Source: Pseudozyma flocculosa PF-1 (taxonomy: Eukaryota > Basidiomycota > Ustilaginomycetes > Ustilaginales > Ustilaginaceae). From it: a stretch of DNA of 64,000 nt. The stretch spans positions 392,308 through 456,307 of the forward strand of contig NW_006920891.1 in NCBI RefSeq assembly GCF_000417875.1. Direction: 5' to 3'. Below the pieces are notes generated by a model. That model worked only from the letters and a program-made list of their open reading frames with translations, did no database searches and was not told the DNA's origin. A program made the translations under genes and the position numbers. Shown here piece after piece: positions 1 to 64,000 of this stretch (positions are counted from its first letter, which is position 1; each line of letters starts with the position of its first letter).

Positions 1-2873
1 ACATCCACGGATGGTACCAGGGACACCGCAAGGTGACGCCCCCCGAGCCAAACTACAGCGGAGACTGGGCCGACTGGGCCTCGTTTGCCGCAAAGATGCG
101 CCAAAAGGCCCACGGCGAGGGCAGGGACCTCCTCCTCGTCGACACCGGCGACCTCCACGACGGCAACGGCCTCTCGGACGGCTTCCCCCCCTACGGCGCC
201 GGCGAGCCCGGCGGCAAGGACGCCATCGACGGACACGTCAGCAACAAGGTCTTTTCCATGGTCGACTACGACCTCCTCACCATCGGCAACCACGAGCTCT
301 ACAACTACACCGTGGCCAAGGACGTCTTTGACAACTTCCGCCCCCGCTGGATCGACCGCTACATGACTTCCAACGTCAAGATCGCCGTGCCCGATGCCGA
401 CGACCCCAGCCGCAACCACACCGAACCTATCGGCTCGCTCGCCGTTAGCCTCGTCACGCCCGTCCAGGGCATCAAGGTCGTGTCGTACGGCATCCTGTTC
501 GACTTTAAACTGGCAGCGCCCGGCATCATTGTCCAGCCGCCCGAGGAGATGATCGAGGAGCAGTGGTTCAACGACAGCCTCGACGCCGCAGAGCGCTTCG
601 GCGTCGACATCTTTGTCATCCTCGGCCACATGCCCGTCAGCGGCGACCCGGCGTGGCAGGCCGTCAGGCGCAAGATCCGCTCCCGCTTTCCGGACACGCC
701 CATCTCGATCCTCGGTGGGTGTCTTCTGCGGGCGCGCACCCCCGAGCACAGGCGGGCACGAGCGAGGCACGTCGCAGCATGCTGATGGGCGCCGGTCCCT
801 CTTGCCTCGCATCGTTTCCCTTTCTTGCTAATCCTGATCCTCGCCCACACAGGCGGACACACGCACGTCCGAGACTGCCGCATGCTCGACGACAACACCA
901 TGGCCATGGAGAGTGGTCGCTACCTCGAGACGATCGGGTTCATGGGCGTGCAGAACCTGCGGGCAAGGATCCGGGGACTCGTCGAGAAGGTCCGCTTCAC
1001 GCGGCGCTACATCGACCCCAACCCGCGCAACTTTGTAGGTGTCTGGGCTGTCCTTGCTCGGCCGTCTTTGAGTCGACTGCCCCTTTCCCGCTGACTTCTT
1101 GTCTCCTCTATACCCCACCTTGACCGGCACCCCCCGTGCGCTCTCCAGGCACACCACCTCGGCCTCTCGACGCCGTCGAAGCTGCTCACGCAAAAGGGGC
1201 GCTTCATCCGCTTCCTCATGGACGCCATCTCGGACGCATGGAACCTGACGCGCCTGCACGGCGTCGTGCCGCAGGACTACTACCTCGACCGCCTGCCGTA
1301 CGGGCACAACCACAGCCTGCTCACGCTGCTCGCGTCAGAGGTGCTGCCCAAGGTGGTGCGGCCGTCGGAGGCGTCGAGGCGCGACCGGCCCAGCCTGGTG
1401 CTCATCAACAGCGGCAGCCAGCGCTTCGACGTCTTCCGCGGGCCGTTTACCCGCAACGACCAGTACATCGTCAGCCCCTTTAAGGACGACTTTCTCTACA
1501 TGCCCGACGTGCCGTGGCGCGTGGCGCGGAGGCTGCTGGGCGGGCTGACGGACAAGAAGCCTCCGTCGGTCGTCGAGGTCGCTCAGGGCGAGCTTGAGAG
1601 GAGCGGAGAGGAGCGCAAGCGGTACGGGTCCGGCTTCATCGGTGAGTCGGCCGGCCGAGGCTGCTATGTTCCTCCTTCCCGTGCCGCACACGGTAGGGGC
1701 CGCGGCTGACGATCCTTGGGCCGCCCCTTCTCCTCCTTGAAACGCTACCTCTGGCAACGGAAAAGAGGACATCTTTATCCGCTGGCAAAAGTCACAGTGG
1801 GCCGGCTTCCTCTCCTCCGGCGATCCCAACACCTCGACGTCACCGGGCGCATCGACATCGACATCGACGGGAGAGTCGGGCGACGAGGACCAAGGCGCGC
1901 CCGGCGGGACGGATGCGGTGCAGAAGGCGAAAAAGATGCTCGAGGCCGAGGCGGTCCGCTACGAGACTCTGGAGCTCGGCGGGCGCGCACAGGGACCGAG
2001 TCTCGGCTACCGCACCATCGACGGGTGCGAGGGCGAGGGCGACGATACCATCGTGAGTCTGCACGCCGCACCTTCTCGTCTTCTCTTCTCCCCCCACCCC
2101 TCCCTCGACGGGGGGAATGGCGTCGAGGAGAAGGCATGGAGCGCTGATCATCTTTGTCCCATCTCGGCGTTGGTCCGCGGTGGCCAAATAGCACTCTCCC
2201 CTCCCCTTTTCACCGGACCAGCCAGATTACGTCGCCTCGAACCCGGTCCCGGAACCTCGATCCGACGAGGACCTCGTCGACGTCGTCTTGTGAGTCATGC
2301 GCCCCTCCCCTCCCACTTCCCTTCGCCGCGCCGCGCCATCACCCCTTCTCTGGCAAGCGAAAGCGAGATTGACATCCTCCTCATGGCCTACCACCGATCG
2401 CGGCTCCACGGCACAGCGTCGACTTCATCATGCCGCCCCTGCTCGAGCTCATGAACAGCTTCGACGACTCGAACCGCACCTACACCGCCGACCAGGTCAA
2501 GGTGTGGGGCGACATTACGACGCAGCTCCTCTACCCCGTGAGCACCGCTCGACTCGGTCAGGTCGGGCGCGAGTGGCCATTGGCCAGCGGCGGTGCGTTG
2601 GCTGACACAAACATCCGCCCGATCATTCCGTCTTGGATTTCCCGCCCGCCCGCCCGCCCGCGCGCCCGCCCGCGCGCGAGGTAGAGGTACGCCGAGCTAG
2701 AGTGGCAGCCGCCCCAAGGCGCCGCTGCGGCTGTGCGCGAACAGCGCGCCGACGCCGCGGCCAAAGGCTACGCGCCTTTCACCGACGACGCGCCCTCGGC
2801 CGATCAAGAGCCCGAAGCCGATGCCGCCGCCGCCGCCGCCCAATTCGTGGTGCAGCGGGCCGAGGGCCTGTGA
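1..2873 (+). CDS. Calcineurin-like phosphoesterase / 5'-nucleotidase family protein, 5' partial
   Basis: The protein continues from beyond the left edge; 683 residues are visible. Exons: 1-714, 853-1034, 1149-1641, 1766-2052, 2222-2289, 2417-2537 and 2685-2873, all with GT-AG introns and consistent phase. Metallophosphoesterase motifs are seen in order: VDTGDLHDG (near base 155), IGNHELY (near 285) and, split by the first intron, GGHTHVRD (near 853). These are the metal-binding Asp, Asn-His and His-x-His positions of the family. The overall pattern, including an HGWYQGH start and a C-terminal nucleotidase-like half, resembles the fungal secreted or vacuolar group typified by yeast YHR202W, whose substrate is not well established. 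The C-terminus is Ala-rich. The last intron has an unusually pure CCCG-rich tract. It is convergent with the phosducin-like gene. I am confident of the family, not of the substrate. Confidence 0.85.
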
Positions 2874-3228
2874 CGTCGATCATCGCACCTTGCCTCGTCG
2901 CCGCGGCCGCGGCCGCCGCAGTCTCTCGGCCTCCCCCGCCCGGCAAAGGTCCTGGCCCGTCGGTGGACCAAGACGCTGTCAAGGGCTCGGTGGCCACGCC
3001 TGCTGCCTCAGGCCGAAAAGAAGGGCCACCGTGCAGGCTGTGGCGGTGACCGCTGTCGACTGACCGGGACGGTCGACGTCTCGATGGAGGTGCTGCCGGG
3101 TGAAGCGCTTCGCCCGTCGCTTGCCAGACACCCGCCGCGATGGCATCGAGGCCTGGGTCGCGCCGAGCGCTGGCTTCACCGGCTGGGCCCTGGGGGTTAC
3201 CGCTGCCTCTTGCGCTGGAAGATGCGCG
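2874..3228. other. Intergenic region between convergent genes
   Basis: About 355 bases separating two 3' ends. It is GC-rich. I see no coding signal of its own; it should hold both 3' UTRs and polyadenylation sites. Confidence 0.5.
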
Positions 3229-4642
3229 CTAGAGATCCCAGTCGAGCTCGTCGTCCTCCTCCTCTTGCGTCTTGCCGCGGATGCCCTTGCCCCGGACGCC
3301 GCGCCGCGTGCCTCCGAACCCTTCGTCCGAGTCCTCGCCGTCGTCTTCGCGGTCCTGCCGTCGTTGGTCGGCGCCCGCTCCGGAGGCGTCGCCAAAGGTG
3401 GCCGTGCCGGGCACCTGCGAGCGATCCAGCACTCCCACCGCGGTCAGCAGCAGCTCGATGTCTGTCCGGCCGGGCGAGCCGTGGAAGAAGGATTCGTGTC
3501 AGCCGGCTTGTCCTTCTCTTCATGTCATTGCGACGGCAGGTAAGCCGACTCACCTTCGCACTTGGTGTTCATGCCGTCGAGGCCAATCTCGGGTCTCAGG
3601 CCGACAATCTGGCGGTGCAGCTCGCCGTTGCGGTAGATGAGCAGCGTCGGCAGGTTCTTGTCCGGGTAGTTAGGGATGCACTGCGCACAAGTGGAAAGCG
3701 AGGAGGACGAAACGACATCAACATCATCTCATCCTGTTCCCGCAAGGGCAGCCTGTGTCACCAGGCACGGTCGCGGGCGAGCTCACCTTGTCTCCAACGA
3801 TGCTGACGAACTTGGTTCCGGGGTACTTGGCTGCCAGCGTGTCGAGGTAGCCGGCGAGGAGACGACATGTGTCCATGCTGCGTCGGCGCCGATGGCGATG
3901 CAATGCGGATGAGAGGGGGGCATTGGATCTGGGTCAGCGGCCGCAGTTGTGCGTGGCATTGGGCACCTGGGACAGCAGACTCACCCGTCTTTGTAGAGGA
4001 AGCAGACGACGCCGGTGCCCTTGACCTTCTGCGGCTGGTCTGTCCCCACGGATCCGGCACCGGTCTCGGCCCGACCGTCGTCGTCTTCCTCTTGGTCGTC
4101 GCTTGCGCCCGCTGCCTTGCCGTTGGGGTCCTCTTTGCTGGCCTCGGTGACCTCGCGGGTGTAGTCGGGGCGGGTGATGGGGAAGACTCTTCCGAAGCGG
4201 TGCCTCTTGCTCTCGGTGGCCATCTGGGCCATCCTCTGCGCCCTCAGCCGGAGGAGGATGCGCTCCTCGTCCTCGCCCACCTGGTCGTACCCATCCTGCT
4301 CGAGGGCCAGATCGATGTCCTCGACGGTGGCCTGCTTGAGCGCCTGGCTGCGCAGCTCGGACTCGGTGGGTAGCTCGGGCGATGGCGAGCGCGATGGCGG
4401 CTTCTGCGGGATGATGCCTCGTGCTCTCAGCGCATCGTGGCTGGGAGGGACGCGGGGTGAGGCAGGGGGAGGAGAGAGAGAGAGGCAGTGTCAGGAGCGG
4501 GGTGCGCTAAGGAGCGGAATGGGCCACACGGTGTCGGCTCGAGCCTGTGGCCGAGGCTTGGCAGGGGCCGGCCGGCTGGCACTCACAATTCGGTGTCCTC
4601 GTTTGGGTTGATGTCCATCTGCATGCCATAAGGGGCGGCCAT
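3229..4642 (-). CDS. PLP2: Phosducin-like protein (thioredoxin-fold chaperonin cofactor)
   Basis: Five exons on the minus strand: 4642-4587, 4440-3985, 3877-3787, 3680-3554 and 3461-3229, summing to 963 nt (320 residues). The N-terminus (MQMDINPNEDTEFHDALR, then GIIPQKP) and the block FGRVFPITRPDYTREVTEAS are the phosducin-like signature of the PDCL3/Plp2 group. The thioredoxin-like half follows: CFLYKDG, CRLLAGYLDTLA, KYPGTKFVSI, then CIPNYPDKNLPTLLIYRNGE and an acidic C-terminus ending in DELDWDL. In the family these proteins bind the CCT/TRiC chaperonin and help fold actin and tubulin, in the cytosol. An extra acidic stretch (DDQEEDDDGRAETG) sits inside the first half. The acceptor of the last intron was chosen because nearer AGs lead into a stop, whereas the chosen one gives an in-frame EDIELLLTAVGVL. 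Confidence 0.9.
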
Positions 4643-6081
4643 GGTTGCGAGGGCACCTAGGTTGAGTGCTGCGGGTGGTGGGCTGTGGTTGAGGGGCGGT
4701 AGGGACGAGGTGATGGAGGAAGGAGGCAGGAAGCTGACTGGCGAGACCAACACGCCCCTAGCCAGCCTCGCCTGGCCCCAGCGCTGCTGGCTGGCCAGCC
4801 TTGCTTGGTGGCTGCGTTCTTCCAAGCCTTGGCCAGACAGGCCAGGCCAGGCCAGGCCAGGGCAAGCCAGGTAGCCAGCCAGCCAGGCTGCAGACTCTGA
4901 CTTCCGAAGGCCGGAAGGTGCGAGATCGGGGGCGCTGACGTGCGCCCGATGCAGATGCAAGGGCGGACGGGCGGGGCTCGTCTGGGCGCCGCCGACGTGG
5001 GCGGGCGTAGGTGCGTGGGGCTGGCTGTGTTTGTTTGCGTGGCCGGCTGGCTGGCCGGCCCGACGTTGAGGCCGAGGCTCGGACCTTTCCCAGCCTGCAG
5101 TCAGGGGTCGTCGTTTGGGTGTCACGTCCCGAGTCGACGGCTAACCACCGCCGCCTCCTGCCTCCCTGTTCGATCCAATCGCGCGCCCTTGCTGGCATCC
5201 TTGCTGTAGTTGCGCCATGGCTAGCTTGGTCCAAGAGGCTAGCCAGATCACCAGCATCAACCCACGACTGTAGGCTTGGCTGTCTATCGGAGGCGAGGCC
5301 GGAGCCAGAGAAGTAGTGTGGCTAGAGCCGACTTGGGCTGCTGGCTGGCTGGCTGGCCCCTGCCTACTATCCTGTCTCTGGACCCTGACTTTTGGCTCGT
5401 CTGTGGCCAGCTTCCGTAGTAGTGCTCTGATGGCTCGCGGCCGCCCCCTGTCTGTCAGGCTTGGCTCGACACTACTACGGCGCCCATGGGTGGGGCATCG
5501 ACCTCGTCAAAGAAGCCGGCGGGGCGTCTGGCCCACTGACCGTACGGTGGTCGGTCGAGAAAAGGGGCCGGTGGTGGTGGTGACGACGACGGCGCGGCGC
5601 GGTACGGTGCGATGCAAGGCAAGGCTCCTGAAGCTCTGCTGCAGCAGCTCCCTTGACACACCTGCGGGCGACCTGGCGCCGCACGTCGGCGTGGATGTCG
5701 TTTCGCCCATGGTGCCCTGGCCTCGCCTTGTGCTCATCTCGACTCCTTTTGCCTCCCCGCCCTCACCGCTGCCCCCTTCTTGTTTGAAGGCCTCCGCTCC
5801 ACCTCTCCTCCGCATCCCACCATCCGCCCCTCATCGCTTCTTCTCTTGCCTCGCCTTGCCCTGCCTGCTTGCCAAGCTGCTTCGTCTCTGATCCCTCTGC
5901 AGCCACATCACGACAGACAACGACAATCAACGACAACCACGACGCCGCCCGTCCGCCTCACCTTCTCATACCCATCAGCCCCCCCCCGCTTTCGACTCCT
6001 ACATCCTCCTCGCCGCAGCGACCTCGACGATCCGCCAGCCTGACATGACGACCACCTGTCTCCCCTGATCCACCAGCCACC
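4643..6081. other. Intergenic region between divergent genes, GGCCA-rich
   Basis: About 1.4 kb between divergent start codons, so it should hold both promoters. It contains a GGCCA tandem run near 4841-4864 and other CCAGCC/GGCTGG words, and a pyrimidine-rich leader (about 5750-6060) just before the START-domain gene. I see no convincing gene; open frames here are low-complexity. Confidence 0.5.
4841..4864. repeat. GGCCA pentanucleotide tandem repeat
   Basis: Nearly five perfect copies of a GGCCA unit. The same unit recurs at about 14801-14820 and, less regularly, at 20400-20600 and 21430-21560. Confidence 0.8.
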
Positions 6082-9000
6082 ATGCCGTCGCTTGCACAGC
6101 AGAGCCGTTCAAAGGCCGCCGCCGACTCAACGACGCCGACCACGGCCGGACCTCCGAGCGACCCCAGCCAGCTCACCGCCGAGTCACTTCGCGTCCTCCA
6201 CCGCTTCCTCTCCTTTGCCGATCCAGACTCGGCCGACCAGCTGCCGTTGCAGCGCGACGCCGACGATGACCCGTCTGCCGACCATTTCGCCCGCCACGCC
6301 GCCCGAGAGGTGGCCATCGCCGACTGGACCGTCCTCTACTCTTCAGCACCGCCATCGACGTCGGCGGCAACGTCCAACGGCTCTGCGTCGACGCAGCAGC
6401 CCTTTGTCCCCACCCTGACCGTTCGAGCCCACCCCGACCCCAACCGCAACCTCTACAGCGTGCAGTCCACCATCCCCGGCGTGTCCGCCCGTCAGTTCTG
6501 GTCGCTCATGGCCACCGCCGAGAACCGCAGGCTCTGGGACAGCACCGTCGAGGAAGGCAGCGTCCATCGCTGGCTGGCCCAGGAGCTCGACTCCCGTTCC
6601 GACGGCACCCGCGCCGGACCCGACGACAGCGACGACGGCGAAGCGGCACGGCCGAGGGACATCGCCGAGGCCACCGCCGCTCGTGTCGAGCTCTTCCGCT
6701 TCGGCAGCATCTTCATGGTGGCCAAAGCCAGGGACATGGTGCTGCTCAGCGTCGACGCTCGCCTGCCGCCCGCAGACGGCGCACCGCCGAGCGCCGAGGC
6801 TCCCCTGCGCCTCGTCTCGACGTCCTGCTGCACCGTCGATCCCAGCCTGCCGCCGCGCAAAGGCTACACGCGCTTTCCGCTCCAGGTCGGCGGGTTCATG
6901 GTCGAGGATCTCGGCGACGATGGGCTCTCGGACCTTCCCGACGACCCCTCAGTCGAGCAACGCATGCGACATGCCGCTCCGCCCAATGGCCGCCAGCTTC
7001 GAGCGCTGGGACGACGCAGACCGTCGGCTTCGTCGGCATCCAGTGGGCCGGCAAAGGCCGGACACGCCGCCGAGGGAAGCACGGCGCCTGGCTTCCATCG
7101 CCGCCGGGACCCCCGCGGATCAGCGGTGCTCATCACCCAGGTCTCCGACCTCGGGGAGATGGCCGCCTGGGTCCCGGCGTCGGTCGTCAAGATGGTCGCC
7201 TCGACCCTTGTGCCCCGCAGCATCGCCTCCATCGGCAAAGTGGCAAAGACGATGCAGGTCCACCGCGCCCTGTACGACGCTGCGGCCGAGGAATCGCACG
7301 GTGGTTCCTCCTCCACTTCCCTGCCGTCATGGACAAGCCGCGACAAGCTGGCCGGCGGCGGAGAATGGTATGCCCGGAGGAGACTGCCGGCCATGATCGG
7401 CACCGGCTGCTTGTGTCGGCCAATGACCATCGAGGTGGGGCCCGGGAAGACAGCGGCCCCAGCGGCACCCGCTGCGGCTGCATCGCAAAAGACGGTGGCG
7501 GAAACAGCGCAAGCGGCCGTCGAGGCTGCAGACTCGTCACCAGGTCCAGAGCCAGAGCCGCAATCAGCACTGGGGCTCGACCTGAGCGCCCAAGCCGTCT
7601 GCGCATCGCCGGTCCCGCCGCCGGAGCCCATCGCCAAGGAGGGCATCTTGCGACCTCCGCCCATCGTGGCGGAGCTCGCGACACCGCCGCCCCGAGTCTC
7701 GTCGCTGCCGGGAACGCCGTCGGGCACTGCCACCGCCGGAGCCCTCCCCACCTCGCCGCTGCGCTCGCCACCCGCCCCAACGTCGCCCAGCAAGCCCAAG
7801 CCGGGCCTGTCGATCGACCTGCTAGGCCTCAACCCGCTACCCTTCCGCCCGTCGGATGCCATCTCGCCCTACATCCCCGGCCGCTCGCCAGGCATGTCGT
7901 CGGGCATGTCGCCCGGCATGTACAGCGACTCGGACGCCGGCCTGGATGACATGATGTCGTCGATCTCGGCGCTCTCGACGCCAGGGAGGCTGGGGGCCAA
8001 GTCCGGGCGGCGGTTTGATCCCGCCTTTTCCATCTCGCCTTCGGACGGCGGCACAGAGACGGTGCCCGGCTCGGTGGCGGCGAGCGAGCTCGAGGAGTTT
8101 GGCATGGGCGACTATCTGTCCAAAGGCAGGCGTGCGCGCGACCTCAACCTCAACCTCCAGCTGTCGAGACAGCTCTACGGGCTGAACAACGAACAGCTGA
8201 GTCGCTCCGCCTTGATCCTGACGCCCAGCAGCCCCGGACGAGAAGAAGACGAGCCGATCGAGGAGCTGCAGGCGGACGAGACCTTTGTGCCGTCCGAAGG
8301 CGGCCCAAGCGTCAGCGGCGGCGGCGGTTTTGGTGGTGGCTACGGCCATATCCATTCGACGCCGCGGAGGGAGGCGGGCGAGCCGCTGCCCTTCGTCGGC
8401 AGCTTCTCGCCTTCTGGCAGCTACCGCGAGCGGGCCCTTTCGCTCAGCCCGGCCGCCAGAAGGGCCAATCTGCTGTCGCAGGAGCTGTTGGCAGCCGAGA
8501 CACGGTCTGCTGCCGACCAGCAGGGAGCCAAGGAGCTCGATCGCCGGCTGAGGCGCATGTCGCGCGCCCTCGTCGCCGAAGTCGAGAAGCGCAACCGGCG
8601 ACAACGGTCCGGGTCGGGCCACTGCTCGTCGTCGTCGGAGTCGCACCCCGCCGGCTATGCCACGTCGAAACCGCGCCGGGAGGCTTCCGGAGAGTCGCAG
8701 CGGACCGAGCCGAAGGAGGACGTCATCGATCTGCTGGCCGAGGCGCTCAGCCAGAGCCTACCGATGGCGCACATCCTCGAGGAGACGGGCCGCGCCGATG
8801 GCACCGACGAAGGGCTCGATCGAGCCGCCAACAAGGGCAAGAGCAGGGGCCGCGACGCTCGCCGGCAGCAGGAGCGTGTCGTGCTCGAGACGGCGAGGTC
8901 CGTGAGCGCGATGCTGCTGGCTGGCTCGGACGCTTTCGCCATGGCGCTCGCCCCCGCGGCCCGCGAAAGCTTGGCCCTCGGCTTTGATGGGCTCAGCACC

Positions 9001-10464
9001 GCGTCCGAGGCCTCGGAGCCTCGCACGCCCGGTCTCGAAGACGAGCGTTCGCCCACCAGCAGCATCGTCGAGGCAAAGTCGAGCGTCAAGGCGAAGCGCT
9101 TCCCGATCGGTCTGGGTTCGAGGCCCGGCGAGCCGTCGTCGGCATCGTACGCGTCTGGTGCCCTGCCGCTGCGTACCCGCAAGCCGTCGGTCAACTCGAC
9201 GGCCCGCTCCATCTCGGTGTCCAATGCCTTTGCGCAGCCCGAGATCGTGACCACGGTCACCCACGCCGTCTCGCGATCCTACATTTTCGGCACTGCGTCG
9301 GTCATCTCGTCCAACGGCCGAGGCAGCGATCTTGCTAGCGACGCCGCTGCCGGCACGAGCACGAGCTCGCTCACGCCACCGAGTGGGCATTCGACGGGCG
9401 CCAGCACGAATACCATGGCCACCAGCCGTTCGGGGGTGTCCGAGGAGCGGCTTGCGGTCGAGAAGCTCAAGGCGCTCAAGGCCAAGCACCTGCCGACGCG
9501 GAGGTCGGTGCACCACCAGCGCGTCGCATCCCGTCCCGGCGGCAGCATCGTGCATCGCAAGAGCAACTCGGGCCTCCGCCCGGGAGCCTACGCCATGATG
9601 AGCGGGCTGATCGGGTTTGCCTGGCCAGGCCGAGGAGCCGTCGCCGCCGCCGCCGACGCCGACGCGAATACGTCGTCCGCCGCGGCTGCGCCGTCCGTCG
9701 CTGAAGGTGTGCCGGCACGCGGCGCGGCGGCAAAACTCGGCCATTCGCAGCCTCAGGCAGTGCCCGGCAAGCCGCCGACGGCAGTGCGAGCCTCGATCCT
9801 GTCGACCTCGGCGGCATCGTCGCATTCGAGCGTGCCTGGCCGCCCACGCATCCCGGCCAAGGGCTCAGTGGGCCGACTCAAGTCGCGGCAGAACTACCGG
9901 CTCGACTTGAACTCGAAGCTCCATCCGTTCCCGGGCTCCGATTCGCTCGGCCGGGCGCATGGCCGCAAACTGCCACCCATCCACGCCTCGGATGAGCAGG
10001 CGAGGCGCGCGCAGCAGATTATGGCGAGAAGCTCGAGGTGCGGCGTCCAGGACGAGGAGGATGAGGAGGAGGAGGAAGAAGGCGCCGACGAGGGATGGGT
10101 CGAGGAAGATGACGAATGCGCTGCCGCCGCCGCCGCCGCCGCAGGCTCCGCTGCCGCTGCTGTTGGACGCGATCCAGCAAAGAAGGTGCCGGCACCGAGC
10201 GGACCTGCCGGGGGTCAGGGCGGTCGCCCCTGCCCAACCATCGGCGCGCGGATGGCTCGGCGCTTACTGGCCCAGCGCGGCTGCGACCGACACGTCCGCC
10301 GCCAGTCACAGCCAAACTCTGGCAGCGACAAGCGGCACGGGCGTGGTCGCCTGAGAAGTGGCGAGCCAGGCCGGCCGGCCGGCCTGCAGCCTGCCCGCAA
10401 CTCGCCGTACCACGGCCGGCCGGCCTGCCTGCCTTGGTACCAACGATGCCCGAGACGACTCTGA
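6082..10464 (+). CDS. Large START-domain protein
   Basis: One long open frame of 1460 residues. Residues about 110-395 look like a START lipid-binding domain: FWSLMATAENRRLWDSTVEEG, then SIFMVAKARDMVLLSVDARL, then RKGYTRFPLQVGGFMVEDLG, and finally the typical closing helix AAWVPASVVKMVASTLVP. START domains bind a single lipid or sterol in a cavity. The rest is long, low-complexity and Ser/Pro/Ala-rich with short conserved-looking patches (RPSDAISPYIPGRSPGMSSG; LSRQLYGLNNEQLSRSALI), so it is probably a cytosolic scaffold-like protein. Start at 6082 is the first ATG of the frame and follows a pyrimidine-rich leader. Two places look wrong: inside the START domain (6950-7125) other frames read better, and the C-terminal 100 residues are doubtful because a neighbouring frame ends more naturally at 10354. 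See findings. Confidence 0.7.
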   Translation: MPSLAQQSRSKAAADSTTPTTAGPPSDPSQLTAESLRVLHRFLSFADPDSADQLPLQRDADDDPSADHFARHAAREVAIADWTVLYSSAPPSTSAATSNGSASTQQPFVPTLTVRAHPDPNRNLYSVQSTIPGVSARQFWSLMATAENRRLWDSTVEEGSVHRWLAQELDSRSDGTRAGPDDSDDGEAARPRDIAEATAARVELFRFGSIFMVAKARDMVLLSVDARLPPADGAPPSAEAPLRLVSTSCCTVDPSLPPRKGYTRFPLQVGGFMVEDLGDDGLSDLPDDPSVEQRMRHAAPPNGRQLRALGRRRPSASSASSGPAKAGHAAEGSTAPGFHRRRDPRGSAVLITQVSDLGEMAAWVPASVVKMVASTLVPRSIASIGKVAKTMQVHRALYDAAAEESHGGSSSTSLPSWTSRDKLAGGGEWYARRRLPAMIGTGCLCRPMTIEVGPGKTAAPAAPAAAASQKTVAETAQAAVEAADSSPGPEPEPQSALGLDLSAQAVCASPVPPPEPIAKEGILRPPPIVAELATPPPRVSSLPGTPSGTATAGALPTSPLRSPPAPTSPSKPKPGLSIDLLGLNPLPFRPSDAISPYIPGRSPGMSSGMSPGMYSDSDAGLDDMMSSISALSTPGRLGAKSGRRFDPAFSISPSDGGTETVPGSVAASELEEFGMGDYLSKGRRARDLNLNLQLSRQLYGLNNEQLSRSALILTPSSPGREEDEPIEELQADETFVPSEGGPSVSGGGGFGGGYGHIHSTPRREAGEPLPFVGSFSPSGSYRERALSLSPAARRANLLSQELLAAETRSAADQQGAKELDRRLRRMSRALVAEVEKRNRRQRSGSGHCSSSSESHPAGYATSKPRREASGESQRTEPKEDVIDLLAEALSQSLPMAHILEETGRADGTDEGLDRAANKGKSRGRDARRQQERVVLETARSVSAMLLAGSDAFAMALAPAARESLALGFDGLSTASEASEPRTPGLEDERSPTSSIVEAKSSVKAKRFPIGLGSRPGEPSSASYASGALPLRTRKPSVNSTARSISVSNAFAQPEIVTTVTHAVSRSYIFGTASVISSNGRGSDLASDAAAGTSTSSLTPPSGHSTGASTNTMATSRSGVSEERLAVEKLKALKAKHLPTRRSVHHQRVASRPGGSIVHRKSNSGLRPGAYAMMSGLIGFAWPGRGAVAAAADADANTSSAAAAPSVAEGVPARGAAAKLGHSQPQAVPGKPPTAVRASILSTSAASSHSSVPGRPRIPAKGSVGRLKSRQNYRLDLNSKLHPFPGSDSLGRAHGRKLPPIHASDEQARRAQQIMARSSRCGVQDEEDEEEEEEGADEGWVEEDDECAAAAAAAAGSAAAAVGRDPAKKVPAPSGPAGGQGGRPCPTIGARMARRLLAQRGCDRHVRRQSQPNSGSDKRHGRGRLRSGEPGRPAGLQPARNSPYHGRPACLPWYQRCPRRL

Positions 10465-10926
10465 CGACGACCGAAAAAAGCATCCACGACGCCACCCACG
10501 ACCGCGACGACTTTAGCATACCATATCCGCGCCTCTGGATTCCCCCCGTTCCTTTCGCCTCCGCGACCATGGCTCACCTTGGCCGTTGTTGCCGGACCAT
10601 GATGGCTTGCTTGGCACGAATCCAAATCATACCAGTCAGTCCGACCAGTCAGCCTGACTTTCAGCCATGCCGCGCTGCAGGGACAGCTTACCTTTGCGCG
10701 CGCATCGCATCGACCCGAAGACTGCACGGGGGCAGAGAGAGAGAGAATGAGAGGGAGGAGGAGGGGGCTGCAGATCAAGACGGCCTTTGCATTGCTTTGC
10801 TTTGCTTTGCATGGCTTTGGCTACACGGCTACACGGCTATCGGGAGGGGGACAGGTGGAACGAGATCCCTCCATGTGCGAGGCGAGGCGAGGCGAGACGA
10901 GACGAGGGGCAAGCCAGCCTGGGCGA
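10465..10926. other. Intergenic region between convergent genes
   Basis: About 460 bases between the 3' ends of the START-domain gene and THI5. It contains short simple runs (GAGAGAGA near 10735, TTTGC repeats near 10790-10810, GGCGA repeats near 10880). No gene is seen. Confidence 0.5.
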
Positions 10927-12720
10927 TCAAGCAACGACGGCCGCCTGTGAAAAGACGGGCGCCTTTCCGCCGCTGAGGATGCCCTCCCCACCCGCCACCT
11001 GGTGCTGGTAGCGGGCGACCTCGACCTGCTTCCTCTGCGGGTCAGCCACCTCGTGGTCCATGTCCCATCCGAGAAAGTCGTTGGTCATGTTGGGCACAAA
11101 GTCGGGTCCGACGACGCCGAGGCGCTTGCAGTAGGCCGTCACCTTTGACCAGTCGCGCGGCACGTTTGCGCAGTCGCGCGACATGTAGACAAAGCTGCGC
11201 TCAAAGATGCGCGCATTGACGTCGGTGTTCATCGACTTCTTGTACAGCCGGTACTCGTCCCACGCCGCGCGCGGAGAGGCAAAGAGGAAGTCGGTGGCCC
11301 GCTTGACGGCGCGCATAAACGGGCGCACCCGGTCGTCGGCGTGGTCGCGCACAAAGGCGTCGTTGGCAATCATCAGGATGCTGCAGAAGCAGCAGCAGCC
11401 CAGCTCGGCCAGCTCGTCGATGCGCAGCATCTTGACGTCCGACGCAGGGCGGCCCTGCGTCTTGCACCACTCCTCGAGCTCCACCATCTGCACGTTCTCG
11501 AGGCTGTCGAGTGGCCGAAGTGACGCCCAAGTACAGTCGTCGTCGGAGAGATAGAGGCACTGCGTCAGCTCGGGTGACTCGGACAGGAAGCTGTCCGAGG
11601 AGGTCCGGATTGGATCCCTCTGGCGGGCCTCGAATCGAATCAAGTCGACTCGGCTCGGCTCGGCTCGGCTCGATGGGGAGGCCACTCACCCGATGCCGGC
11701 ATCGATGTCGCCACGGATGATGGCGTCGCTGACATTCATGCCGACGCGCACGGCCGTGTAGTCGTCGGGACCCATGCCAAAGTGGGTGGTGAGCTCGTCG
11801 ATCTAGGTGGCAGGACACCAGAGGCAGAGACAGAGAGGGATCGCGAGGGAGCCTTACTCGTCAGCATCGTCGATCGCACGCCGGAGGGAGGAAATACGTG
11901 CCGCGCGACGGTGAACGGGTGGACGGGGGCTCACCTGGATCTTGCCAAACTCGCCGACGTATCCGATCTTCTTGCCCTTGAGCGACCTAAAGTCGGTGAT
12001 GCCCGAGCCCTCGAGGTAGACGACGCCGGTGAAGGGCTCGTCCATGAGCGTGCCGATCGACTGGACGTCCCAGCCGCGAGCCTTGGCGGCGATGGTGTGG
12101 ATCATGGCCTTGCAGCCCATGTCGGCCTTGCCGCTGCCGATGATCTCGGTCTGCAGGGCGGTGGAGGGCGAAGAAGAGGGAGCATACGAGGAGATGGAAG
12201 GAGCATACGAGGAGATGGAAGGGTTAGGCATGTGGCTGGGGAGGCAGAGGGCGAGCTCGTATCATCGCGTGGATGGGGACCGAGCTGGGCACGGCAGACT
12301 GACCACATCCGAAGGGTCGTTGGGCTCCAGAATGGCGACCTTGATGCCCTCGTCGGCAAAGTAGCCCTGGACAGCCATGGAAGGGTGGAACGCCATCGTC
12401 ACGGATGGCGATGGAGGCGGGTCGGTGGCGTCAGCAGTCGATTCGACGACGGAGGCCCACATATGACTGCCTGCGTCGTGAACGGTGCGAAAAGGCTTCG
12501 ACGGTGACGACGATGATGCAGACGGCGGCGGCTCACCTTGCTCTGGGCGAGGAAGAGGGGAGCATGGTACGGCGTGGCGTGCCAGTTGAGGACTATCGGA
12601 ACATGGCAACCGAGTCGAGGTCGAGCGAGGTGGTCAGAAGGACAGTCGCGGGACGTTGCAATTTAGGGCTGACGACGACGAAGACGGCCACTCACGGAAG
12701 GTGATCTTGTCGGTCGACAT
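10927..12720 (-). CDS. THI5: 4-amino-5-hydroxymethyl-2-methylpyrimidine phosphate synthase (THI5/NMT1 family)
   Basis: Six exons: 12720-12696, 12592-12537, 12366-12304, 12150-11935, 11802-11690 and 11503-10927, total 1050 nt, 349 residues, about the usual family length. It makes the pyrimidine half of thiamine from pyridoxal phosphate and a histidine of the enzyme itself, so each molecule works once. The residues known from the yeast enzyme fall at the same numbers here: Lys62 (PLP-binding), His66 (sacrificed histidine) and the CCCFC iron-binding motif at 194-198. The N-terminus [20 protein letters not shown] is a near-canonical family start. The first exon is only 25 nt. I looked for a TPP riboswitch core upstream and in the introns and did not see one. 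The gene stands alone; convergent with the START-domain gene. Confidence 0.96.
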
Positions 12721-13940
12721 GATGGCGCTGCTGATGCTGTCTGGCTGTGCGGGACGGTAGAGGTGCAAAGAGAGGTTGGAGAGACGGCAGGGAAGGGTGG
12801 CCAGATGGGGGGCGAGGTTTGGCGTGCCAGATTGCCGGCTATGTATGTAGCGGGCGGCCTGGCCAGGAGCAAGCTCAGAGAGGAGGGTGAGGGAGAGGGG
12901 GACGCGGAGGCGGCTTGGTACCGACAACGGCAGGCGATGACTCGCTGCTTGCTAGCTGTTGCTGCCACGGCGGGTGCTGTCCCGGCAAACGAGCGAGGGG
13001 CAGCCAGGCTAGGATGAATTGGGACGGTCAGGCCAGCAGGCCAGGACAGCTCGTCAGGCTGGCCCGAGCGGCGGTCTCGACGGCCTGTCAGCGACGGCAT
13101 CCGAACCGGAAGGTCGAGGAGGGGGAGCAGAGCAGGCGACAAGCAGCGAGCAAGCAGCAAGCTAAGCAGCTGTGTGGCAACCAAGACGCCGTCGACGCCA
13201 GAGTGAGATGCTGGTCCGTGCAGGCGGAAGGGGCCACGTCGAGAGGTCGACGGAGGCCTCCCGCCTCGTTCGGACGCCCGCCGCTGCTCGATGCTGGCTG
13301 CTGGTCGGTCGATGGGCAAGCGCAGGCGGGCTAGGTACAGAGTAGGCTGCCGGTCAGCGCCCGGACCGACCACGGGCGGACGATGAGCCAGCGCTGCAGT
13401 CGCCATGCCAAAGGTGGCAACCAAGCAGGCAGGCAGGCCGGCCATGGCAGGGCAGGCCGGGGCTGGGAGGGACAGGAGATAGAGGCGTCGCGATGTTGGC
13501 GAGGGCCTTGGGCAGGCCACGTTCGCCCGCCGGCTGTGGGAACGCAGCGACGAGAGGGACGCACGCTAAGCAGCTTCCCGAGCCTTCCGAAGCCGAGCGG
13601 GCAGGCTAGGTCTATCGATCTAGCCGTGACGCTACGGCTGACTGGCTGGCCGGCTCAGGCCTCTCCAACCCACCGTACGTGTGCCTGCCTCGCGATCGCC
13701 TGCTTGCTTGCTCCGAGCCGTCGTCGATGTGTGCGCCAGACAGGAGACGCCGGTACGCTGGCCAGCCCCGGTCGTGCCATGCCAGAGTATCGTCGCGGCA
13801 TGCCCTACCTGCCCTTGACCCCCCCGCGTCTCGAGCGAGAGGAAGAGGATCACGCACGCTAGGTGGAAGCTGGCGGCGCAAGCACCGGAGCATCTTTCGC
13901 CGAGCCGCCCTCCGCTCCATGTCGGGGCCATCGCTCTCAT

Positions 13941-13979
13941 GGCAAGCAGGCAAGCAGGCAAGCAGGCAAGCAGGCAAGC
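13941..13979. repeat. 8-bp tandem repeat GGCAAGCA
   Basis: Nearly five perfect copies of an eight-base unit. Confidence 0.85.
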
Positions 13980-14030
13980 TTGAGCTTGCTTGTGCAAGAG
14001 TAGCCTTGCCTGGGTTTGGCCTCGAAGCGC

Positions 14031-14095
14031 AGAGCAGAGCAGAGCAGAGCAGAGCAGAGCAGAGCAGAGCAGAGCAGAGCAGAGCAGAGCAGAGC
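14031..14095. repeat. AGAGC pentanucleotide microsatellite, 13 copies
   Basis: Sixty-five bases of perfect AGAGC repeat, the longest perfect pentamer in the window. It lies in non-coding sequence. Confidence 0.9.
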
Positions 14096-14800
14096 AAGAG
14101 GGCGTCTGGGTCGCTCGCTCGTCGTGGCATTTCCGTCCGGGCTGCGCCCGTCCCGCCTTCTCTTCTTGGCCAGCGCTGCGCTGCAGTCGTAGGCTAGGGC
14201 GGGATGACTCGATGTCGCTCCGCTACGACCGCTCTGCTACCGTAAGGCGTCGCTCGTCGAGCGCGGTGCCAGCGACTCTCCGTTATCGCGCCACACCGAC
14301 CCAGGCTAGGGCGAAGGAGCAAGCGAGCGAGCGAGGTGAGAGAGAAGATGGTTTTTTTTGGAAATTTGGCATCGGCGGCTCCAGGCCTGTCTGTACCGAA
14401 GGTTGGAAGCAAGCCAACAGGCTGGCCTGCCTGGCAAGCAAGCAAGCAAGGTGGGGCGTGCGTGCGTGCGTGCTTGACAGGCCATCCGAGAGCGCGCCCA
14501 CACCGACGCCCCACCCGCGCCCGCGCCCCGCTTCGCCTCTCGGAGGGTTTTTTGGGTCGCGCGCTCCCAGCCTGCTGTTCTGCAACCGAGGTTGGCCAGG
14601 CAGGGTCTGGTAGCCTAGCGTGCGTGTCGGGAAGGCCGCGCCGCCTCGACTGGTGGTCGGCAGGCCCGGCACTGGGCCATCATGCGGCCACGGATCATTC
14701 CGCTCTCTCCGTCGCGGCTGTCCGTATCGCATCGCATCGCATCGCATCGCAATCGCAGCGCGACAGATCAGAGATCTCCTTTGGCCCACGGTCAGCCACG

Positions 14801-14820
14801 GCCAGGCCAGGCCAGGCCAG
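14801..14820. repeat. GGCCA pentanucleotide tandem repeat
   Basis: Four perfect copies of the same unit found at 4841-4864. Confidence 0.75.
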
Positions 14821-15231
14821 GAAGGAGCAGGGCAGGATGGTACCGACCATCATCGTCCCGACCGCCTGCTCGCCCGCCATCGGAAGACTGCCGCAGCCAA
14901 AGCACCGAGCGTCGTCCGAGCAAGCGCGACGACGCCGGTGGACTTCGACTTCACCGACGTCACCCATGTCCAAGCCGGTCAAGGGTCCAGCACGTAGGTC
15001 TGCAGCTCTTGCACGCAGTAGTGCATCGTCGTCGGACATCTTCACATCGATTGCGTCGTCTATGGGCGGAAGCTTGTGGGTGCGGGTGCGGGCGTAGTAC
15101 GGTGAGGATGATGGGCGGCGTCAAAGGCGGACGGTAACGGTAACGCTTGCGGGATCAGGGTACGAGACACGGCGGCGGGGTCGACTGCCTTGAGCAGCCA
15201 GGGAGAGGCGTGAGTGGGGGAAGGCGCGGTG

Positions 15232-15233
<2 letters not shown>

Positions 15234-15266
<33 letters not shown>
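15234..15266. repeat. GA dinucleotide repeat
   Basis: About 16 GA units downstream of the Pumilio gene, followed by a looser GA-rich stretch to about 15300. Confidence 0.85.
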
Positions 15267-15270
<4 letters not shown>

Positions 15271-15691
15271 AGAGAGCGAGGGGGAGAGAGAGAAAGGACG
15301 AGGACGAGCGAGAGTCCTGCGGAGAGGCCGGCGGCGCAACAGCGACCGTCATGACCCGATTCCATCAGGACAGTCAGTCACCCGTGTCGCTGCTATTTTG
15401 GGCACTCTGGCCGGTCCTGGCATGGCCGAAAAGCTTGACGCTGGCCTGCCTGCTGCCTGCTGCCGCTCTCGGAGGTGCGAGCGCCGAAGAGGATCCTCGA
15501 CCTCACTTTGCAGCCATGCGGCGGCAGGAGGAGGGGTGCACGGGGGGGGGGATGCAGTTTTGAAGGGAGGCAAATTAATGTCCGGGTGTCGTGCCGGCGA
15601 GCCGTCGAGGAGAAAGGTCGAATTGGCGGGCGGACGTGCGATGGCAGCAGAGCAGGAGTGCGGTTTGGCGCGGTGACTGATCTGCAGCGGC

Positions 15692-18600
15692 TCAGGCGGC
15701 GACGGGAGCGTCGGCAACGCTGCTGCTCGTCTTCGGTGCCGGTGTCGGGCCAGGGGAAGCGCCGTCGCCTGCTGCAGAGGCGGCTTCGGCCTCGTCGAGC
15801 AGCCGCTCAATGGCGGCGAGGTGCTTGGCGTACCCGTTCGAGAACCGCTTGATGTTGAGCAGCTGCGGCCGGATCGCCGCCACCAGCCGCGCCTTTTGCT
15901 CGCCCTTGGCGTTCTCGAGGAAGCGCTGCAAGACGTAGTTGGCAAACTGGTCCTTCATCATGATGACGGCCGGCGCGATCCTCTGCGGACCGGCGGCGGC
16001 GGCAGCAGCAGCAGCAGAGCCAGGCGAGGCGTTGTTGCTGGCGGCATCGACGGTAGGCAAAGGGACAGGGGTCGGGCCCGCTCCTTCCGAGACCGGGCGC
16101 GGCGTGAGGATCTCTTCGATCAGCTCGGCCTTGTCGTCGGCCGATGCCGAGCGGATCACCTCCTCGATGACGTTGCTTGCAAACTTGTGCCTCGACAGCG
16201 GCAAGACCTGGCCCTTGATCTTGGCAATCATCTGGGCCTGGTCGGCCGGGCGGCCCTTTTGCAGGACCCACTGGATCACGTAGTTGCCGTACTGGTCCTG
16301 CATCAGCCGGAACGCCTCGGCGTGCAGCTCGTCGAGCAGCGGCCGGCTCTGCTCCTCGCGGCAGTGCTCAAAGATGCGCTGCAGCACGCGGCACGAGTAC
16401 GAGTGGGCGGCCAGCACCAGCACCTGGCCGCGGAATGCCTGCGGCACAAAGTCAATCTTGAGCGGGTCGACGCGCTCAATGACCTTCTGCACCACGTGGT
16501 TGGCGTTCTGGTCCTTGACGCACTGCAAGACGTGGCCGTCGAGCTCGCAGGCGAGCCGGATCCGCTGCTCCTCGTCGGCGTGGTCAAAGGCCTTCTGGAC
16601 GACACGGCAGCCGTACGTGCCGAGCGAGAGGGCCAGGACGTGGCCCTCCATCTCCTTGGCCAGCGCGGTCCGCTGCGCCTCGGTGCCGTGCTCGATCATC
16701 TTTTGAATCACCTGCGCGACGAGGCGAGGGAGGAGGAGGGGTAAAGAGGGTGGGGGGCGGAAACAGGGGTCAGCGGATCGACTCCGAGGCACGGCGGACC
16801 CCATCGCCGTAGGCCCGAGGTGCCTGCTCTAAAAACACTCACATAGTTGCCGAACACGTCCGTCATCAGCTGGCGAGCGCTGAGGATCAGCTCGTCAAAC
16901 ACCTTGGTCCGCTCCTCGTCCGATGCCGAGTCGAGCTTCTCCTGGATGAAGCGGCTGCCGTGCTGGTCGCCGCTAAACTCGACCACGCTGCCAAAGATGT
17001 CGCGCAGCTCAAACTTGCGGTTCTTGGAGTGCCTGCTGCGGAACTCCTCCAGCAGCGGGCTCCGGTTGCTGCTGCCCTGCGAACCGGGCCCGTGCGGGCC
17101 GCCGCGGCCGTGGTGAGGGAACACACCCGGGGGCCGCACGAAGCCTCCGACGCCCACACCCATACCAGCAGCGCCACCCAGCCCGTGCTGCGGATGCATC
17201 GGACCGCCGCCGAATCCCATCGGAGGGGCCATGACGCCGCCAGGCCCGGTCGGGATCCTTCGGTGGTCCGGGAAGCGGCCGTTCCAGCCCATCGCGGGTC
17301 CAGCTTGCATGGCGGCGCCCGGAGGGCCATTGATCGGTCCCGGATATGGCTGACCCTGGTGTTGGTGAAGTTGCTGCTGCTGAGCGCCGGGCATGGCGTA
17401 GGGCGGCGGCGGATGGGCCGGCATCATCTGCGGGCCTCCGTAGCCGTCGGCACTTGAGATCGACCTGCGGAAAGGGCCAGGACCGAAATGCTGCGCAGGC
17501 TGGGCCTGTGGCGGCGTCCGCTTGTCCATCCCGGCGGGCCCGCCCAGCTGGCTGGGCAAGAGCGGGCTCTGCGGTGGGAAGACTGGGGTGCCGGGATGAG
17601 GGATGGGCATCGACGACAGGCCGATCCCCACGGATCCCCCAAGCGAAGGGCTCTGAGGAATGTTGCGCGGGCCGGTAGGGCTGGCGTAGCCAAACTGCGG
17701 CGTACCCGGCATTTGCATGCCGTTCCGAGACACGGGCGACATCGAGCCCGAAGCCATGCCGGGCACGCCATAGGGACCTGCAGGGCCAGGGTAGAAGACG
17801 GCGTCGCTGGGTCGCATTGGCCCAGGTCCCATGGGCGGCATCGGCGAGGGTCCGAACGACGGGCTCTGCGGCGTCGACCCCTGCGAGGGTGGCCCGCTCG
17901 GCGACATGAAGATCTGGCGGCCAGGGACGGGCGGGGCGTAGGGATCCGGCGTCGTCCGGTACGACTCGTAGCCCGACATGTCAATGACGGGTCCGCCGTT
18001 GCCTGCGCCCATGCCGGGCATGGCAGGCATGAGCTGGCCGAGGCCCGCGAAGCCGCCGTAGGCGTCGGGGCTACGGTTGGCGTTGTTGGCATAGTACGGC
18101 ATCGACGGCGAGAAGCCCTCGACGTGCGCAGGCACGGGCGAAAGGGAGCCGTACGACGCCGACGACAAGCGCGCGGCGTGACCAAACTGCGGTGTCGGCT
18201 GATACGGCCCATGCGGCTGCTGCGGCATCATCAAGGGCTGGTTGGGCATCGTGGGCTGGAGCGGAACATCGGTACTGGCGGGGCTAAGCACTGCCTGGCC
18301 TAGGTGGGAGGGCAGGTCGGTGGCGGGCGCTGTGTCGTTCCTGGAGATAGACATGTTGCGGAGCTCGTCGCTCAGCTCAGCATCGCCACTACGGGGGTCG
18401 TCCTGGCTAGCGTCATCGATGCCGCTTTGCCTCCGTTGGCCCGGCAGGTGGTGGCTCGGATCGAGCGTCGTCGAGCGGATAGGAGGGTTCTTGGGTACGG
18501 CACGTCCTCCGCCCGGCCCGCCCGGTCGCACCGTCCTGGCGTTGCCCTGAGCGGCGATCGCTCCAGAGGGACCGGAGCCACGGTCGTGACTGGTGGTCGT

Positions 18601-19380
18601 CGCCGTGCTCTGGGCGTTGCCGGGATCGGGCAGGACGTTGCCGGATGCGCGCGGCGATACCGTGCGTACCACTGTCTGCTGGCGGCGCCTATCTTCTGAC
18701 GGAGACAAGCGCTGTTTGGCGGCCGTCGGACTGGTGTGGAAGTCGGCCGTGCTGGCCGTGGGGACGTCCTTCGGCCAGCCATGATTGGAGGGTCCGCTCC
18801 CCGCCACCGAGGACCAGGTGCCCCCAGTCCCGTCTCCGGCGGCGAGCGGCGATCTGGAGAAGGAGCTCGAGGGCAGGTCGCCAGGGCCCATTGTGGTCGC
18901 GCGGCCCGGCGTCGTAACCTCCGAGGTGTTTGCGGTAGCGAGCGCATCGCCGTCGAGGGATCCCGACGCCAGGCCCGAACGGCCGTTCCAGACGCTGGAG
19001 GCGCCCGACGCCGTCTGGTAAGTCGACGAGTCGGACCATCCGCCGGTGTTGTGTGGGAGCGAGCCCGCGCCGAATACCGTGGGGCTTCCGGTCATGGCGA
19101 GCTTGCTGTTGCCGCTGTTGCTGCTCGGATGCAGCGCCGCGACAGGGTCCTCCTGGACGAGCTCGCTCGGCGTCGCTAGCGGGCTGGCGATGGCGGTGAA
19201 GCCGTTGAGATGCTGCTGGCTAGGCTCGACGCTGCCGCTGACGCTCCTCTGCGGGACGGGCCGGGCCGACGGCACAGAATTCGAGGACGTGGAGCGGGAG
19301 AGCTGGGCTAGCCCATTGAGGTTGGCCACGGAAGCATGCTTGCCGAACGGGCCCGCCTTTGAGGCTTCGTGGGGTGCCAT
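15692..19380 (-). CDS. Pumilio (PUF) family RNA-binding protein
   Basis: Two exons, 19380-16843 and 16711-15692, total 3558 nt, 1185 residues; the intron splits the second PUF repeat in phase 0 ([13 protein letters not shown]). Residues 1 to about 770 are disordered, rich in Ser/Pro/Gly with a Gln/His patch. The C-terminus is a complete Pumilio homology domain with eight repeats. The base-contact residues read, repeat 1 to 8: SRxxQ, NYxxQ, CRxxQ, NHxxQ, CRxxQ, NYxxQ, SNxxE, NYxxQ. By the known PUF code this predicts 3'-UTR targets of the UGUANAUA type, as for human PUM1 and yeast Puf3. Between repeats 7 and 8 there is a long Ala/Pro insertion (near 15990-16110). PUF proteins of this type repress or destabilise mRNAs in the cytoplasm. 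The start is the first ATG of the open frame. Confidence 0.95.
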
Positions 19381-22300
19381 TGTTCCGCGCTGTCCGGTGG
19401 GGAGAGCCGGTTGGTGCCTCAGATGGGGGTCCGGGTCCGCACGTCAAGGTCCTCGACCGGGACGACAGGGGTACGGTGTGCTGCGGATGTGGAGGGCGCC
19501 AAGGGGGTCGGTGCGCACAGATGCGGTCGGTGATGCCAACTCTTCGGTCAATACGACGGATTCAGGCGAGAGCGTCTCTGGCCGAGCATAGACTCGAGGC
19601 AAGTTCGGCGGCGGTGGTCGTCAGCAGTCCAACGGAAGCAGTTGCTGCGGCGAAGGCGACGGAGAGCGCGAGGGAGGCCTTGGAGGTCAAGCTGGGCGGG
19701 TCGAAGCAAGAGGTAGAGGGATATGAATCGAGCGTCCGGGCCCGACTATCGGAGATCGGGTGGCGAGGCGACGGCTATGTACAGGTGCGGTGCTGAGCTG
19801 CCTGGCGCGGCACCGCAGGCGTGACGAGGCTGACCAGCCGCTCACGAGGCGTCAGGAAATGTCGGCGTAGGGCGTCGCCGTCGTGGTGGCGAGCGTGCGA
19901 GTGTCGTTGCACGAGGCTGACGCCGAGGTCTATGGCTCGAGACGCTTCCGGCTGGCGACGTCGCTCTAACGTCGACCCAGAGGTTGAGTCCGGTCCGCGC
20001 TGGAGGAAGTGAGAACAAACCGGCAGATGGCGGCTGGGCAGACGGTCGTCGAAGCGAAGGCGCTTGTCTGTCGAGCGAGAGCGATCGGGCGTCGATGCAG
20101 CTGCGGCTCGAGTAGGAGTTGCTGGTGACGGTTGTCGGCGCCGTCGAAACCAGCGACCTCGGGGGGCGAAGAAGGATGATGAAGGAGGGGGTTAGCGACG
20201 ACGACGCGGGCGGCCAAGGTGATGAGGCGGGGCCAGAGGAGAGCGGTGAATGAGAGGCGCCCAAGAGAAGGTGACCGGGGGGAACGACGCGAGGAGGAGG
20301 AGGAGGAGGAGGAGGAGGAGGAGGAGGAGGAGAGTGGTGAGGTGAGGAAACGGCGACAAAGAGGGGCGGACGGTGCGGTGGGAAGGAAGCGGTCGAGGAG
20401 GCAGCGGAAGATCCGGCCAGGCAGGCCAGCCAGCAGGCCAGCAGGCCAGGGTGGGTGGGGCGAGTGTGAGAGCGAGCGAGCGAGGCAGGCTAGGAGCAAC
20501 GGTCAAGCCAGGGCCAGCTGCATGCTTGCGCGAACGAGCCTCCAGCCTGCCTGGCCTCGCCCATCGGCTGCCAGGTGCCAGCCAGGCCAGCGTCAGCCCA
20601 GCCCTGCCTGGCCCAAGCAAAGCTAGGGCTGAGTCGACATTTTGGGGGCCGGCCGGGTCCAAGCAGCCAAGCCCTGCCCGGTGGAAACCCTGGCCTGGCC
20701 TGGCTTGCCTTCAGGCTAGGTTGGCTCACTCGCCTGCCCGCCCCCCGCTCGCCCGCCCGTTGGCTCCGGCCAGCCGGGCCTCCGCCTCCGCCGCGAAATT
20801 TCGCAGAGGCAGGCCTGCCAGGCCGCGTGGGACGGGGCAGCATCAAAGGGGCGACGGCCGCCTCCGCCACCGGTTGCACCAGCGCACCGTTCAGGCAAGA
20901 TGGCAAGGGATAGGGGCAAGCAAGGCGAGGCAGGATCGAGAGGTCAAGAGCGAGCGAGGGGGCGGGCGAGCGGCATTATCGAAGTTGGGCAATCGAAGGC
21001 TGGCAGCGCCCGCCTGCGTCGTCGTCGTCGTCGCCCTGGTCCTTGTCGTCGTCGTCTGCGTGAAAATCGGTCGGCAACAGGTCGATGTCCAGGGCGGGCA
21101 GGCGGGCAGGCTAGCCTGGGCGGTTGGCATGTTGGCTCTCGTCGACAACGCCCCGTCCACGTCCCTCTCACGTACGTCGCCCCGTCGCCCCGCCTACCTC
21201 AGCCCACGGTAGCTGCAGAGCCTGTTTGCCTTGACCGGCCTCGGAAGCCCATCCGTCTTCTGCGCGGACGGCGGCGGCCAGCGGTCAAGAGGTAGGAAGC
21301 TCGGGACAGCGGTGGCGGGCGAGCGCAGCGTACGCTCGGATGCCGGCCGACGACATCTCCAGGATCCAAGCAAGGCACGAGAAGCAAGCCATCGGCCCAT
21401 CCGTGAATCGAAGAACGCAGCGCCTCGGCCTGGTTCGATGGCCAGGCCAGGGCCACGGCGGGCAGCCGGGCGGGGCGCGGGCGGCAGACAACGAAACACC
21501 GGCCCGACACGCGGCAGGCCGGCCAGGTCCGCCAGAGCCACGGCAGCACAGCCTGGCCAGGCAGCACAGCACAGGCCACGCAGACTACAGAGTAGGCGGC
21601 ACAAGGATGCCGGTCAAGACGGCGCAGCCCAAAGTGGAGGCCAAGGCGCAAGCCTCTTGCCTGGCCAGGCAGGCCTGCCATCTGCATCTCACCGGTATCG
21701 GCCGGCCGCCCATCGGGCCGGGCCTATCGCAAGCCCTCCGATCTCGAGCTCAGTCAAGCCGTCGGCGGACGACCGATCGACCCTTCATCTTCATCCGTCG
21801 TACACCGCAGCTTGCTCCCGGCCGTCGAGCGAGGTGGCGTACACGCTCGCACATCACTCTGAGCAACAGGCGGCGAGGACACTGGCTCAATTCGAGGGGC
21901 GGAGGACGGCACATCGAAGAGCGTAACGGCGCAGTAGAGATCGAGACGTGGGAGGAAGACGGCGTGCCGCTGTTCTTGCTGTCGCTCTGGTGTCCCCGCC
22001 AGTGTCAAACAGGTGACGCGAAGCGGCCAAGTGGAGCGGGTCACCGGAAGGAGGACAGCAAAAAGCGATCGCAAGTCGAATGCGATGGTACAGGACTCGG
22101 TTCAAGCGGCGACAGGGCTTGCCGTCGTCGAGGACTCGACCATGCGAGAGCGAGAGGACAGACAGAGAGCTTCCTGGAGCGAGTACGCAGGCGCAGGATC
22201 AAGATGGACTGGCTTGGTGGCCGGCGGCCCTTGCATCTTGAGCGGGTGGGATTCCTTCGTCGTCAGAATTGCAGCAGAAACGGTTTCGACCGTAGCTTCG

Positions 22301-22407
22301 CCGGCCTGGCCTGGCCGAGGTCGAGATCAGGGAGTCGAGTGGCAGACACGTCGCGCCGTGTCGCAGAGGCAGGGCACCCAGGAATCCTGCTTGACGTCGC
22401 AGCATAG
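19381..22407. other. Long intergenic region upstream of the Pumilio gene
   Basis: About 3 kb. The part next to 19381 should be the promoter and 5' UTR of the Pumilio gene. Further out there is a GGA repeat, CCAGG-rich blocks (20400-20720, 21430-21560) and a CGTCGT run (about 21017-21057). Open frames on both strands are low-complexity, and I could not support a gene. Confidence 0.45.
20291..20332. repeat. GGA trinucleotide repeat
   Basis: About 14 GGA units in non-coding sequence upstream of the Pumilio gene. Confidence 0.85.
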
Positions 22408-23034
22408 CTACCTCACCTCGATGCCGTCTGCGCGTGGCGGCGACGACGAGTCGGGGCTGGTGGCGTCCGCTACGACTGCATCGTCGACGGCGGTGGGAGC
22501 GGTGCCGGTCGAAGTCGAGGTCGACTCGCGGGGCGGGAGGAAGAACCAGCAGGTGGCCTGGCTGTCGTTGCAGTGGCACGTCGTCCACTTTTGCTCGTTC
22601 CTCTCCATGCACGAGTACGTCTTCCAGCCGGGAGGACTGGGCGGTGCGGGTGCGATGGGCGCGCCGGGCGACCAAGCCGAGACCGACGACGACGACGACG
22701 ACGACGACGATGGCGCGTCCACGCTGGCAATGGGCTTGAAAAAGAGCCAACAGATGTTGCGCTCCTCGTCGCACTGGCAGTCGACCCAACGCTGCGAGTA
22801 CCTCTCCCAGCACCGGTACTGTTTCCACGTCGCTGCCGGGGCCGCCTCGACGTCGACTCGCTCGTCGTCACTGGCGACGGCGATGGAGGCAGCGGAAGCG
22901 GAAGCGGAGGGGCCAGTGATGGATCGCACGTCGATGCGGGGCGCGGGCACGGTGGGACTTCCGATGACGCCGAGGGAAGAGACGACGGCCATGAGGCAGA
23001 CGCCGACAGTGAGGGCGAAGCGCGGTCGATGCAT
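22408..23034 (-). CDS. Small secreted protein with a duplicated Cys/Trp motif
   Basis: Single exon, 208 residues. The N-terminus (MHRPRFALTVGVCLMAVVSS) is a clear signal peptide. The mature part has two copies of one motif of about 30 residues: W-K-x-Y-x-C-x-E-R-x-x-Q-x-W-x-x-C-x-C-[DN]-[ED]-x(3)-[IT]-C-W-x-F-F, first beginning WKQYRCWERYSQRW and then WKTYSCMERNEQKW. Each copy has four cysteines, so two disulfides per copy are possible. The copies are separated by a poly-Ser run (encoded by a TCG-type repeat near 22684-22710) and a Pro-rich linker; the tail is Ser/Thr-rich. I do not recognise the family. A TATA-like box lies about 175 bases upstream. Small size, secretion and cysteines fit an effector or cell-wall-associated protein, which is inference. 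Confidence 0.75.
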   Translation of the reverse strand: MHRPRFALTVGVCLMAVVSSLGVIGSPTVPAPRIDVRSITGPSASASAASIAVASDDERVDVEAAPAATWKQYRCWERYSQRWVDCQCDEERNICWLFFKPIASVDAPSSSSSSSSSVSAWSPGAPIAPAPPSPPGWKTYSCMERNEQKWTTCHCNDSQATCWFFLPPRESTSTSTGTAPTAVDDAVVADATSPDSSSPPRADGIEVR

Positions 23035-23204
23035 CGTGGGTGGCGGCTTGACGGGGTTGGTGTTGGATGCGAAGCTCGAGGTCAGGGGTTTGAGGGGGAG
23101 CAGTTGAGCTTTGAAGAGTCGGAGGACAGAGAGTGGCTTGGGCGAAGACCGAGGATACGATGGCGAAGGGCTCGACGGCTCGGAGCGCAGGGTAGGCGCG
23201 GGTG

Positions 23205-23214
23205 GTTATATGCC
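23205..23214 (-). promoter_or_regulatory. TATA box of the small secreted protein gene
   Basis: On the minus strand the sequence reads GGCATATAAC, about 175 bases upstream of the start codon at 23034. The surroundings are GC-rich, so the AT run stands out. Confidence 0.5.
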
Positions 23215-23244
23215 CCGACCTCGTCTCGTCGTCCCCGCGTCCAT

Positions 23245-23246
<2 letters not shown>

Positions 23247-23282
<36 letters not shown>
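23247..23282. repeat. CCTG tetranucleotide repeat
   Basis: Nine units of CCTG/CTGC in non-coding sequence just upstream of the TATA box of the secreted protein gene. Confidence 0.85.
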
Positions 23283-23923
23283 ACCCGACGCGCGAGGCCA
23301 GGCAAAGACTCGAAGCGCAGCGATGAGAGCCGGCGACGTCGAGCCAGGCAGATGCAGGCAGGTGCGCGCAGCCCGGCTGGCCTTGCTTGCTTGCTTGCTT
23401 GGCTGCGCTGCGCTGTGCTGCGCTGATTCATCGCGCGGCCCGCCGTTTGTCGAGCTGGCGCGCGTGCGGATCGCGGATCGGAGCCAGCTTGTCCGCGCGC
23501 CCGACACGACACCGACCGTCGCGCACGCCATCGACCGCAATCCGTCCGTCTGGCACATGCCGCAGCCGGGGTCCAGGTTAGGCTGGAAGGGACGGCTGTG
23601 CACGGTTGCGCTGCGCTGTGCCGTGCCTGCCTAGCCTCTAATCGTGAGGGAGACAGAGGCAGGCGATGCCAAGCCAGGGCCCTGCGAGCGCGGAACACCC
23701 CTCAGCCCGCTGTTCGAGCGCAGATTCGAGCGCAGATAGAGCCGCCGCTCGACCTCTCGCCCCCCACACTGCTGCCACGACGGGGCAGCCGCGCGTCTCG
23801 ATGCCGGCGAGGTGCCGCGAGCAGGTGACCATGGCGGGCATAGATTTAATGAAAGAGGGAGGCGAGGGGTATCGATATACGCGCGACGGTGCGGTCGACT
23901 TTGCCGTCCAGCGCTGCGGAAGT

Positions 23924-26224
23924 CTAGTACTGCTGAGCGAGGTAGAGCGACGAGGCGCGCAGCCACGCCCAGACGACGCCGATGGCGCAGTAGACGCTGA
24001 CGAGCATCAGCGGCAGGAACTCCATGGCGGCCGACGACGAGGGGTCCGCGACGGGCGGTGGTGTCGACGGGGGGGCGGCGGCCGGAATGGAAGCATCGGC
24101 AGTGGCGGCGACGGCAGCGGTCGGGGATGCGGCGACGGCTGTCGACGCTGCGGACTGCAGCAGGTCAGAGGAAGACGCGAGATTCGATCCTGCCGCCGCT
24201 ATCGGTTCCGTATCCGGCAGAGAAAAGTCGTCGAGGCCGTCGACGGCCTCGGCCGGCGTCGCTGGCGCTTGCGCCTGGTCCACTTCGATGTCCTGGGGAG
24301 AAGAAGAGGCGGTGGGTTCGGGATCTGCTGCTGCCGCCTCGGCCGTCGGCAGGATCGTGTCGATGACCGAAACTTCTGGCGCCGCATCTGAGATCGACTC
24401 GTGGCTCCCAGCGGCTATTGGCGTCGCAGCATCGGTGGCGATGGGAGGCGCGATGCTGGGAGCCGGCGACAGCGATGCACGTGCGGGGATCGCCGCGGAT
24501 GCTGGCGACGGCTGCAGCGACACGGCTGCGGATGGCGGGGCGGGAAACACCAGAGGGTGGAGCACCGAGACGTACAGCTGGAGCAGCAGGAAGCCGTACA
24601 GGTAGGCCGTCTCGAGGGGGTGGACGGCGATGCCGAGGTTCGAGGTGATGGGCCGGTAGACGCGCTTCGAGAGCGAGCCAAAGACGACGAGCGACCAGAG
24701 CAGCGTGAAGCCGAGCTTGATGGGCGTCTCTGCGGCCTCGTAGAGGAGCGGGAAGAGCGAGACGATGCCCGCGGTGCTGAGGATGACAAAGGTGCGGAAG
24801 TGGGCGTAGTCGTCGGCGGCGAGGAACGTGTAGGGGACCAGCACGAGCATGATGGCCTTTTCGTGGACGTGCCAGCCAAAGAGGAACGAGGCGAAGCCGC
24901 AGAGGCTGATGGCCGAGAGAAAGGAGCGGTAGGTGGGCGCCTGCCACAGCTTGAAGAGGTAGACGAGCATGCAGGTGAGGGTGAGGAGGAAGCAAGTGGG
25001 CGGGAGGATGTCTGGCAGGACCGCAAACGAGACGTGGCCCACCAGGCCGCGAGAGGCCGACGCGAGGCCCTCGGCGGCCGCCGACGCGTGGAACTTGGTG
25101 GCCAGGCGATGCGGCAGGAAGCCAATCAGCTCCGGTCTGCGCTGGAAGAGCTTGACCAGGGCGCGGTCGGCAAAGGCCCACAGCGCCCACGCGTTGGGCG
25201 CCCAGTAGGCGTGGATCAGGCCGCGACTAAAGGGAAAGAGCCTCGAGACCATCTGCGAGAGGGTGCCCGTCGCCCCGGCCTCGCCACGGGCGCCATCGAT
25301 GGCGAGTGGCACGAGGCTCAGCAGGAAGGGTGCGAGCGTGACGGCGCCGAGGATGATGAGGCGCTCGAGCGACTTAGGCAGGTCCGAGGGCTGGCTGCCG
25401 GGTGGGTAAATGTAGGCGCGCAGCAGGTACACGACAAAGGGGGGCGCGATGTAGATGTAGATGTGCTTGAGATTGAGGAGCGACGAAAAGAGGAATGCGC
25501 AGAGCAAGGGCCTGTCCTCGCGCGCGGCCCAGAGCGACCAGAGGAGCACGCCAAAGAGGAAGCCGTTGTACTGGAAGTGGATGTGGTCGATGATGACGAG
25601 GCCCGGGTGCAGGAACAGGCTGGCGGCCAGCAGCGTAGCCGTGTCGTCGGTGGCGATTGCGGACGGGGACTTCGGGATGGAGCTGCCGACGTCGGTCGTG
25701 GCCGTGGCCGTGGCCGTGGCTGGCGCAGAAGACGACGTCGTGGGCACGTCGCCATGGCCCGACTTGAGGGCGCGCTGCGATCCGAAGCGGGCGTGGGCTA
25801 CGAGGGCGGCGCCGAGGACGAGCTCGGTGATGAGCACGGTGGCCCTCATGTAGGCCTTTGCGGGCCATGCTGCGTGGTCGATGCCCTCGTGCAGGCTGAC
25901 GATGAGCGGGTCGACGAGGGGAGCGGGCTGCGCGAGGAGCCAGGAAAAGTAGGCGAAAAAGGGCGGGTAGTCGAGGGTCCACTGCGAGGTCGAGTCGAAA
26001 TACCAGTGGCGGATGGGGAGCGAGTGTGTGATGGCGAGCCAGTTGCGGTGGACCTCGAAGTCGGTCGAGTGGTAGCAGGGCCAGAGGAGGAGCTTGAAGG
26101 CGGTGCTGAGCGCGAGGAGGTCGCGCTCCCAGGACGTGAGCCATGGCAGAGGGGCGCCTGGGCTGCGAGGGTGGGTGCCATCGACGACCGGCGCGGGACC
26201 ATCGACTGCGCGCTTGTCGGACAT
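23924..26224 (-). CDS. ALG8: Dolichyl-P-Glc:Glc1Man9GlcNAc2-PP-dolichol alpha-1,3-glucosyltransferase (ALG8)
   Basis: Single exon, 766 residues. It adds the second glucose to the lipid-linked N-glycan precursor in the ER lumen. The ALG6/ALG8 signature is clear: an N-terminal helix, then the luminal stretch STDFEVHRNWLAITHSLP, IRHWYFD and the hallmark WTLDYPPFFAYFSW. Later family blocks include HIHFQYNGFLFGVLLWSL, NLKHIYIYIAPPF, FPFSRGLIHAYWAPNAWALW and FGWHVHEKAIM. Multiple membrane segments follow one another as expected. Start at 26224 is the ATG next to the conserved N-terminus; the frame is open further upstream but without family sequence. The last membrane segment (near 24030) is preceded by a roughly 170-residue Ala/Ser/Pro-rich stretch that ALG8 proteins do not normally carry, so the protein is longer than usual (about 550-600 residues). 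It is divergent from SGT1. Confidence 0.93.
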   Translation of the reverse strand: MSDKRAVDGPAPVVDGTHPRSPGAPLPWLTSWERDLLALSTAFKLLLWPCYHSTDFEVHRNWLAITHSLPIRHWYFDSTSQWTLDYPPFFAYFSWLLAQPAPLVDPLIVSLHEGIDHAAWPAKAYMRATVLITELVLGAALVAHARFGSQRALKSGHGDVPTTSSSAPATATATATTDVGSSIPKSPSAIATDDTATLLAASLFLHPGLVIIDHIHFQYNGFLFGVLLWSLWAAREDRPLLCAFLFSSLLNLKHIYIYIAPPFVVYLLRAYIYPPGSQPSDLPKSLERLIILGAVTLAPFLLSLVPLAIDGARGEAGATGTLSQMVSRLFPFSRGLIHAYWAPNAWALWAFADRALVKLFQRRPELIGFLPHRLATKFHASAAAEGLASASRGLVGHVSFAVLPDILPPTCFLLTLTCMLVYLFKLWQAPTYRSFLSAISLCGFASFLFGWHVHEKAIMLVLVPYTFLAADDYAHFRTFVILSTAGIVSLFPLLYEAAETPIKLGFTLLWSLVVFGSLSKRVYRPITSNLGIAVHPLETAYLYGFLLLQLYVSVLHPLVFPAPPSAAVSLQPSPASAAIPARASLSPAPSIAPPIATDAATPIAAGSHESISDAAPEVSVIDTILPTAEAAAADPEPTASSSPQDIEVDQAQAPATPAEAVDGLDDFSLPDTEPIAAAGSNLASSSDLLQSAASTAVAASPTAAVAATADASIPAAAPPSTPPPVADPSSSAAMEFLPLMLVSVYCAIGVVWAWLRASSLYLAQQY

Positions 26225-26577
26225 GGAGACAGCGTCGCGTCGAGAGAGGCAAGGCGAGGCAAGGCGAGGCAAAGTGCGTGGCGGATTGTGCGCGCGGTAG
26301 AATTGTTGATGGTGGAGCAGAGGAATGAGAATGGTGGCGGGCCGTCGCTGCCTTTGCCTTTGACCCTTCGAGCGTCTTCGGCGGCGCGTCCGTGCACGGC
26401 CAACTTGCCTCCACTTTGTCCAGGGGGCCCTGTGCGCTTCTTTTCCCCTGGCCTGCCAGCCGGCTCTGGCCGCCCCTCGTTGCGCTTTGCCCTCCTCAAC
26501 CACCGCCCACCACCTCGCCACCTCGCCACCTCGTCTCTCACCTGTCCATCCACAGCCAGCCGTGCACCGCCATCGCC
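26225..26577. promoter_or_regulatory. Shared promoter region between ALG8 and SGT1
   Basis: Only 353 bases separate the divergent start codons, so the region must serve both genes. It contains a GGCAAGGCGA repeat (about 26250-26270) and a CCACCTCGCCA repeat (about 26505-26530). Confidence 0.55.
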
Positions 26578-27571
26578 ATGTCCAAACCACGGTGAGCATG
26601 CAGGCCGGTACACACCTTCGCCTCCACCAACGCTCGTCTGACTCGCCGATCCGCCCACTCTCCCACACCTCAATCAAAACCCACGCCGCGCCCGCCACCC
26701 AGCTTCGACTTCTACCAGACCGACACCTCGGTCACCGTGTCCATCTTTATCAAGGGGGCGAATGAGGACGACGTACAAGTCAACATCGGAGACAGCTCAG
26801 TGCGTCCCTTGTCCACCCTGCCATTCGCTGTCCTGAAGCCAAAGGCAAATGCAGGCCGCACCTCGCCCTGACGCTCCCTCTGTCGCCCCCCTCGCCTGAA
26901 AACAGCTGAGCGTCTCGGTCAACCTGCCCGCCACGGGCGCAGAGACGGCTCTCGTCATCGACCCGCTCTTTTCCCGCGTAAACAAGGAGGCGTCGTCGTA
27001 CAAGGTCTACTCGACCAAGATCGACGTCGTGCTCGACAAGGCGGCCCCCGGCGTCCAGTGGCGCAAGCTCGAGGCCGACAGCTCCAGCGTCGGTGCCGGG
27101 ACCAGTGAGTCGCACGCCGCACCAGCGACGTAAGACGGCACGCTGACGCCGTGATGCAAACCTCCTCCCGTCATTCGACATCTTCTCTGCAACAACCAAC
27201 GTCCCGCAGCGCCCTCGTACATTGCAGCGGCCGCATCCTCTTCGGCCGCACCCTCTGCATCCGTCCCCGCCGCCACCACCACCGCCGCACCCACGCGTCC
27301 GCGTTCAAAGTGGGACACGCTCAAGCTCGACGACGACGACGACGACGAAGCAAAGGGCGGCGCAGGAGCCGGCGCAGAGGGCGAGGCCGACATCAACAAG
27401 TTTTTCCAGAAGCTCTACGCCGACGCCGACGAGGACACCAAGCGCGCCATGCTCAAGAGCTACCAGGAGTCGGGCGGCACCACGCTCAGCACCGACTGGT
27501 CCAAGGTCGGCCAGGGCAGAGTCGAGACGCGCCCGCCCGAGGGCATGGTGGCCAAAAAGTGGGAGCAGTGA
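26578..27571 (+). CDS. SGT1: SGT1-like cochaperone with CS and SGS domains
   Basis: Four exons: 26578-26591, 26703-26799, 26906-27104 and 27210-27571, total 672 nt, 223 residues. The first exon is only 14 nt. The CS (p23-like) domain starts almost at once: FDFYQTDTSVTVSIFIKG, then VQVNIGDSSLSVSVNLP, FSRVNKEASSYKVYSTKIDV and LDKAAPGVQWRKLE. A linker rich in Ala/Thr leads to the SGS domain: SKWDTLKLDDDDD, INKFFQKLYADADEDTKRAM, GTTLSTDWSKVG and the closing PPEGMVAKKWE. SGT1 works with HSP90 in assembly of SCF ubiquitin ligases and kinetochores. The N-terminal TPR domain found in yeast and human SGT1 is missing, and the 14-nt exon with ATG leaves no room for it. Convergent with COG4, only about 120 bases away. 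Confidence 0.9.
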
Positions 27572-27692
27572 CGGTCGATCGGCCTTCCCGCGACCCTTTT
27601 CCCTTGAACGCTCGAATGACACAGGATGCTGCCCGTCCACGAATGCCTGCGTAGTCTTTCGAGGCCTCGATGGCGCGCACGAGGTCAGACGC

Positions 27693-30600
27693 TCAGAGTC
27701 GAAGAGCCTGAATGCTCTTGACCTCGGCCGCAGACAGGCGCCACGAAATGCCGCTCGACACGGCATTCTGGTAGACGTCTCCCTCGTCTTCCGTCTGTCG
27801 ATTCGATGGGTCGGGATCGGGCAGGGTGGAGACCAGAGTGAAAAGGGGGAGAACGTCAGACACGTTGCTCGCGACATGGTCCGCGCCTCCGTCCCCCGCT
27901 ATCCCTTTCTCTGCTTTGCAACGCGCGCCGCGGTGCACTCACAGCGTCCAGGTTGATGACGTAGGAGATCTGCTGCAGCCTCGTAAACTTTTCGCGCACG
28001 GGCAGGCTGGTCTGCGACGCGAGGAAGGTCGAGATGCCGCGGATGTCCTTGTCGAATCGCAGCGCTCCCAGCTGCTCAGTCGGTCGGTGGTGGCGAGCCG
28101 GGCCAGGAAAGGTGTGCGGTGCGGTGCGTCAGCGACGCAGCTCATCGCAGCAAGGGCAGGCGAGTGCCAAACAAGGAGAGGTCAAAGTCCAACGTGGCCC
28201 GCCGACCACTCACCTCTGAGAAGCGCATGCCCATCACCATGCCTTCCCACGGCTTGAGCAGCGCATCGAGGGCCATGTTGACGTAGGTATTGTGGTTGGA
28301 CTCGGTAAAGATGCCCTGGTGGTCGTCATTCCCCGGCCACGTTGCAAGGAGCGGTCAGCACAAGACACGGTCGACGACGGCGACTACCCTTCCCCTTCGA
28401 TGTGGTTCAGAGGTCGAGCACAGGGGGACGCACCTTGAAAGCGTGGAAGACGTGCTCCCACCCCTTGATGAAGCGTCGCCTCACCAGGTCCCGGTCCTCG
28501 GCGTCGGCGTACCCTTCGTCGTCCAGAACATAGCTCGTGTCGCGGTACGCCTCCGTCAGAATGGCGCGGAGGCGTGGGCGCGTGATCTGTGTAAACAGCT
28601 GGTCAATCTCGGTCTGCACGGCGGCAGAAGAAAGGCGTCCGAGGTCAGCGCCCGCAGCAAGAATGTCAAGCGACGCCCAAAGTGATGACTGCACTCACTC
28701 GCAGTCCAGACTTGAGTCGGTTGACGAGCGAGCCGAGGCTGTGGACAATGGCGAGCGTCTGCTCGAGCTCGTCGCCGCCATAGATGCGCGCCAGGCTCTG
28801 CTCGTTGCCGACATCGCCCAGCACGCGATCCATGTACTGCGCCGAGATGTCGAGCACGTTGAGGTACGTCTGCTCGTCGGCATCGCGCCGCAGCAGCGAG
28901 GAAGCGAGCGAGTCACATGCCGGCCAAGGTCAGCATGCCAGGTCATGCCGTCCGACGCACGCAGCGTCCAACGCACGCAGTTCAGGGGGACGGCATCCGA
29001 CACTCACGACAAACACGGTCCGCATCTCCCTCGTCGCCGCCTCCTTGCGCGGACCGTCGACCGCCATGCTGCCGCTGACGCTTCGCCACGTATTCTCCAT
29101 CTTGCGCACGATGGCCTCGATAAAGTCCTCCTCGACCACGCTGCGGACCGTGCGGAACATGGCGCTGACGGTGCGCAGCGAGGCCGTCGACAGCACGCGG
29201 CCGAGCACAGTCCGTAGCACGTAGAAGGCGTCGTCGAGGATCGACGAGGTGTACGGCCGCGCCTGCAGGTCCGGCTGGTCGATGCGGAAAGCCTGGCGTC
29301 GGTCAGGAAGCATTGACGAGGTCATGGTCAGCAGGCATGGCGGGGCCAGACAGGGGCGTCGGGGCCACCCACCTTTTCCAGGCTGTTGCGCAGGTACCAC
29401 GTCTCCATGGTCGTATAGACCGTCGCCAGTGCCTCGTCGACCTGCTTGCCCAGCTGCGACTCGGCCGCAATGTCGCGCATCTCGACGGCCTCGAAGCTGT
29501 CTCTATCGGCTTGTCCGGCACCTGTCGGCGCTCCGTCGAGCGAAAGTCGCGGCGACGAGACGGACGGGCGGCGAAAGTCCTTGAGCGGCTCAGAGGCCTG
29601 TGCCTTCCTCTCTTCTGCCAGGCTCCTTTGCCGGCCGTCATGATGGTTGCCGTCAGGGACCTGTTGGCGGCCGAGGCAGGCTTCAGGTCAGCGCGAGGTA
29701 CCACAGCTGAAGGCGGCGTCGTCGCACCACATCCTCACCTGTAGCCGATCCTGGAGGAAGCGCCGGTATAGGCCCCATCTTGACCCTATCGCGGCCAGCT
29801 CGTTGAGAATGCGGTCAATCTCCCTCCCGTCGGGTCCAGAGGGGTCGTCGATGGAGCTCGATGCTGTTCGCCCTCCGGCCGGGCTGGCGGTGCGGCCGGG
29901 CACCCCGAACGCAGGACGGAACGCCGGAGGTGGCGACTTGGCCGCCGCCGCCGCCGCCGCCCCGCCAACGAAGCGGTGGCTGTTGACCTCGTCCAGCTTG
30001 CGCTTGATCCCGCGGTCCTCGTGCCAGGCATCGAGGACGCGCAGCCCGAGGCGATCGCACTCGTCCTGCAACCCTGGCATGACGCCGTGGCCGAAGTTGC
30101 CCTGCCCATAGTGGCGGTCGACGACAGGTTGGTGCATGTCGATCAGAGTGGCGAGGTGCTCAAACAGGCCGGTCAGCAGCAGCGCGAAGTAGGTGGGTGA
30201 TTGCGCTGCAGGCGCTCGGACGGAGAGCAGGAGGATGAATCGACGTCAGCGACGTCAGCGGTCAAGAGATCTCGACGCTGGCAAGGGCGAAGCTGTGCCT
30301 CAGGATGCGAGGCTCACCTTTGCCACTGCCGAGGCTCTCTCCAATGGCCCTTCCGCGCTCCCTGACCATGGTCTTTGCAAAGGAGCTGTAGACGTCGAGG
30401 CCCTCCTGCTTCCAGCCCACCTGCGGGAACAGCTTGAAGAAGCGGCTCGCCTCGGCCTGATCCTTGGACTCGGTGGCGCGACGGAAAGACTCGGTGAAGG
30501 CCGACAGCATCGCCTGCCGCAGCGCCAGCAGCGTGGCATCCGGAGCCTCGGGCAGCTCCGCAGTGGGCTACAGTGGACGGCGCGAGAAGCAGGCAAGAGG

Positions 30601-31350
30601 CGCTCGGGGCGGTCAGCAGGCCCACCAGGCTCACACGGCCGAGCGGCCAGGCGCAGCCGACTCACGATGACGGCTGCGGCGAACTTGGAGGATGTGATTG
30701 CCGGATCGATCGACATGGCCTTGATGCAGTGCGTCGTCGCCTGGTCCCAGTCTCGTCGTTCGACGGCGGCCGCGAGGGAGAGCAGGGCATCCTGTGATGT
30801 CAAAGGAGGAGAAGGGAATGACCGCAGAGTCAGACGGCGGATCGCAGCGAAGAGAAGAGCCGCCCCGACCCGTCAGAGCTGGTCGCACCTTGAGCTCGGC
30901 CACCTTGACAGCCCATTCCGTGGCGAGAGCGATCCTCTTGCGCTCCTCGTCGAGCAGGCGAACGCGCTCGCTGATGCGTTTCGCGACGCTCGCAGACTCC
31001 TGGAGGCGGCGATCGAGCACGTAGGCCTCCTCTTTGACCAGCTCGACCTGGGGCGCCACGCTGGCCACGTTGCGCTTGGCCTCGTCGATGACGGGCAGCG
31101 ACTCTTCGAACAGCGACACCAGCTCGTCCTCGAGCGAGGCCGAGTAGGTTGAGAGCTCCGCCAGTGCCTGCAGCACCGAGGAGCGCGTCGTCAGCGTGGC
31201 GGGATCGACGAGATCGTGCGGTGTCGCATCCTCGCTGTGCGTCTGCCGGTCCTCGATTTCCGGTGGATCTGCCCGGTCGTGTTGGGCGCCGTTGGGTTCG
31301 AGGCCAAAGGTCGACGTTGCCGGACCAGCCGGCGCGGCAGCGGCAGCCAT
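27693..31350 (-). CDS. COG4: Conserved oligomeric Golgi complex subunit 4
   Basis: Eleven exons, total 2562 nt, 853 residues: 31350-30889, 30791-30666, 30567-30318, 30205-29739, 29660-29373, 29292-29008, 28869-28699, 28613-28434, 28315-28214, 28071-27943 and 27794-27693. COG4 is part of the eight-subunit tether for vesicles recycling within the Golgi. The N-terminal helical part has ALAELSTYSASLEDELVSLF; the middle has SRFFKLFPQVGWKQEGLDVY and YFALLLTGLFEHLATLID; later METWYLRNSLEK and YTSSILDDAFYVLRTVLGRV. The C-terminus is highly typical: GALRFDKDIRGISTFL, PVREKFTRLQQISYVINLD and ISWRLSAAEVKSIQALRL. An Ala/Pro-rich insertion lies in exon 4 (near 29830-29960). The start of exon 7 (CAG|ACG) is the least certain junction. 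The start codon at 31350 gives a short Ala-rich leader before the conserved region. Confidence 0.93.
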
Positions 31351-31665
31351 GCAGTGCGGTGCTAGTACGACGGTCGGGCTCGCGAGGGCAAGAGAGGCAG
31401 AAGACGAGTGGTGTGTTGGTGGTGGAGGGAGTCCAGGAGTCCAGGCTTCCTCTGGCCCCGATCCCCTTTTCTGACACTTGGTCCGGGCTCCAGCCTCACT
31501 TTTAGGCAATTGGTCCGAGCTCATTCTGCAAGCTAAGTGCACGCACGCCACGCTACGCTGGGCTGGCAGGACAGCTCAGTCCTGAACGGCCAACCAACTT
31601 TGGGACAATGAGATTGAATTTCTTGGGACAGTATAGCGAAACACTGAATCCGGAGCGCCCGCCCC
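31351..31665. other. Intergenic region between COG4 and RCC1 genes
   Basis: About 315 bases containing the COG4 promoter and the RCC1 3' UTR. The stretch 31590-31660 is noticeably AT-richer than its surroundings, as expected for a 3' UTR. Confidence 0.5.
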
Positions 31666-33793
31666 CTAGTCGTCCTCCTGCGGCGGCTTGACGGCCAGCG
31701 CCAGCGAGTGCTGGCCCGCCGTCGCCGCCGCCATGATGCGCCACGCGCCGGCCTGGCCGGGCATTGCAACGGCCGTCGGCGTGTCCTTGCTCTGGTCGCC
31801 TCCCTCTTCCTCCGCCGGCTGGCCCATCGCGTCATCCGATGTGGTGCCCCACGAGTACAGAGTGCCGTCGGCGGCCAGGGCCAACGTGAACCGCATACCG
31901 GCAGAGAGCGCCACGATCTTGGTCTTGCCGTCCGCCGTCTTGGCCGATTCAGGGGCCCACGCCGGCGGATCCGGGAAGGCGACGAGCTGCGGCTCGCGCA
32001 CCACGACCGGCTGCGATGCCGTCGCGTCCTTGAGCGCCGGGTGCGAGCTCGGCAGGCCCAGCTTGCCCTCGTCGCTGTCGCCGCACGTGTACACCTCTCC
32101 GTTCGAGAGGAGGAAGGCGGTGTGGAAGTTGCCGCTGACGATCGACACCACTTGGGCGCCGTCGTGGCGCGCAGGGCTGAGCGCGGCGATGGCGTGCGGC
32201 GTGGCGACCTTGGGCGCCTTGAGGCCAGTTCCAGTCTGGCCCTTGGTGTTGAGACCCCATGCCAAGATCTTGCCGGACTTGGTCACGGCGAAGCCGTTGG
32301 ACAGGCCGGCGAAGATCGCTTTGCAGTCGCTAAGGCCGGGGATTGGCGCGGGCGTCAGGAGGCAGTCCTTGGGCGCTTCGCGCTTCGTAAACTTGGTGGA
32401 AGCCTTCCTGAGGTTGGCGGCGCGGCCCAGCTGGGAGCACACGTTGACGCCCCAGGACAGGACTTGCCCATCGAGCGTGAGCGCCAGCACATGATTCTCG
32501 CCGCAGGCGACCTGGGCAAACTGCACGTGCTCGGTGCCCGGCACCGGGATCGGGTGCCACTGCTCGCGGTTGCAGCCGTCGGCGTCCGAGTCGGAGAAGC
32601 AGACGGCACCCTCGCCGTCCTTGAAGTGGCCCCAGCTGCGCAGGCGTCCGCGGTCGTCGAGTGAGACGCTAACCGCGTCCCCCGATGCGACTCGCGTCGC
32701 GCGATAGCGCTCCACGTCGCCCTCCGCACCGCCGTCGTCGCCGGGCACGATGCCGCGGCCGGTGGGCGAGATGCCCTCGACCGGGGCGAACGAGTAGTAT
32801 GCGTCCTCGGCTTCGTCGGCCGGGCCCCTGTGCTTGCGTCCGAGAGTGCCGTAGTCGTCGGATCCGGTGGTGAGCATGCTGCCTTTTGCATCGATGAGGA
32901 CGGAGTGCATGCCGCCCGCAGCAATCACCTCGACGCCGCCGTGTCCGAGGGCGCCGGCGTCGATCATCTGCGAGATGACCTTCGATCCGAACGGCTTCGC
33001 TTTAGTGAGCTTGTTGGGATTCGCTGCATCCGTAGGACCCAGGCCAAGCTGCCCGCAGTCGCCCGAGCCCCACACGAAGAGCTTCCGGAGGAGAACGTCG
33101 CCTCTGTTGGTGGTCGGAAGCGCCCCGTGGGATACCTGGACAGCGATGCCCTCACTGACGTCCGAGGCGTGGACCGGATCGATGGGCAGCGGGAGCGCAT
33201 TGAGCGGGCCGACGAGGGGCGTCGTGCGTCGTCGTGGGCGCTTGGCCACGGGCCTGCCCTCGTCGACGTCGCTCGAAGGCTCCAGGGAGGCTCGCCCTCG
33301 ACCCCTCGCGCCGGCACCGCGGCGGGCCGACTTGATGTCGGGGAGCTGTGTCGCGGCGTCGTCCATCTCGACGTCGGACAGGTCTTGATGGGCACGCTTC
33401 CCGCCTCGCTTCTTCTCGGCGGGGGCTCCTTCGCTTGTCCTGGCATGCTCTGGCTCTGGCTTTGCTGCCTCCTCTGCGGGAAGCGTCTCCTTATCGATCG
33501 CCTCTTCGTTGCCGGCGGTAGAGGCGGCATTCTTCTTCGATGCCGAGCTCGGCTTGTCCATTCCGGCTGCCTTGGACGAGGAGGCCGGCTTCGCCGTCTT
33601 CGAGGTCGGCTTCGACGACTTTGACGCCGGCTTCGACGACTTCGACGCCGGCTTGGGTCCCTTGATGGGACGCTCGACGGAATCTATGTGCGAGTGGTGC
33701 ATCAGGTTGGCGAACTGCGTGAGGCGGGGCGTAGGACTGATGCGACCGGGCGACCGTGCGACCGTGCTACCGTGACTCACCTTTCGTCGGCAT
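31666..33793 (-). CDS. RCC1: Ran guanine nucleotide exchange factor (RCC1/Pim1/Srm1)
   Basis: Two exons: a 13-nt first exon (33793-33781, encoding MPTK and one base) and 33683-31666, total 2031 nt, 676 residues. The junction gives MPTKDSVERPIKGPKP, and the intron has a canonical GTGAGT donor. The first ~190 residues are Lys/Ser/Ala-rich and look like nuclear localisation and chromatin-binding sequence (repeated PASKSSK). Seven RCC1 blades follow: FVWGSGDCGQLGLGP, VIAAGGMHSVLID, LRSWGHFKDGEG, VACGENHVLALTLDG with LSWGVNVCSQLGR, ILAWGLNTKGQTGTG, VYTCGDSDEGKLGLP and LYSWGTTSDDAMGQP. The blade order, in particular SWGxFxxxEG followed by CGENH, matches the RanGEF rather than other RCC1-repeat proteins. 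It charges Ran with GTP on chromatin. An open frame continues upstream into the intron but only from a GTG, so I prefer the spliced start. Confidence 0.92.
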
Positions 33794-34572
33794 TGCAGTC
33801 ACTTGGCAGTGGCGATGGTGATGGTGATGGCGATGATGATGGTGATGGCGATGGCGATGGTGTTGTTTTCTGGCGGCGACAGCGGTGGTGGTGGTCGGGA
33901 GACGAGACGTGGATGGCGGACAGAAGCGCGGTGTGGAGCAACGAGCGAGGTAGCAGGCGCGTGTGTCTCGGATTTTTTTTCTTCGTCTCGTTTTTCCGCG
34001 CGGCTCGTGCACGGGTTTCGCGTTGATCGTGGCGCGGCCCGATTGGGCTGGCCTCCTCCAACCCGTCTGTGACACTCCCCGGTCGGCCTTCTCCTTCCCT
34101 TGTAGACTGTAGGCCACCAATGACCAATGAAGCCCAGACTGGCAAGACGCTGCTGCAGTCTTTCATGAAGCACATGCACCTAGGAGTTTGAGATGACCTG
34201 TTTGATGGACACATTAGCACCAATGTAGAGACTTGTCAAGCAGGCAATGTACCAGCCCAGACCAGCAACAACAGCATCGCTTGCATGGCTGAAGCAGCAT
34301 GTTGACAGATCTGTTGGTTCATGCTTGGAGCTCAGCATCATCTGCACCAGATGTGATGTTCAAGAGAGTCTGCCCAGATGCAAAGACAAGTACATCAAAG
34401 AGCTCAAGGCACAGGTTTTGGCTGCAGAAGATCATTGCCATCCCATCTACTCAAGCATGGCCACATGTCAAGAAGTCTTGTACCACACCCACATTGATTC
34501 TTGCAATGCCCACACCTCAATGCTGCTGAATGTTGGAGTACAGCCCTTCTTCATCAGACAGCTCGTGTGAGC
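33794..34572. other. RCC1 promoter and beginning of a low-GC island
   Basis: 33794-34090 is normal GC-rich upstream sequence with a GAT-type repeat. From about 34100 the composition changes to AT-richer, CA/TG-rich sequence. A plus-strand frame 34247-34570 (107 residues, beginning MYQPRPATTASLAWLK) is open, but I cannot tell whether it is coding. Confidence 0.45.
33813..33861. repeat. GATGGT/GATGGC hexamer-type repeat in RCC1 leader
   Basis: An imperfect run of GAT, GGT and GGC triplets just upstream of the RCC1 start codon, probably within its 5' UTR. Confidence 0.7.
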
Positions 34573-36500
34573 TCAACCAAAGCCCAGCCCCTTACAGATC
34601 TCAAACATGGCACAACAAGCAGGTGGTGGGCAGTGTCCTGCTTCCCATGTCATCAGCTCCACCAAGTTCCTCTTTTTCATCTTGCTGAGCCTCCTCTTGA
34701 TCCCCCCAGCCTCTGTAGCAGCAGCCATCTTGTCAAGGCCCAGTTTGTTGATGCCCTTGTTCCTCATCTTCTTGCTGTAGGTAGCCAGCTCCTCCGCCAT
34801 GCCATCCACCTCGTCCAGTCTTGCCCTCACCCACTCTGGCACATCCTCCTTCTCCAGGAGAGCACCAAGGAAGTGCCACCATCCCCCAGCTGTGCCCTTC
34901 TTGTACCGTAGCAGCAGCAACGACAGCTCCAGGAGCAGCTTGCCATCACTGCATGCCTGTGTGACCGTTGTTGAGTTGCTGACTGTGTGGCCCCGGGGAA
35001 GGAGGAAGAGCCCGACCGCCCTGCTCGTGAAGGTGAGGAAGCCTGTCCTGGTGCAGCCGGCTGGAGGGACTTCCCCATTAGCGATGTCGGTGGTGAGCCA
35101 AAGGCCAGCCTCTGGCTTCTTGATGGCAGCATCCTCGGCAAGGGCATCTGACGGCTTGATGTATAGGCACAGCTGCTTGGCAATGAGGCCTTTGCTCTCC
35201 TTGATGTTGACGGTGAAGGTGATCACCCTCTTTGGGGGGGCTAGCAAGTCAAGGCCAGGTTGCTTGTTGAGGTCCTGGTTCTTGATCTCCCTGTTGATGC
35301 TTGTTTGGAAGGTGTCGACCTCTTGCTGGGTGCAGAAGCCCTCGTGGATGAACAGCGCAAAGAGCAGGCCTCTGTCCAGACTGTGCAGCTGCTCTGGGCT
35401 CCACTGGTACAGCTCCTGAAAGCTTGTCGCCCCCTCCTCAGTGCGGCCAATGAGGAACAGGGAAGGCACTGGGCTGGGGGTGTTGTCGGCGTGATGGGCA
35501 ACAAGGGCTAGCTGCCCGCATGGCCAGTAGAGCACCTTGCCAAGGTTGTGGTGCCTGATGTGGACCACCTCCTCCTTGCCATCATGGCAATAAGGGAGGC
35601 AGATCATCTTCTCATCACCCTCCCTGGTGAAGCCATCCTTCCCATTGAACCAGGTGAGCCATGCCTTCCACGAGGGCAGCTTGTGCCAGACATCAGGGTT
35701 GGCAAGCACTCCATCAACCTTCAAGGTCAAGAGGCTGATGGTGCTGAAGGCTGTCCAGCAGTCCCTCACAGCCTCCTTCCCATGCACCAGCACTGAGCTC
35801 ATGTTTGTGGGCAACTTGTAGCCACCGTCCGTGGGGGGGCTCCTGGCCAGGAACAGGGCCATCAGCACTGAGATGGAGAACTCAGTGCTGATGGCAAGGT
35901 TGGCCAAGGGGTGGTAGAAGGCTGACCCCATAGCCACTGTTGGCACCACAAATAGCATCGCGTCCTTCTTGAAGAGGGCGCAGAACTGCCAGGGCCTGGA
36001 ATCCTCATCCTGGAGAGGCGGGTCCTCATGAAGTCGAAGGCGCCGTCACCTTCCTTGATGACCTGCAAGGCATCCTTGTCGTAGGACCAGGAGAAGCAGG
36101 TCCAAGCTCCAGTGTCAAGAGCTGCGTTGACCAAGTCCAAAGGGAGCGTCAACTCAGCAATGACCACCCTTGTCTTGTGGGTGGTGTTCTCCAGGAGCTT
36201 GAGGAGGTCCTCCTTGATGTCTGCAGAGACAAAGGTCTTGAAGCCACATCTGCTCGTCTGCATGATCTCAGCAGGTGCAAGAACCATGTCATGACACAAC
36301 AGGTGTTGTGGGCTACCACCACTGTTCACACACAGACACAGGATCAAGTCTAGACTGATGTTTCCTTGTGGTTGCAGAACCTCTTGCTGCAGCACTGATG
36401 ATGGCAGGAGCAGGAGCAGGTCCAAAGCCCAGGGTGCATCTCTTCATTCCATTCTCACAGCCCCACCTTGCTTGAGCGACATTTGGCTCATCAGCCTCGA
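34100..36500. mobile_element. Low-GC accessory island, possible mobile-element remnant
   Basis: Between RCC1 and the potassium channel about 2.4 kb differ from everything around: lower GC, many CA/TG dinucleotides, and codons with A or T at third positions. The coding content is one unrecognised protein broken by a frameshift. The only other sequence in the window with this look is 51.5-53.3 kb, which encodes a recombinase-like protein. The right edge carries three 20-bp direct repeats. I see no terminal inverted repeats or reverse transcriptase. The mobile-element label is inference. Confidence 0.4.
34573..36425 (-). pseudogene. Unrecognised protein, reading frame broken near 36040
   Basis: Two overlapping minus-strand frames make up one apparent protein. 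The upstream part (36425 to about 36040) reads through EIMQTSRCGFKTFVSADIKE, LTLPLDLVNAALDTGAWTCF and ends near EGDGAFDF. The downstream part, shifted by one base, continues with HEDPPLQDEDSRPWQFC and runs for 461 further residues from its first ATG at 35958 to the stop at 34573. It is rich in Trp, Leu and His (for example WHKLPSWKAWLTWFNGKDGF and WWHFLGALLEKEDVPEW) with a basic C-terminus (GGIKRRLSKMKKRNLVELMT). No GT-AG intron fits the frame change. I recognise no domain. Codon use is unlike the neighbouring genes. It could be a decayed element-encoded protein, or a live gene with a sequencing indel. Confidence 0.45.
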
Positions 36501-36894
36501 TTCGACATCAACTCATTGAAGCGCGCACCAGCTCATTGAAGCGTGCACCCGCTCATTGAAGCGCGCACAAGGTTTATAGCGGACTGATGCACACAGCCTG
36601 CAGCAGCAGCGGCCGCAAGCAGCAGGGCAGCCGCAGCGGGCGATCCCGTGCTGCAACAAGCCTGCCTCAACACCCGAGTCCCCGCAACCCGCAACGCAGC
36701 AGCGGCGCAGCGGCAGACATACGTGGTGGAAGTCCTGGCAAGAGCCAGGGGTGGGCGTCTGCATCGATTGGACCCGGAGCATCTTCGATGCGATCTAAAA
36801 GACACGCACGATGCGGTTCTCTATGGTACAACGGGGGAAACGGAAGCAACGACGTCGAGTCCATCTCGACTGGAGCGGGGGAAGGAGTCCATAA
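36426..36894. other. Transition region without a supported gene
   Basis: Contains the 20-bp repeats, then GC-rich sequence downstream of the potassium channel gene. No coding signal of its own is seen. Confidence 0.45.
36511..36570. repeat. Three 20-bp direct repeats at island edge
   Basis: Three adjacent copies of a unit of the form CTCATTGAAGCGCGCACC, starting at 36511, 36531 and 36551, differing at only a few positions. They sit where the low-GC island gives way to normal sequence. Confidence 0.85.
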
Positions 36895-39520
36895 TCACGC
36901 CGGTTCGTCGGAAGAGGCGGCGGTTTGGTGTACGTATCCGATTTGCTCCAAGAGGTCCATCAGCGTATCTGCGAGCGAGGGAGGTCGTCGTCGTCGTCGT
37001 CGTCGTCGTCGAAGAGGAAACGACCGGGTGCGCGAGAGGAGAGACAGGGAGAGAGGCAGAAAGGGTCAGCGATCCAACACATTGGAACCGGAAGGCGCCC
37101 GCAGTGATCCCGAGACGGACCTTGCAAGCGCAGATGAGCGAAGACCATCCGGATGGCCGCGACATTCTCCTCGTCGCCGCCGCGCGAAAGCAGGTCCATG
37201 GCCTCGTCCACCGTGTCCTTTGTCCACGCTCCCGTCGTCGTTGCCGTCCGATCGTCGCCGATCCAGTCCGAGTCTGACTCGACCTTGACATTGCCGCCGC
37301 CGCCGCCAGTGGTCGTGCTGCTACTGCCGCGTCGCTGTCGGCGCAACGCGCTTCGCAGTTCCGGAAAGGCTGAGAGGGAGTGGAGGATCGTTTCCTGCTC
37401 CTTTTGCAGTATCGCGTGGCTCTGGGCGTGGAACGCCATCGCTGCACGGGCGAGGGCGAGGGTCAGCGGCTGGATTGCCGGTCGTCCGCTGCCACTATCG
37501 TCTTCTTGAGCCTGCGGCGAACTTTCGATTGCATTCACAACGCCCTTCGCCGTCTTTGACGACGAGCGGAGGGGAAAGGCAAAGGTCTGGAGGTTCAGCG
37601 CCGCCGTCGCCGCCACCGCTGCTGGGGCGTTCGACTCGAGGTCGAGCGCGAAGCCGGGCTCGAGATCGTCGTCGGCGTCGCGATGACGTTTGCGCCGCCG
37701 CTTGTGCCGGTGCAGCGTCGGGCCCTGGTGCGACCAGACGGGCGACGAGCTCGACTTTTCGTGGGTCAGCGCCCCGGGCCGGTCTGTTGGCGAGGGTGGG
37801 CCTGGATCCGACTGCGTGCGGTGCGAGTGGTGCCGTCGTCCTCGGCGCGAACCGTGGTGTCCCCGCGCCTCTACATGCCCTCTTGCCGACTTGCGGTCAA
37901 ACAGGCGCGCAGTCGACTTTGTCAAGACGCCCTGGAGCAGGCTGCCGAAGGCGTCCTGCGACGAGAGAGGGGGTGCGGGGGTGAGAGGGAAGGGATCGTG
38001 TCAGACTGTGATGATCTTCGCACCGCCTTCTGGAACAGCGACGCTGCCGCCGCGACAAACGACAAACGCACCTGGACGACGGCGAGCAGGATGGTGAGGA
38101 CCGCGACGCCCAGCAGGCCCCACATGACAAAGACACCCCTCCCGATCTGGGTGTGCGGGCTATAGTCGCCGTAACCAATCGTGATCATTGCGATGAAGCA
38201 GAACCAGAAGGCGTGGAAGTACGACCATCCCTCGGTATAGTGAAAGGCGAGGGCGCCGACGAGCCAGAACGAGACAAAGATGGCAAACGCAAGGCCGATC
38301 TTGGTGGCGGCGTCGGTGCGCGCCTCGTGCAGGCTGCGCTCCTCGAGCGCGCGGTAGTTTGCGTCCATGTCCTGCCGGTGCTCGTCGAGCTCGCGCTGCA
38401 TGCGCCGCACCTCTGCCAGCAGCGGGTCGCGCGAGTGGCTCGAGTCGGAGCGGCTGCCGTCGTGAGCGCGGTCGATGCCGGCGAGGTCGCTCTGCGCTGT
38501 CAGAGTGGCGGTCTTGGCGCTCCTGGTCAATGCGTCGTCCTGCGGCAGTCGGGTGGGGTCGGCGGTGAGGCTGCCGTTGGTCGTTGCCGCCGCCGAGGGC
38601 GAGGCGGAGATGTTGCGCGACCGGATGCGGGAGAGGGTGTGGCGCAACGTCTTGGCGGCGACCTTGCTGTCCCTCCTGGCGGCCCTGCGCTCGACGACGC
38701 GCTGGCGGTGCTGGGCGAGGCGCTGCTGGAAGCTCGAGTGGAAGCTCTCGAGGATCGTGTTGCGCGCCGACGACACGACGAGGGCGACGAGGACGATGCC
38801 CGCGGGGGCGTAGAGGATGACGGCGACCTTTGCGCCGACGCTGGCGGGGACGACGTCGCCGAAGCCGACGGTGAGGACGGTGGCGGTGGAAAAGTAGAGG
38901 GCCGAGATGAAATCGATGCCGACGAGGAACGCAAACATGAGGCTGCCGAGGGAGAGGTAGAGGAGGAGGGCCATGACGGCGAGGACGAGGCCCTTTTGCT
39001 TCTGGGTGAGGCCGGAGCCGGCGTGGCCGTAGTCGTTTGTGCGGAGGTAGTCGACGACGAGGCTGAGGGTGACGAGGAGCGACGCGGCCGTCGATGCGCA
39101 CACCATCCAGTAGGATGCGCTGAGCGAGAGGCCGTCGTCCTTTCCGCCGTAGATGCCGCCAAAGACGGCGAGGGCGACGAGGTTGATGACGTCGTGGAGG
39201 GTGAAGCCGACAATGGCGATGGAGATGCTGGCCTTTGGGCGGAGCACCTCGAGGAAGCGGAGGATGATGGCAACGTTTGCGATGACGGCGGCGGCGAGCG
39301 AGATGCCGAGGCCGACGGTGAGGATGGGCGGGTTGTCGATGTAGCGGAGGACGATTCCGTCCGGGTCGATGTCGGCGTACCACTTGGACGTGAGTCCGGG
39401 CACCTCTAGGACGATGGCGAGCGGGGCGACAACGCCCGAAAAGATGGGCGTCTTGCGCACGCGCAGGCTCGAGGCGGCGGCGGGGGCCATCGAGGGCGAA
39501 GACGGCGCAGGGACCGACAT
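36895..39520 (-). CDS. Two-pore-domain outward-rectifier potassium channel (TOK family)
   Basis: Three exons: 39520-38072, 37955-37121 and 36968-36895, total 2358 nt, 785 residues. The TOK architecture of eight membrane segments and two pore loops is visible. Six hydrophobic segments precede and flank pore 1 (STATVLTVGFGDVVPAS), then a roughly 150-residue charged cytosolic linker, then a segment (IGLAFAIFVSFWLVGALAFH), pore 2 (CFIAMITIGYGDYSPHT) and a final membrane segment. Both filters (TVGFGD, TIGYGD) are intact. Family members release K+ across the plasma membrane on depolarisation. The C-terminal tail (about 300 residues) is His/Arg-rich and disordered, ending in MDLLEQIGYVHQTA. The last exon was added because it joins in phase and gives a sensible end; the intron before it contains a GTC repeat. 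Confidence 0.9.
36984..37011. repeat. GTC trinucleotide repeat in the last potassium-channel intron
   Basis: About nine GTC units lying wholly inside the last intron of the channel gene (36969-37120), just upstream of its 3' splice site on the minus strand. Confidence 0.8.
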
Positions 39521-39953
39521 GTTTGGCGAGGCGGCGAGGGGACGAGGGGACGAGGGGACAAGGTCAGATCGAGGGACGAGGCGGAGGCCAGTCCGACGGG
39601 GGCAGAGGGGTCACGTATCAGCCATGGCCGAGGGGATATGGATTGCCGGGCGACGTGGAGCGAGCGAGCGATGTCGGCGTGGTGGTGGACGGTCAAAGAG
39701 AAGGAGGAGTGAGCCCGTTGGACTGGACGAGGCCATGAAACCAGGCGGGGAGCGAGTAGTCAAGATAGAGCAACCGTGTCCGGGGGACACAGCTTACTGC
39801 ATGTACGCCGCTCTGTCCTGCGCCGCCAAAAACGCCTTCGGGCCGCGGCTGCCAAAAGTGGAAGCCTCCACACGTGCTTCCCCTGGCTGCTGTGTGAGGT
39901 TGGGCTGTTTGCTGCGCTGCCTCTTCTATCATCGATTGTGAGGTCGCCGCCAT
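39521..39953. other. Intergenic region between two minus-strand genes
   Basis: About 430 bases holding the potassium channel promoter and the helicase 3' UTR. No other feature is seen. Confidence 0.5.
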
Positions 39954-42900
39954 CTAGATGCCGTCCCTCTCGACGAGGGCGACGATACACTCGACCACCT
40001 CCTTGGCCTCGCCCTCGAGCACCTTGCCCGGATTCTCGACCGACTCGGCCAGGATGGCGTCCACCAGCCGCCGCAGCTGCGCGCACAGCACCCCGATCCG
40101 CGCATTGGCCCGCAGCTTGACGAACCCCTCGGCGTCGCCCGGTCCATCCACCGACCCAATCGAGATGCCCCCGGCGTAGTGGTGCACCTTGAGGCGGCCG
40201 CCGAACAGCAGCAGCGCGTACACCGGCGACTCGGTCGCATCCCGCAGGTACACCTTGCCGCCCGCCGCGCTCGGCCCCTTGCCACCGCCGCCATCCGTGG
40301 CGCTCCTCTTGAACACGGCGAGGTAGCTCGACGCAAAGCTGTTGGCCTCAAACAGCGTGCTGCCGGGGAAGAGGAACACGCGGCCCTGGGCCGGGTCAAA
40401 GTACTTGACCGCCTTGGCCTCGGCGTCGCGCTGGATCGTGCCACTCGACCCTTGGTCAAACTTGGCCGATGGCAGCGCGATCCGCACCACCGACGGCCAC
40501 AGCCCCGCCATGATGAGCGACCGCAGCATCCCGCCGTTGGTCGAGTGCGCGTCGTGTGCGTGCACCGCGGCGCTCGAGGGCGCGTTGGCCTTGTAGTCGG
40601 CGGCGACAAAGTTGAGCTCCTGCAGGTGCGAGAGCAGGTCGTGCCGCGTCGCCAGGATGTCTCGCAGCGTAGAGGGCGACAGGAAGTTCTGCAGCAGCGG
40701 GGCGGGAGCGGAAGATGGAGGTCAGCCAGTCTGTGCCAGCGCCGTAAGCGAGAGGCAAGCCTTGCTTGCGCCCCCCTCCGCTCGCCCTGGCCGCACTCAC
40801 ATCTTCGCAAAAGGCGCGCATCTCGCTGTTGGGCCTCTTGTCGATCCGCATCTGGTTCCACTGGTGCCAGGCGTTGGCGTCGGTGAGCAGGTCGCTCTTG
40901 CAGCCATCCATGGCAAACGCCGCACGCGCCTTGCTCATCTCGGCTCGCTTGTCAAACGGCGCATTGAACAGCGGCTTGCACGACATGACGCTCGCCACCG
41001 TCAGCATCGGACCAAGGCAGCCAAACACGGTGCCCAGGATGAGCAGCTTGCCCAGGCGCAGGTCGAGCGGCAGCTGCGCCAGGTGGCGTCCCAGCGGCGT
41101 CAGCCGGCTCTTGAACCCACCGCCGGCCTGCAGCGCGCCCACCTCGATGAGCGTCTTGAGCGCCGTGTCCATCGACGCCACGCTCGGCGGATCGATGGCC
41201 TTGCCGAGGTAGTGCTTGACGTCCTCGTCCTCGCGCATCGACTTGACCTCGAGGAACAGGCTCTCGAGCGGCACCCGTCGCATCTCGGGCGTCTGCTGCG
41301 GCGCCATCTTGCACTCCTCGGTCAGTCTCGTGTACAGCCGGAAGCACTCGCCCGCGCGCACACGTCCGGCTCGGCCACGACGCTGGCGGCACGCCGCGCG
41401 CGACGCCCAGCACTCGACCAGGCGCGTCAGGCTCGACTCTGGCTCGAACCGCGTCTCCTTGACACGGCCCGTGTCGATCACGTACGAAATGTCTGGGATC
41501 GTGATCGACGTCTCGGCCACGTTGGTCGACACAACAATTTTGCGGTGCCCGGCGCGCGGCGGCAGGAAGACGCGCCGCTGCTCGTCCGGCGACAGGTTGG
41601 CGTGCAGCGGCATGATGTCGACGGCTCCTCGGACCGCGGACCGGATCGAGTCCATCGCCTGGCGGATCTCGCCCACACCGGGGCAAAAGACCAGGATGGC
41701 CCCTCCGACGCCCCTTTCGACCTGACCGCCGGCCTCTTGCTTCTCGGCTCGCTCGATGACGTACCTGGCCGTCGCGCCGACCAGGTCGTAGTTGATCCTC
41801 TCCGACCGGCTCAGCGCCTCGAGCGCCTGGATGTGGTCCTCGTCCATGCCCTGGTCCTCGAGCTGGCTGCGCAGGGCGGAGCCGGCCTGCTCGCCGCGCT
41901 TGCCCTCCTGCTGGCGGAAAGACCGCGAGTCGGCGGGAGAAGGTCGGAAGCCGCTGTCGCGCACAATGTCCTCGAGGTAGTGGTCCGTGACGGGGAAGGT
42001 GCGTCCAGGGATCTCGAGGCAGGGTGCGCCGGCAAAGTAGTCGGCGAACGTCTCTTGGTTGATTGTGGCACTCATCAGCACCACCTTGATCTTGGGGTTG
42101 CGCTTGAGCACCTCGCGAAGCTCGAGGAGCAAAAAGTCCGAGTCGACGCTGCGTTCGTGCACCTCGTCGACGATGACGTGCGAGATGCCCGAGAGGTCCT
42201 TGTCTCCGCCGGCGCCCAGCCTTCGCAGCAGGACACCGGTGGTGCTGAAGAGCAGCCGGCAGTTCTTGCTCGCCCGCCTCTCGCCACGGATCGCATAGCC
42301 GACGAGCGAGTCGGGCGCCACGCTGCTCGCCTTGCCGCCAAGATCCTCGCCCCGCTCCACGGCCACCCTGGCCGCAACGCCCATGGCGCTGACCCTGCGC
42401 GGCTGGGTCACGACAATGTTGCACTCGCTGCCCTGGCCGCTCGAGATGGCCTCGTCGAGGATAAACTGCGGCACCTGCGTCGTCTTGCCACATCCCGTCT
42501 CCCCGGCAATGATGATGACCCGGTTGCGAGAGATCATCGACAGCACGTCGCCCATGGCGGCGTGGGCGGGCAGCGAGCGCCGCACGGCGCCCATCTTGGC
42601 AAAGACGGCCGACTCGTGCAGCCTCTTCTGCTGGTCCTTGAGTCGCTCATCGACCTCGGGAGACCTCTGAAGCGCCCGCCCTCCCCTCTTGCCGTTGGCG
42701 CCCGGACCGCCACGCGCTCCTCGGGCAGACTGCTTGGCCGACGGCGTGCCGGGCCGCGACGAGTCGGGAGTGGCCACCGCAGAGGCCTGGACCGACTTTG
42801 ACGGTACGAGATGCTGCATCACCTTGCTCAGGAGCGGCGGGTCGTCGACCGTGGCCATCCAAGCGACCTCGAGCTCCTCGACGAGGGCGAGCACGACGCC

Positions 42901-44838
42901 ACCTTCTCCGGAGATGACCATCTCCTGCCAGTCGGGACGCTGCGCGGTGTCCTTGATGCCCTCTAGGAGGTGGAGCGTCAAGGCCAGCCGGAGATAGGAC
43001 GGCAGCGTCGAGGAGGCCACAAAAAAGCTCGGCAGGGCTATCAAGCGGCCGCTGCCCGCCTCGAAAGGCCGCGGATAGGCATCGTGCGGGTGAGTTTTGA
43101 TCCGCAGCCGAACGTCTTCCTTGCCCCCGACGTGCGTCTTCGGCCCGGCGATGAAGATGTCGTACTCGCCGGGCGCTGTCCTCTCGTTGTCTGCCAGCTC
43201 CGCGATCCTTTCCGGGCCTAGCACGGCTTCGACTGCCATGCGCTCGTCGTCCCTCTTGCTCTGGATCTCGGCCTGGTCGTCGTGAGAGAGGGCTGGGAAG
43301 TCTTCGAGAGCATGTCGGAGCGCGCTGCTGGAGCTCCATTGCGGCTCGACATCCGCCTGATCCCAGCCTGCCATCTGGCGGTTGAGCATATCAAGCGCGA
43401 GACCTTCGCGTGCCTGGCGGGGCAGCTGCTGCGACGAGGTCTTCTCTGCCGACAGGATGGCCCGGAAGACGCGCTCGACGGCCTCTCTCGGGTAGCCGCC
43501 GACCTTGACGAGCCGATCGATGGCCCAGGTGATGGCGAGGCCTTCACTGCCAGAACCTGCCGAGGCGGACGTGATGAAGCTCTCCGAAGCCTTGCTCGGT
43601 TTGAAGCTGGTCGGCAGGTCGTCCTCGGGCGTATAGAGCATCAGGTACTCGATGGCGGCCTCGCGGTCGCCCAGCGATGCTGCCGACGCCAGCAACGGGT
43701 CTGGGAGCGCCGAGGACGACGCGGCGGCGGTGGCGATGGCCTTGCGTGCCGATGCGAGCCAGCTGGCTGCGCTGCGGGCGTGACCCGGTCGGAAGCCGAG
43801 CGAGACCAGCTCCCTCTCGAGGCCAGCCACATCGACGGCGATGGGCTTTGCACTCTCGCCGCCGCGCGATGGCCCTTCCGCCGGGCTTTCGTCGTCGTCG
43901 AGGTTGAGGGGGGCCGTGCAGGCCTCGGGGAAGACTGTCATGAGCCTGCGTATCGTGTTCTCGACCTTCTCGCGTAGGCTGCTACCCATGCGCACCTCCT
44001 TTGCCTCCTGCCACGCCTTGCTGAGGGATCGGCCGGTTCCGTTGAGCTTGCCGTTGATGATTTCGTTGCGCCCGGATGCGGCGGCCTGCTGCGCCGCCTC
44101 GCGCTCCCGCTCCTTTTTGGCTTTTTCAGCCTCGCGCTTGATCTGTGCGTCGAAGGGATCGGCCTCCCACATCCAGTCCTGGTGGCTGGGTGCCTGCTTC
44201 TTGTAGGCCTCGAGCTGCTGCCAGTACTCGCGCGGGCCGGGCGGCAGCGCGCGGTTGAGGGAGAGGTTGTTGAAGATGCGGAAGAGGGCGTAGGTCGCGC
44301 CCCAGTGCTTTGCCTCGAGGCTGGACTGGCAGTCGAGCCGGAGGCCGGGCTCCTTTGGCTCGAAGCGTACGGTGTGCGGGTTGGAGGCGTCTTGCTTGTT
44401 GGCCTTTTTCAAGGTGACGACGCACGAGTAGCCGTTGGGGTGGCGGCGCGGTTCGACGATGGGCTTTTCCCAGCCCGGCAGCTTCTGGATGCGCTCGTAG
44501 AGCATGTTGAGCGGCGTCTTGCTGCCCGGCGGGAAGAGCATCTCGCGTGGCTGCTGTTGGGCCGCCGAGGAAGCCGGGCCTGCGCTGGTGGGTTTGGCAT
44601 CTGCAGGGGCGGCAGCGGTGGGTGGTGTGGATGAGGACGCGGCGGCGCTGGTTTTCCCTGGCGGTGGTGTCGACGTCGACTTTGCAGCGGCTGCTGCGGC
44701 AGCTGCCTCCCTTCCTGCTTTCGTGTAGGAGGGTGGTGGTTTGGGGGCGTTTCCTTTCACCCAGTCTGGGAGCGGGGCGGCCTTGGAGGATGTGGATCCG
44801 CTCGACTTGATGGCGGGGTTCTTTTTGCGCGGCGCCAT
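39954..44838 (-). CDS. DHX57/YLR419W-like DExH-box RNA helicase
   Basis: Two exons, 44838-40801 and 40688-39954, total 4773 nt, 1590 residues. The N-terminus is Lys/Ala/Ser-rich. A UBA-like segment (VAGLERELVSLGFRPGHARS) and an RWD-like region (about residues 500-670, with ERMAVEAVLGPERIAEL, GEYDIFIAGP and LRLALTLHLLEGIKD) precede the helicase, which is the domain order of DHX57. Helicase motifs: Walker A GETGCGKTTQ near 779-788, motif Ib TQPRRVSA, motif II DEVH at 891-894, motif III MSATIN, and motif VI QRRGRAGR. HA2/ratchet and OB-fold domains follow, with YFDPAQGRVFLFPGS and SPVYALLLFGGRL near the end. Family members are ATP-dependent RNA helicases; the role of the fungal proteins is not well defined. 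The second exon is supported by OB-fold content and phase. Divergent from the lyase gene. Confidence 0.92.
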
Positions 44839-45630
44839 GGTGATGGCGGTGGCGATGAGGGTGGCTGTGAAGATGGGCGGGGAGTTGAGGCAAAGGCGGG
44901 CTGGCAGGCCGAAGCCAAGGCAAAGGGCCAAAGGACGGGGTCGTGACTGGCCAGGCAGGGCGGGATAGGGTCGAGGAAGGTAGCGGCAACGTACCCAGCG
45001 AGACCAACAGCGAGAGAGGTGCAAGGCCTCAAGCCAAGCCGAGCGGATTTCTTCCCGCGGCCAGCAAAGAGAAGACGGGTGGAGGCAGGCCTGGCCAGCT
45101 GCCACGCCCCCACCCGGCCGAGCCGATGGGGCGTGGCACCGTTGCACCGCCCATCGGGAGCTGCCGACCGGAGGCTGCCGATGGACGCCGGGAGCGCCGG
45201 CCGGCCGGCCTCTCCGACCGCAAAGCCGTCGCCTCCGATAACTCGGCGCCTTTCTCCACAATCGAGGGTCGCCCAGTCGCCGCCTCGCCCGGCGGGCCAA
45301 GGCTGCCAGGAGGGGCCTGCCCGCCTGCCTCTGGCCATTTCACGCGGGCGCGGTTCAGGGCGGCTGCCGCGCCTGGGCCCCCAACCCTTTCCCCCGCCTT
45401 GGAGCTTTCTTCTCGGCGGTGCCCCCTCTTACCCCCGGACATCCCGACCGCCTTGCTTTCCTCGACTCCATCACCACCACCATAAGCCCGTAGATTGCCA
45501 CACTCGCACACCTACAAGAGCAGTTGCGCATCCTTGGTTTCGCCTCGCCCTTTTAGCTCGCAGCGCACCACCACCACCGCCAGCGGCCTTCTCTCCTCCT
45601 CCTCCTCCTCCTGCTCGCCACTCTCACAGC
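44839..45630. promoter_or_regulatory. Divergent promoter region, helicase and methylisocitrate lyase
   Basis: About 790 bases between divergent start codons. The last 200 bases before 45631 are pyrimidine-rich with CACCAC and CTCCTC runs, as in leaders of strongly expressed fungal genes. Open frames here are extensions of the two genes only. Confidence 0.45.
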
Positions 45631-47653
45631 ATGGCCTCGCGTCGTATCGCCGCCAGGCTCAGTCCCCGTGTCGCCGTCGTCCCTCAGTCGTCCGCCGTGG
45701 CAACGAGGCTCGCATCTCGAGCAGCCACCGCCGCCCTCCTCCCCCGCACAGCAGCCTCGTCGCTCGGCGCAGTCAGGATGAGCTCGTCCTCGTCGTCCAC
45801 CGCCGCAACCTCGCTCAACCCGCCCCCGCAGCCCCTGCGCACGCGGGCCCCCAGCGCCCAAGAGGAGGCGGCCGACTTCAAGGCGGCATGCGACCAGGTG
45901 CAGCAGTGGTTCGACAGCCCGCGCTTCAAGGGCATCAAGCGCCCCTATGGCCCAGAGGCCGTCGTCTCCAAGCGTGGCTCCCTCCCCGTCCAGCCCCCGG
46001 CCTCGTCCCTCATGGCCGACAAGCTCTTCGCCACCCTCTCCCACCACGCAGCACAGGGCACCCCCGTGCACACCATGGGCGCCATCGACCCCGTCCAGCA
46101 GTCGCAGATGGCCTACAACCAGGAGGTCGTCTACGTCTCGGGCTGGGCCGCCAGCTCCGTCCTCACCACCTGCAACAACGAGGTCGGCCCGGACCTCGCA
46201 GACTACCCTTACACCACCGTCCCCAACCAGGTCCAGCGCCTCTTCAAGGCCCAGCAGCACCACGACCGAAAGCACTGGGACGAGCGCTGCCAGCTCACGC
46301 CCGAGCAGAAGGCCAACACGCCCTGGGTCGACTACCTCCGCCCCATTGTCGCCGATGCCGACACCGGCCACGGCGGCCTGAGCACCGTCTTCAAGCTGGC
46401 CAAGCTCTTTGCCGAGCACGGCGCCGCCGCCATCCACCTCGAGGACCAGCTGCACGGCGGGAAAAAGTGCGGCCACCAGGCCGGCAAGGTCCTCGTCCCC
46501 ACCTCGGAGCACGTCAACCGCCTCACCTCGACCCGCTTCGCCTGGGACATCCTGGGCGCCTCGAACCTCGTCATTGCCCGCACCGACTCCGAGTCGGCCA
46601 AGCTCATCTCGTCGAGCATCGACGCCCGCGACCACGAGTTCATCAAGGGCGCCTACAACCTGCCCGCCGGCACAAAGAGCCTCGCAGAGACCCTCGCGCA
46701 GAAGGAGGCCGAGGGCGCAATGGGCCCGCAGGTCGACGCAGCGGAAAAGGAGTGGATGGACAAGTGCGAGCTGCTGACGTTCAACGAAGGTGAGCCGAGC
46801 GGTTCCAGAGAGACGTGGGCATCGTAGGCTGGCGAGCGCTGACAGGACGCCATGCTACCTCTCCGCCCTCTGCCCAGCCGTCGAGCGGCACAACGCCTCG
46901 AACAAGTCGGGCATCGAGGAGTACAGGAAGAAGGTGGCCGGCGGCGTGTCGAACTACGAGGCGAGGCACGCTGCCGAGGCCGTCTTTGGCGCCTCGGGCG
47001 TGCCGACGTGGTGCTGGGACGCCCCGCGGACAAAGGAGGGCTACTACCACTTCAAGGGCGGCATCGAGGCGGCCGTCAAGCGCGTCAAGGTGTTTGCCCC
47101 CTTTGCAGACATGCTCTGGCTCGAGACCAAGACGCCGGACCTCAAGCAGGCGCAGGGCTTCGCCGGCAGGATCCACGAAGACTTCCCCGGCAAGTGGCTC
47201 GTCTACAACCTCAGCCCCAGCTTCAACTGGAGCGCCCACGGCTTCTCTGGTGAGTCGGCGTCGCGATGCGTGCCCTGCCCGGAGGTGTTACTCCTCCCCC
47301 GCTGACACGCTCGCCCTCTTGCCTTTGGACCCTCGTTCGACCGAGCAGACCAGGACCTCAAGAACTTTGTGTGGGACCTGGCCAAGAGCGGGTTCGTCTT
47401 CCAGCTCATCTCGCTGGCGGGCCTGCACTCGACGGGCGCCATGACGTGGGAGCTGTCGAAGCGCTTCAAGGACGACGGCATGCTCGCCTACGTCGAGCTC
47501 GTGCAGCGCAAGGAGAAGGAGCTCGGCTGCGACGTCCTCACCCACCAAAAGTGGAGCGGCGCCGCCTACGTCGACCGCATGCTCCAGACGGTCAGCTCCG
47601 GCAGCTCCGCCACCCAGGCCATGGGCGCCGACAGCACCGAGAGGTCCTTCTGA
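45631..47653 (+). CDS. 2-methylisocitrate lyase, mitochondrial (isocitrate lyase superfamily)
   Basis: Three exons: 45631-46789, 46878-47249 and 47349-47653, total 1836 nt, 611 residues. The catalytic motif KKCGH is present with Cys280. It cleaves 2-methylisocitrate to succinate and pyruvate in the methylcitrate cycle for propionyl-CoA. I favour this over glyoxylate-cycle isocitrate lyase because of [48 protein letters not shown] and [11 protein letters not shown], which follow the mitochondrial methylisocitrate lyases, where isocitrate lyases have YGALDPVQ and DYPMDTVPNKV. The first ~50 residues are Arg/Ala/Ser-rich without acids ([18 protein letters not shown]), a mitochondrial presequence, and the C-terminus is not a peroxisomal signal. 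The frame is open upstream of 45631 but without conserved sequence, so the ATG next to the presequence was chosen. Confidence 0.88.
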
Positions 47654-47976
47654 TCGGATCACGTGTGTACGCCTGCCTGGCAAGCGTTCGAGGCGCCGGT
47701 TCTAGAATTTTGAAAGCTCAGCGGCCTTCGACAAGGGCAGTGCTTCTGCTATGACAGGACGGAACGAATCGCGGTACGAGGAGCGAGCGAGCGAAACGAC
47801 GAGAGGCGGACAACGAACGTGAGGCAGCTTGCGAGGGGAGCGAGGGGGCGGGGGAGCGTGCAGAGCAGAGACCGTGTCGACAGAAACGACAGTCGGCGAG
47901 GCGACAACGTGAGGGCGCCACGGCGCGAGTCCAGCTTGTGCCCACAGCCATGCCGCTTCTTGGCTCATCGTCGACG
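47654..47976. other. Intergenic region between convergent genes
   Basis: About 320 bases holding two 3' UTRs. No other feature is seen. Confidence 0.5.
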
Positions 47977-49128
47977 TTACTGGCGGGGTCCACGACGGCG
48001 CGGCAGGCGAGGGCCGTGGCTACTCTCCGATGCAGGCGGGTTGCGTCCGGGTGCTGTCAACGTGTCGCTGTCCCAGAACCTCCACGGATCGACGTTGGCA
48101 AGCTCCGCATCATTGAGCGATGGGTAAGCGGCTTTGAGCTGGGCCAGCACGGGAGGCGGGTCGATGACGTACGGCCTCAGATCCAGTTCGAGGAGGTAGG
48201 GGCCGTTGCGGGCGTAATGCTGTGCCTTTGCGACATAGCGCTGATCGATTTCCTGGAGCATGTAGACGTGATCGGCAGGCGTGTCTGGATGGTGCTCCCG
48301 GACGTAGGACACGGTCTCCCCGAACGCTTCGCGGAGCAGCACTCGGCGGGCCTCGAGCTGAGCTCCCAACGTCGTGATACCGCGTTCCAGCTGCTTCAGG
48401 ACCGCCTCGAGGTCGAGGAGACTGGCATCTGTCCAGCCATGAATCCAGCTGCTCAGCCGGTAGTAATTCGCCTGAAGATGATCGTGGGCGGGTTGGGCAT
48501 GTCCGAGCTCGACCATCGCGTCGCGGTGCACGTTGATCTGCGCCTCGATCTCTTCCGCAGTCAGACCCCAGTTGATGAAGCGGTCCTGGGTGCGGATAAG
48601 GTCGTTGCAACGCGAGAGGTGCATCTGCGCGATGCGAGCGTACGTGGCGGGCGGGAAGGGGAAGGGATTCGACTCCGGCTGCTGACCCCACTGGAAGCGT
48701 CGCAGAGCGTCAAAGATGCCATCGGAAGCACGTCTTTCCTTGTCCTCCGGACGATCAAAGGTCGGCTCGTACGTGTACGCCTTCCACTCTGCCAGTTCCG
48801 ACAAGAGTCGCTCGTACCGCTCGGTCTCTAAGATGGCATCTACAGAGAAGGTCGGACCCCTTGGCGCCGTTCCGGTCGCTCCGGCGGCGAAGAGGGTTCT
48901 TTTTGCATCGGCGAAGAAGGTCCTTCGTGCATCGGCGAAGAGGAAGCGGAATGGGCGAGCGGTTCTTGGAGCTCCTCTGATGCAGTGCGTGCGGCGCCCT
49001 CGATCCAGTTGCCGAACTCATCGAAGCCGCGAGCCGCGAGCCGAGGCGTCGAGGCCACCTTGGACGATGGAGAAGAGCAACGACAGTGCCAGCGTGGCGA
49101 GGCTGACGCGGGTCGGACCGACCTTCAT
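47977..49128 (-). CDS. Predicted secreted protein, paralogue of the gene at 50245-51279
   Basis: My model has two exons, 49128-49059 and 48974-47977, total 1068 nt, 355 residues. The N-terminus MKVGPTRVSLATLALSLLFS is a clear signal peptide. The 84-base intron removes an in-frame TGA at 49018-49020; its donor (GTGGCC) is weak. The mature protein is helical and charged, e.g. ETERYERLLSELAEWKAYTY, TYARIAQMHLSRCNDLI and QLEARRVLLREAFGETVSYV. The last two match TYTRLGQKHLARCADIL and NLEARRVILGGLLDASAKRK of the divergent neighbour. I know no family for either. Inside the proposed intron and beyond, another frame reads DEFGNWIEGAARTASEEL, which resembles the neighbour's YGEWGAGAGNAFEHAAGEL, so the true N-terminal region may instead involve frameshifts or a different splice. 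A TATA box lies upstream. Confidence 0.6.
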
Positions 49129-49383
49129 GGAAGTCGCATGGGACGGGACGCCGCGGCTGGACGCCGTGGGTAAGGGTGCTTGTGCTCGGCGGCGGTGGCG
49201 AAGCGTGCGAGAATGGTGGAAGGCACTGAGCAAGACCTCAAAGGTGTGCTCCAGAGCCCCTATAGAGTCGGTGCACGGCAAGATGGAGAATCTGGAGAGC
49301 AGGAGCGGGCTCGATGGATGAATAGGAAGAGGTGTAGCATACGGGAAACGTGTAAGAGCCCTTTTGTGGGCGCCGTCGAGCAT

Positions 49384-49395
49384 GCTTATATACCC
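49384..49395 (-). promoter_or_regulatory. TATA box of the minus-strand secreted paralogue
   Basis: On the minus strand the sequence reads GGGTATATAAGC, about 260 bases upstream of the ATG at 49128. It is a near-consensus TATA element in GC-rich surroundings. Confidence 0.6.
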
Positions 49396-50073
49396 TTCAC
49401 CCACATCCGTCTTCGTCCCCGACGGCCTTGCTCTATGTCTTGCAGCGACGAGAAGGGGAGGCCAGCTCACGGTGGCTCCCTAAGCCTCGCTGGCTACGGC
49501 AGCCTTTCCGAGCGCGATCGCACCCGCCACGACCGGTCGCGCTCGAGATGAAGGCTTCCCACCGCATCGCCGGCGCCGGGGCGAGACGGGTCTCTCCGAC
49601 GGCGCTGCCGTGATTGTTGATTCACGCCGCACGTGTGGGACGCTCCGAGATGATTCGCGTTAAAGTCACCCGGCCTGTCCGTACCGACCATGCATCTACT
49701 TGCTCGCACCTTGATCCGCCCCGGCCGTCTCCACCATATGGATCTGGATCTGAAGCCGGCGGGCGGCGATCGGTCAGCGCATAAGGACGACTCGTTCACC
49801 GAGTTGCTTTGTGCCGCGCCGGCTTCATCAGCCACGCACGAGTCCCTACGCGTTGTCGGCGCGGCGTGAATGTGGGACTTTGCTATCCTCCGAAGTGAGA
49901 ATAAACGGGTCAGGGACAATGCCCAGCATGCAACGCTCCGAAGCTCGGGGCAAACCAGCATGCATGTAGGTGATGTCTTTGTCCTTCTCGTCCGCTCCGA
50001 GATTGCTCCGACGACGCCTAGTCAACGACGTCATGTGCAAACAGCGACGTGAGGCTCGGCCAAGGACGGCGCG

Positions 50074-50085
50074 CACATAAAAGGC
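50074..50085 (+). promoter_or_regulatory. TATA-like box of the plus-strand secreted paralogue
   Basis: CACATAAAAGGC lies about 165 bases upstream of the ATG at 50245, flanked by GC-rich sequence. Confidence 0.5.
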
Positions 50086-50244
50086 GCGCGGTCGAGAGAG
50101 CGTGCATGTACATGTGTAGCCTCCTCCTCTCACCTTTCTCGCCAATTCGTGGCCATCCTACGCCTTGCACGAACCGCTATATCACCACCACCGACGCACC
50201 GAAAGCACCTCGTGAAGCACTGTCCGTCGATCAAGGCCTGCAAG

Positions 50245-51279
50245 ATGAAGCTCTCTTCGATCTGGCCTGCCACGGTCGTCGCCGTCGCCCTAGCCTTCCT
50301 TGGCCCCGGCGGGCTTATCGCCTCAGTCTCCGCTGCCGGCCCATTCCCTTCGTACGGGGAGTGGGGTGCTGGCGCTGGGAACGCTTTCGAACACGCTGCG
50401 GGAGAACTCGCCGACGTCATTGGACAAGGCTCGGCGGGACGCAGCGGCCTGCTGCACGGCGGCCCGTCGTCGTCTTCGACCGCCGAACGGTACAGCCAAG
50501 GCGAGCGCAACGCCTTCGAGAGACTCGAGCGTCCCATCGAAGCTCCGAGGCCCGGCTCTGCCATGACCGTCAAGCTGGTCCTGCACAACAACGCGTACGA
50601 CGAGGCCCAGGCCCGTATCTGGGCGTACAGGCTCTACGACTACGGCCGAGTCGAGTGGCGCGAGGACAGTCAGCTTCTGTCGAGGATGAGGCGGCTACAG
50701 GCCGATGCGGACGACGGCTTCCTATACGGTACCTACACCCGGCTCGGTCAGAAGCATCTGGCTCGGTGCGCCGATATCCTGAACAAGTTCGACGCTCTCG
50801 TCGACGGGGAGATGAGCGCGAGGACGATCAGGATCCTCTCGGCCCGTCTGGACCAGGCCGAAGCGAACCTGGGACACGTCCGATGGGTGCACGCGCAGCT
50901 GACCGACCAGTCCACCAAGCTCAAGAACGACGTCCGCGCTCAGCAAGACCCGCGCGGCCTCGACGCAGCGGCCATCTTTGACGTGGATTCGACGCTCGGC
51001 GACCTGCTGCGCACTGAGACGATCATGTCGACGAACCTCGAGGCCCGCCGTGTCATTCTCGGCGGCCTCTTGGACGCGAGCGCGAAGCGCAAGGCGACCT
51101 ACACGCTCCTCGATGTGCCGCAGCCGAGCATCAGGCTCGCCAAGAAGAAGTTCCGCCTCGCCCCGTCATGGTGGTCGGACGGCAAGCGTGGCCGCGACTT
51201 TGACATGCCCCCTTGGCTCCAGAGCGAGGCGGCCACTTCGCACACGCCCGCCGAGCTCGTCGGTATCGACCCGTGGTGA
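50245..51279 (+). CDS. Predicted secreted protein, paralogue of the gene at 47977-49128
   Basis: Single exon, 344 residues. MKLSSIWPATVVAVALAFLG is a signal peptide; the mature protein probably begins near AAGPFPSYGEWG. A Gly/Ser-rich stretch (GGPSSSSTAERYSQGERNAF) leads to a mostly helical, charged body with ARIWAYRLYDYGRVEWRED, TYTRLGQKHLARCADIL, GEMSARTIRILSARLDQAE, NLEARRVILGGLLDASAKRK and a C-terminus WWSDGKRGRDFDMPPWLQ. Only one cysteine is present in the mature part, so it is not a disulfide-stabilised type. I recognise no domain. The frame is open upstream of 50245 only from a GTG, so the ATG preceding the hydrophobic core is the start. It is head-to-head with a diverged paralogue and directly upstream of a recombinase-bearing island, a setting common for fungal effector families; that role is inference. 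Confidence 0.75.
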   Translation: MKLSSIWPATVVAVALAFLGPGGLIASVSAAGPFPSYGEWGAGAGNAFEHAAGELADVIGQGSAGRSGLLHGGPSSSSTAERYSQGERNAFERLERPIEAPRPGSAMTVKLVLHNNAYDEAQARIWAYRLYDYGRVEWREDSQLLSRMRRLQADADDGFLYGTYTRLGQKHLARCADILNKFDALVDGEMSARTIRILSARLDQAEANLGHVRWVHAQLTDQSTKLKNDVRAQQDPRGLDAAAIFDVDSTLGDLLRTETIMSTNLEARRVILGGLLDASAKRKATYTLLDVPQPSIRLAKKKFRLAPSWWSDGKRGRDFDMPPWLQSEAATSHTPAELVGIDPW

Positions 51280-51674
51280 TCTGAGCGTCCGTGTCGATGA
51301 CATGGGCCCGCGTCTCCCTCAACCTGTGACATTGCGGTGCCTGCTCGACAGGGCGAGCATAGGCTGTCCCCCTGCCCTCCCGGCATCGATTGGCACTCTC
51401 TTTCCAGCAGGGCTGTGGCGCTCTGCTGCAATGGTCGGGCGCTTCGACCGCAGCGTAAATCACAGACATTGTCACTCTTGTCGTGCCATGTAGACTGCTG
51501 CATTGCTCAATCGATGACATGTCTGCCCCTTCAAGGCTTGGAAGGTCGCTGATGTCCTGTGCATGGCGGCTGCTGTATGAGGGTCTGTGCTGCTTGCTGC
51601 AATGAGTCTGGTGGACAAGCTTCTGAGCCTGAAACAAAAACTGCATGATCATGCTGCTTGTTTGACTTCAACCC
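51280..51674. other. Downstream region and left edge of the second low-GC island
   Basis: Normal GC-rich sequence to about 51480, then AT-richer sequence with short open frames. A sequence resembling an intron end (pyrimidines, then CCTGTAG) precedes 51680, so an upstream exon of the recombinase-like gene may lie here, but I cannot identify it. Confidence 0.4.
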
Positions 51675-53330
51675 TGTAGCTGCAAGACAATACTGATGAT
51701 GATGATTGCTGCAACAGACTGAGGGTCAGCCTGATTCTCCAGGACATGAGGAGATCCCTCGTCAGCGGAGGGGCTACCGAGGCGATCCTGCAGAGGATGG
51801 CCCTGGTGCAACTGGTATTCGCCACAGGACTGAGGATCGGCTCCCTCTGCAGCACCGATCCCCGTGACGACGAGAGGTTCGGCATGCTCCAGGAGGACGT
51901 GGAGTTCAGGCAGGAGGGTCCTGGCACCTACCTGCTTGTTCTGCATGTGCACCACCTAAAGGGGTTCCAATCAGCAGGAACCAACAGGCAATCCATCCAC
52001 CCAAGGATCCCCCCTCTGTGTCTGCCGACCAATGTTGCCCTGGAGGCCACCCCAACCCTCCTCAACATCCTTGTCCACAGAGGAGCTCTCTTTGAGAAGG
52101 GGAAGCACGGGAGGCAGATCAAATCTGTCCGAGAGCTCCTGGCTTCAAAGGCTGCAGAGTTCAGAGGTGTTGGCAAGGAACCCCACTTTTGCGCCCTGGC
52201 CGAGGATCACCTTGAGATGACAGACAAGTTCCTGTCTGTCAAGGCTGCCTGCTCTGCACTCCTGAGGCATGCTGTCAACATTGGCCTCAAGTTTGGATCG
52301 TTTCATATGATTTGCCACGACTTTGCCACCCAGTTTGCTACGGCATACTCTGCAGAGGTTGCACGCCTGCTGCTCAACCATGAGCAGGCCAAGGACACTC
52401 TGCACAGGAACTACACTGGCGGCATCTTGAACTTCAACACCATTGCGCTTTGGGCGGGCAAGCTGTGTGAGGACAGGGACCAGGAGATCATCAACATTCT
52501 TGCGCGCTTGACCTACTACGAACAGAGGGCAAATGGTCCAGGGGTACAGGCGCTGGCAGAGGAGAGTGCCAGTGGTGTCCCTCCTGTCCAGAGCAAGGGT
52601 CACGTCCACTGCCACAGCAAGAACAGGCCAGCAGAGCAACTTGAGGCAGACTGTGCCAAGGACCAGGCCTACAGACAGCTCAAGGACACATTCGATGACG
52701 CTTCAAAGGAAGTTGAGGTGCGCACAGTCATCAAGGTCTTTGAGAATCACAAGTTCAATCAGCAACATCTCAAGGCCAACAAGGTGTTCAACTCCATGGC
52801 AGAGGGCAAGGCCAAACGTCTTTGTGAGCTGGCTATGTCCAAGCTGGTCTCAGCAAGGACTGCCCTGCAGACATGCAGGCAGCACATCCTCCGCATCTTG
52901 GCAGAGCGGACCAAGCTCTTGTCTCCTGGGAAGCAGGCAAGGAGCAATAGGGACCTCTATCAGTGAACAGGGAGAAGCAGATCATCAACACTGTTGCACA
53001 TTCAATCTTCATCAGCAGATGATGGATGGCCTGATAGTACTGATCTGGAGATCAACAACTTCCTGACAGACACCACCCAGCTTGCAAGGCTCCAGCACAG
53101 CATCAAGGACCACAACAAGGACTGCAACAAGAAGAGTTCCATCCTTCTTGCATGATCCACCAACTTTTGGCAGAAGGAACCGGTTGTTGATTGCAAGGGT
53201 CTGCTTGCTTCTATGCAGGTTGGCAGCCCCTACCAGCTTCAGGTTGATGTCCAGTCATGAAGCAGTCCAGCCTTGAAGCAACAACCTCGACATGCCAGTT
53301 GCGTCCACCCTGTCTCATTGGTGCTCTGGC
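51480..53330. mobile_element. Low-GC island with tyrosine-recombinase-like gene
   Basis: About 1.85 kb of AT-richer, CA/TG-rich sequence starting 200 bases after the secreted paralogue. Its composition matches the 34.1-36.5 kb island. It encodes a recombinase-like protein. I see no terminal repeats, which fits Crypton-like or captain-type tyrosine recombinase elements, but the element limits cannot be set by eye. Confidence 0.45.
51746..52966 (+). CDS. Tyrosine-recombinase-like protein, probably degenerate
   Basis: 406 residues from the first ATG; the frame is open to about 51680 (residues ending NRLRVSLILQD), so the protein is probably truncated at its start or begins in an unseen exon. Features of tyrosine recombinases are visible: LVQLVFATGLRIGSL with Arg30 as the first catalytic Arg, a strand LLVLHVHHLKGFQ, then MICHDFATQFATAYSAEVAR and LLLNHEQAKDTLHRNYTGG with His191, His212 and Tyr223. 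The HxxR position reads HDFA, so the second Arg is missing. The layout is close to the DUF3435 and Crypton-type recombinases of fungi. The C-terminal 150 residues are Lys/Gln-rich and helical. After the stop another frame continues with LEINNFLTDTTQLARLQHS, hinting at a lost C-terminus. Codon use differs from flanking genes. Activity is doubtful. Confidence 0.55.
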   Translation: MRRSLVSGGATEAILQRMALVQLVFATGLRIGSLCSTDPRDDERFGMLQEDVEFRQEGPGTYLLVLHVHHLKGFQSAGTNRQSIHPRIPPLCLPTNVALEATPTLLNILVHRGALFEKGKHGRQIKSVRELLASKAAEFRGVGKEPHFCALAEDHLEMTDKFLSVKAACSALLRHAVNIGLKFGSFHMICHDFATQFATAYSAEVARLLLNHEQAKDTLHRNYTGGILNFNTIALWAGKLCEDRDQEIINILARLTYYEQRANGPGVQALAEESASGVPPVQSKGHVHCHSKNRPAEQLEADCAKDQAYRQLKDTFDDASKEVEVRTVIKVFENHKFNQQHLKANKVFNSMAEGKAKRLCELAMSKLVSARTALQTCRQHILRILAERTKLLSPGKQARSNRDLYQ

Positions 53331-54044
53331 CGAGGTATTTTTTCTGCCTGTTATTTCCTTGCAATTTCCACACCTTTTCGCCTCATAGCCGCTGCGAGTC
53401 CTGCGAGGGCAGCGAGGAGGTCCACTTCTGCCCAGCAAGAGGTCTGGAGCTGACGTTCACGTCGTCGGACGGGGCGCGCGAGAAGAGATTGGCGGAACCG
53501 GGCCGAGACGAGACGAGGGCGGCTACTCTAGGTGCGTGCGAGGCACGCGCCGCTCTCGTGGCCACCGGATGGTGAGACCGTTGCGCTCGGTTGCCGGCGG
53601 TATCTGGGGTCCTCCTGTCCCTGCCTTTGCACCTCGCACACACGCACGCACGGTCGAGTCGTCGCACGCACGGTCACGTCGTCGATTGGCGGTGTTCCTG
53701 TGTGTTATCAGCGGTGCGACGGTGCGGACCTGGGCGAGGATAGAGTTTCGGAGGGCGTCGATGCGCTGCAGGTCGGTCGAGACAGAGGCAAGCAACCTGG
53801 AGCAGGCAGGCAAGGGGGATCCGGGCAATCATCTGTCTGCATGTGCGAGCGGAAGCTGCCGGTAGGACGAGGCAGACGGACGAGCGATTTCGTCCCGGTG
53901 TCGAGCTCGCGGTCACGATCGCAATCGACGGATCGTCCCGACGAGGCTACGACGGACGGACGGACGATGGTCCAAGCACCGGAAGTCGCGCCGGCCGGGG
54001 CAGAAGCCGAAGCTGGGCGGGGATGTGCGCAGCTGCCTGGTGCA

Positions 54045-54066
54045 GCATGCATGCATGCATGCTTGC
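54045..54066. repeat. GCAT tetranucleotide repeat
   Basis: About five GCAT units in non-coding sequence. Confidence 0.75.
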
Positions 54067-55071
54067 GCCTCTATGCGCCAAGCCTCGCGCTTCGGTGCAC
54101 CCGCAGCTGCGGCGAGAGGCCAGGCCGCGACAGGCCGCCTCGACGAGGGCTTGGGCTCGTGTCGTCTTGCTTCTTGCTTGCTTGCTTGCTGCTTGCTTCT
54201 GCTTGCTTCTTCTTTTTCGCGACGATCAAATCTCGAACTCACCCACCCACCAGCGCGCCACCCGACGTCGGACCAGTGTCGACCGACACGCTAAGCCGTC
54301 GAGAAGCGCAGCGGGCCCCATCCCTTTCAATCGCCGACCGTCATCGAGTCGCTTACTCGCCAGCTGGTCCGTGCAAGCGTTGCACAGCAACGTCCCTAGC
54401 GCGACTCCCGTAGCCGCCGTGCACCCAAAGGTCGCCGCTATTCTCTTGCTACCGGTATCTCACCGGCCTCCCCTGAAACCCACAGTGGCAGCAATCGCGG
54501 GCCGAGCTTCGATGCGTGTGCGCGCACTCGCCACACGAAGCAGTTGGTGAGAGGCTGAGAAGGAGGCCAGCAACGATCCACGCCGACGATGGCCGGCCGA
54601 GGAAGGCTCACAGATGGCGTGCGAACTGCTGACTACTGTCGTCCACCTCGGAGAAGATCCTGGCACCAACAGCAATGCATCCAGACAATCGGTACGCAAA
54701 AAGTACCCATGACGAACAGCAGGTCGGGCTCGGCGTGGCTGGCAATCTTTGCAGGAAAGGCGGCGGCGTAGCGGGCGTGGATCTGGTAGAGTTCAACGCC
54801 CGCCCCCTTGCCTCCATGCCCGCTCACCACACTCACTGCCTCGCCACCCGGTCAATCACCCACGCCCCGCACTGCCCCTCCTCAAGACATGACCTGGACG
54901 AGGCAGCAAGGGCCCCGCACAGTACCTGCCAGGACCGTACCGCACCTGCCCCACGGGCAATCCACTCGCTCGGGACTCTCTGGGGTCACGCTCGTCTGCG
55001 ATAACGCCATATCGTTGATGCCGGACAGGTTCCCGGAGCGACGAGCCCGTGGAGCAACCTGCGATGCCCGC

Positions 55072-55215
55072 ATGACCTTGATCCGCACTAGTGTTCTACT
55101 CCTCTTGACGATCGCGGCTGCCCACGCCAGGCGGTCATTTCCGCTGCCGGACGACCATCATCCTTGTTCCTCGTCGCTGCCCGACCATCGAAACGAGGTC
55201 GTCGTGGGAAGTTGA
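55072..55215 (+). CDS. Possible short secreted peptide, 47 residues
   Basis: The frame begins MTLIRTSVLLLLTIAAAHA, a good signal peptide with an AHA-type cleavage site, followed by RRSFPLPDDHHPCSSSLPDH and a stop. It could be a complete small peptide or the first exon of a longer gene. No TATA box or second exon is evident, and an open frame of this size can arise by chance. Confidence 0.25.
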   Translation: MTLIRTSVLLLLTIAAAHARRSFPLPDDHHPCSSSLPDHRNEVVVGS

Positions 55216-57161
55216 GCTTGTGCGACCTTGTCCCATCGCAACAAAGTGATCAGAGACCATGCTGGCCACGCGCGAGCGTCCTCGCCGAGCCTCGCAACGC
55301 CGCCGACGGATTGCTGCTTCGGTCGGGCGATCCCCGGGCCCGCTGACTTCTTTGCGTCGAGCCAGGTGTACGCACGTCGTTAATTCGTTGTCCAGTGTGT
55401 GCATCGTGAGATGGCACTGCACACAGCTAGCCTGTCATCGTCTGCGTGCTTGGCTTGCGGCGGGACGTTGTACGTACATAGGTGGCCGTCTGGTGGTGGA
55501 CGCTGTAGAAGGCCGCAGACCCCCCACGGGTGCTCTCGGTGCGAGCGGAGCTCTGATTTCTTCGTCGCTTGACAGGCGCCCGAGGCTCGCTTATCCCCAG
55601 CCCTGCCTTTGCTCCGCTACGCTGTTCTTCTTCTCGACGGCCGTCGCTGCGGGTGCCCGCTTCTTTCCGACCCTGGCTCGCTGTCCCGGAGCCTCGGCGT
55701 CTCTCTCTGATGCCAATTCACGGAGAGCCCCCTTCCGCCGCATCCGCGCAGGTCGGCCCGCCATTGTTGCAATCTTCGCAAGGTTAGTTGTACCCTTGGC
55801 GAGCTCCCATCGCCCCAACGCGATTGGTCGGTCGTCCATCTGCCAACCGTCGGATCGCCATCGCCCATACAATCCTCGCTCCCTGATTCGACAAGGGCCG
55901 CGCCACACTGGCCGCGAATGATGCCAGATAAGGGTCGATGTCGGCCCCCGCGCTCAACACTAAGACTGGCTGCGCAACGGACTGCAATGCCATGCCGGGT
56001 CATGTCATGCTATGCTATATATGCTGTGCTCCGCCTCGCAGGCCAACCGATCAACGACGGGACAATCTTATCAAGAGGGCGCGCAGAGCCAAGCCGGCGT
56101 CTCGACGAGGTACTGTAGCCAGCCCGAGCACAGCAGATTAACCGGCCCCTGGTCTCGGGCCCCAATGCGGCGCGGCCATGTCCGTGCTGCCTCTGGGCTA
56201 TCGACCGGTAACGATCTTCTGTATGCCATCTCGTGGCCCATCTCGGTGTTGCTCTGTGTGCCTGTGAGCCGGCTGCGAAGGGTGAGAAGAATGGCGGACA
56301 GTGGGGCTCTACCCGAACAGGGCAAGGGAAACGCCACGTTTTGCCACCGGCCGCTCTCGACCCTCTCCTCGGCACCCTCTGGTGGCCCTGCCAGGCCTGC
56401 CTTCTGGACCGACCGACCGTCCGCGCGTCGTAAGCGAGGACGCTAGCGTCGTTTTCCCACTGCCTGCTTTGCTTACAGTGTGCGCTCGGCCTCACGACCG
56501 AGGAGCATCGTCGTCGTGTCTCGTCGTCCCAGGCAGAAGCAGCATGCTTCCAAGACCTGACCTCGCCTCGCCTCGAGTCCCGCCGGTCAAGTCCGCCCTG
56601 GCCACCGGCCGAGGGCGGTGCCACCTCTCACTCTCACCTTACGGAAGAAGGCCTTCCGTCCCAGCCTTCCTGTCATCTTCCCCTGTCCGGTAGCGTTGCA
56701 TTGCCGAACCTAGCGTTGCCCTGTGCGCGCGCGAGGGTCCTCGGGTCCAGCGTCGATGCTACCGGTACGGTATGCCAGGCCCTTTTGCCGCCGCTCGTCC
56801 GCTCGCTCGGCGATGGCGAGTGAATCGTCGGTTCTTCCACCCCTCGCTCTGGCACACGACACACGGTGCCCTACGCTACCGATACAGCACCTCTGCTGCG
56901 CGAGCTCTGCCAAGGTTGGGCTCGAGGCACAGCACAAGCTCCCGCACCCTAGCTCGACCAGCGCTAGAGTCGTGTCTCAGAGAGCACCCCCCCTATCCGC
57001 AAAAGGTTAAAGAGCAACCCTCCGTGCGGCTCATCACATCCCTCGCCCCATCATCCCTTCCACCTTTCCTTGTCTGCCTCTCGTCCATCATCTTGCCCAT
57101 CGCTCCGTCTCTCGCCAGACCCCCAATAGAAACCACCCGCGCCCCACGTACAACAGCCAAG

Positions 57162-58187
57162 ATGCAGTTCAACATCGCCTTTGTCCTCTCGGCCCTGGTC
57201 GCGGTCCCCGCCGCCCTCGCCGGCACCATCCCCAAGCGTGGCTGCGGTACCCACGAGAAGCACGAGGAGCACGAGAAGAAGGTCCAGGAGCGCATCGCCA
57301 ACATCCGCGTCGCCGCCGCCGCCAAGCAGATCCCCGTCTCGTGGCACACGATCACCGACGGCACCAGCGGCAAGCTCACCGCCTCGCAGGTCCAGGCCTC
57401 GATCGACGTCCTCAACAAGGACTGTGAGTGTCCCCCCGCCGTTCGTCGGCCCGCTCGCCCGATCCGAGCGCCACCCCTCCCCTCCCCCCCACTTCGGCCA
57501 CCTAGCCCGGCGGAATTTGACAGCCCGCTGACAGCCGACCCCCACCCGCGCCCCCACCTCCGCCCCCGCCTTCGCGCCCGCCGCCACCACCACCGCGCCT
57601 CCACTCACACCAACCCGTGACGCGTCGCAGACGCCAGCACCGGCTTCTCCTTCTACCTCTCGGCCTCCGAGACGGTCACCAACAAGTCCTGGTTCACCGG
57701 CGTCGACCAGGGAACCACCGCCGAGGCCCAGATGAAGAACAGCCTCCGCGACGGTAACGCCCTCACGCTCAACGTGTACACCGTGAGCTTTGGCTCTTCG
57801 GGCCTGCTGGGCTACGCCACCTTCCCCTGGAGCTACTCGGGAGCCCCCAAGAACGACGGCGTCGTCATCGCCTATCAAACTTATCCTGGGTCGTCCTATG
57901 CTCCCTTCAACCAGGGACGCACCCTTACCCACGAGGTTGGTCACTGGCTTGGTCTCTACCATGTCTTCCAGGGAGGATGCACGGGATCGGGCGACAGCGT
58001 GTCGGACACGCCCGCCCAGTCGACTGCTACGTCGGGCTGCCCGTCGAGCCAGGACTCGTGCCCCAACGTGGCCGGCGTCGACTCGATCCACAACTTCCTC
58101 GACTACTCGGACGACGCCTGCATGTACCAGTTCACCGCTGGCCAGACGAGCCGCATGGCCCAGATCGTCTCGGCCTACCGCGGATAG
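57162..58187 (+). CDS. Secreted M43 (pappalysin-like) metalloprotease
   Basis: Two exons, 57162-57423 and 57631-58187, total 819 nt, 272 residues. MQFNIAFVLSALVAVPAALA is a signal peptide. A short propeptide region rich in Glu/His/Lys precedes the catalytic domain (GFSFYLSASETVTNKSWF, GNALTLNVYTVSFGSSGLLG). The zinc motif HEVGHWLGLYHVFQGGC places zinc ligands at His188, His192 and His198, with Glu189 catalytic; the Met-turn is near CMYQFTAGQ. The Cys pattern GCTGSGDSVSDTPAQ is typical of fungal extracellular MEP1-like enzymes, which are made for protein breakdown outside the cell and are linked with virulence in some fungi. The intron has a long C-rich stretch. Length is normal for the family. 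Convergent with the glycosidase gene. Confidence 0.95.
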
Positions 58188-59018
58188 ATGTCGTCGCTTC
58201 GCGTCGCGTCGCGTCGCCCGCCCGTCGCTGGGGTGGAGGGGAGCCAGGGCGGCGCTCGACGACCCCACGAAAGGATCTGGATGGATGAAGGCGGCCTCTC
58301 TGCCACGGGAGGCAACGGGGTGGGTCTCGCTCCTCGCGGACCGCCCGTTTCCGATCGGGCAGACGCCATCGACGACAAGGACAAGGGATTGAAGGGTAGA
58401 TACGATGACGACGGGCCTTCTTGACGGTGCTGCATCTCTCGCTTCGCTTGCAGTTTCAGTAGTAGATGCCGGTCCGTTGATATCAAGATACCCGTCTGCT
58501 TACCCTCGACGCCACGCTCGAATGTGTCCGCGAGGGATTTCTTCTGGTCGCAGAGTCGCAGGCTCAGCTCTCGGTCGTCGGACCACTCGGCGCCTGCCGC
58601 GGTGCGGGCGTCGTGCGGCGACGGCGTGAGATGACCATGGAGAGGGCGCAACGGGGTAGCGCCGAGCCCGCGTGCGCCCTGCAGAATAAGACTGCCGTGG
58701 ATCTACGTTCGAGGTCCGACGACACTGCACAGTGATATGGCCGTGGCCGGAGCTCGCGTCGCGGGCCGACTTGAGACAGGCGCCTCGCAGCCCTGACCGA
58801 ATGGTCCACGGCGCTCGGAACAACCTCCGTGGAGTTCGAGGAGCATCGCTCACGGTCAGCCCGAACCACTGCACAGCATAGGCGCAGTCACGATCGACAA
58901 AACCCGCCGGAGGAGACTGGATGCGAACGTCTGTCATTGCAGTGCATCTGCTTCGCACAGCTACCGTATCTACGCCCCGGCCAGACAGCGTGGCGCCATC
59001 GCCGGCCGTGTCCGCCGT
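58188..59018. other. Intergenic region between convergent genes
   Basis: About 830 bases between the protease and glycosidase 3' ends. A GCGTC repeat follows the protease stop (about 58199-58215). No gene is seen. Confidence 0.5.
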
Positions 59019-60956
59019 CTACTGCTCCCGGTTCTGCTTCATGTAGTCCCGGATGCGCAGGAACGACTGCTTGTACTCGCGGTCGAGGCCGGGCGAGGTG
59101 TAGTTGACGTACTGGAGACCAAATCGCGTGTTGAGGCCGAGGTTCCACTCGAGGTTGTCCATGATGGACCAGAAGAAGACGCCGCCGAGGTTGGCGCCGT
59201 CCTCGTGGATGGCGAGGACGTACTCGTCGAGCTGGTCGAGGGCGTAGCGGGTGCGCGCCGAGTCGAGGCGGATCTGCTCGAGGTACTGCTTGTCGTTTTC
59301 GTGGGGCTCGGCGAAGCCGACCTCGCTCAGGTAGATTTTCATGTCGCCGCTCCACGTCTCCTTGATCTGGCGCAGAAAGTTGCGCACGAGGCCCGCCGAG
59401 TTGTACAGCCAGGGCGCCTTGGCGTCGGCCTGCTCGCCCAGCGGCCACCCGCCCACCTTGGTGTCGTCGGTCGAGATGGTCTGGTAGTCGGGCGGAAGGC
59501 TCGACACGCACTGCGGCCAGTCCGGGTGCGACGAGTTGCGCTCGCACGCCGCCAGCCCGCCCGGGGCGCGCGTGGCGCGCGCGACGCGGACGCTGTAGAG
59601 GTCGATGGCGTAAAAGTCGGCCGTGCCCCGGATGAGCTTCCGGTCCTCGTCGGTCAGGTCGGGCAGGATCGACGTGGGGATCGTCTCGCGCAGGATCGCC
59701 GGCCACTCGCCCGTGCTGTACACCGGGTCGCTCCACAGGCCCAGGAGCACGGCGTCGTGGCGCTTGGCGGCGCGGATGTCTTCGGCGTTGCCCGGCCGGT
59801 GCGGCAGGGCGATCGAGTTGTCGTTCTTCATCGACATCTGCCCCTTTGGCAGCGTGCCGTTGCGCTGCATCTCCTCGTACAGCCGGTAGACCTTGCCGTG
59901 GGCGCGGAGGAGGTTGCGCGCGCAGTGAAAGTAGGCCTGGGCGCCGTCGAGCTCGCCGTCGTAGGTCGTGTTGAGCGGGAAGCCGCTCAGGTACGGCCCG
60001 CACACGTTGTTGGGCTCGTTGAAGGTGAACCACGTCCGGACCCGGTCGCCGTACCGCCGGAGCACCGTGGCGGCGTAGTGGACAAAGTCGTCGACCATCC
60101 TCTCGTCGCGCCACGAGCCGTACTGGAACTCGAGCGACAGCGGAAAGTCCCAGTGATAGAGGGTCCCCACGGGCTCGAGGCCCTGGTCGATGGCCTCGTC
60201 GATGACCTCGTCGTAGTGCTCGAGTCCCGGCTGGTTGACGGGCCCGTTGCCAAACGGCAGGATGCGCGACCAGGCAAACGAGAACGAGTAGGAGTCGACG
60301 CCCATCTTGACGATGCGCGCCATGTCCTCCTTGAACTTGTAGTAGTGGTTGTCGGTCACGTCGCCCGTCTGGTTGTTGGCGATGCAGCCCTTTGTCACGT
60401 GGCCGCAAAAGTCCCACTGCGAGGGGCCCTTGCCGTCGGCCTTTGCGGCTCCCTCGACCTGGAAGGCGGCCGAGGCGACGCCGTACTTGAAGTCCTTGGG
60501 CAGCTTGTACTTGCGCGCCTTGTTGACCGCCGGGTCGGTCACGGGCCACTGCGACGCGTCCGACAGGCCGAGGAGGTTGCTCGGGCTGGGCGGCACGGCG
60601 ATGTCGTCCTGCGAGGGCCGCGGCTGCACCGTGGTGACGTGGGCCTTTTCGACCGGCCGGGCATCCTCGAGCAGCGCCCAGAGCTTGTCCAGGCCGCGCT
60701 TCGAGTAGTCGGGCTTCTTGAACTGCGCGTACTTGCCGCTCGAACTGCCGCCGTGCTGGCCGTGCTTGCTGTCGCTGTCGTCGCGCTCCCACAGGGCGGC
60801 GGGCTCGACGGCGGCGCGGGCGGCGAGGACGTCGTCGGCCGACGCGTCGAAGTTGGTGGGGAAGGCCGACGCGGTGGTGGCGGCGAGGATGGCGGTGGCG
60901 ACGAGCGAGAGGAGAGCGACCCAGGCAAAGCCCTGGTGACGAGGAGGGGGCGACAT
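59019..60956 (-). CDS. Secreted glycoside hydrolase family 1 enzyme (beta-glucosidase-like)
   Basis: Single exon, 645 residues. The N-terminus (HQGFAWVALLSLVATAILAA) is a signal peptide, followed by about 130 residues of variable sequence before the (beta/alpha)8 barrel starts at LPKDFKYGVASAAFQVEG. GH1 hallmarks follow: GPSQWDFCGH, SYSFSFAWSRILPFG, TLYHWDFPLSLE, the acid/base motif TFNEPNNV with Glu314, and DFYAIDLYS. The nucleophile region reads IYLSEVGFA, with Glu545 as the expected nucleophile; most GH1 enzymes have TENG here. The end has FFWSIMDNLEWNLGL, RFGLQYVNY and KQSFLRIRDYMK, all family features. It hydrolyses beta-linked glucosides or related sugars outside the cell; the true substrate cannot be read from the sequence. 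The ATG at 60956 is the only start that includes the signal peptide. Confidence 0.93.
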   Translation of the reverse strand: MSPPPRHQGFAWVALLSLVATAILAATTASAFPTNFDASADDVLAARAAVEPAALWERDDSDSKHGQHGGSSSGKYAQFKKPDYSKRGLDKLWALLEDARPVEKAHVTTVQPRPSQDDIAVPPSPSNLLGLSDASQWPVTDPAVNKARKYKLPKDFKYGVASAAFQVEGAAKADGKGPSQWDFCGHVTKGCIANNQTGDVTDNHYYKFKEDMARIVKMGVDSYSFSFAWSRILPFGNGPVNQPGLEHYDEVIDEAIDQGLEPVGTLYHWDFPLSLEFQYGSWRDERMVDDFVHYAATVLRRYGDRVRTWFTFNEPNNVCGPYLSGFPLNTTYDGELDGAQAYFHCARNLLRAHGKVYRLYEEMQRNGTLPKGQMSMKNDNSIALPHRPGNAEDIRAAKRHDAVLLGLWSDPVYSTGEWPAILRETIPTSILPDLTDEDRKLIRGTADFYAIDLYSVRVARATRAPGGLAACERNSSHPDWPQCVSSLPPDYQTISTDDTKVGGWPLGEQADAKAPWLYNSAGLVRNFLRQIKETWSGDMKIYLSEVGFAEPHENDKQYLEQIRLDSARTRYALDQLDEYVLAIHEDGANLGGVFFWSIMDNLEWNLGLNTRFGLQYVNYTSPGLDREYKQSFLRIRDYMKQNREQ

Positions 60957-62412
60957 GGCTGCCAGACGTGAGACGGACGGAGGGGGGAGGATAAACTCAC
61001 GGCGTTACAGGGGGGCCACGGTCAAGGGGACGTTTGACAAGCTAGATTTTGTACCTTCCTCCGGCTGCCCTCTGCAGCGAGCGAGCGGGTCGGTCGAGAT
61101 CGGTGCTCTGCGCCTCTGCCTCCGCCTCTGCTCTCGGAGAGCCATTGGCCGGTCTTGGTCGCTTCATGAGAGTGCAAGCGGTGACCGCGCGGCCGCACGG
61201 AGGCGAGCGTCACGGGATGTCGCAGGTCGGTCGCATCGACGCGCAGCCTTTGTCCCTCGACCTCCGGGGTGGGGAGACAGAGCATCGTGCTTCGTTCGAG
61301 TGTAGCTAGGGTACTAGCCTATTGTGTAGGTCCATTGTGCGAGGAAAGCACCTGCTGCAGCTGTGCTTGGGGCAAGACAGCGAGCGGCCCATGCTTTGCC
61401 TGGGGGGCGTTGCGCTGGTATCGCACAACGTACAACAAGCTGTAGCCGCCCTTGTCGCGTGCGACAATCGGCTGCGACGAGATCGCCGGTGTCGAGTGCA
61501 AGGCGGGGCGGGGCAGGGCAAGGGACGAGCGAGCGGGCTAGGCAGGCAAGGCAAGGGGAGCGGTCGCCGTCGCCTCTGTACGTACAGTACTTACGTGTGT
61601 ACATACGAATGCCAAAGGGAGAGTGAGGAAGCGGTTGGCGTGGGGGGGAAAGGTCGAGCCGAGATCGTTGAAATGCGGGGTACGCAGCTGGATCATCGCA
61701 TGGCACAGCACGACGGCACGACGGCACGACAGCACGACGGCATCAAAGGGCACCGGCACCATTATTCGTAGGGCAGCGGCCCGGTACCACTTCGGTCGGT
61801 CATCTCGCCGGCGGCGGCAGAGGCCAAGATGGGCCCCGCACATAGACAAGGCACCGGCTCTGGGCGAGCAAGGAAGACCAGCACGCCGGCACAAATCCTC
61901 CGGTCTCCGGCGGCTTCGACGGCCAACCTCGACCTCACCGGCCGCCAATTTGCCGACAAGTTATCCTCTCCCCGCGCGGCTGCTGCTGCTTTCCACGCCC
62001 TCTTGCCATCCTCTCGCTGCCTCCGGACGCCGGTCGTCGATCGTTATCGAGATCGTCCAGCCCTTTGCCTCCCTTTCATCTCCCGGATGCCGTCGGACCT
62101 GATCGTGCCTCAGCCGTCAGCCGTCGGAGGCGTGCGCCGTCAGGAACCGTCGGTGGTCCGACGCCATCCTCCTCTGGCCAGTCACGTGGGACGGAGAGCG
62201 CAGCGCACAAACACATGAAAGGGACACGGAGCGCAGCAAGGCAATTTCTGTTTGGCGCTGGTCTGCGTGCGTGCGCTTGGTCGATTGACGGCGGTAAAAA
62301 TACAGGCGAGGCGCGCGAGCCTCGAGTGGCAGGAGTAGAAAGCAGGGGGCAAGGACCGTTGCGGTCGCAGCAGCAGGTTTCGGGCGGCGCAGGGCAAGGA
62401 CAAAGATCGGCA
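60957..62412. other. Intergenic region between two minus-strand genes
   Basis: About 1.45 kb with the glycosidase promoter on the left. A short CACGACGG tandem run lies near 61706-61740. Open frames are scattered and unconvincing. Confidence 0.45.
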
Positions 62413-64000
62413 TCAGCTGCGCTCGATGCGCTCGGACATTCCCGAGGATCCCGAAACGATCTCTCCCTCGGCACTTGGGATGGCGGCGTGGGGATCGAGG
62501 GCTGCCCGGCCGCTCTTGGCAGCATCGTCGTTCGTGGCTGGAGCCACGCCGTTGCCGAAAGCCGCGACGTGCCCGGTTTCGTCCGGCATGGCGGTCGCCG
62601 CAGCGGCGTCCAGCGAAGTGATGAGCTTGTCCGGCGAGCCCGGCGATGCCAAGGCGTGACCCTTGGTCGAGTTGGGACTGCGCTGCGGCGTCGAGGCGGC
62701 CGTGCGCGGTGCGGGCGAGTCTCCCTTCTTGGCGTCCTTGGCGCGTTGCGCGGCCAGCTTCACCAGACTGCCCTTGTAGGGAATCTGGCCCGCGGCCATC
62801 TCTGGCGGCTTGCGCGCTCGACCAGACACCCGTCGCTGCAGCGACTGCCCGTTGGACGAGGGCGAAGAGGGCGCCGACGAGATGGCGGATCTCGAGGCGG
62901 GAGAGGCGGCGACGTCCTTGGCCGGGTGCGCCAGGGTCGGCACCGTCGAGGGCGCATCGCCAGCATCGAGTAGAGGCGCAGCAGGTGGTGGTGGCGTCCA
63001 TGGGTCGTCCAAGTGAGCCGGTGGCACGGCCGCGCCACTTTCAGCCTGCGCGACGGGCCAAATCGCCGCGTCGACGATGGCGGCGCCAGCCCCTTCCTCA
63101 GCCGCTTGGGCCGCAGCGGGCCGAGCCGAGCTCAGGTTGCTGGCCAACGCGGCCGCGGCCGTGTCTATCCCGTTGCCGTCGTGGCCATTGCGGGCGTGGC
63201 CGACGGGCTCCGCGATGATGTCGTTCGGGCGATGCACGTCGGCCAGCTTGACATGGAGCGTATCAAGGGCCGGCTCTTGCTTGATCGCGCTCGACACACT
63301 GGCGCCGTTGGACGGTGGCTGGGGCGCGGGCGGCGACTGGGATGGCGCAGGAAGCGAGCTTGTCTCCAGCTCTGGCGGCGCCGACTGCGTCGGAGTCGCG
63401 ATCCCGTTGGCGGGGTCAACGGGTGCTGCGGATGGCAGCGGCTTCGACTGCGTCTGGTCGGGGCCTGCAGAAGACTGGAACTGCAGCACTCGTGCGGCAT
63501 CCATCGGCGGCCTCGGCAGCGCCTGCGCGGGACTTCCATTGGGGCCGAGGAGAGGCCGCCCGAGCGGGCTGACGCTGCCCAGAGGACGACTGACCGAAGT
63601 CTTTCCGCTGCCCCACCGCAAGTTCCTGCGGATCGGCTGTCCAGGCGCCCCCGCCCGGAGGCCGGGAGGAGGCGGCCCTGCCAACGGCGAGTTGGATCTC
63701 GCAGCTGCCGTCGCCAGCAGGTCAGGCCGCACGTGCGGTGGCGGCGGCCGCATTAGCGTTGCCGGAGGCAGGAGCGGAGTCTTTGCCGGCGGCGGAAAGC
63801 CGTTGCCACAGCCAGTCGTTGGATCCGCCCCGAGCGGTCCACCTGGCCCTCGGATCGCAGCGTCCTTGAGCGGGCGTCGGACGGTTTCGTCCTTGGCGGA
63901 ATCGTCGCCGCTGTCGACGTCCATGTCCTCTGCCTTGACCGCCCTGACGGTCGACGTCGCGGCTGGCGAGGGGCCATCTGCCGGGCTGTCGCCGGTCCTG
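62413..64000 (-). CDS. Long disordered protein of unknown function, 5' partial
   Basis: The minus-strand frame is open from the right edge to a stop at 62413, at least 528 residues, so the start lies outside the window. The visible part is almost all low-complexity: Pro/Ala/Ser-rich, with acidic patches (KAEDMDVDSGDD) and RRNLRWGSGKTSVSRP. One basic, more ordered-looking segment occurs near the end: SGRARKPPEMAAGQIPYKGS then LVKLAAQRAKDAKKGD, perhaps a nucleic-acid or chromatin contact. I do not recognise a family. A nuclear regulatory protein would fit, but that is a guess. Confidence 0.6.
   Translation of the reverse strand, partial: RTGDSPADGPSPAATSTVRAVKAEDMDVDSGDDSAKDETVRRPLKDAAIRGPGGPLGADPTTGCGNGFPPPAKTPLLPPATLMRPPPPHVRPDLLATAAARSNSPLAGPPPPGLRAGAPGQPIRRNLRWGSGKTSVSRPLGSVSPLGRPLLGPNGSPAQALPRPPMDAARVLQFQSSAGPDQTQSKPLPSAAPVDPANGIATPTQSAPPELETSSLPAPSQSPPAPQPPSNGASVSSAIKQEPALDTLHVKLADVHRPNDIIAEPVGHARNGHDGNGIDTAAAALASNLSSARPAAAQAAEEGAGAAIVDAAIWPVAQAESGAAVPPAHLDDPWTPPPPAAPLLDAGDAPSTVPTLAHPAKDVAASPASRSAISSAPSSPSSNGQSLQRRVSGRARKPPEMAAGQIPYKGSLVKLAAQRAKDAKKGDSPAPRTAASTPQRSPNSTKGHALASPGSPDKLITSLDAAAATAMPDETGHVAAFGNGVAPATNDDAAKSGRAALDPHAAIPSAEGEIVSGSSGMSERIERS

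What the first reader, a model, noticed from the sequence alone, without database searches (positions are those of the whole stretch)
47977..51279. Head-to-head pair of secreted paralogues of an unrecognised family
Two predicted secreted proteins (about 355 and 344 residues) lie divergently 1.1 kb apart. They share TYxR[LI]xQxHL[AS]RCxD[LI] and LEARRV[IL]L in the same order and have similar lengths, so they are paralogues despite strong divergence. Neither has a domain I know. Such divergent, fast-evolving secreted pairs next to a mobile-element island are typical of plant-pathogen effector clusters. The effector role is inference; the paralogy is read from the sequence.
Basis: partly seen in the sequence, partly recalled or inferred. 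Interest (0 to 1): 0.85.

Follow-up and report, generated by a model that had tools for sequence, protein, structure and literature searches.

The report
Orphan secreted gene pair, one interrupted
Two neighbouring, oppositely facing genes of a smut-like fungus descend from one duplicated gene for a probably secreted, helical protein with no relatives found; one copy looks intact and the other has an interrupted reading frame.

Summary
The paralogy is real: the core of the minus-strand gene (A) matches the plus-strand protein (B) at 25% identity (E 1e-14; 0 of 1000 shuffles), and in this 23.05-Mb genome they significantly match only each other. B (50245-51279) is one clean 344-codon frame with a signal-like start. 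A is not a clean 355-residue gene: its ATG frame stops after 36 codons, and the stretch resembling B's N-terminus lies in another frame. The 355 residues need an 84-nt intron with weak splice sites. A is frame-interrupted or unusually spliced. Neither matches Pfam, NCBIfam or PDB sequences above cut-off, nor, beyond the pair, a 5.8-billion-protein collection that does hold smut proteins. Both model as helical, with low confidence and no significant fold match. Composition and one gene tree suggest a Pseudozyma flocculosa-like fungus, a powdery-mildew antagonist; this is inferred. Best reading: a lineage-specific pair of candidate secreted effectors, B probably functional, A decaying or re-spliced. 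The plant-pathogen role is unsupported.

The parts
50245..51279 (+). Gene B: intact 344-codon ORF; hydrophobic signal-like N-terminus (best 12-residue mean 2.43 at residues 9-20); one cysteine (C175) in the conserved HLARC
   Evidence: found as P0001
49018..49128 (-). Gene A, start piece: ATG and signal-like 36 codons (best 12-residue hydropathy 2.33), ended by TGA 49020-49018
48843..49031 (-). Gene A, middle piece in another frame; resembles B residues 34-97
49025..49043 (.). Short tandem repeat (7-nt unit, 2.7 copies) at the first frame change of gene A
47977..48849 (-). Gene A, core piece: 290 codons plus stop, same frame as the ATG; matches B residues 108-344; one cysteine (core residue 81) in the conserved HLSRC; 34 residues beyond the end of the match
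   Evidence: its 215-aa ORF is P0002
48840..49058 (-). Candidate 219-nt intron that would join start piece and core and leave out the middle piece (310 aa); pyrimidine-rich TAG acceptor, poor donor GTGGCC, no CTRAY motif in its last 45 nt
   Evidence: splice consensus recalled
49129..50244 (.). Shared intergenic region, 1,116 nt, GC 0.61
49362..49377 (-). 16-nt element 249 nt upstream of gene A's ATG, 14 of 16 equal to the one before B, same orientation relative to the gene
   Evidence: statistically weak
50065..50080 (+). 16-nt element 180 nt upstream of gene B's ATG, partner of 49362-49377
   Evidence: statistically weak
51746..52966 (+). Tyrosine-recombinase-like ORF (406 aa), neighbour, not part of the pair
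   Evidence: Pfam Phage_integrase E 0.062, below cut-off; 6 further partial matches in the genome

Best explanation
An ancestral gene for a secreted, helical, single-cysteine protein was duplicated in inverted orientation in this lineage, giving a head-to-head pair that diverged to about 25% identity. B is probably a working member: it is exported through the secretory pathway and acts outside the cell or in a partner organism as a non-enzymatic helical binding or scaffold protein. A no longer has a single reading frame near its N-terminus; it is either decaying or yields a protein without the middle segment by splicing. Shown: paralogy, orientation, B's intact frame, A's frame interruption in this assembly, one conserved cysteine in each. 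Inferred: secretion (hydropathy only), helical fold (low-confidence models), the binding or scaffold role, and the identity of the organism.
For: Paralogy. B is one frame with a signal-like start and no later membrane-like segment (maximum 19-residue mean hydropathy 0.64). A: stop after 36 codons, B-like middle piece in another frame, 290-codon open core (3 of 2000 Markov sequences of its composition were stop-free at that length). No relatives beyond the pair in the 5.8-billion-protein collection, with a GH1 control that recovers smut proteins. No Pfam, NCBIfam or PDB-sequence match above cut-off. Helical models: A core pLDDT 60.4 and pTM 0.61, B pLDDT 44.8 and pTM 0.40.
Against: No expression, secretion or interaction data. 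The relatives search needs shared 5-residue words and scored only 7,993 and 7,994 candidates, so distant homologues could be missed. Only one genome of this lineage could be searched. A's interruption could be an assembly error or be bridged by splicing. The middle-piece homology is strong as a whole but weak in each half. A's core has a third-position GC of 0.745, below the 0.814-0.955 of six native coding stretches, while B's 0.823 lies within it.
Confidence: 0.5

Rival explanations
1. Both genes work: A is spliced (best model: 219-nt intron, 310 aa, without the middle segment), and the two proteins are a co-regulated effector pair comparable to divergently transcribed pairs of other fungi.
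For: 56 single-intron models keep A's core in frame with its ATG, one with a pyrimidine-rich TAG acceptor. 65 two-intron models keep most of the B-like middle piece (40 printed). A 16-nt element lies upstream of both genes in the same relative orientation.
Against: None of the donors in the 56 models follows the usual GTRNGT (consensus recalled), and none of the 56 has a CTRAY motif in the last 45 nt. The promoter element is reached in 12 to 101 of 1000 randomisations at k=16 and in 136 to 666 at k=20. A's B-like middle piece suggests it was once coding.
Confidence: 0.27
2. A's interruption is an error of this assembly or a strain polymorphism, and A is an ordinary intact paralogue in the living organism.
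For: The first frame change falls at a short tandem repeat. The core is open for 290 codons. The protein collection seems to hold another assembly: P0002 lies on a 542,907-base contig, whereas the window's contig has 539,165 bases. P0002's cluster has two member sequences, so A may differ between assemblies.
Against: No reads or second assembly could be inspected. Two frame changes are needed. The member count does not say how the members differ.
Confidence: 0.15
3. Neither is an effector: the pair is a lineage-specific secreted or cell-surface structural protein with a housekeeping role in the fungus.
For: A single cysteine each, unlike small cysteine-rich effectors; no host evidence; third-position GC of B (0.823) is within the range of native genes.
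Against: Restriction to this genome and strong divergence are more usual for interaction proteins (general knowledge); no conserved family match.
Confidence: 0.08

Closest known systems
Lineage-specific candidate secreted effector proteins (CSEPs) of Pseudozyma flocculosa, e.g. Pf2826
   Same: Secreted-looking proteins confined to one fungus of this kind; more than 200 are reported for P. flocculosa (PMC6079639 passages)
   Different: No sequence of any CSEP could be compared here; induction on contact with mildew is unknown for this pair; one of the two is interrupted
Divergently transcribed fungal effector pairs Avr2-SIX5 and SIX8-PSL1 of Fusarium oxysporum (PMC10942635 passages)
   Same: Two secreted proteins encoded head to head. 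SIX8-PSL1 is held by a disulfide between the two proteins, and here each protein has one cysteine at the same conserved place
   Different: The Fusarium partners belong to two structural families, these two are paralogues; no interaction or co-expression data; no fold match
Generic antiparallel helical bundles (spectrin repeats, designed bundles)
   Different: Within the background the tool gives for helical models; no sequence similarity; not evidence of kinship

Membership tests
Lineage-specific candidate secreted effectors (P. flocculosa-type CSEP) | N-terminal signal peptide, no later membrane segment | tested here: inconclusive
   B fits by simple hydropathy, but no trained signal-peptide predictor was available; for A it depends on splicing
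Lineage-specific candidate secreted effectors (P. flocculosa-type CSEP) | No homologue found outside the lineage | tested here: met
   (7,993 and 7,994 candidates scored; word-based limits), no family match; control
Lineage-specific candidate secreted effectors (P. flocculosa-type CSEP) | Expression induced by contact with host or prey | not testable with these tools
   no transcript data held
Lineage-specific candidate secreted effectors (P. flocculosa-type CSEP) | Organism is P. flocculosa | tested here: inconclusive
   window GC about 0.65 against 65.3% reported for A. flocculosa; GH1 closest to Thecaphora frezii, outside the Sporisorium/Ustilago group; T. frezii contigs reported closest to A. 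flocculosa; strain PF-1 reported as sister to other Ustilaginales, but another strain of that name has 57.15% GC and 18.7 Mb. No direct sequence match.
Divergently transcribed cooperating effector pair | Two intact secreted genes head to head | tested here: inconclusive
   orientation met; A is not one open frame as it stands, and splicing is undecided
Divergently transcribed cooperating effector pair | Common promoter or co-regulation | tested here: inconclusive
   shared 16-nt element; 12 to 101 of 1000 randomisations as good at k=16, 136 to 666 at k=20
Divergently transcribed cooperating effector pair | Physical interaction of the two proteins | not testable with these tools
   no complex prediction or assay
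Known helical effector or bundle folds | Significant structural match | tested here: inconclusive

The most novel reading that the evidence does not exclude
The pair is a two-member, lineage-invented family of secreted helical proteins that pair through their single conserved cysteine (HL[AS]RC) and act together on another fungus: a head-to-head cooperating effector pair in fungus-on-fungus antagonism, built from paralogues, with one member remodelled by loss or splicing-out of its N-terminal segment.
Probability: 0.08. Interest if true: 0.7.

Novelty: new member of a known kind. Interest (0 to 1): 0.36.

Why it matters
If B is a contact-induced secreted protein of a mildew antagonist, it adds a helical family with a single cysteine to the effectors thought to work between fungi. 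A's state would show how such pairs arise by inverted duplication and are then lost or re-spliced. If not, it is one more pair of orphan genes; one comparison counted 201 to 1,186 orphan genes per smut genome (PMC5897528 passages).

Tried and rejected
Known families. Pfam gave only HTH_Cmi2_C for B at E 0.13 and EFTUD2 for A's middle piece at E 0.046, both below cut-off. NCBIfam gave only ATP synthase alpha models for B, best E 0.074, far below cut-off. PDB sequence search gave nothing better than E 0.2. All treated as chance. Rfam: 0 matches in the window at gathering scores.

More family members. Further whole-genome matches were L005 (E 0.62, A only) and L014 (E 0.15, B N-terminal part only). 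A profile of the two sequences, run over the window and the loci then in hand, gave L014 at E 0.019 and L005 at 1.9, both below the inclusion line of that small search. Not accepted as relatives.

Fold identification. Foldseek and VIA-align gave only generic helical matches. ClyA-type and spectrin-type chains appear in the lists within the helical background, so no kinship or function is claimed.

Shared promoter. The 16-nt pattern has no other exact match in the genome, two one-mismatch matches, and two for the reversed control; it was built from those two sites, and randomised flanks reach the score fairly often. Kept as weak.

Organism by literature. The P. flocculosa genome paper is not held. 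Searches for a 33-contig smut assembly and for Thecaphora assemblies gave listings with nothing used. The GH1 tree used 12 rows that I chose from the 120 listed.

A slip: the row labelled 'frame1' was the same frame as 'frame2'; the third frame was tested.

Full report
What is there. The window lies in a 23.05-Mb genome of 33 contigs; GC of the window is about 0.65. Left of the pair lie an ORF with isocitrate lyase similarity and other conserved genes (DHX29-like helicase, ion channel, RCC1, ALG6/8); right of it lie a recombinase-like ORF and a GH1 glycosidase. Gene B is a single ORF at 50245-51279, 344 aa, with a hydrophobic start and no later membrane-like segment. Gene A lies on the minus strand from ATG 49128 to the stop ending at 47977.

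Paralogy. A's 290-residue core aligns to B 108-344 at 25% identity, E 1e-14, with 0 of 1000 shuffles as high. In the whole genome, B finds A's region at E 3.3e-9 and A's 215-residue ORF finds B's region at 7e-6; the only other hit at E <= 10, to A alone, has E 0.62. The aligned core conserves TYxRxxQxHLxRCxD, LGH, LEARRVxL and a DPW near the C-terminus. B and A's core each have exactly one cysteine, at the same aligned place, and A's middle piece has none.

State of gene A. The ATG frame stops after 36 codons. The next stretch resembles B 34-97, but in another frame (score 59; 0 of 2000 shuffles and 0 of 2564 control segments as high). The other two frames score 26 and 27, at the shuffle mean. 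Split in halves, the similarity is weak (154 and 19 of 2000 shuffles), so this step is probable, not certain. The core then runs open in the ATG's frame; 3 of 2000 Markov sequences of its composition were stop-free over that length. A short tandem repeat lies at the first frame change. The most intron-like acceptor gives a 219-nt intron and 310 aa, without the B-like middle piece. There are 65 two-intron models that keep most of the middle piece; 40 were printed, with donors away from the recalled consensus. So A is interrupted or unusually spliced; only transcripts can tell. Third-position GC is 0.745 for A's core and 0.823 for B, against 0.814-0.955 for six native coding stretches.

Relatives. 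Against 5.8 billion proteins, B finds only itself, and the two-sequence profile finds only B and A's 215-residue ORF; 7,993 and 7,994 candidates were scored. As a control the window's GH1 protein found 1,273 proteins among 7,992 candidates (120 listed), the best including Thecaphora frezii (73%), Sporisorium reilianum (67%) and Ustilago loliicola (63%). Smut proteins are therefore in the collection, although distant relatives sharing no 5-residue word would be missed. Pfam, NCBIfam and PDB-sequence searches gave nothing above cut-off.

Organism. In a GH1 tree of 12 rows the window groups with T. frezii (support 91/93) and then with an unnamed protein, P0008 (98/96), outside the group of S. reilianum and U. 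loliicola. Passages seen: A. flocculosa GC 65.3% (PMC10849329); T. frezii contigs most similar to A. flocculosa (PMC9933313); strain PF-1 clusters as sister to other Ustilaginales, while another strain labelled A. flocculosa has GC 57.15% and 18.7 Mb (PMC10262431). This suggests a P. flocculosa PF-1-like genome; a size near 23 Mb for PF-1 is recalled, not from a call. It is inference from one gene and composition. For P. flocculosa, passages of PMC6079639 report more than 200 candidate secreted effectors among its unique genes and a group of ten highly expressed on contact with barley powdery mildew; [quoted passage not shown]

Regulation. A 16-nt element, 14 of 16 equal, stands 249 nt before A and 180 nt before B in the same relative orientation. 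The joint pattern has no other exact match in the genome and two one-mismatch ones, with two for the reversed control, but the pattern was built from these sites. Randomised flanks reach the same score in 12, 23, 35 and 101 of 1000 runs at k=16, depending on flank length and offset, and in 136 to 666 at k=20; at k=24 the best match lies elsewhere and is not significant. Weak evidence.

Verdict. The best explanation is a lineage-specific inverted duplication of a secreted helical protein, B likely functional, A interrupted or re-spliced. The comparison with paired fungal effectors (Avr2-SIX5, SIX8-PSL1; PMC10942635 passages) is an analogy; the single aligned cysteine makes a disulfide-linked dimer a testable idea, nothing more. 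No claim is made that these genes are undescribed in print: the searches gave listings in which no title or abstract start described them.

Noticed in passing
window 51746-52966 (+): Tyrosine-recombinase-like ORF (Phage_integrase E 0.062, below cut-off) in a stretch of lower GC (about 0.57), with 6 partial matches elsewhere at 41-64% identity: looks like an old, decayed mobile family.
   Followed up: partly
window 34576-36045 (-): 490-codon open stretch in a region of lower GC, with no Pfam or NCBIfam match and four partial relatives elsewhere in the genome at 26-34%; possibly another mobile-element protein.
   Followed up: partly
window 57162 onward (+): Start of another secreted-looking protein (MQFNIAFVLSALVAVPAALA...) with an apparent intron after about 88 codons; first exon has no Pfam match above cut-off.
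   Followed up: partly
P0002 against contig C23: The protein collection holds the identical 215-aa A ORF on a 542,907-base contig, while the window's contig has 539,165 bases: this suggests a second assembly of the same fungus; the cluster has two member sequences, so A may vary between them.
   Followed up: no
P0005: A GH1 protein filed under Cichorium endivia groups with Sporisorium and Ustilago in the GH1 tree, so it is probably smut contamination of a plant assembly.
   Followed up: no
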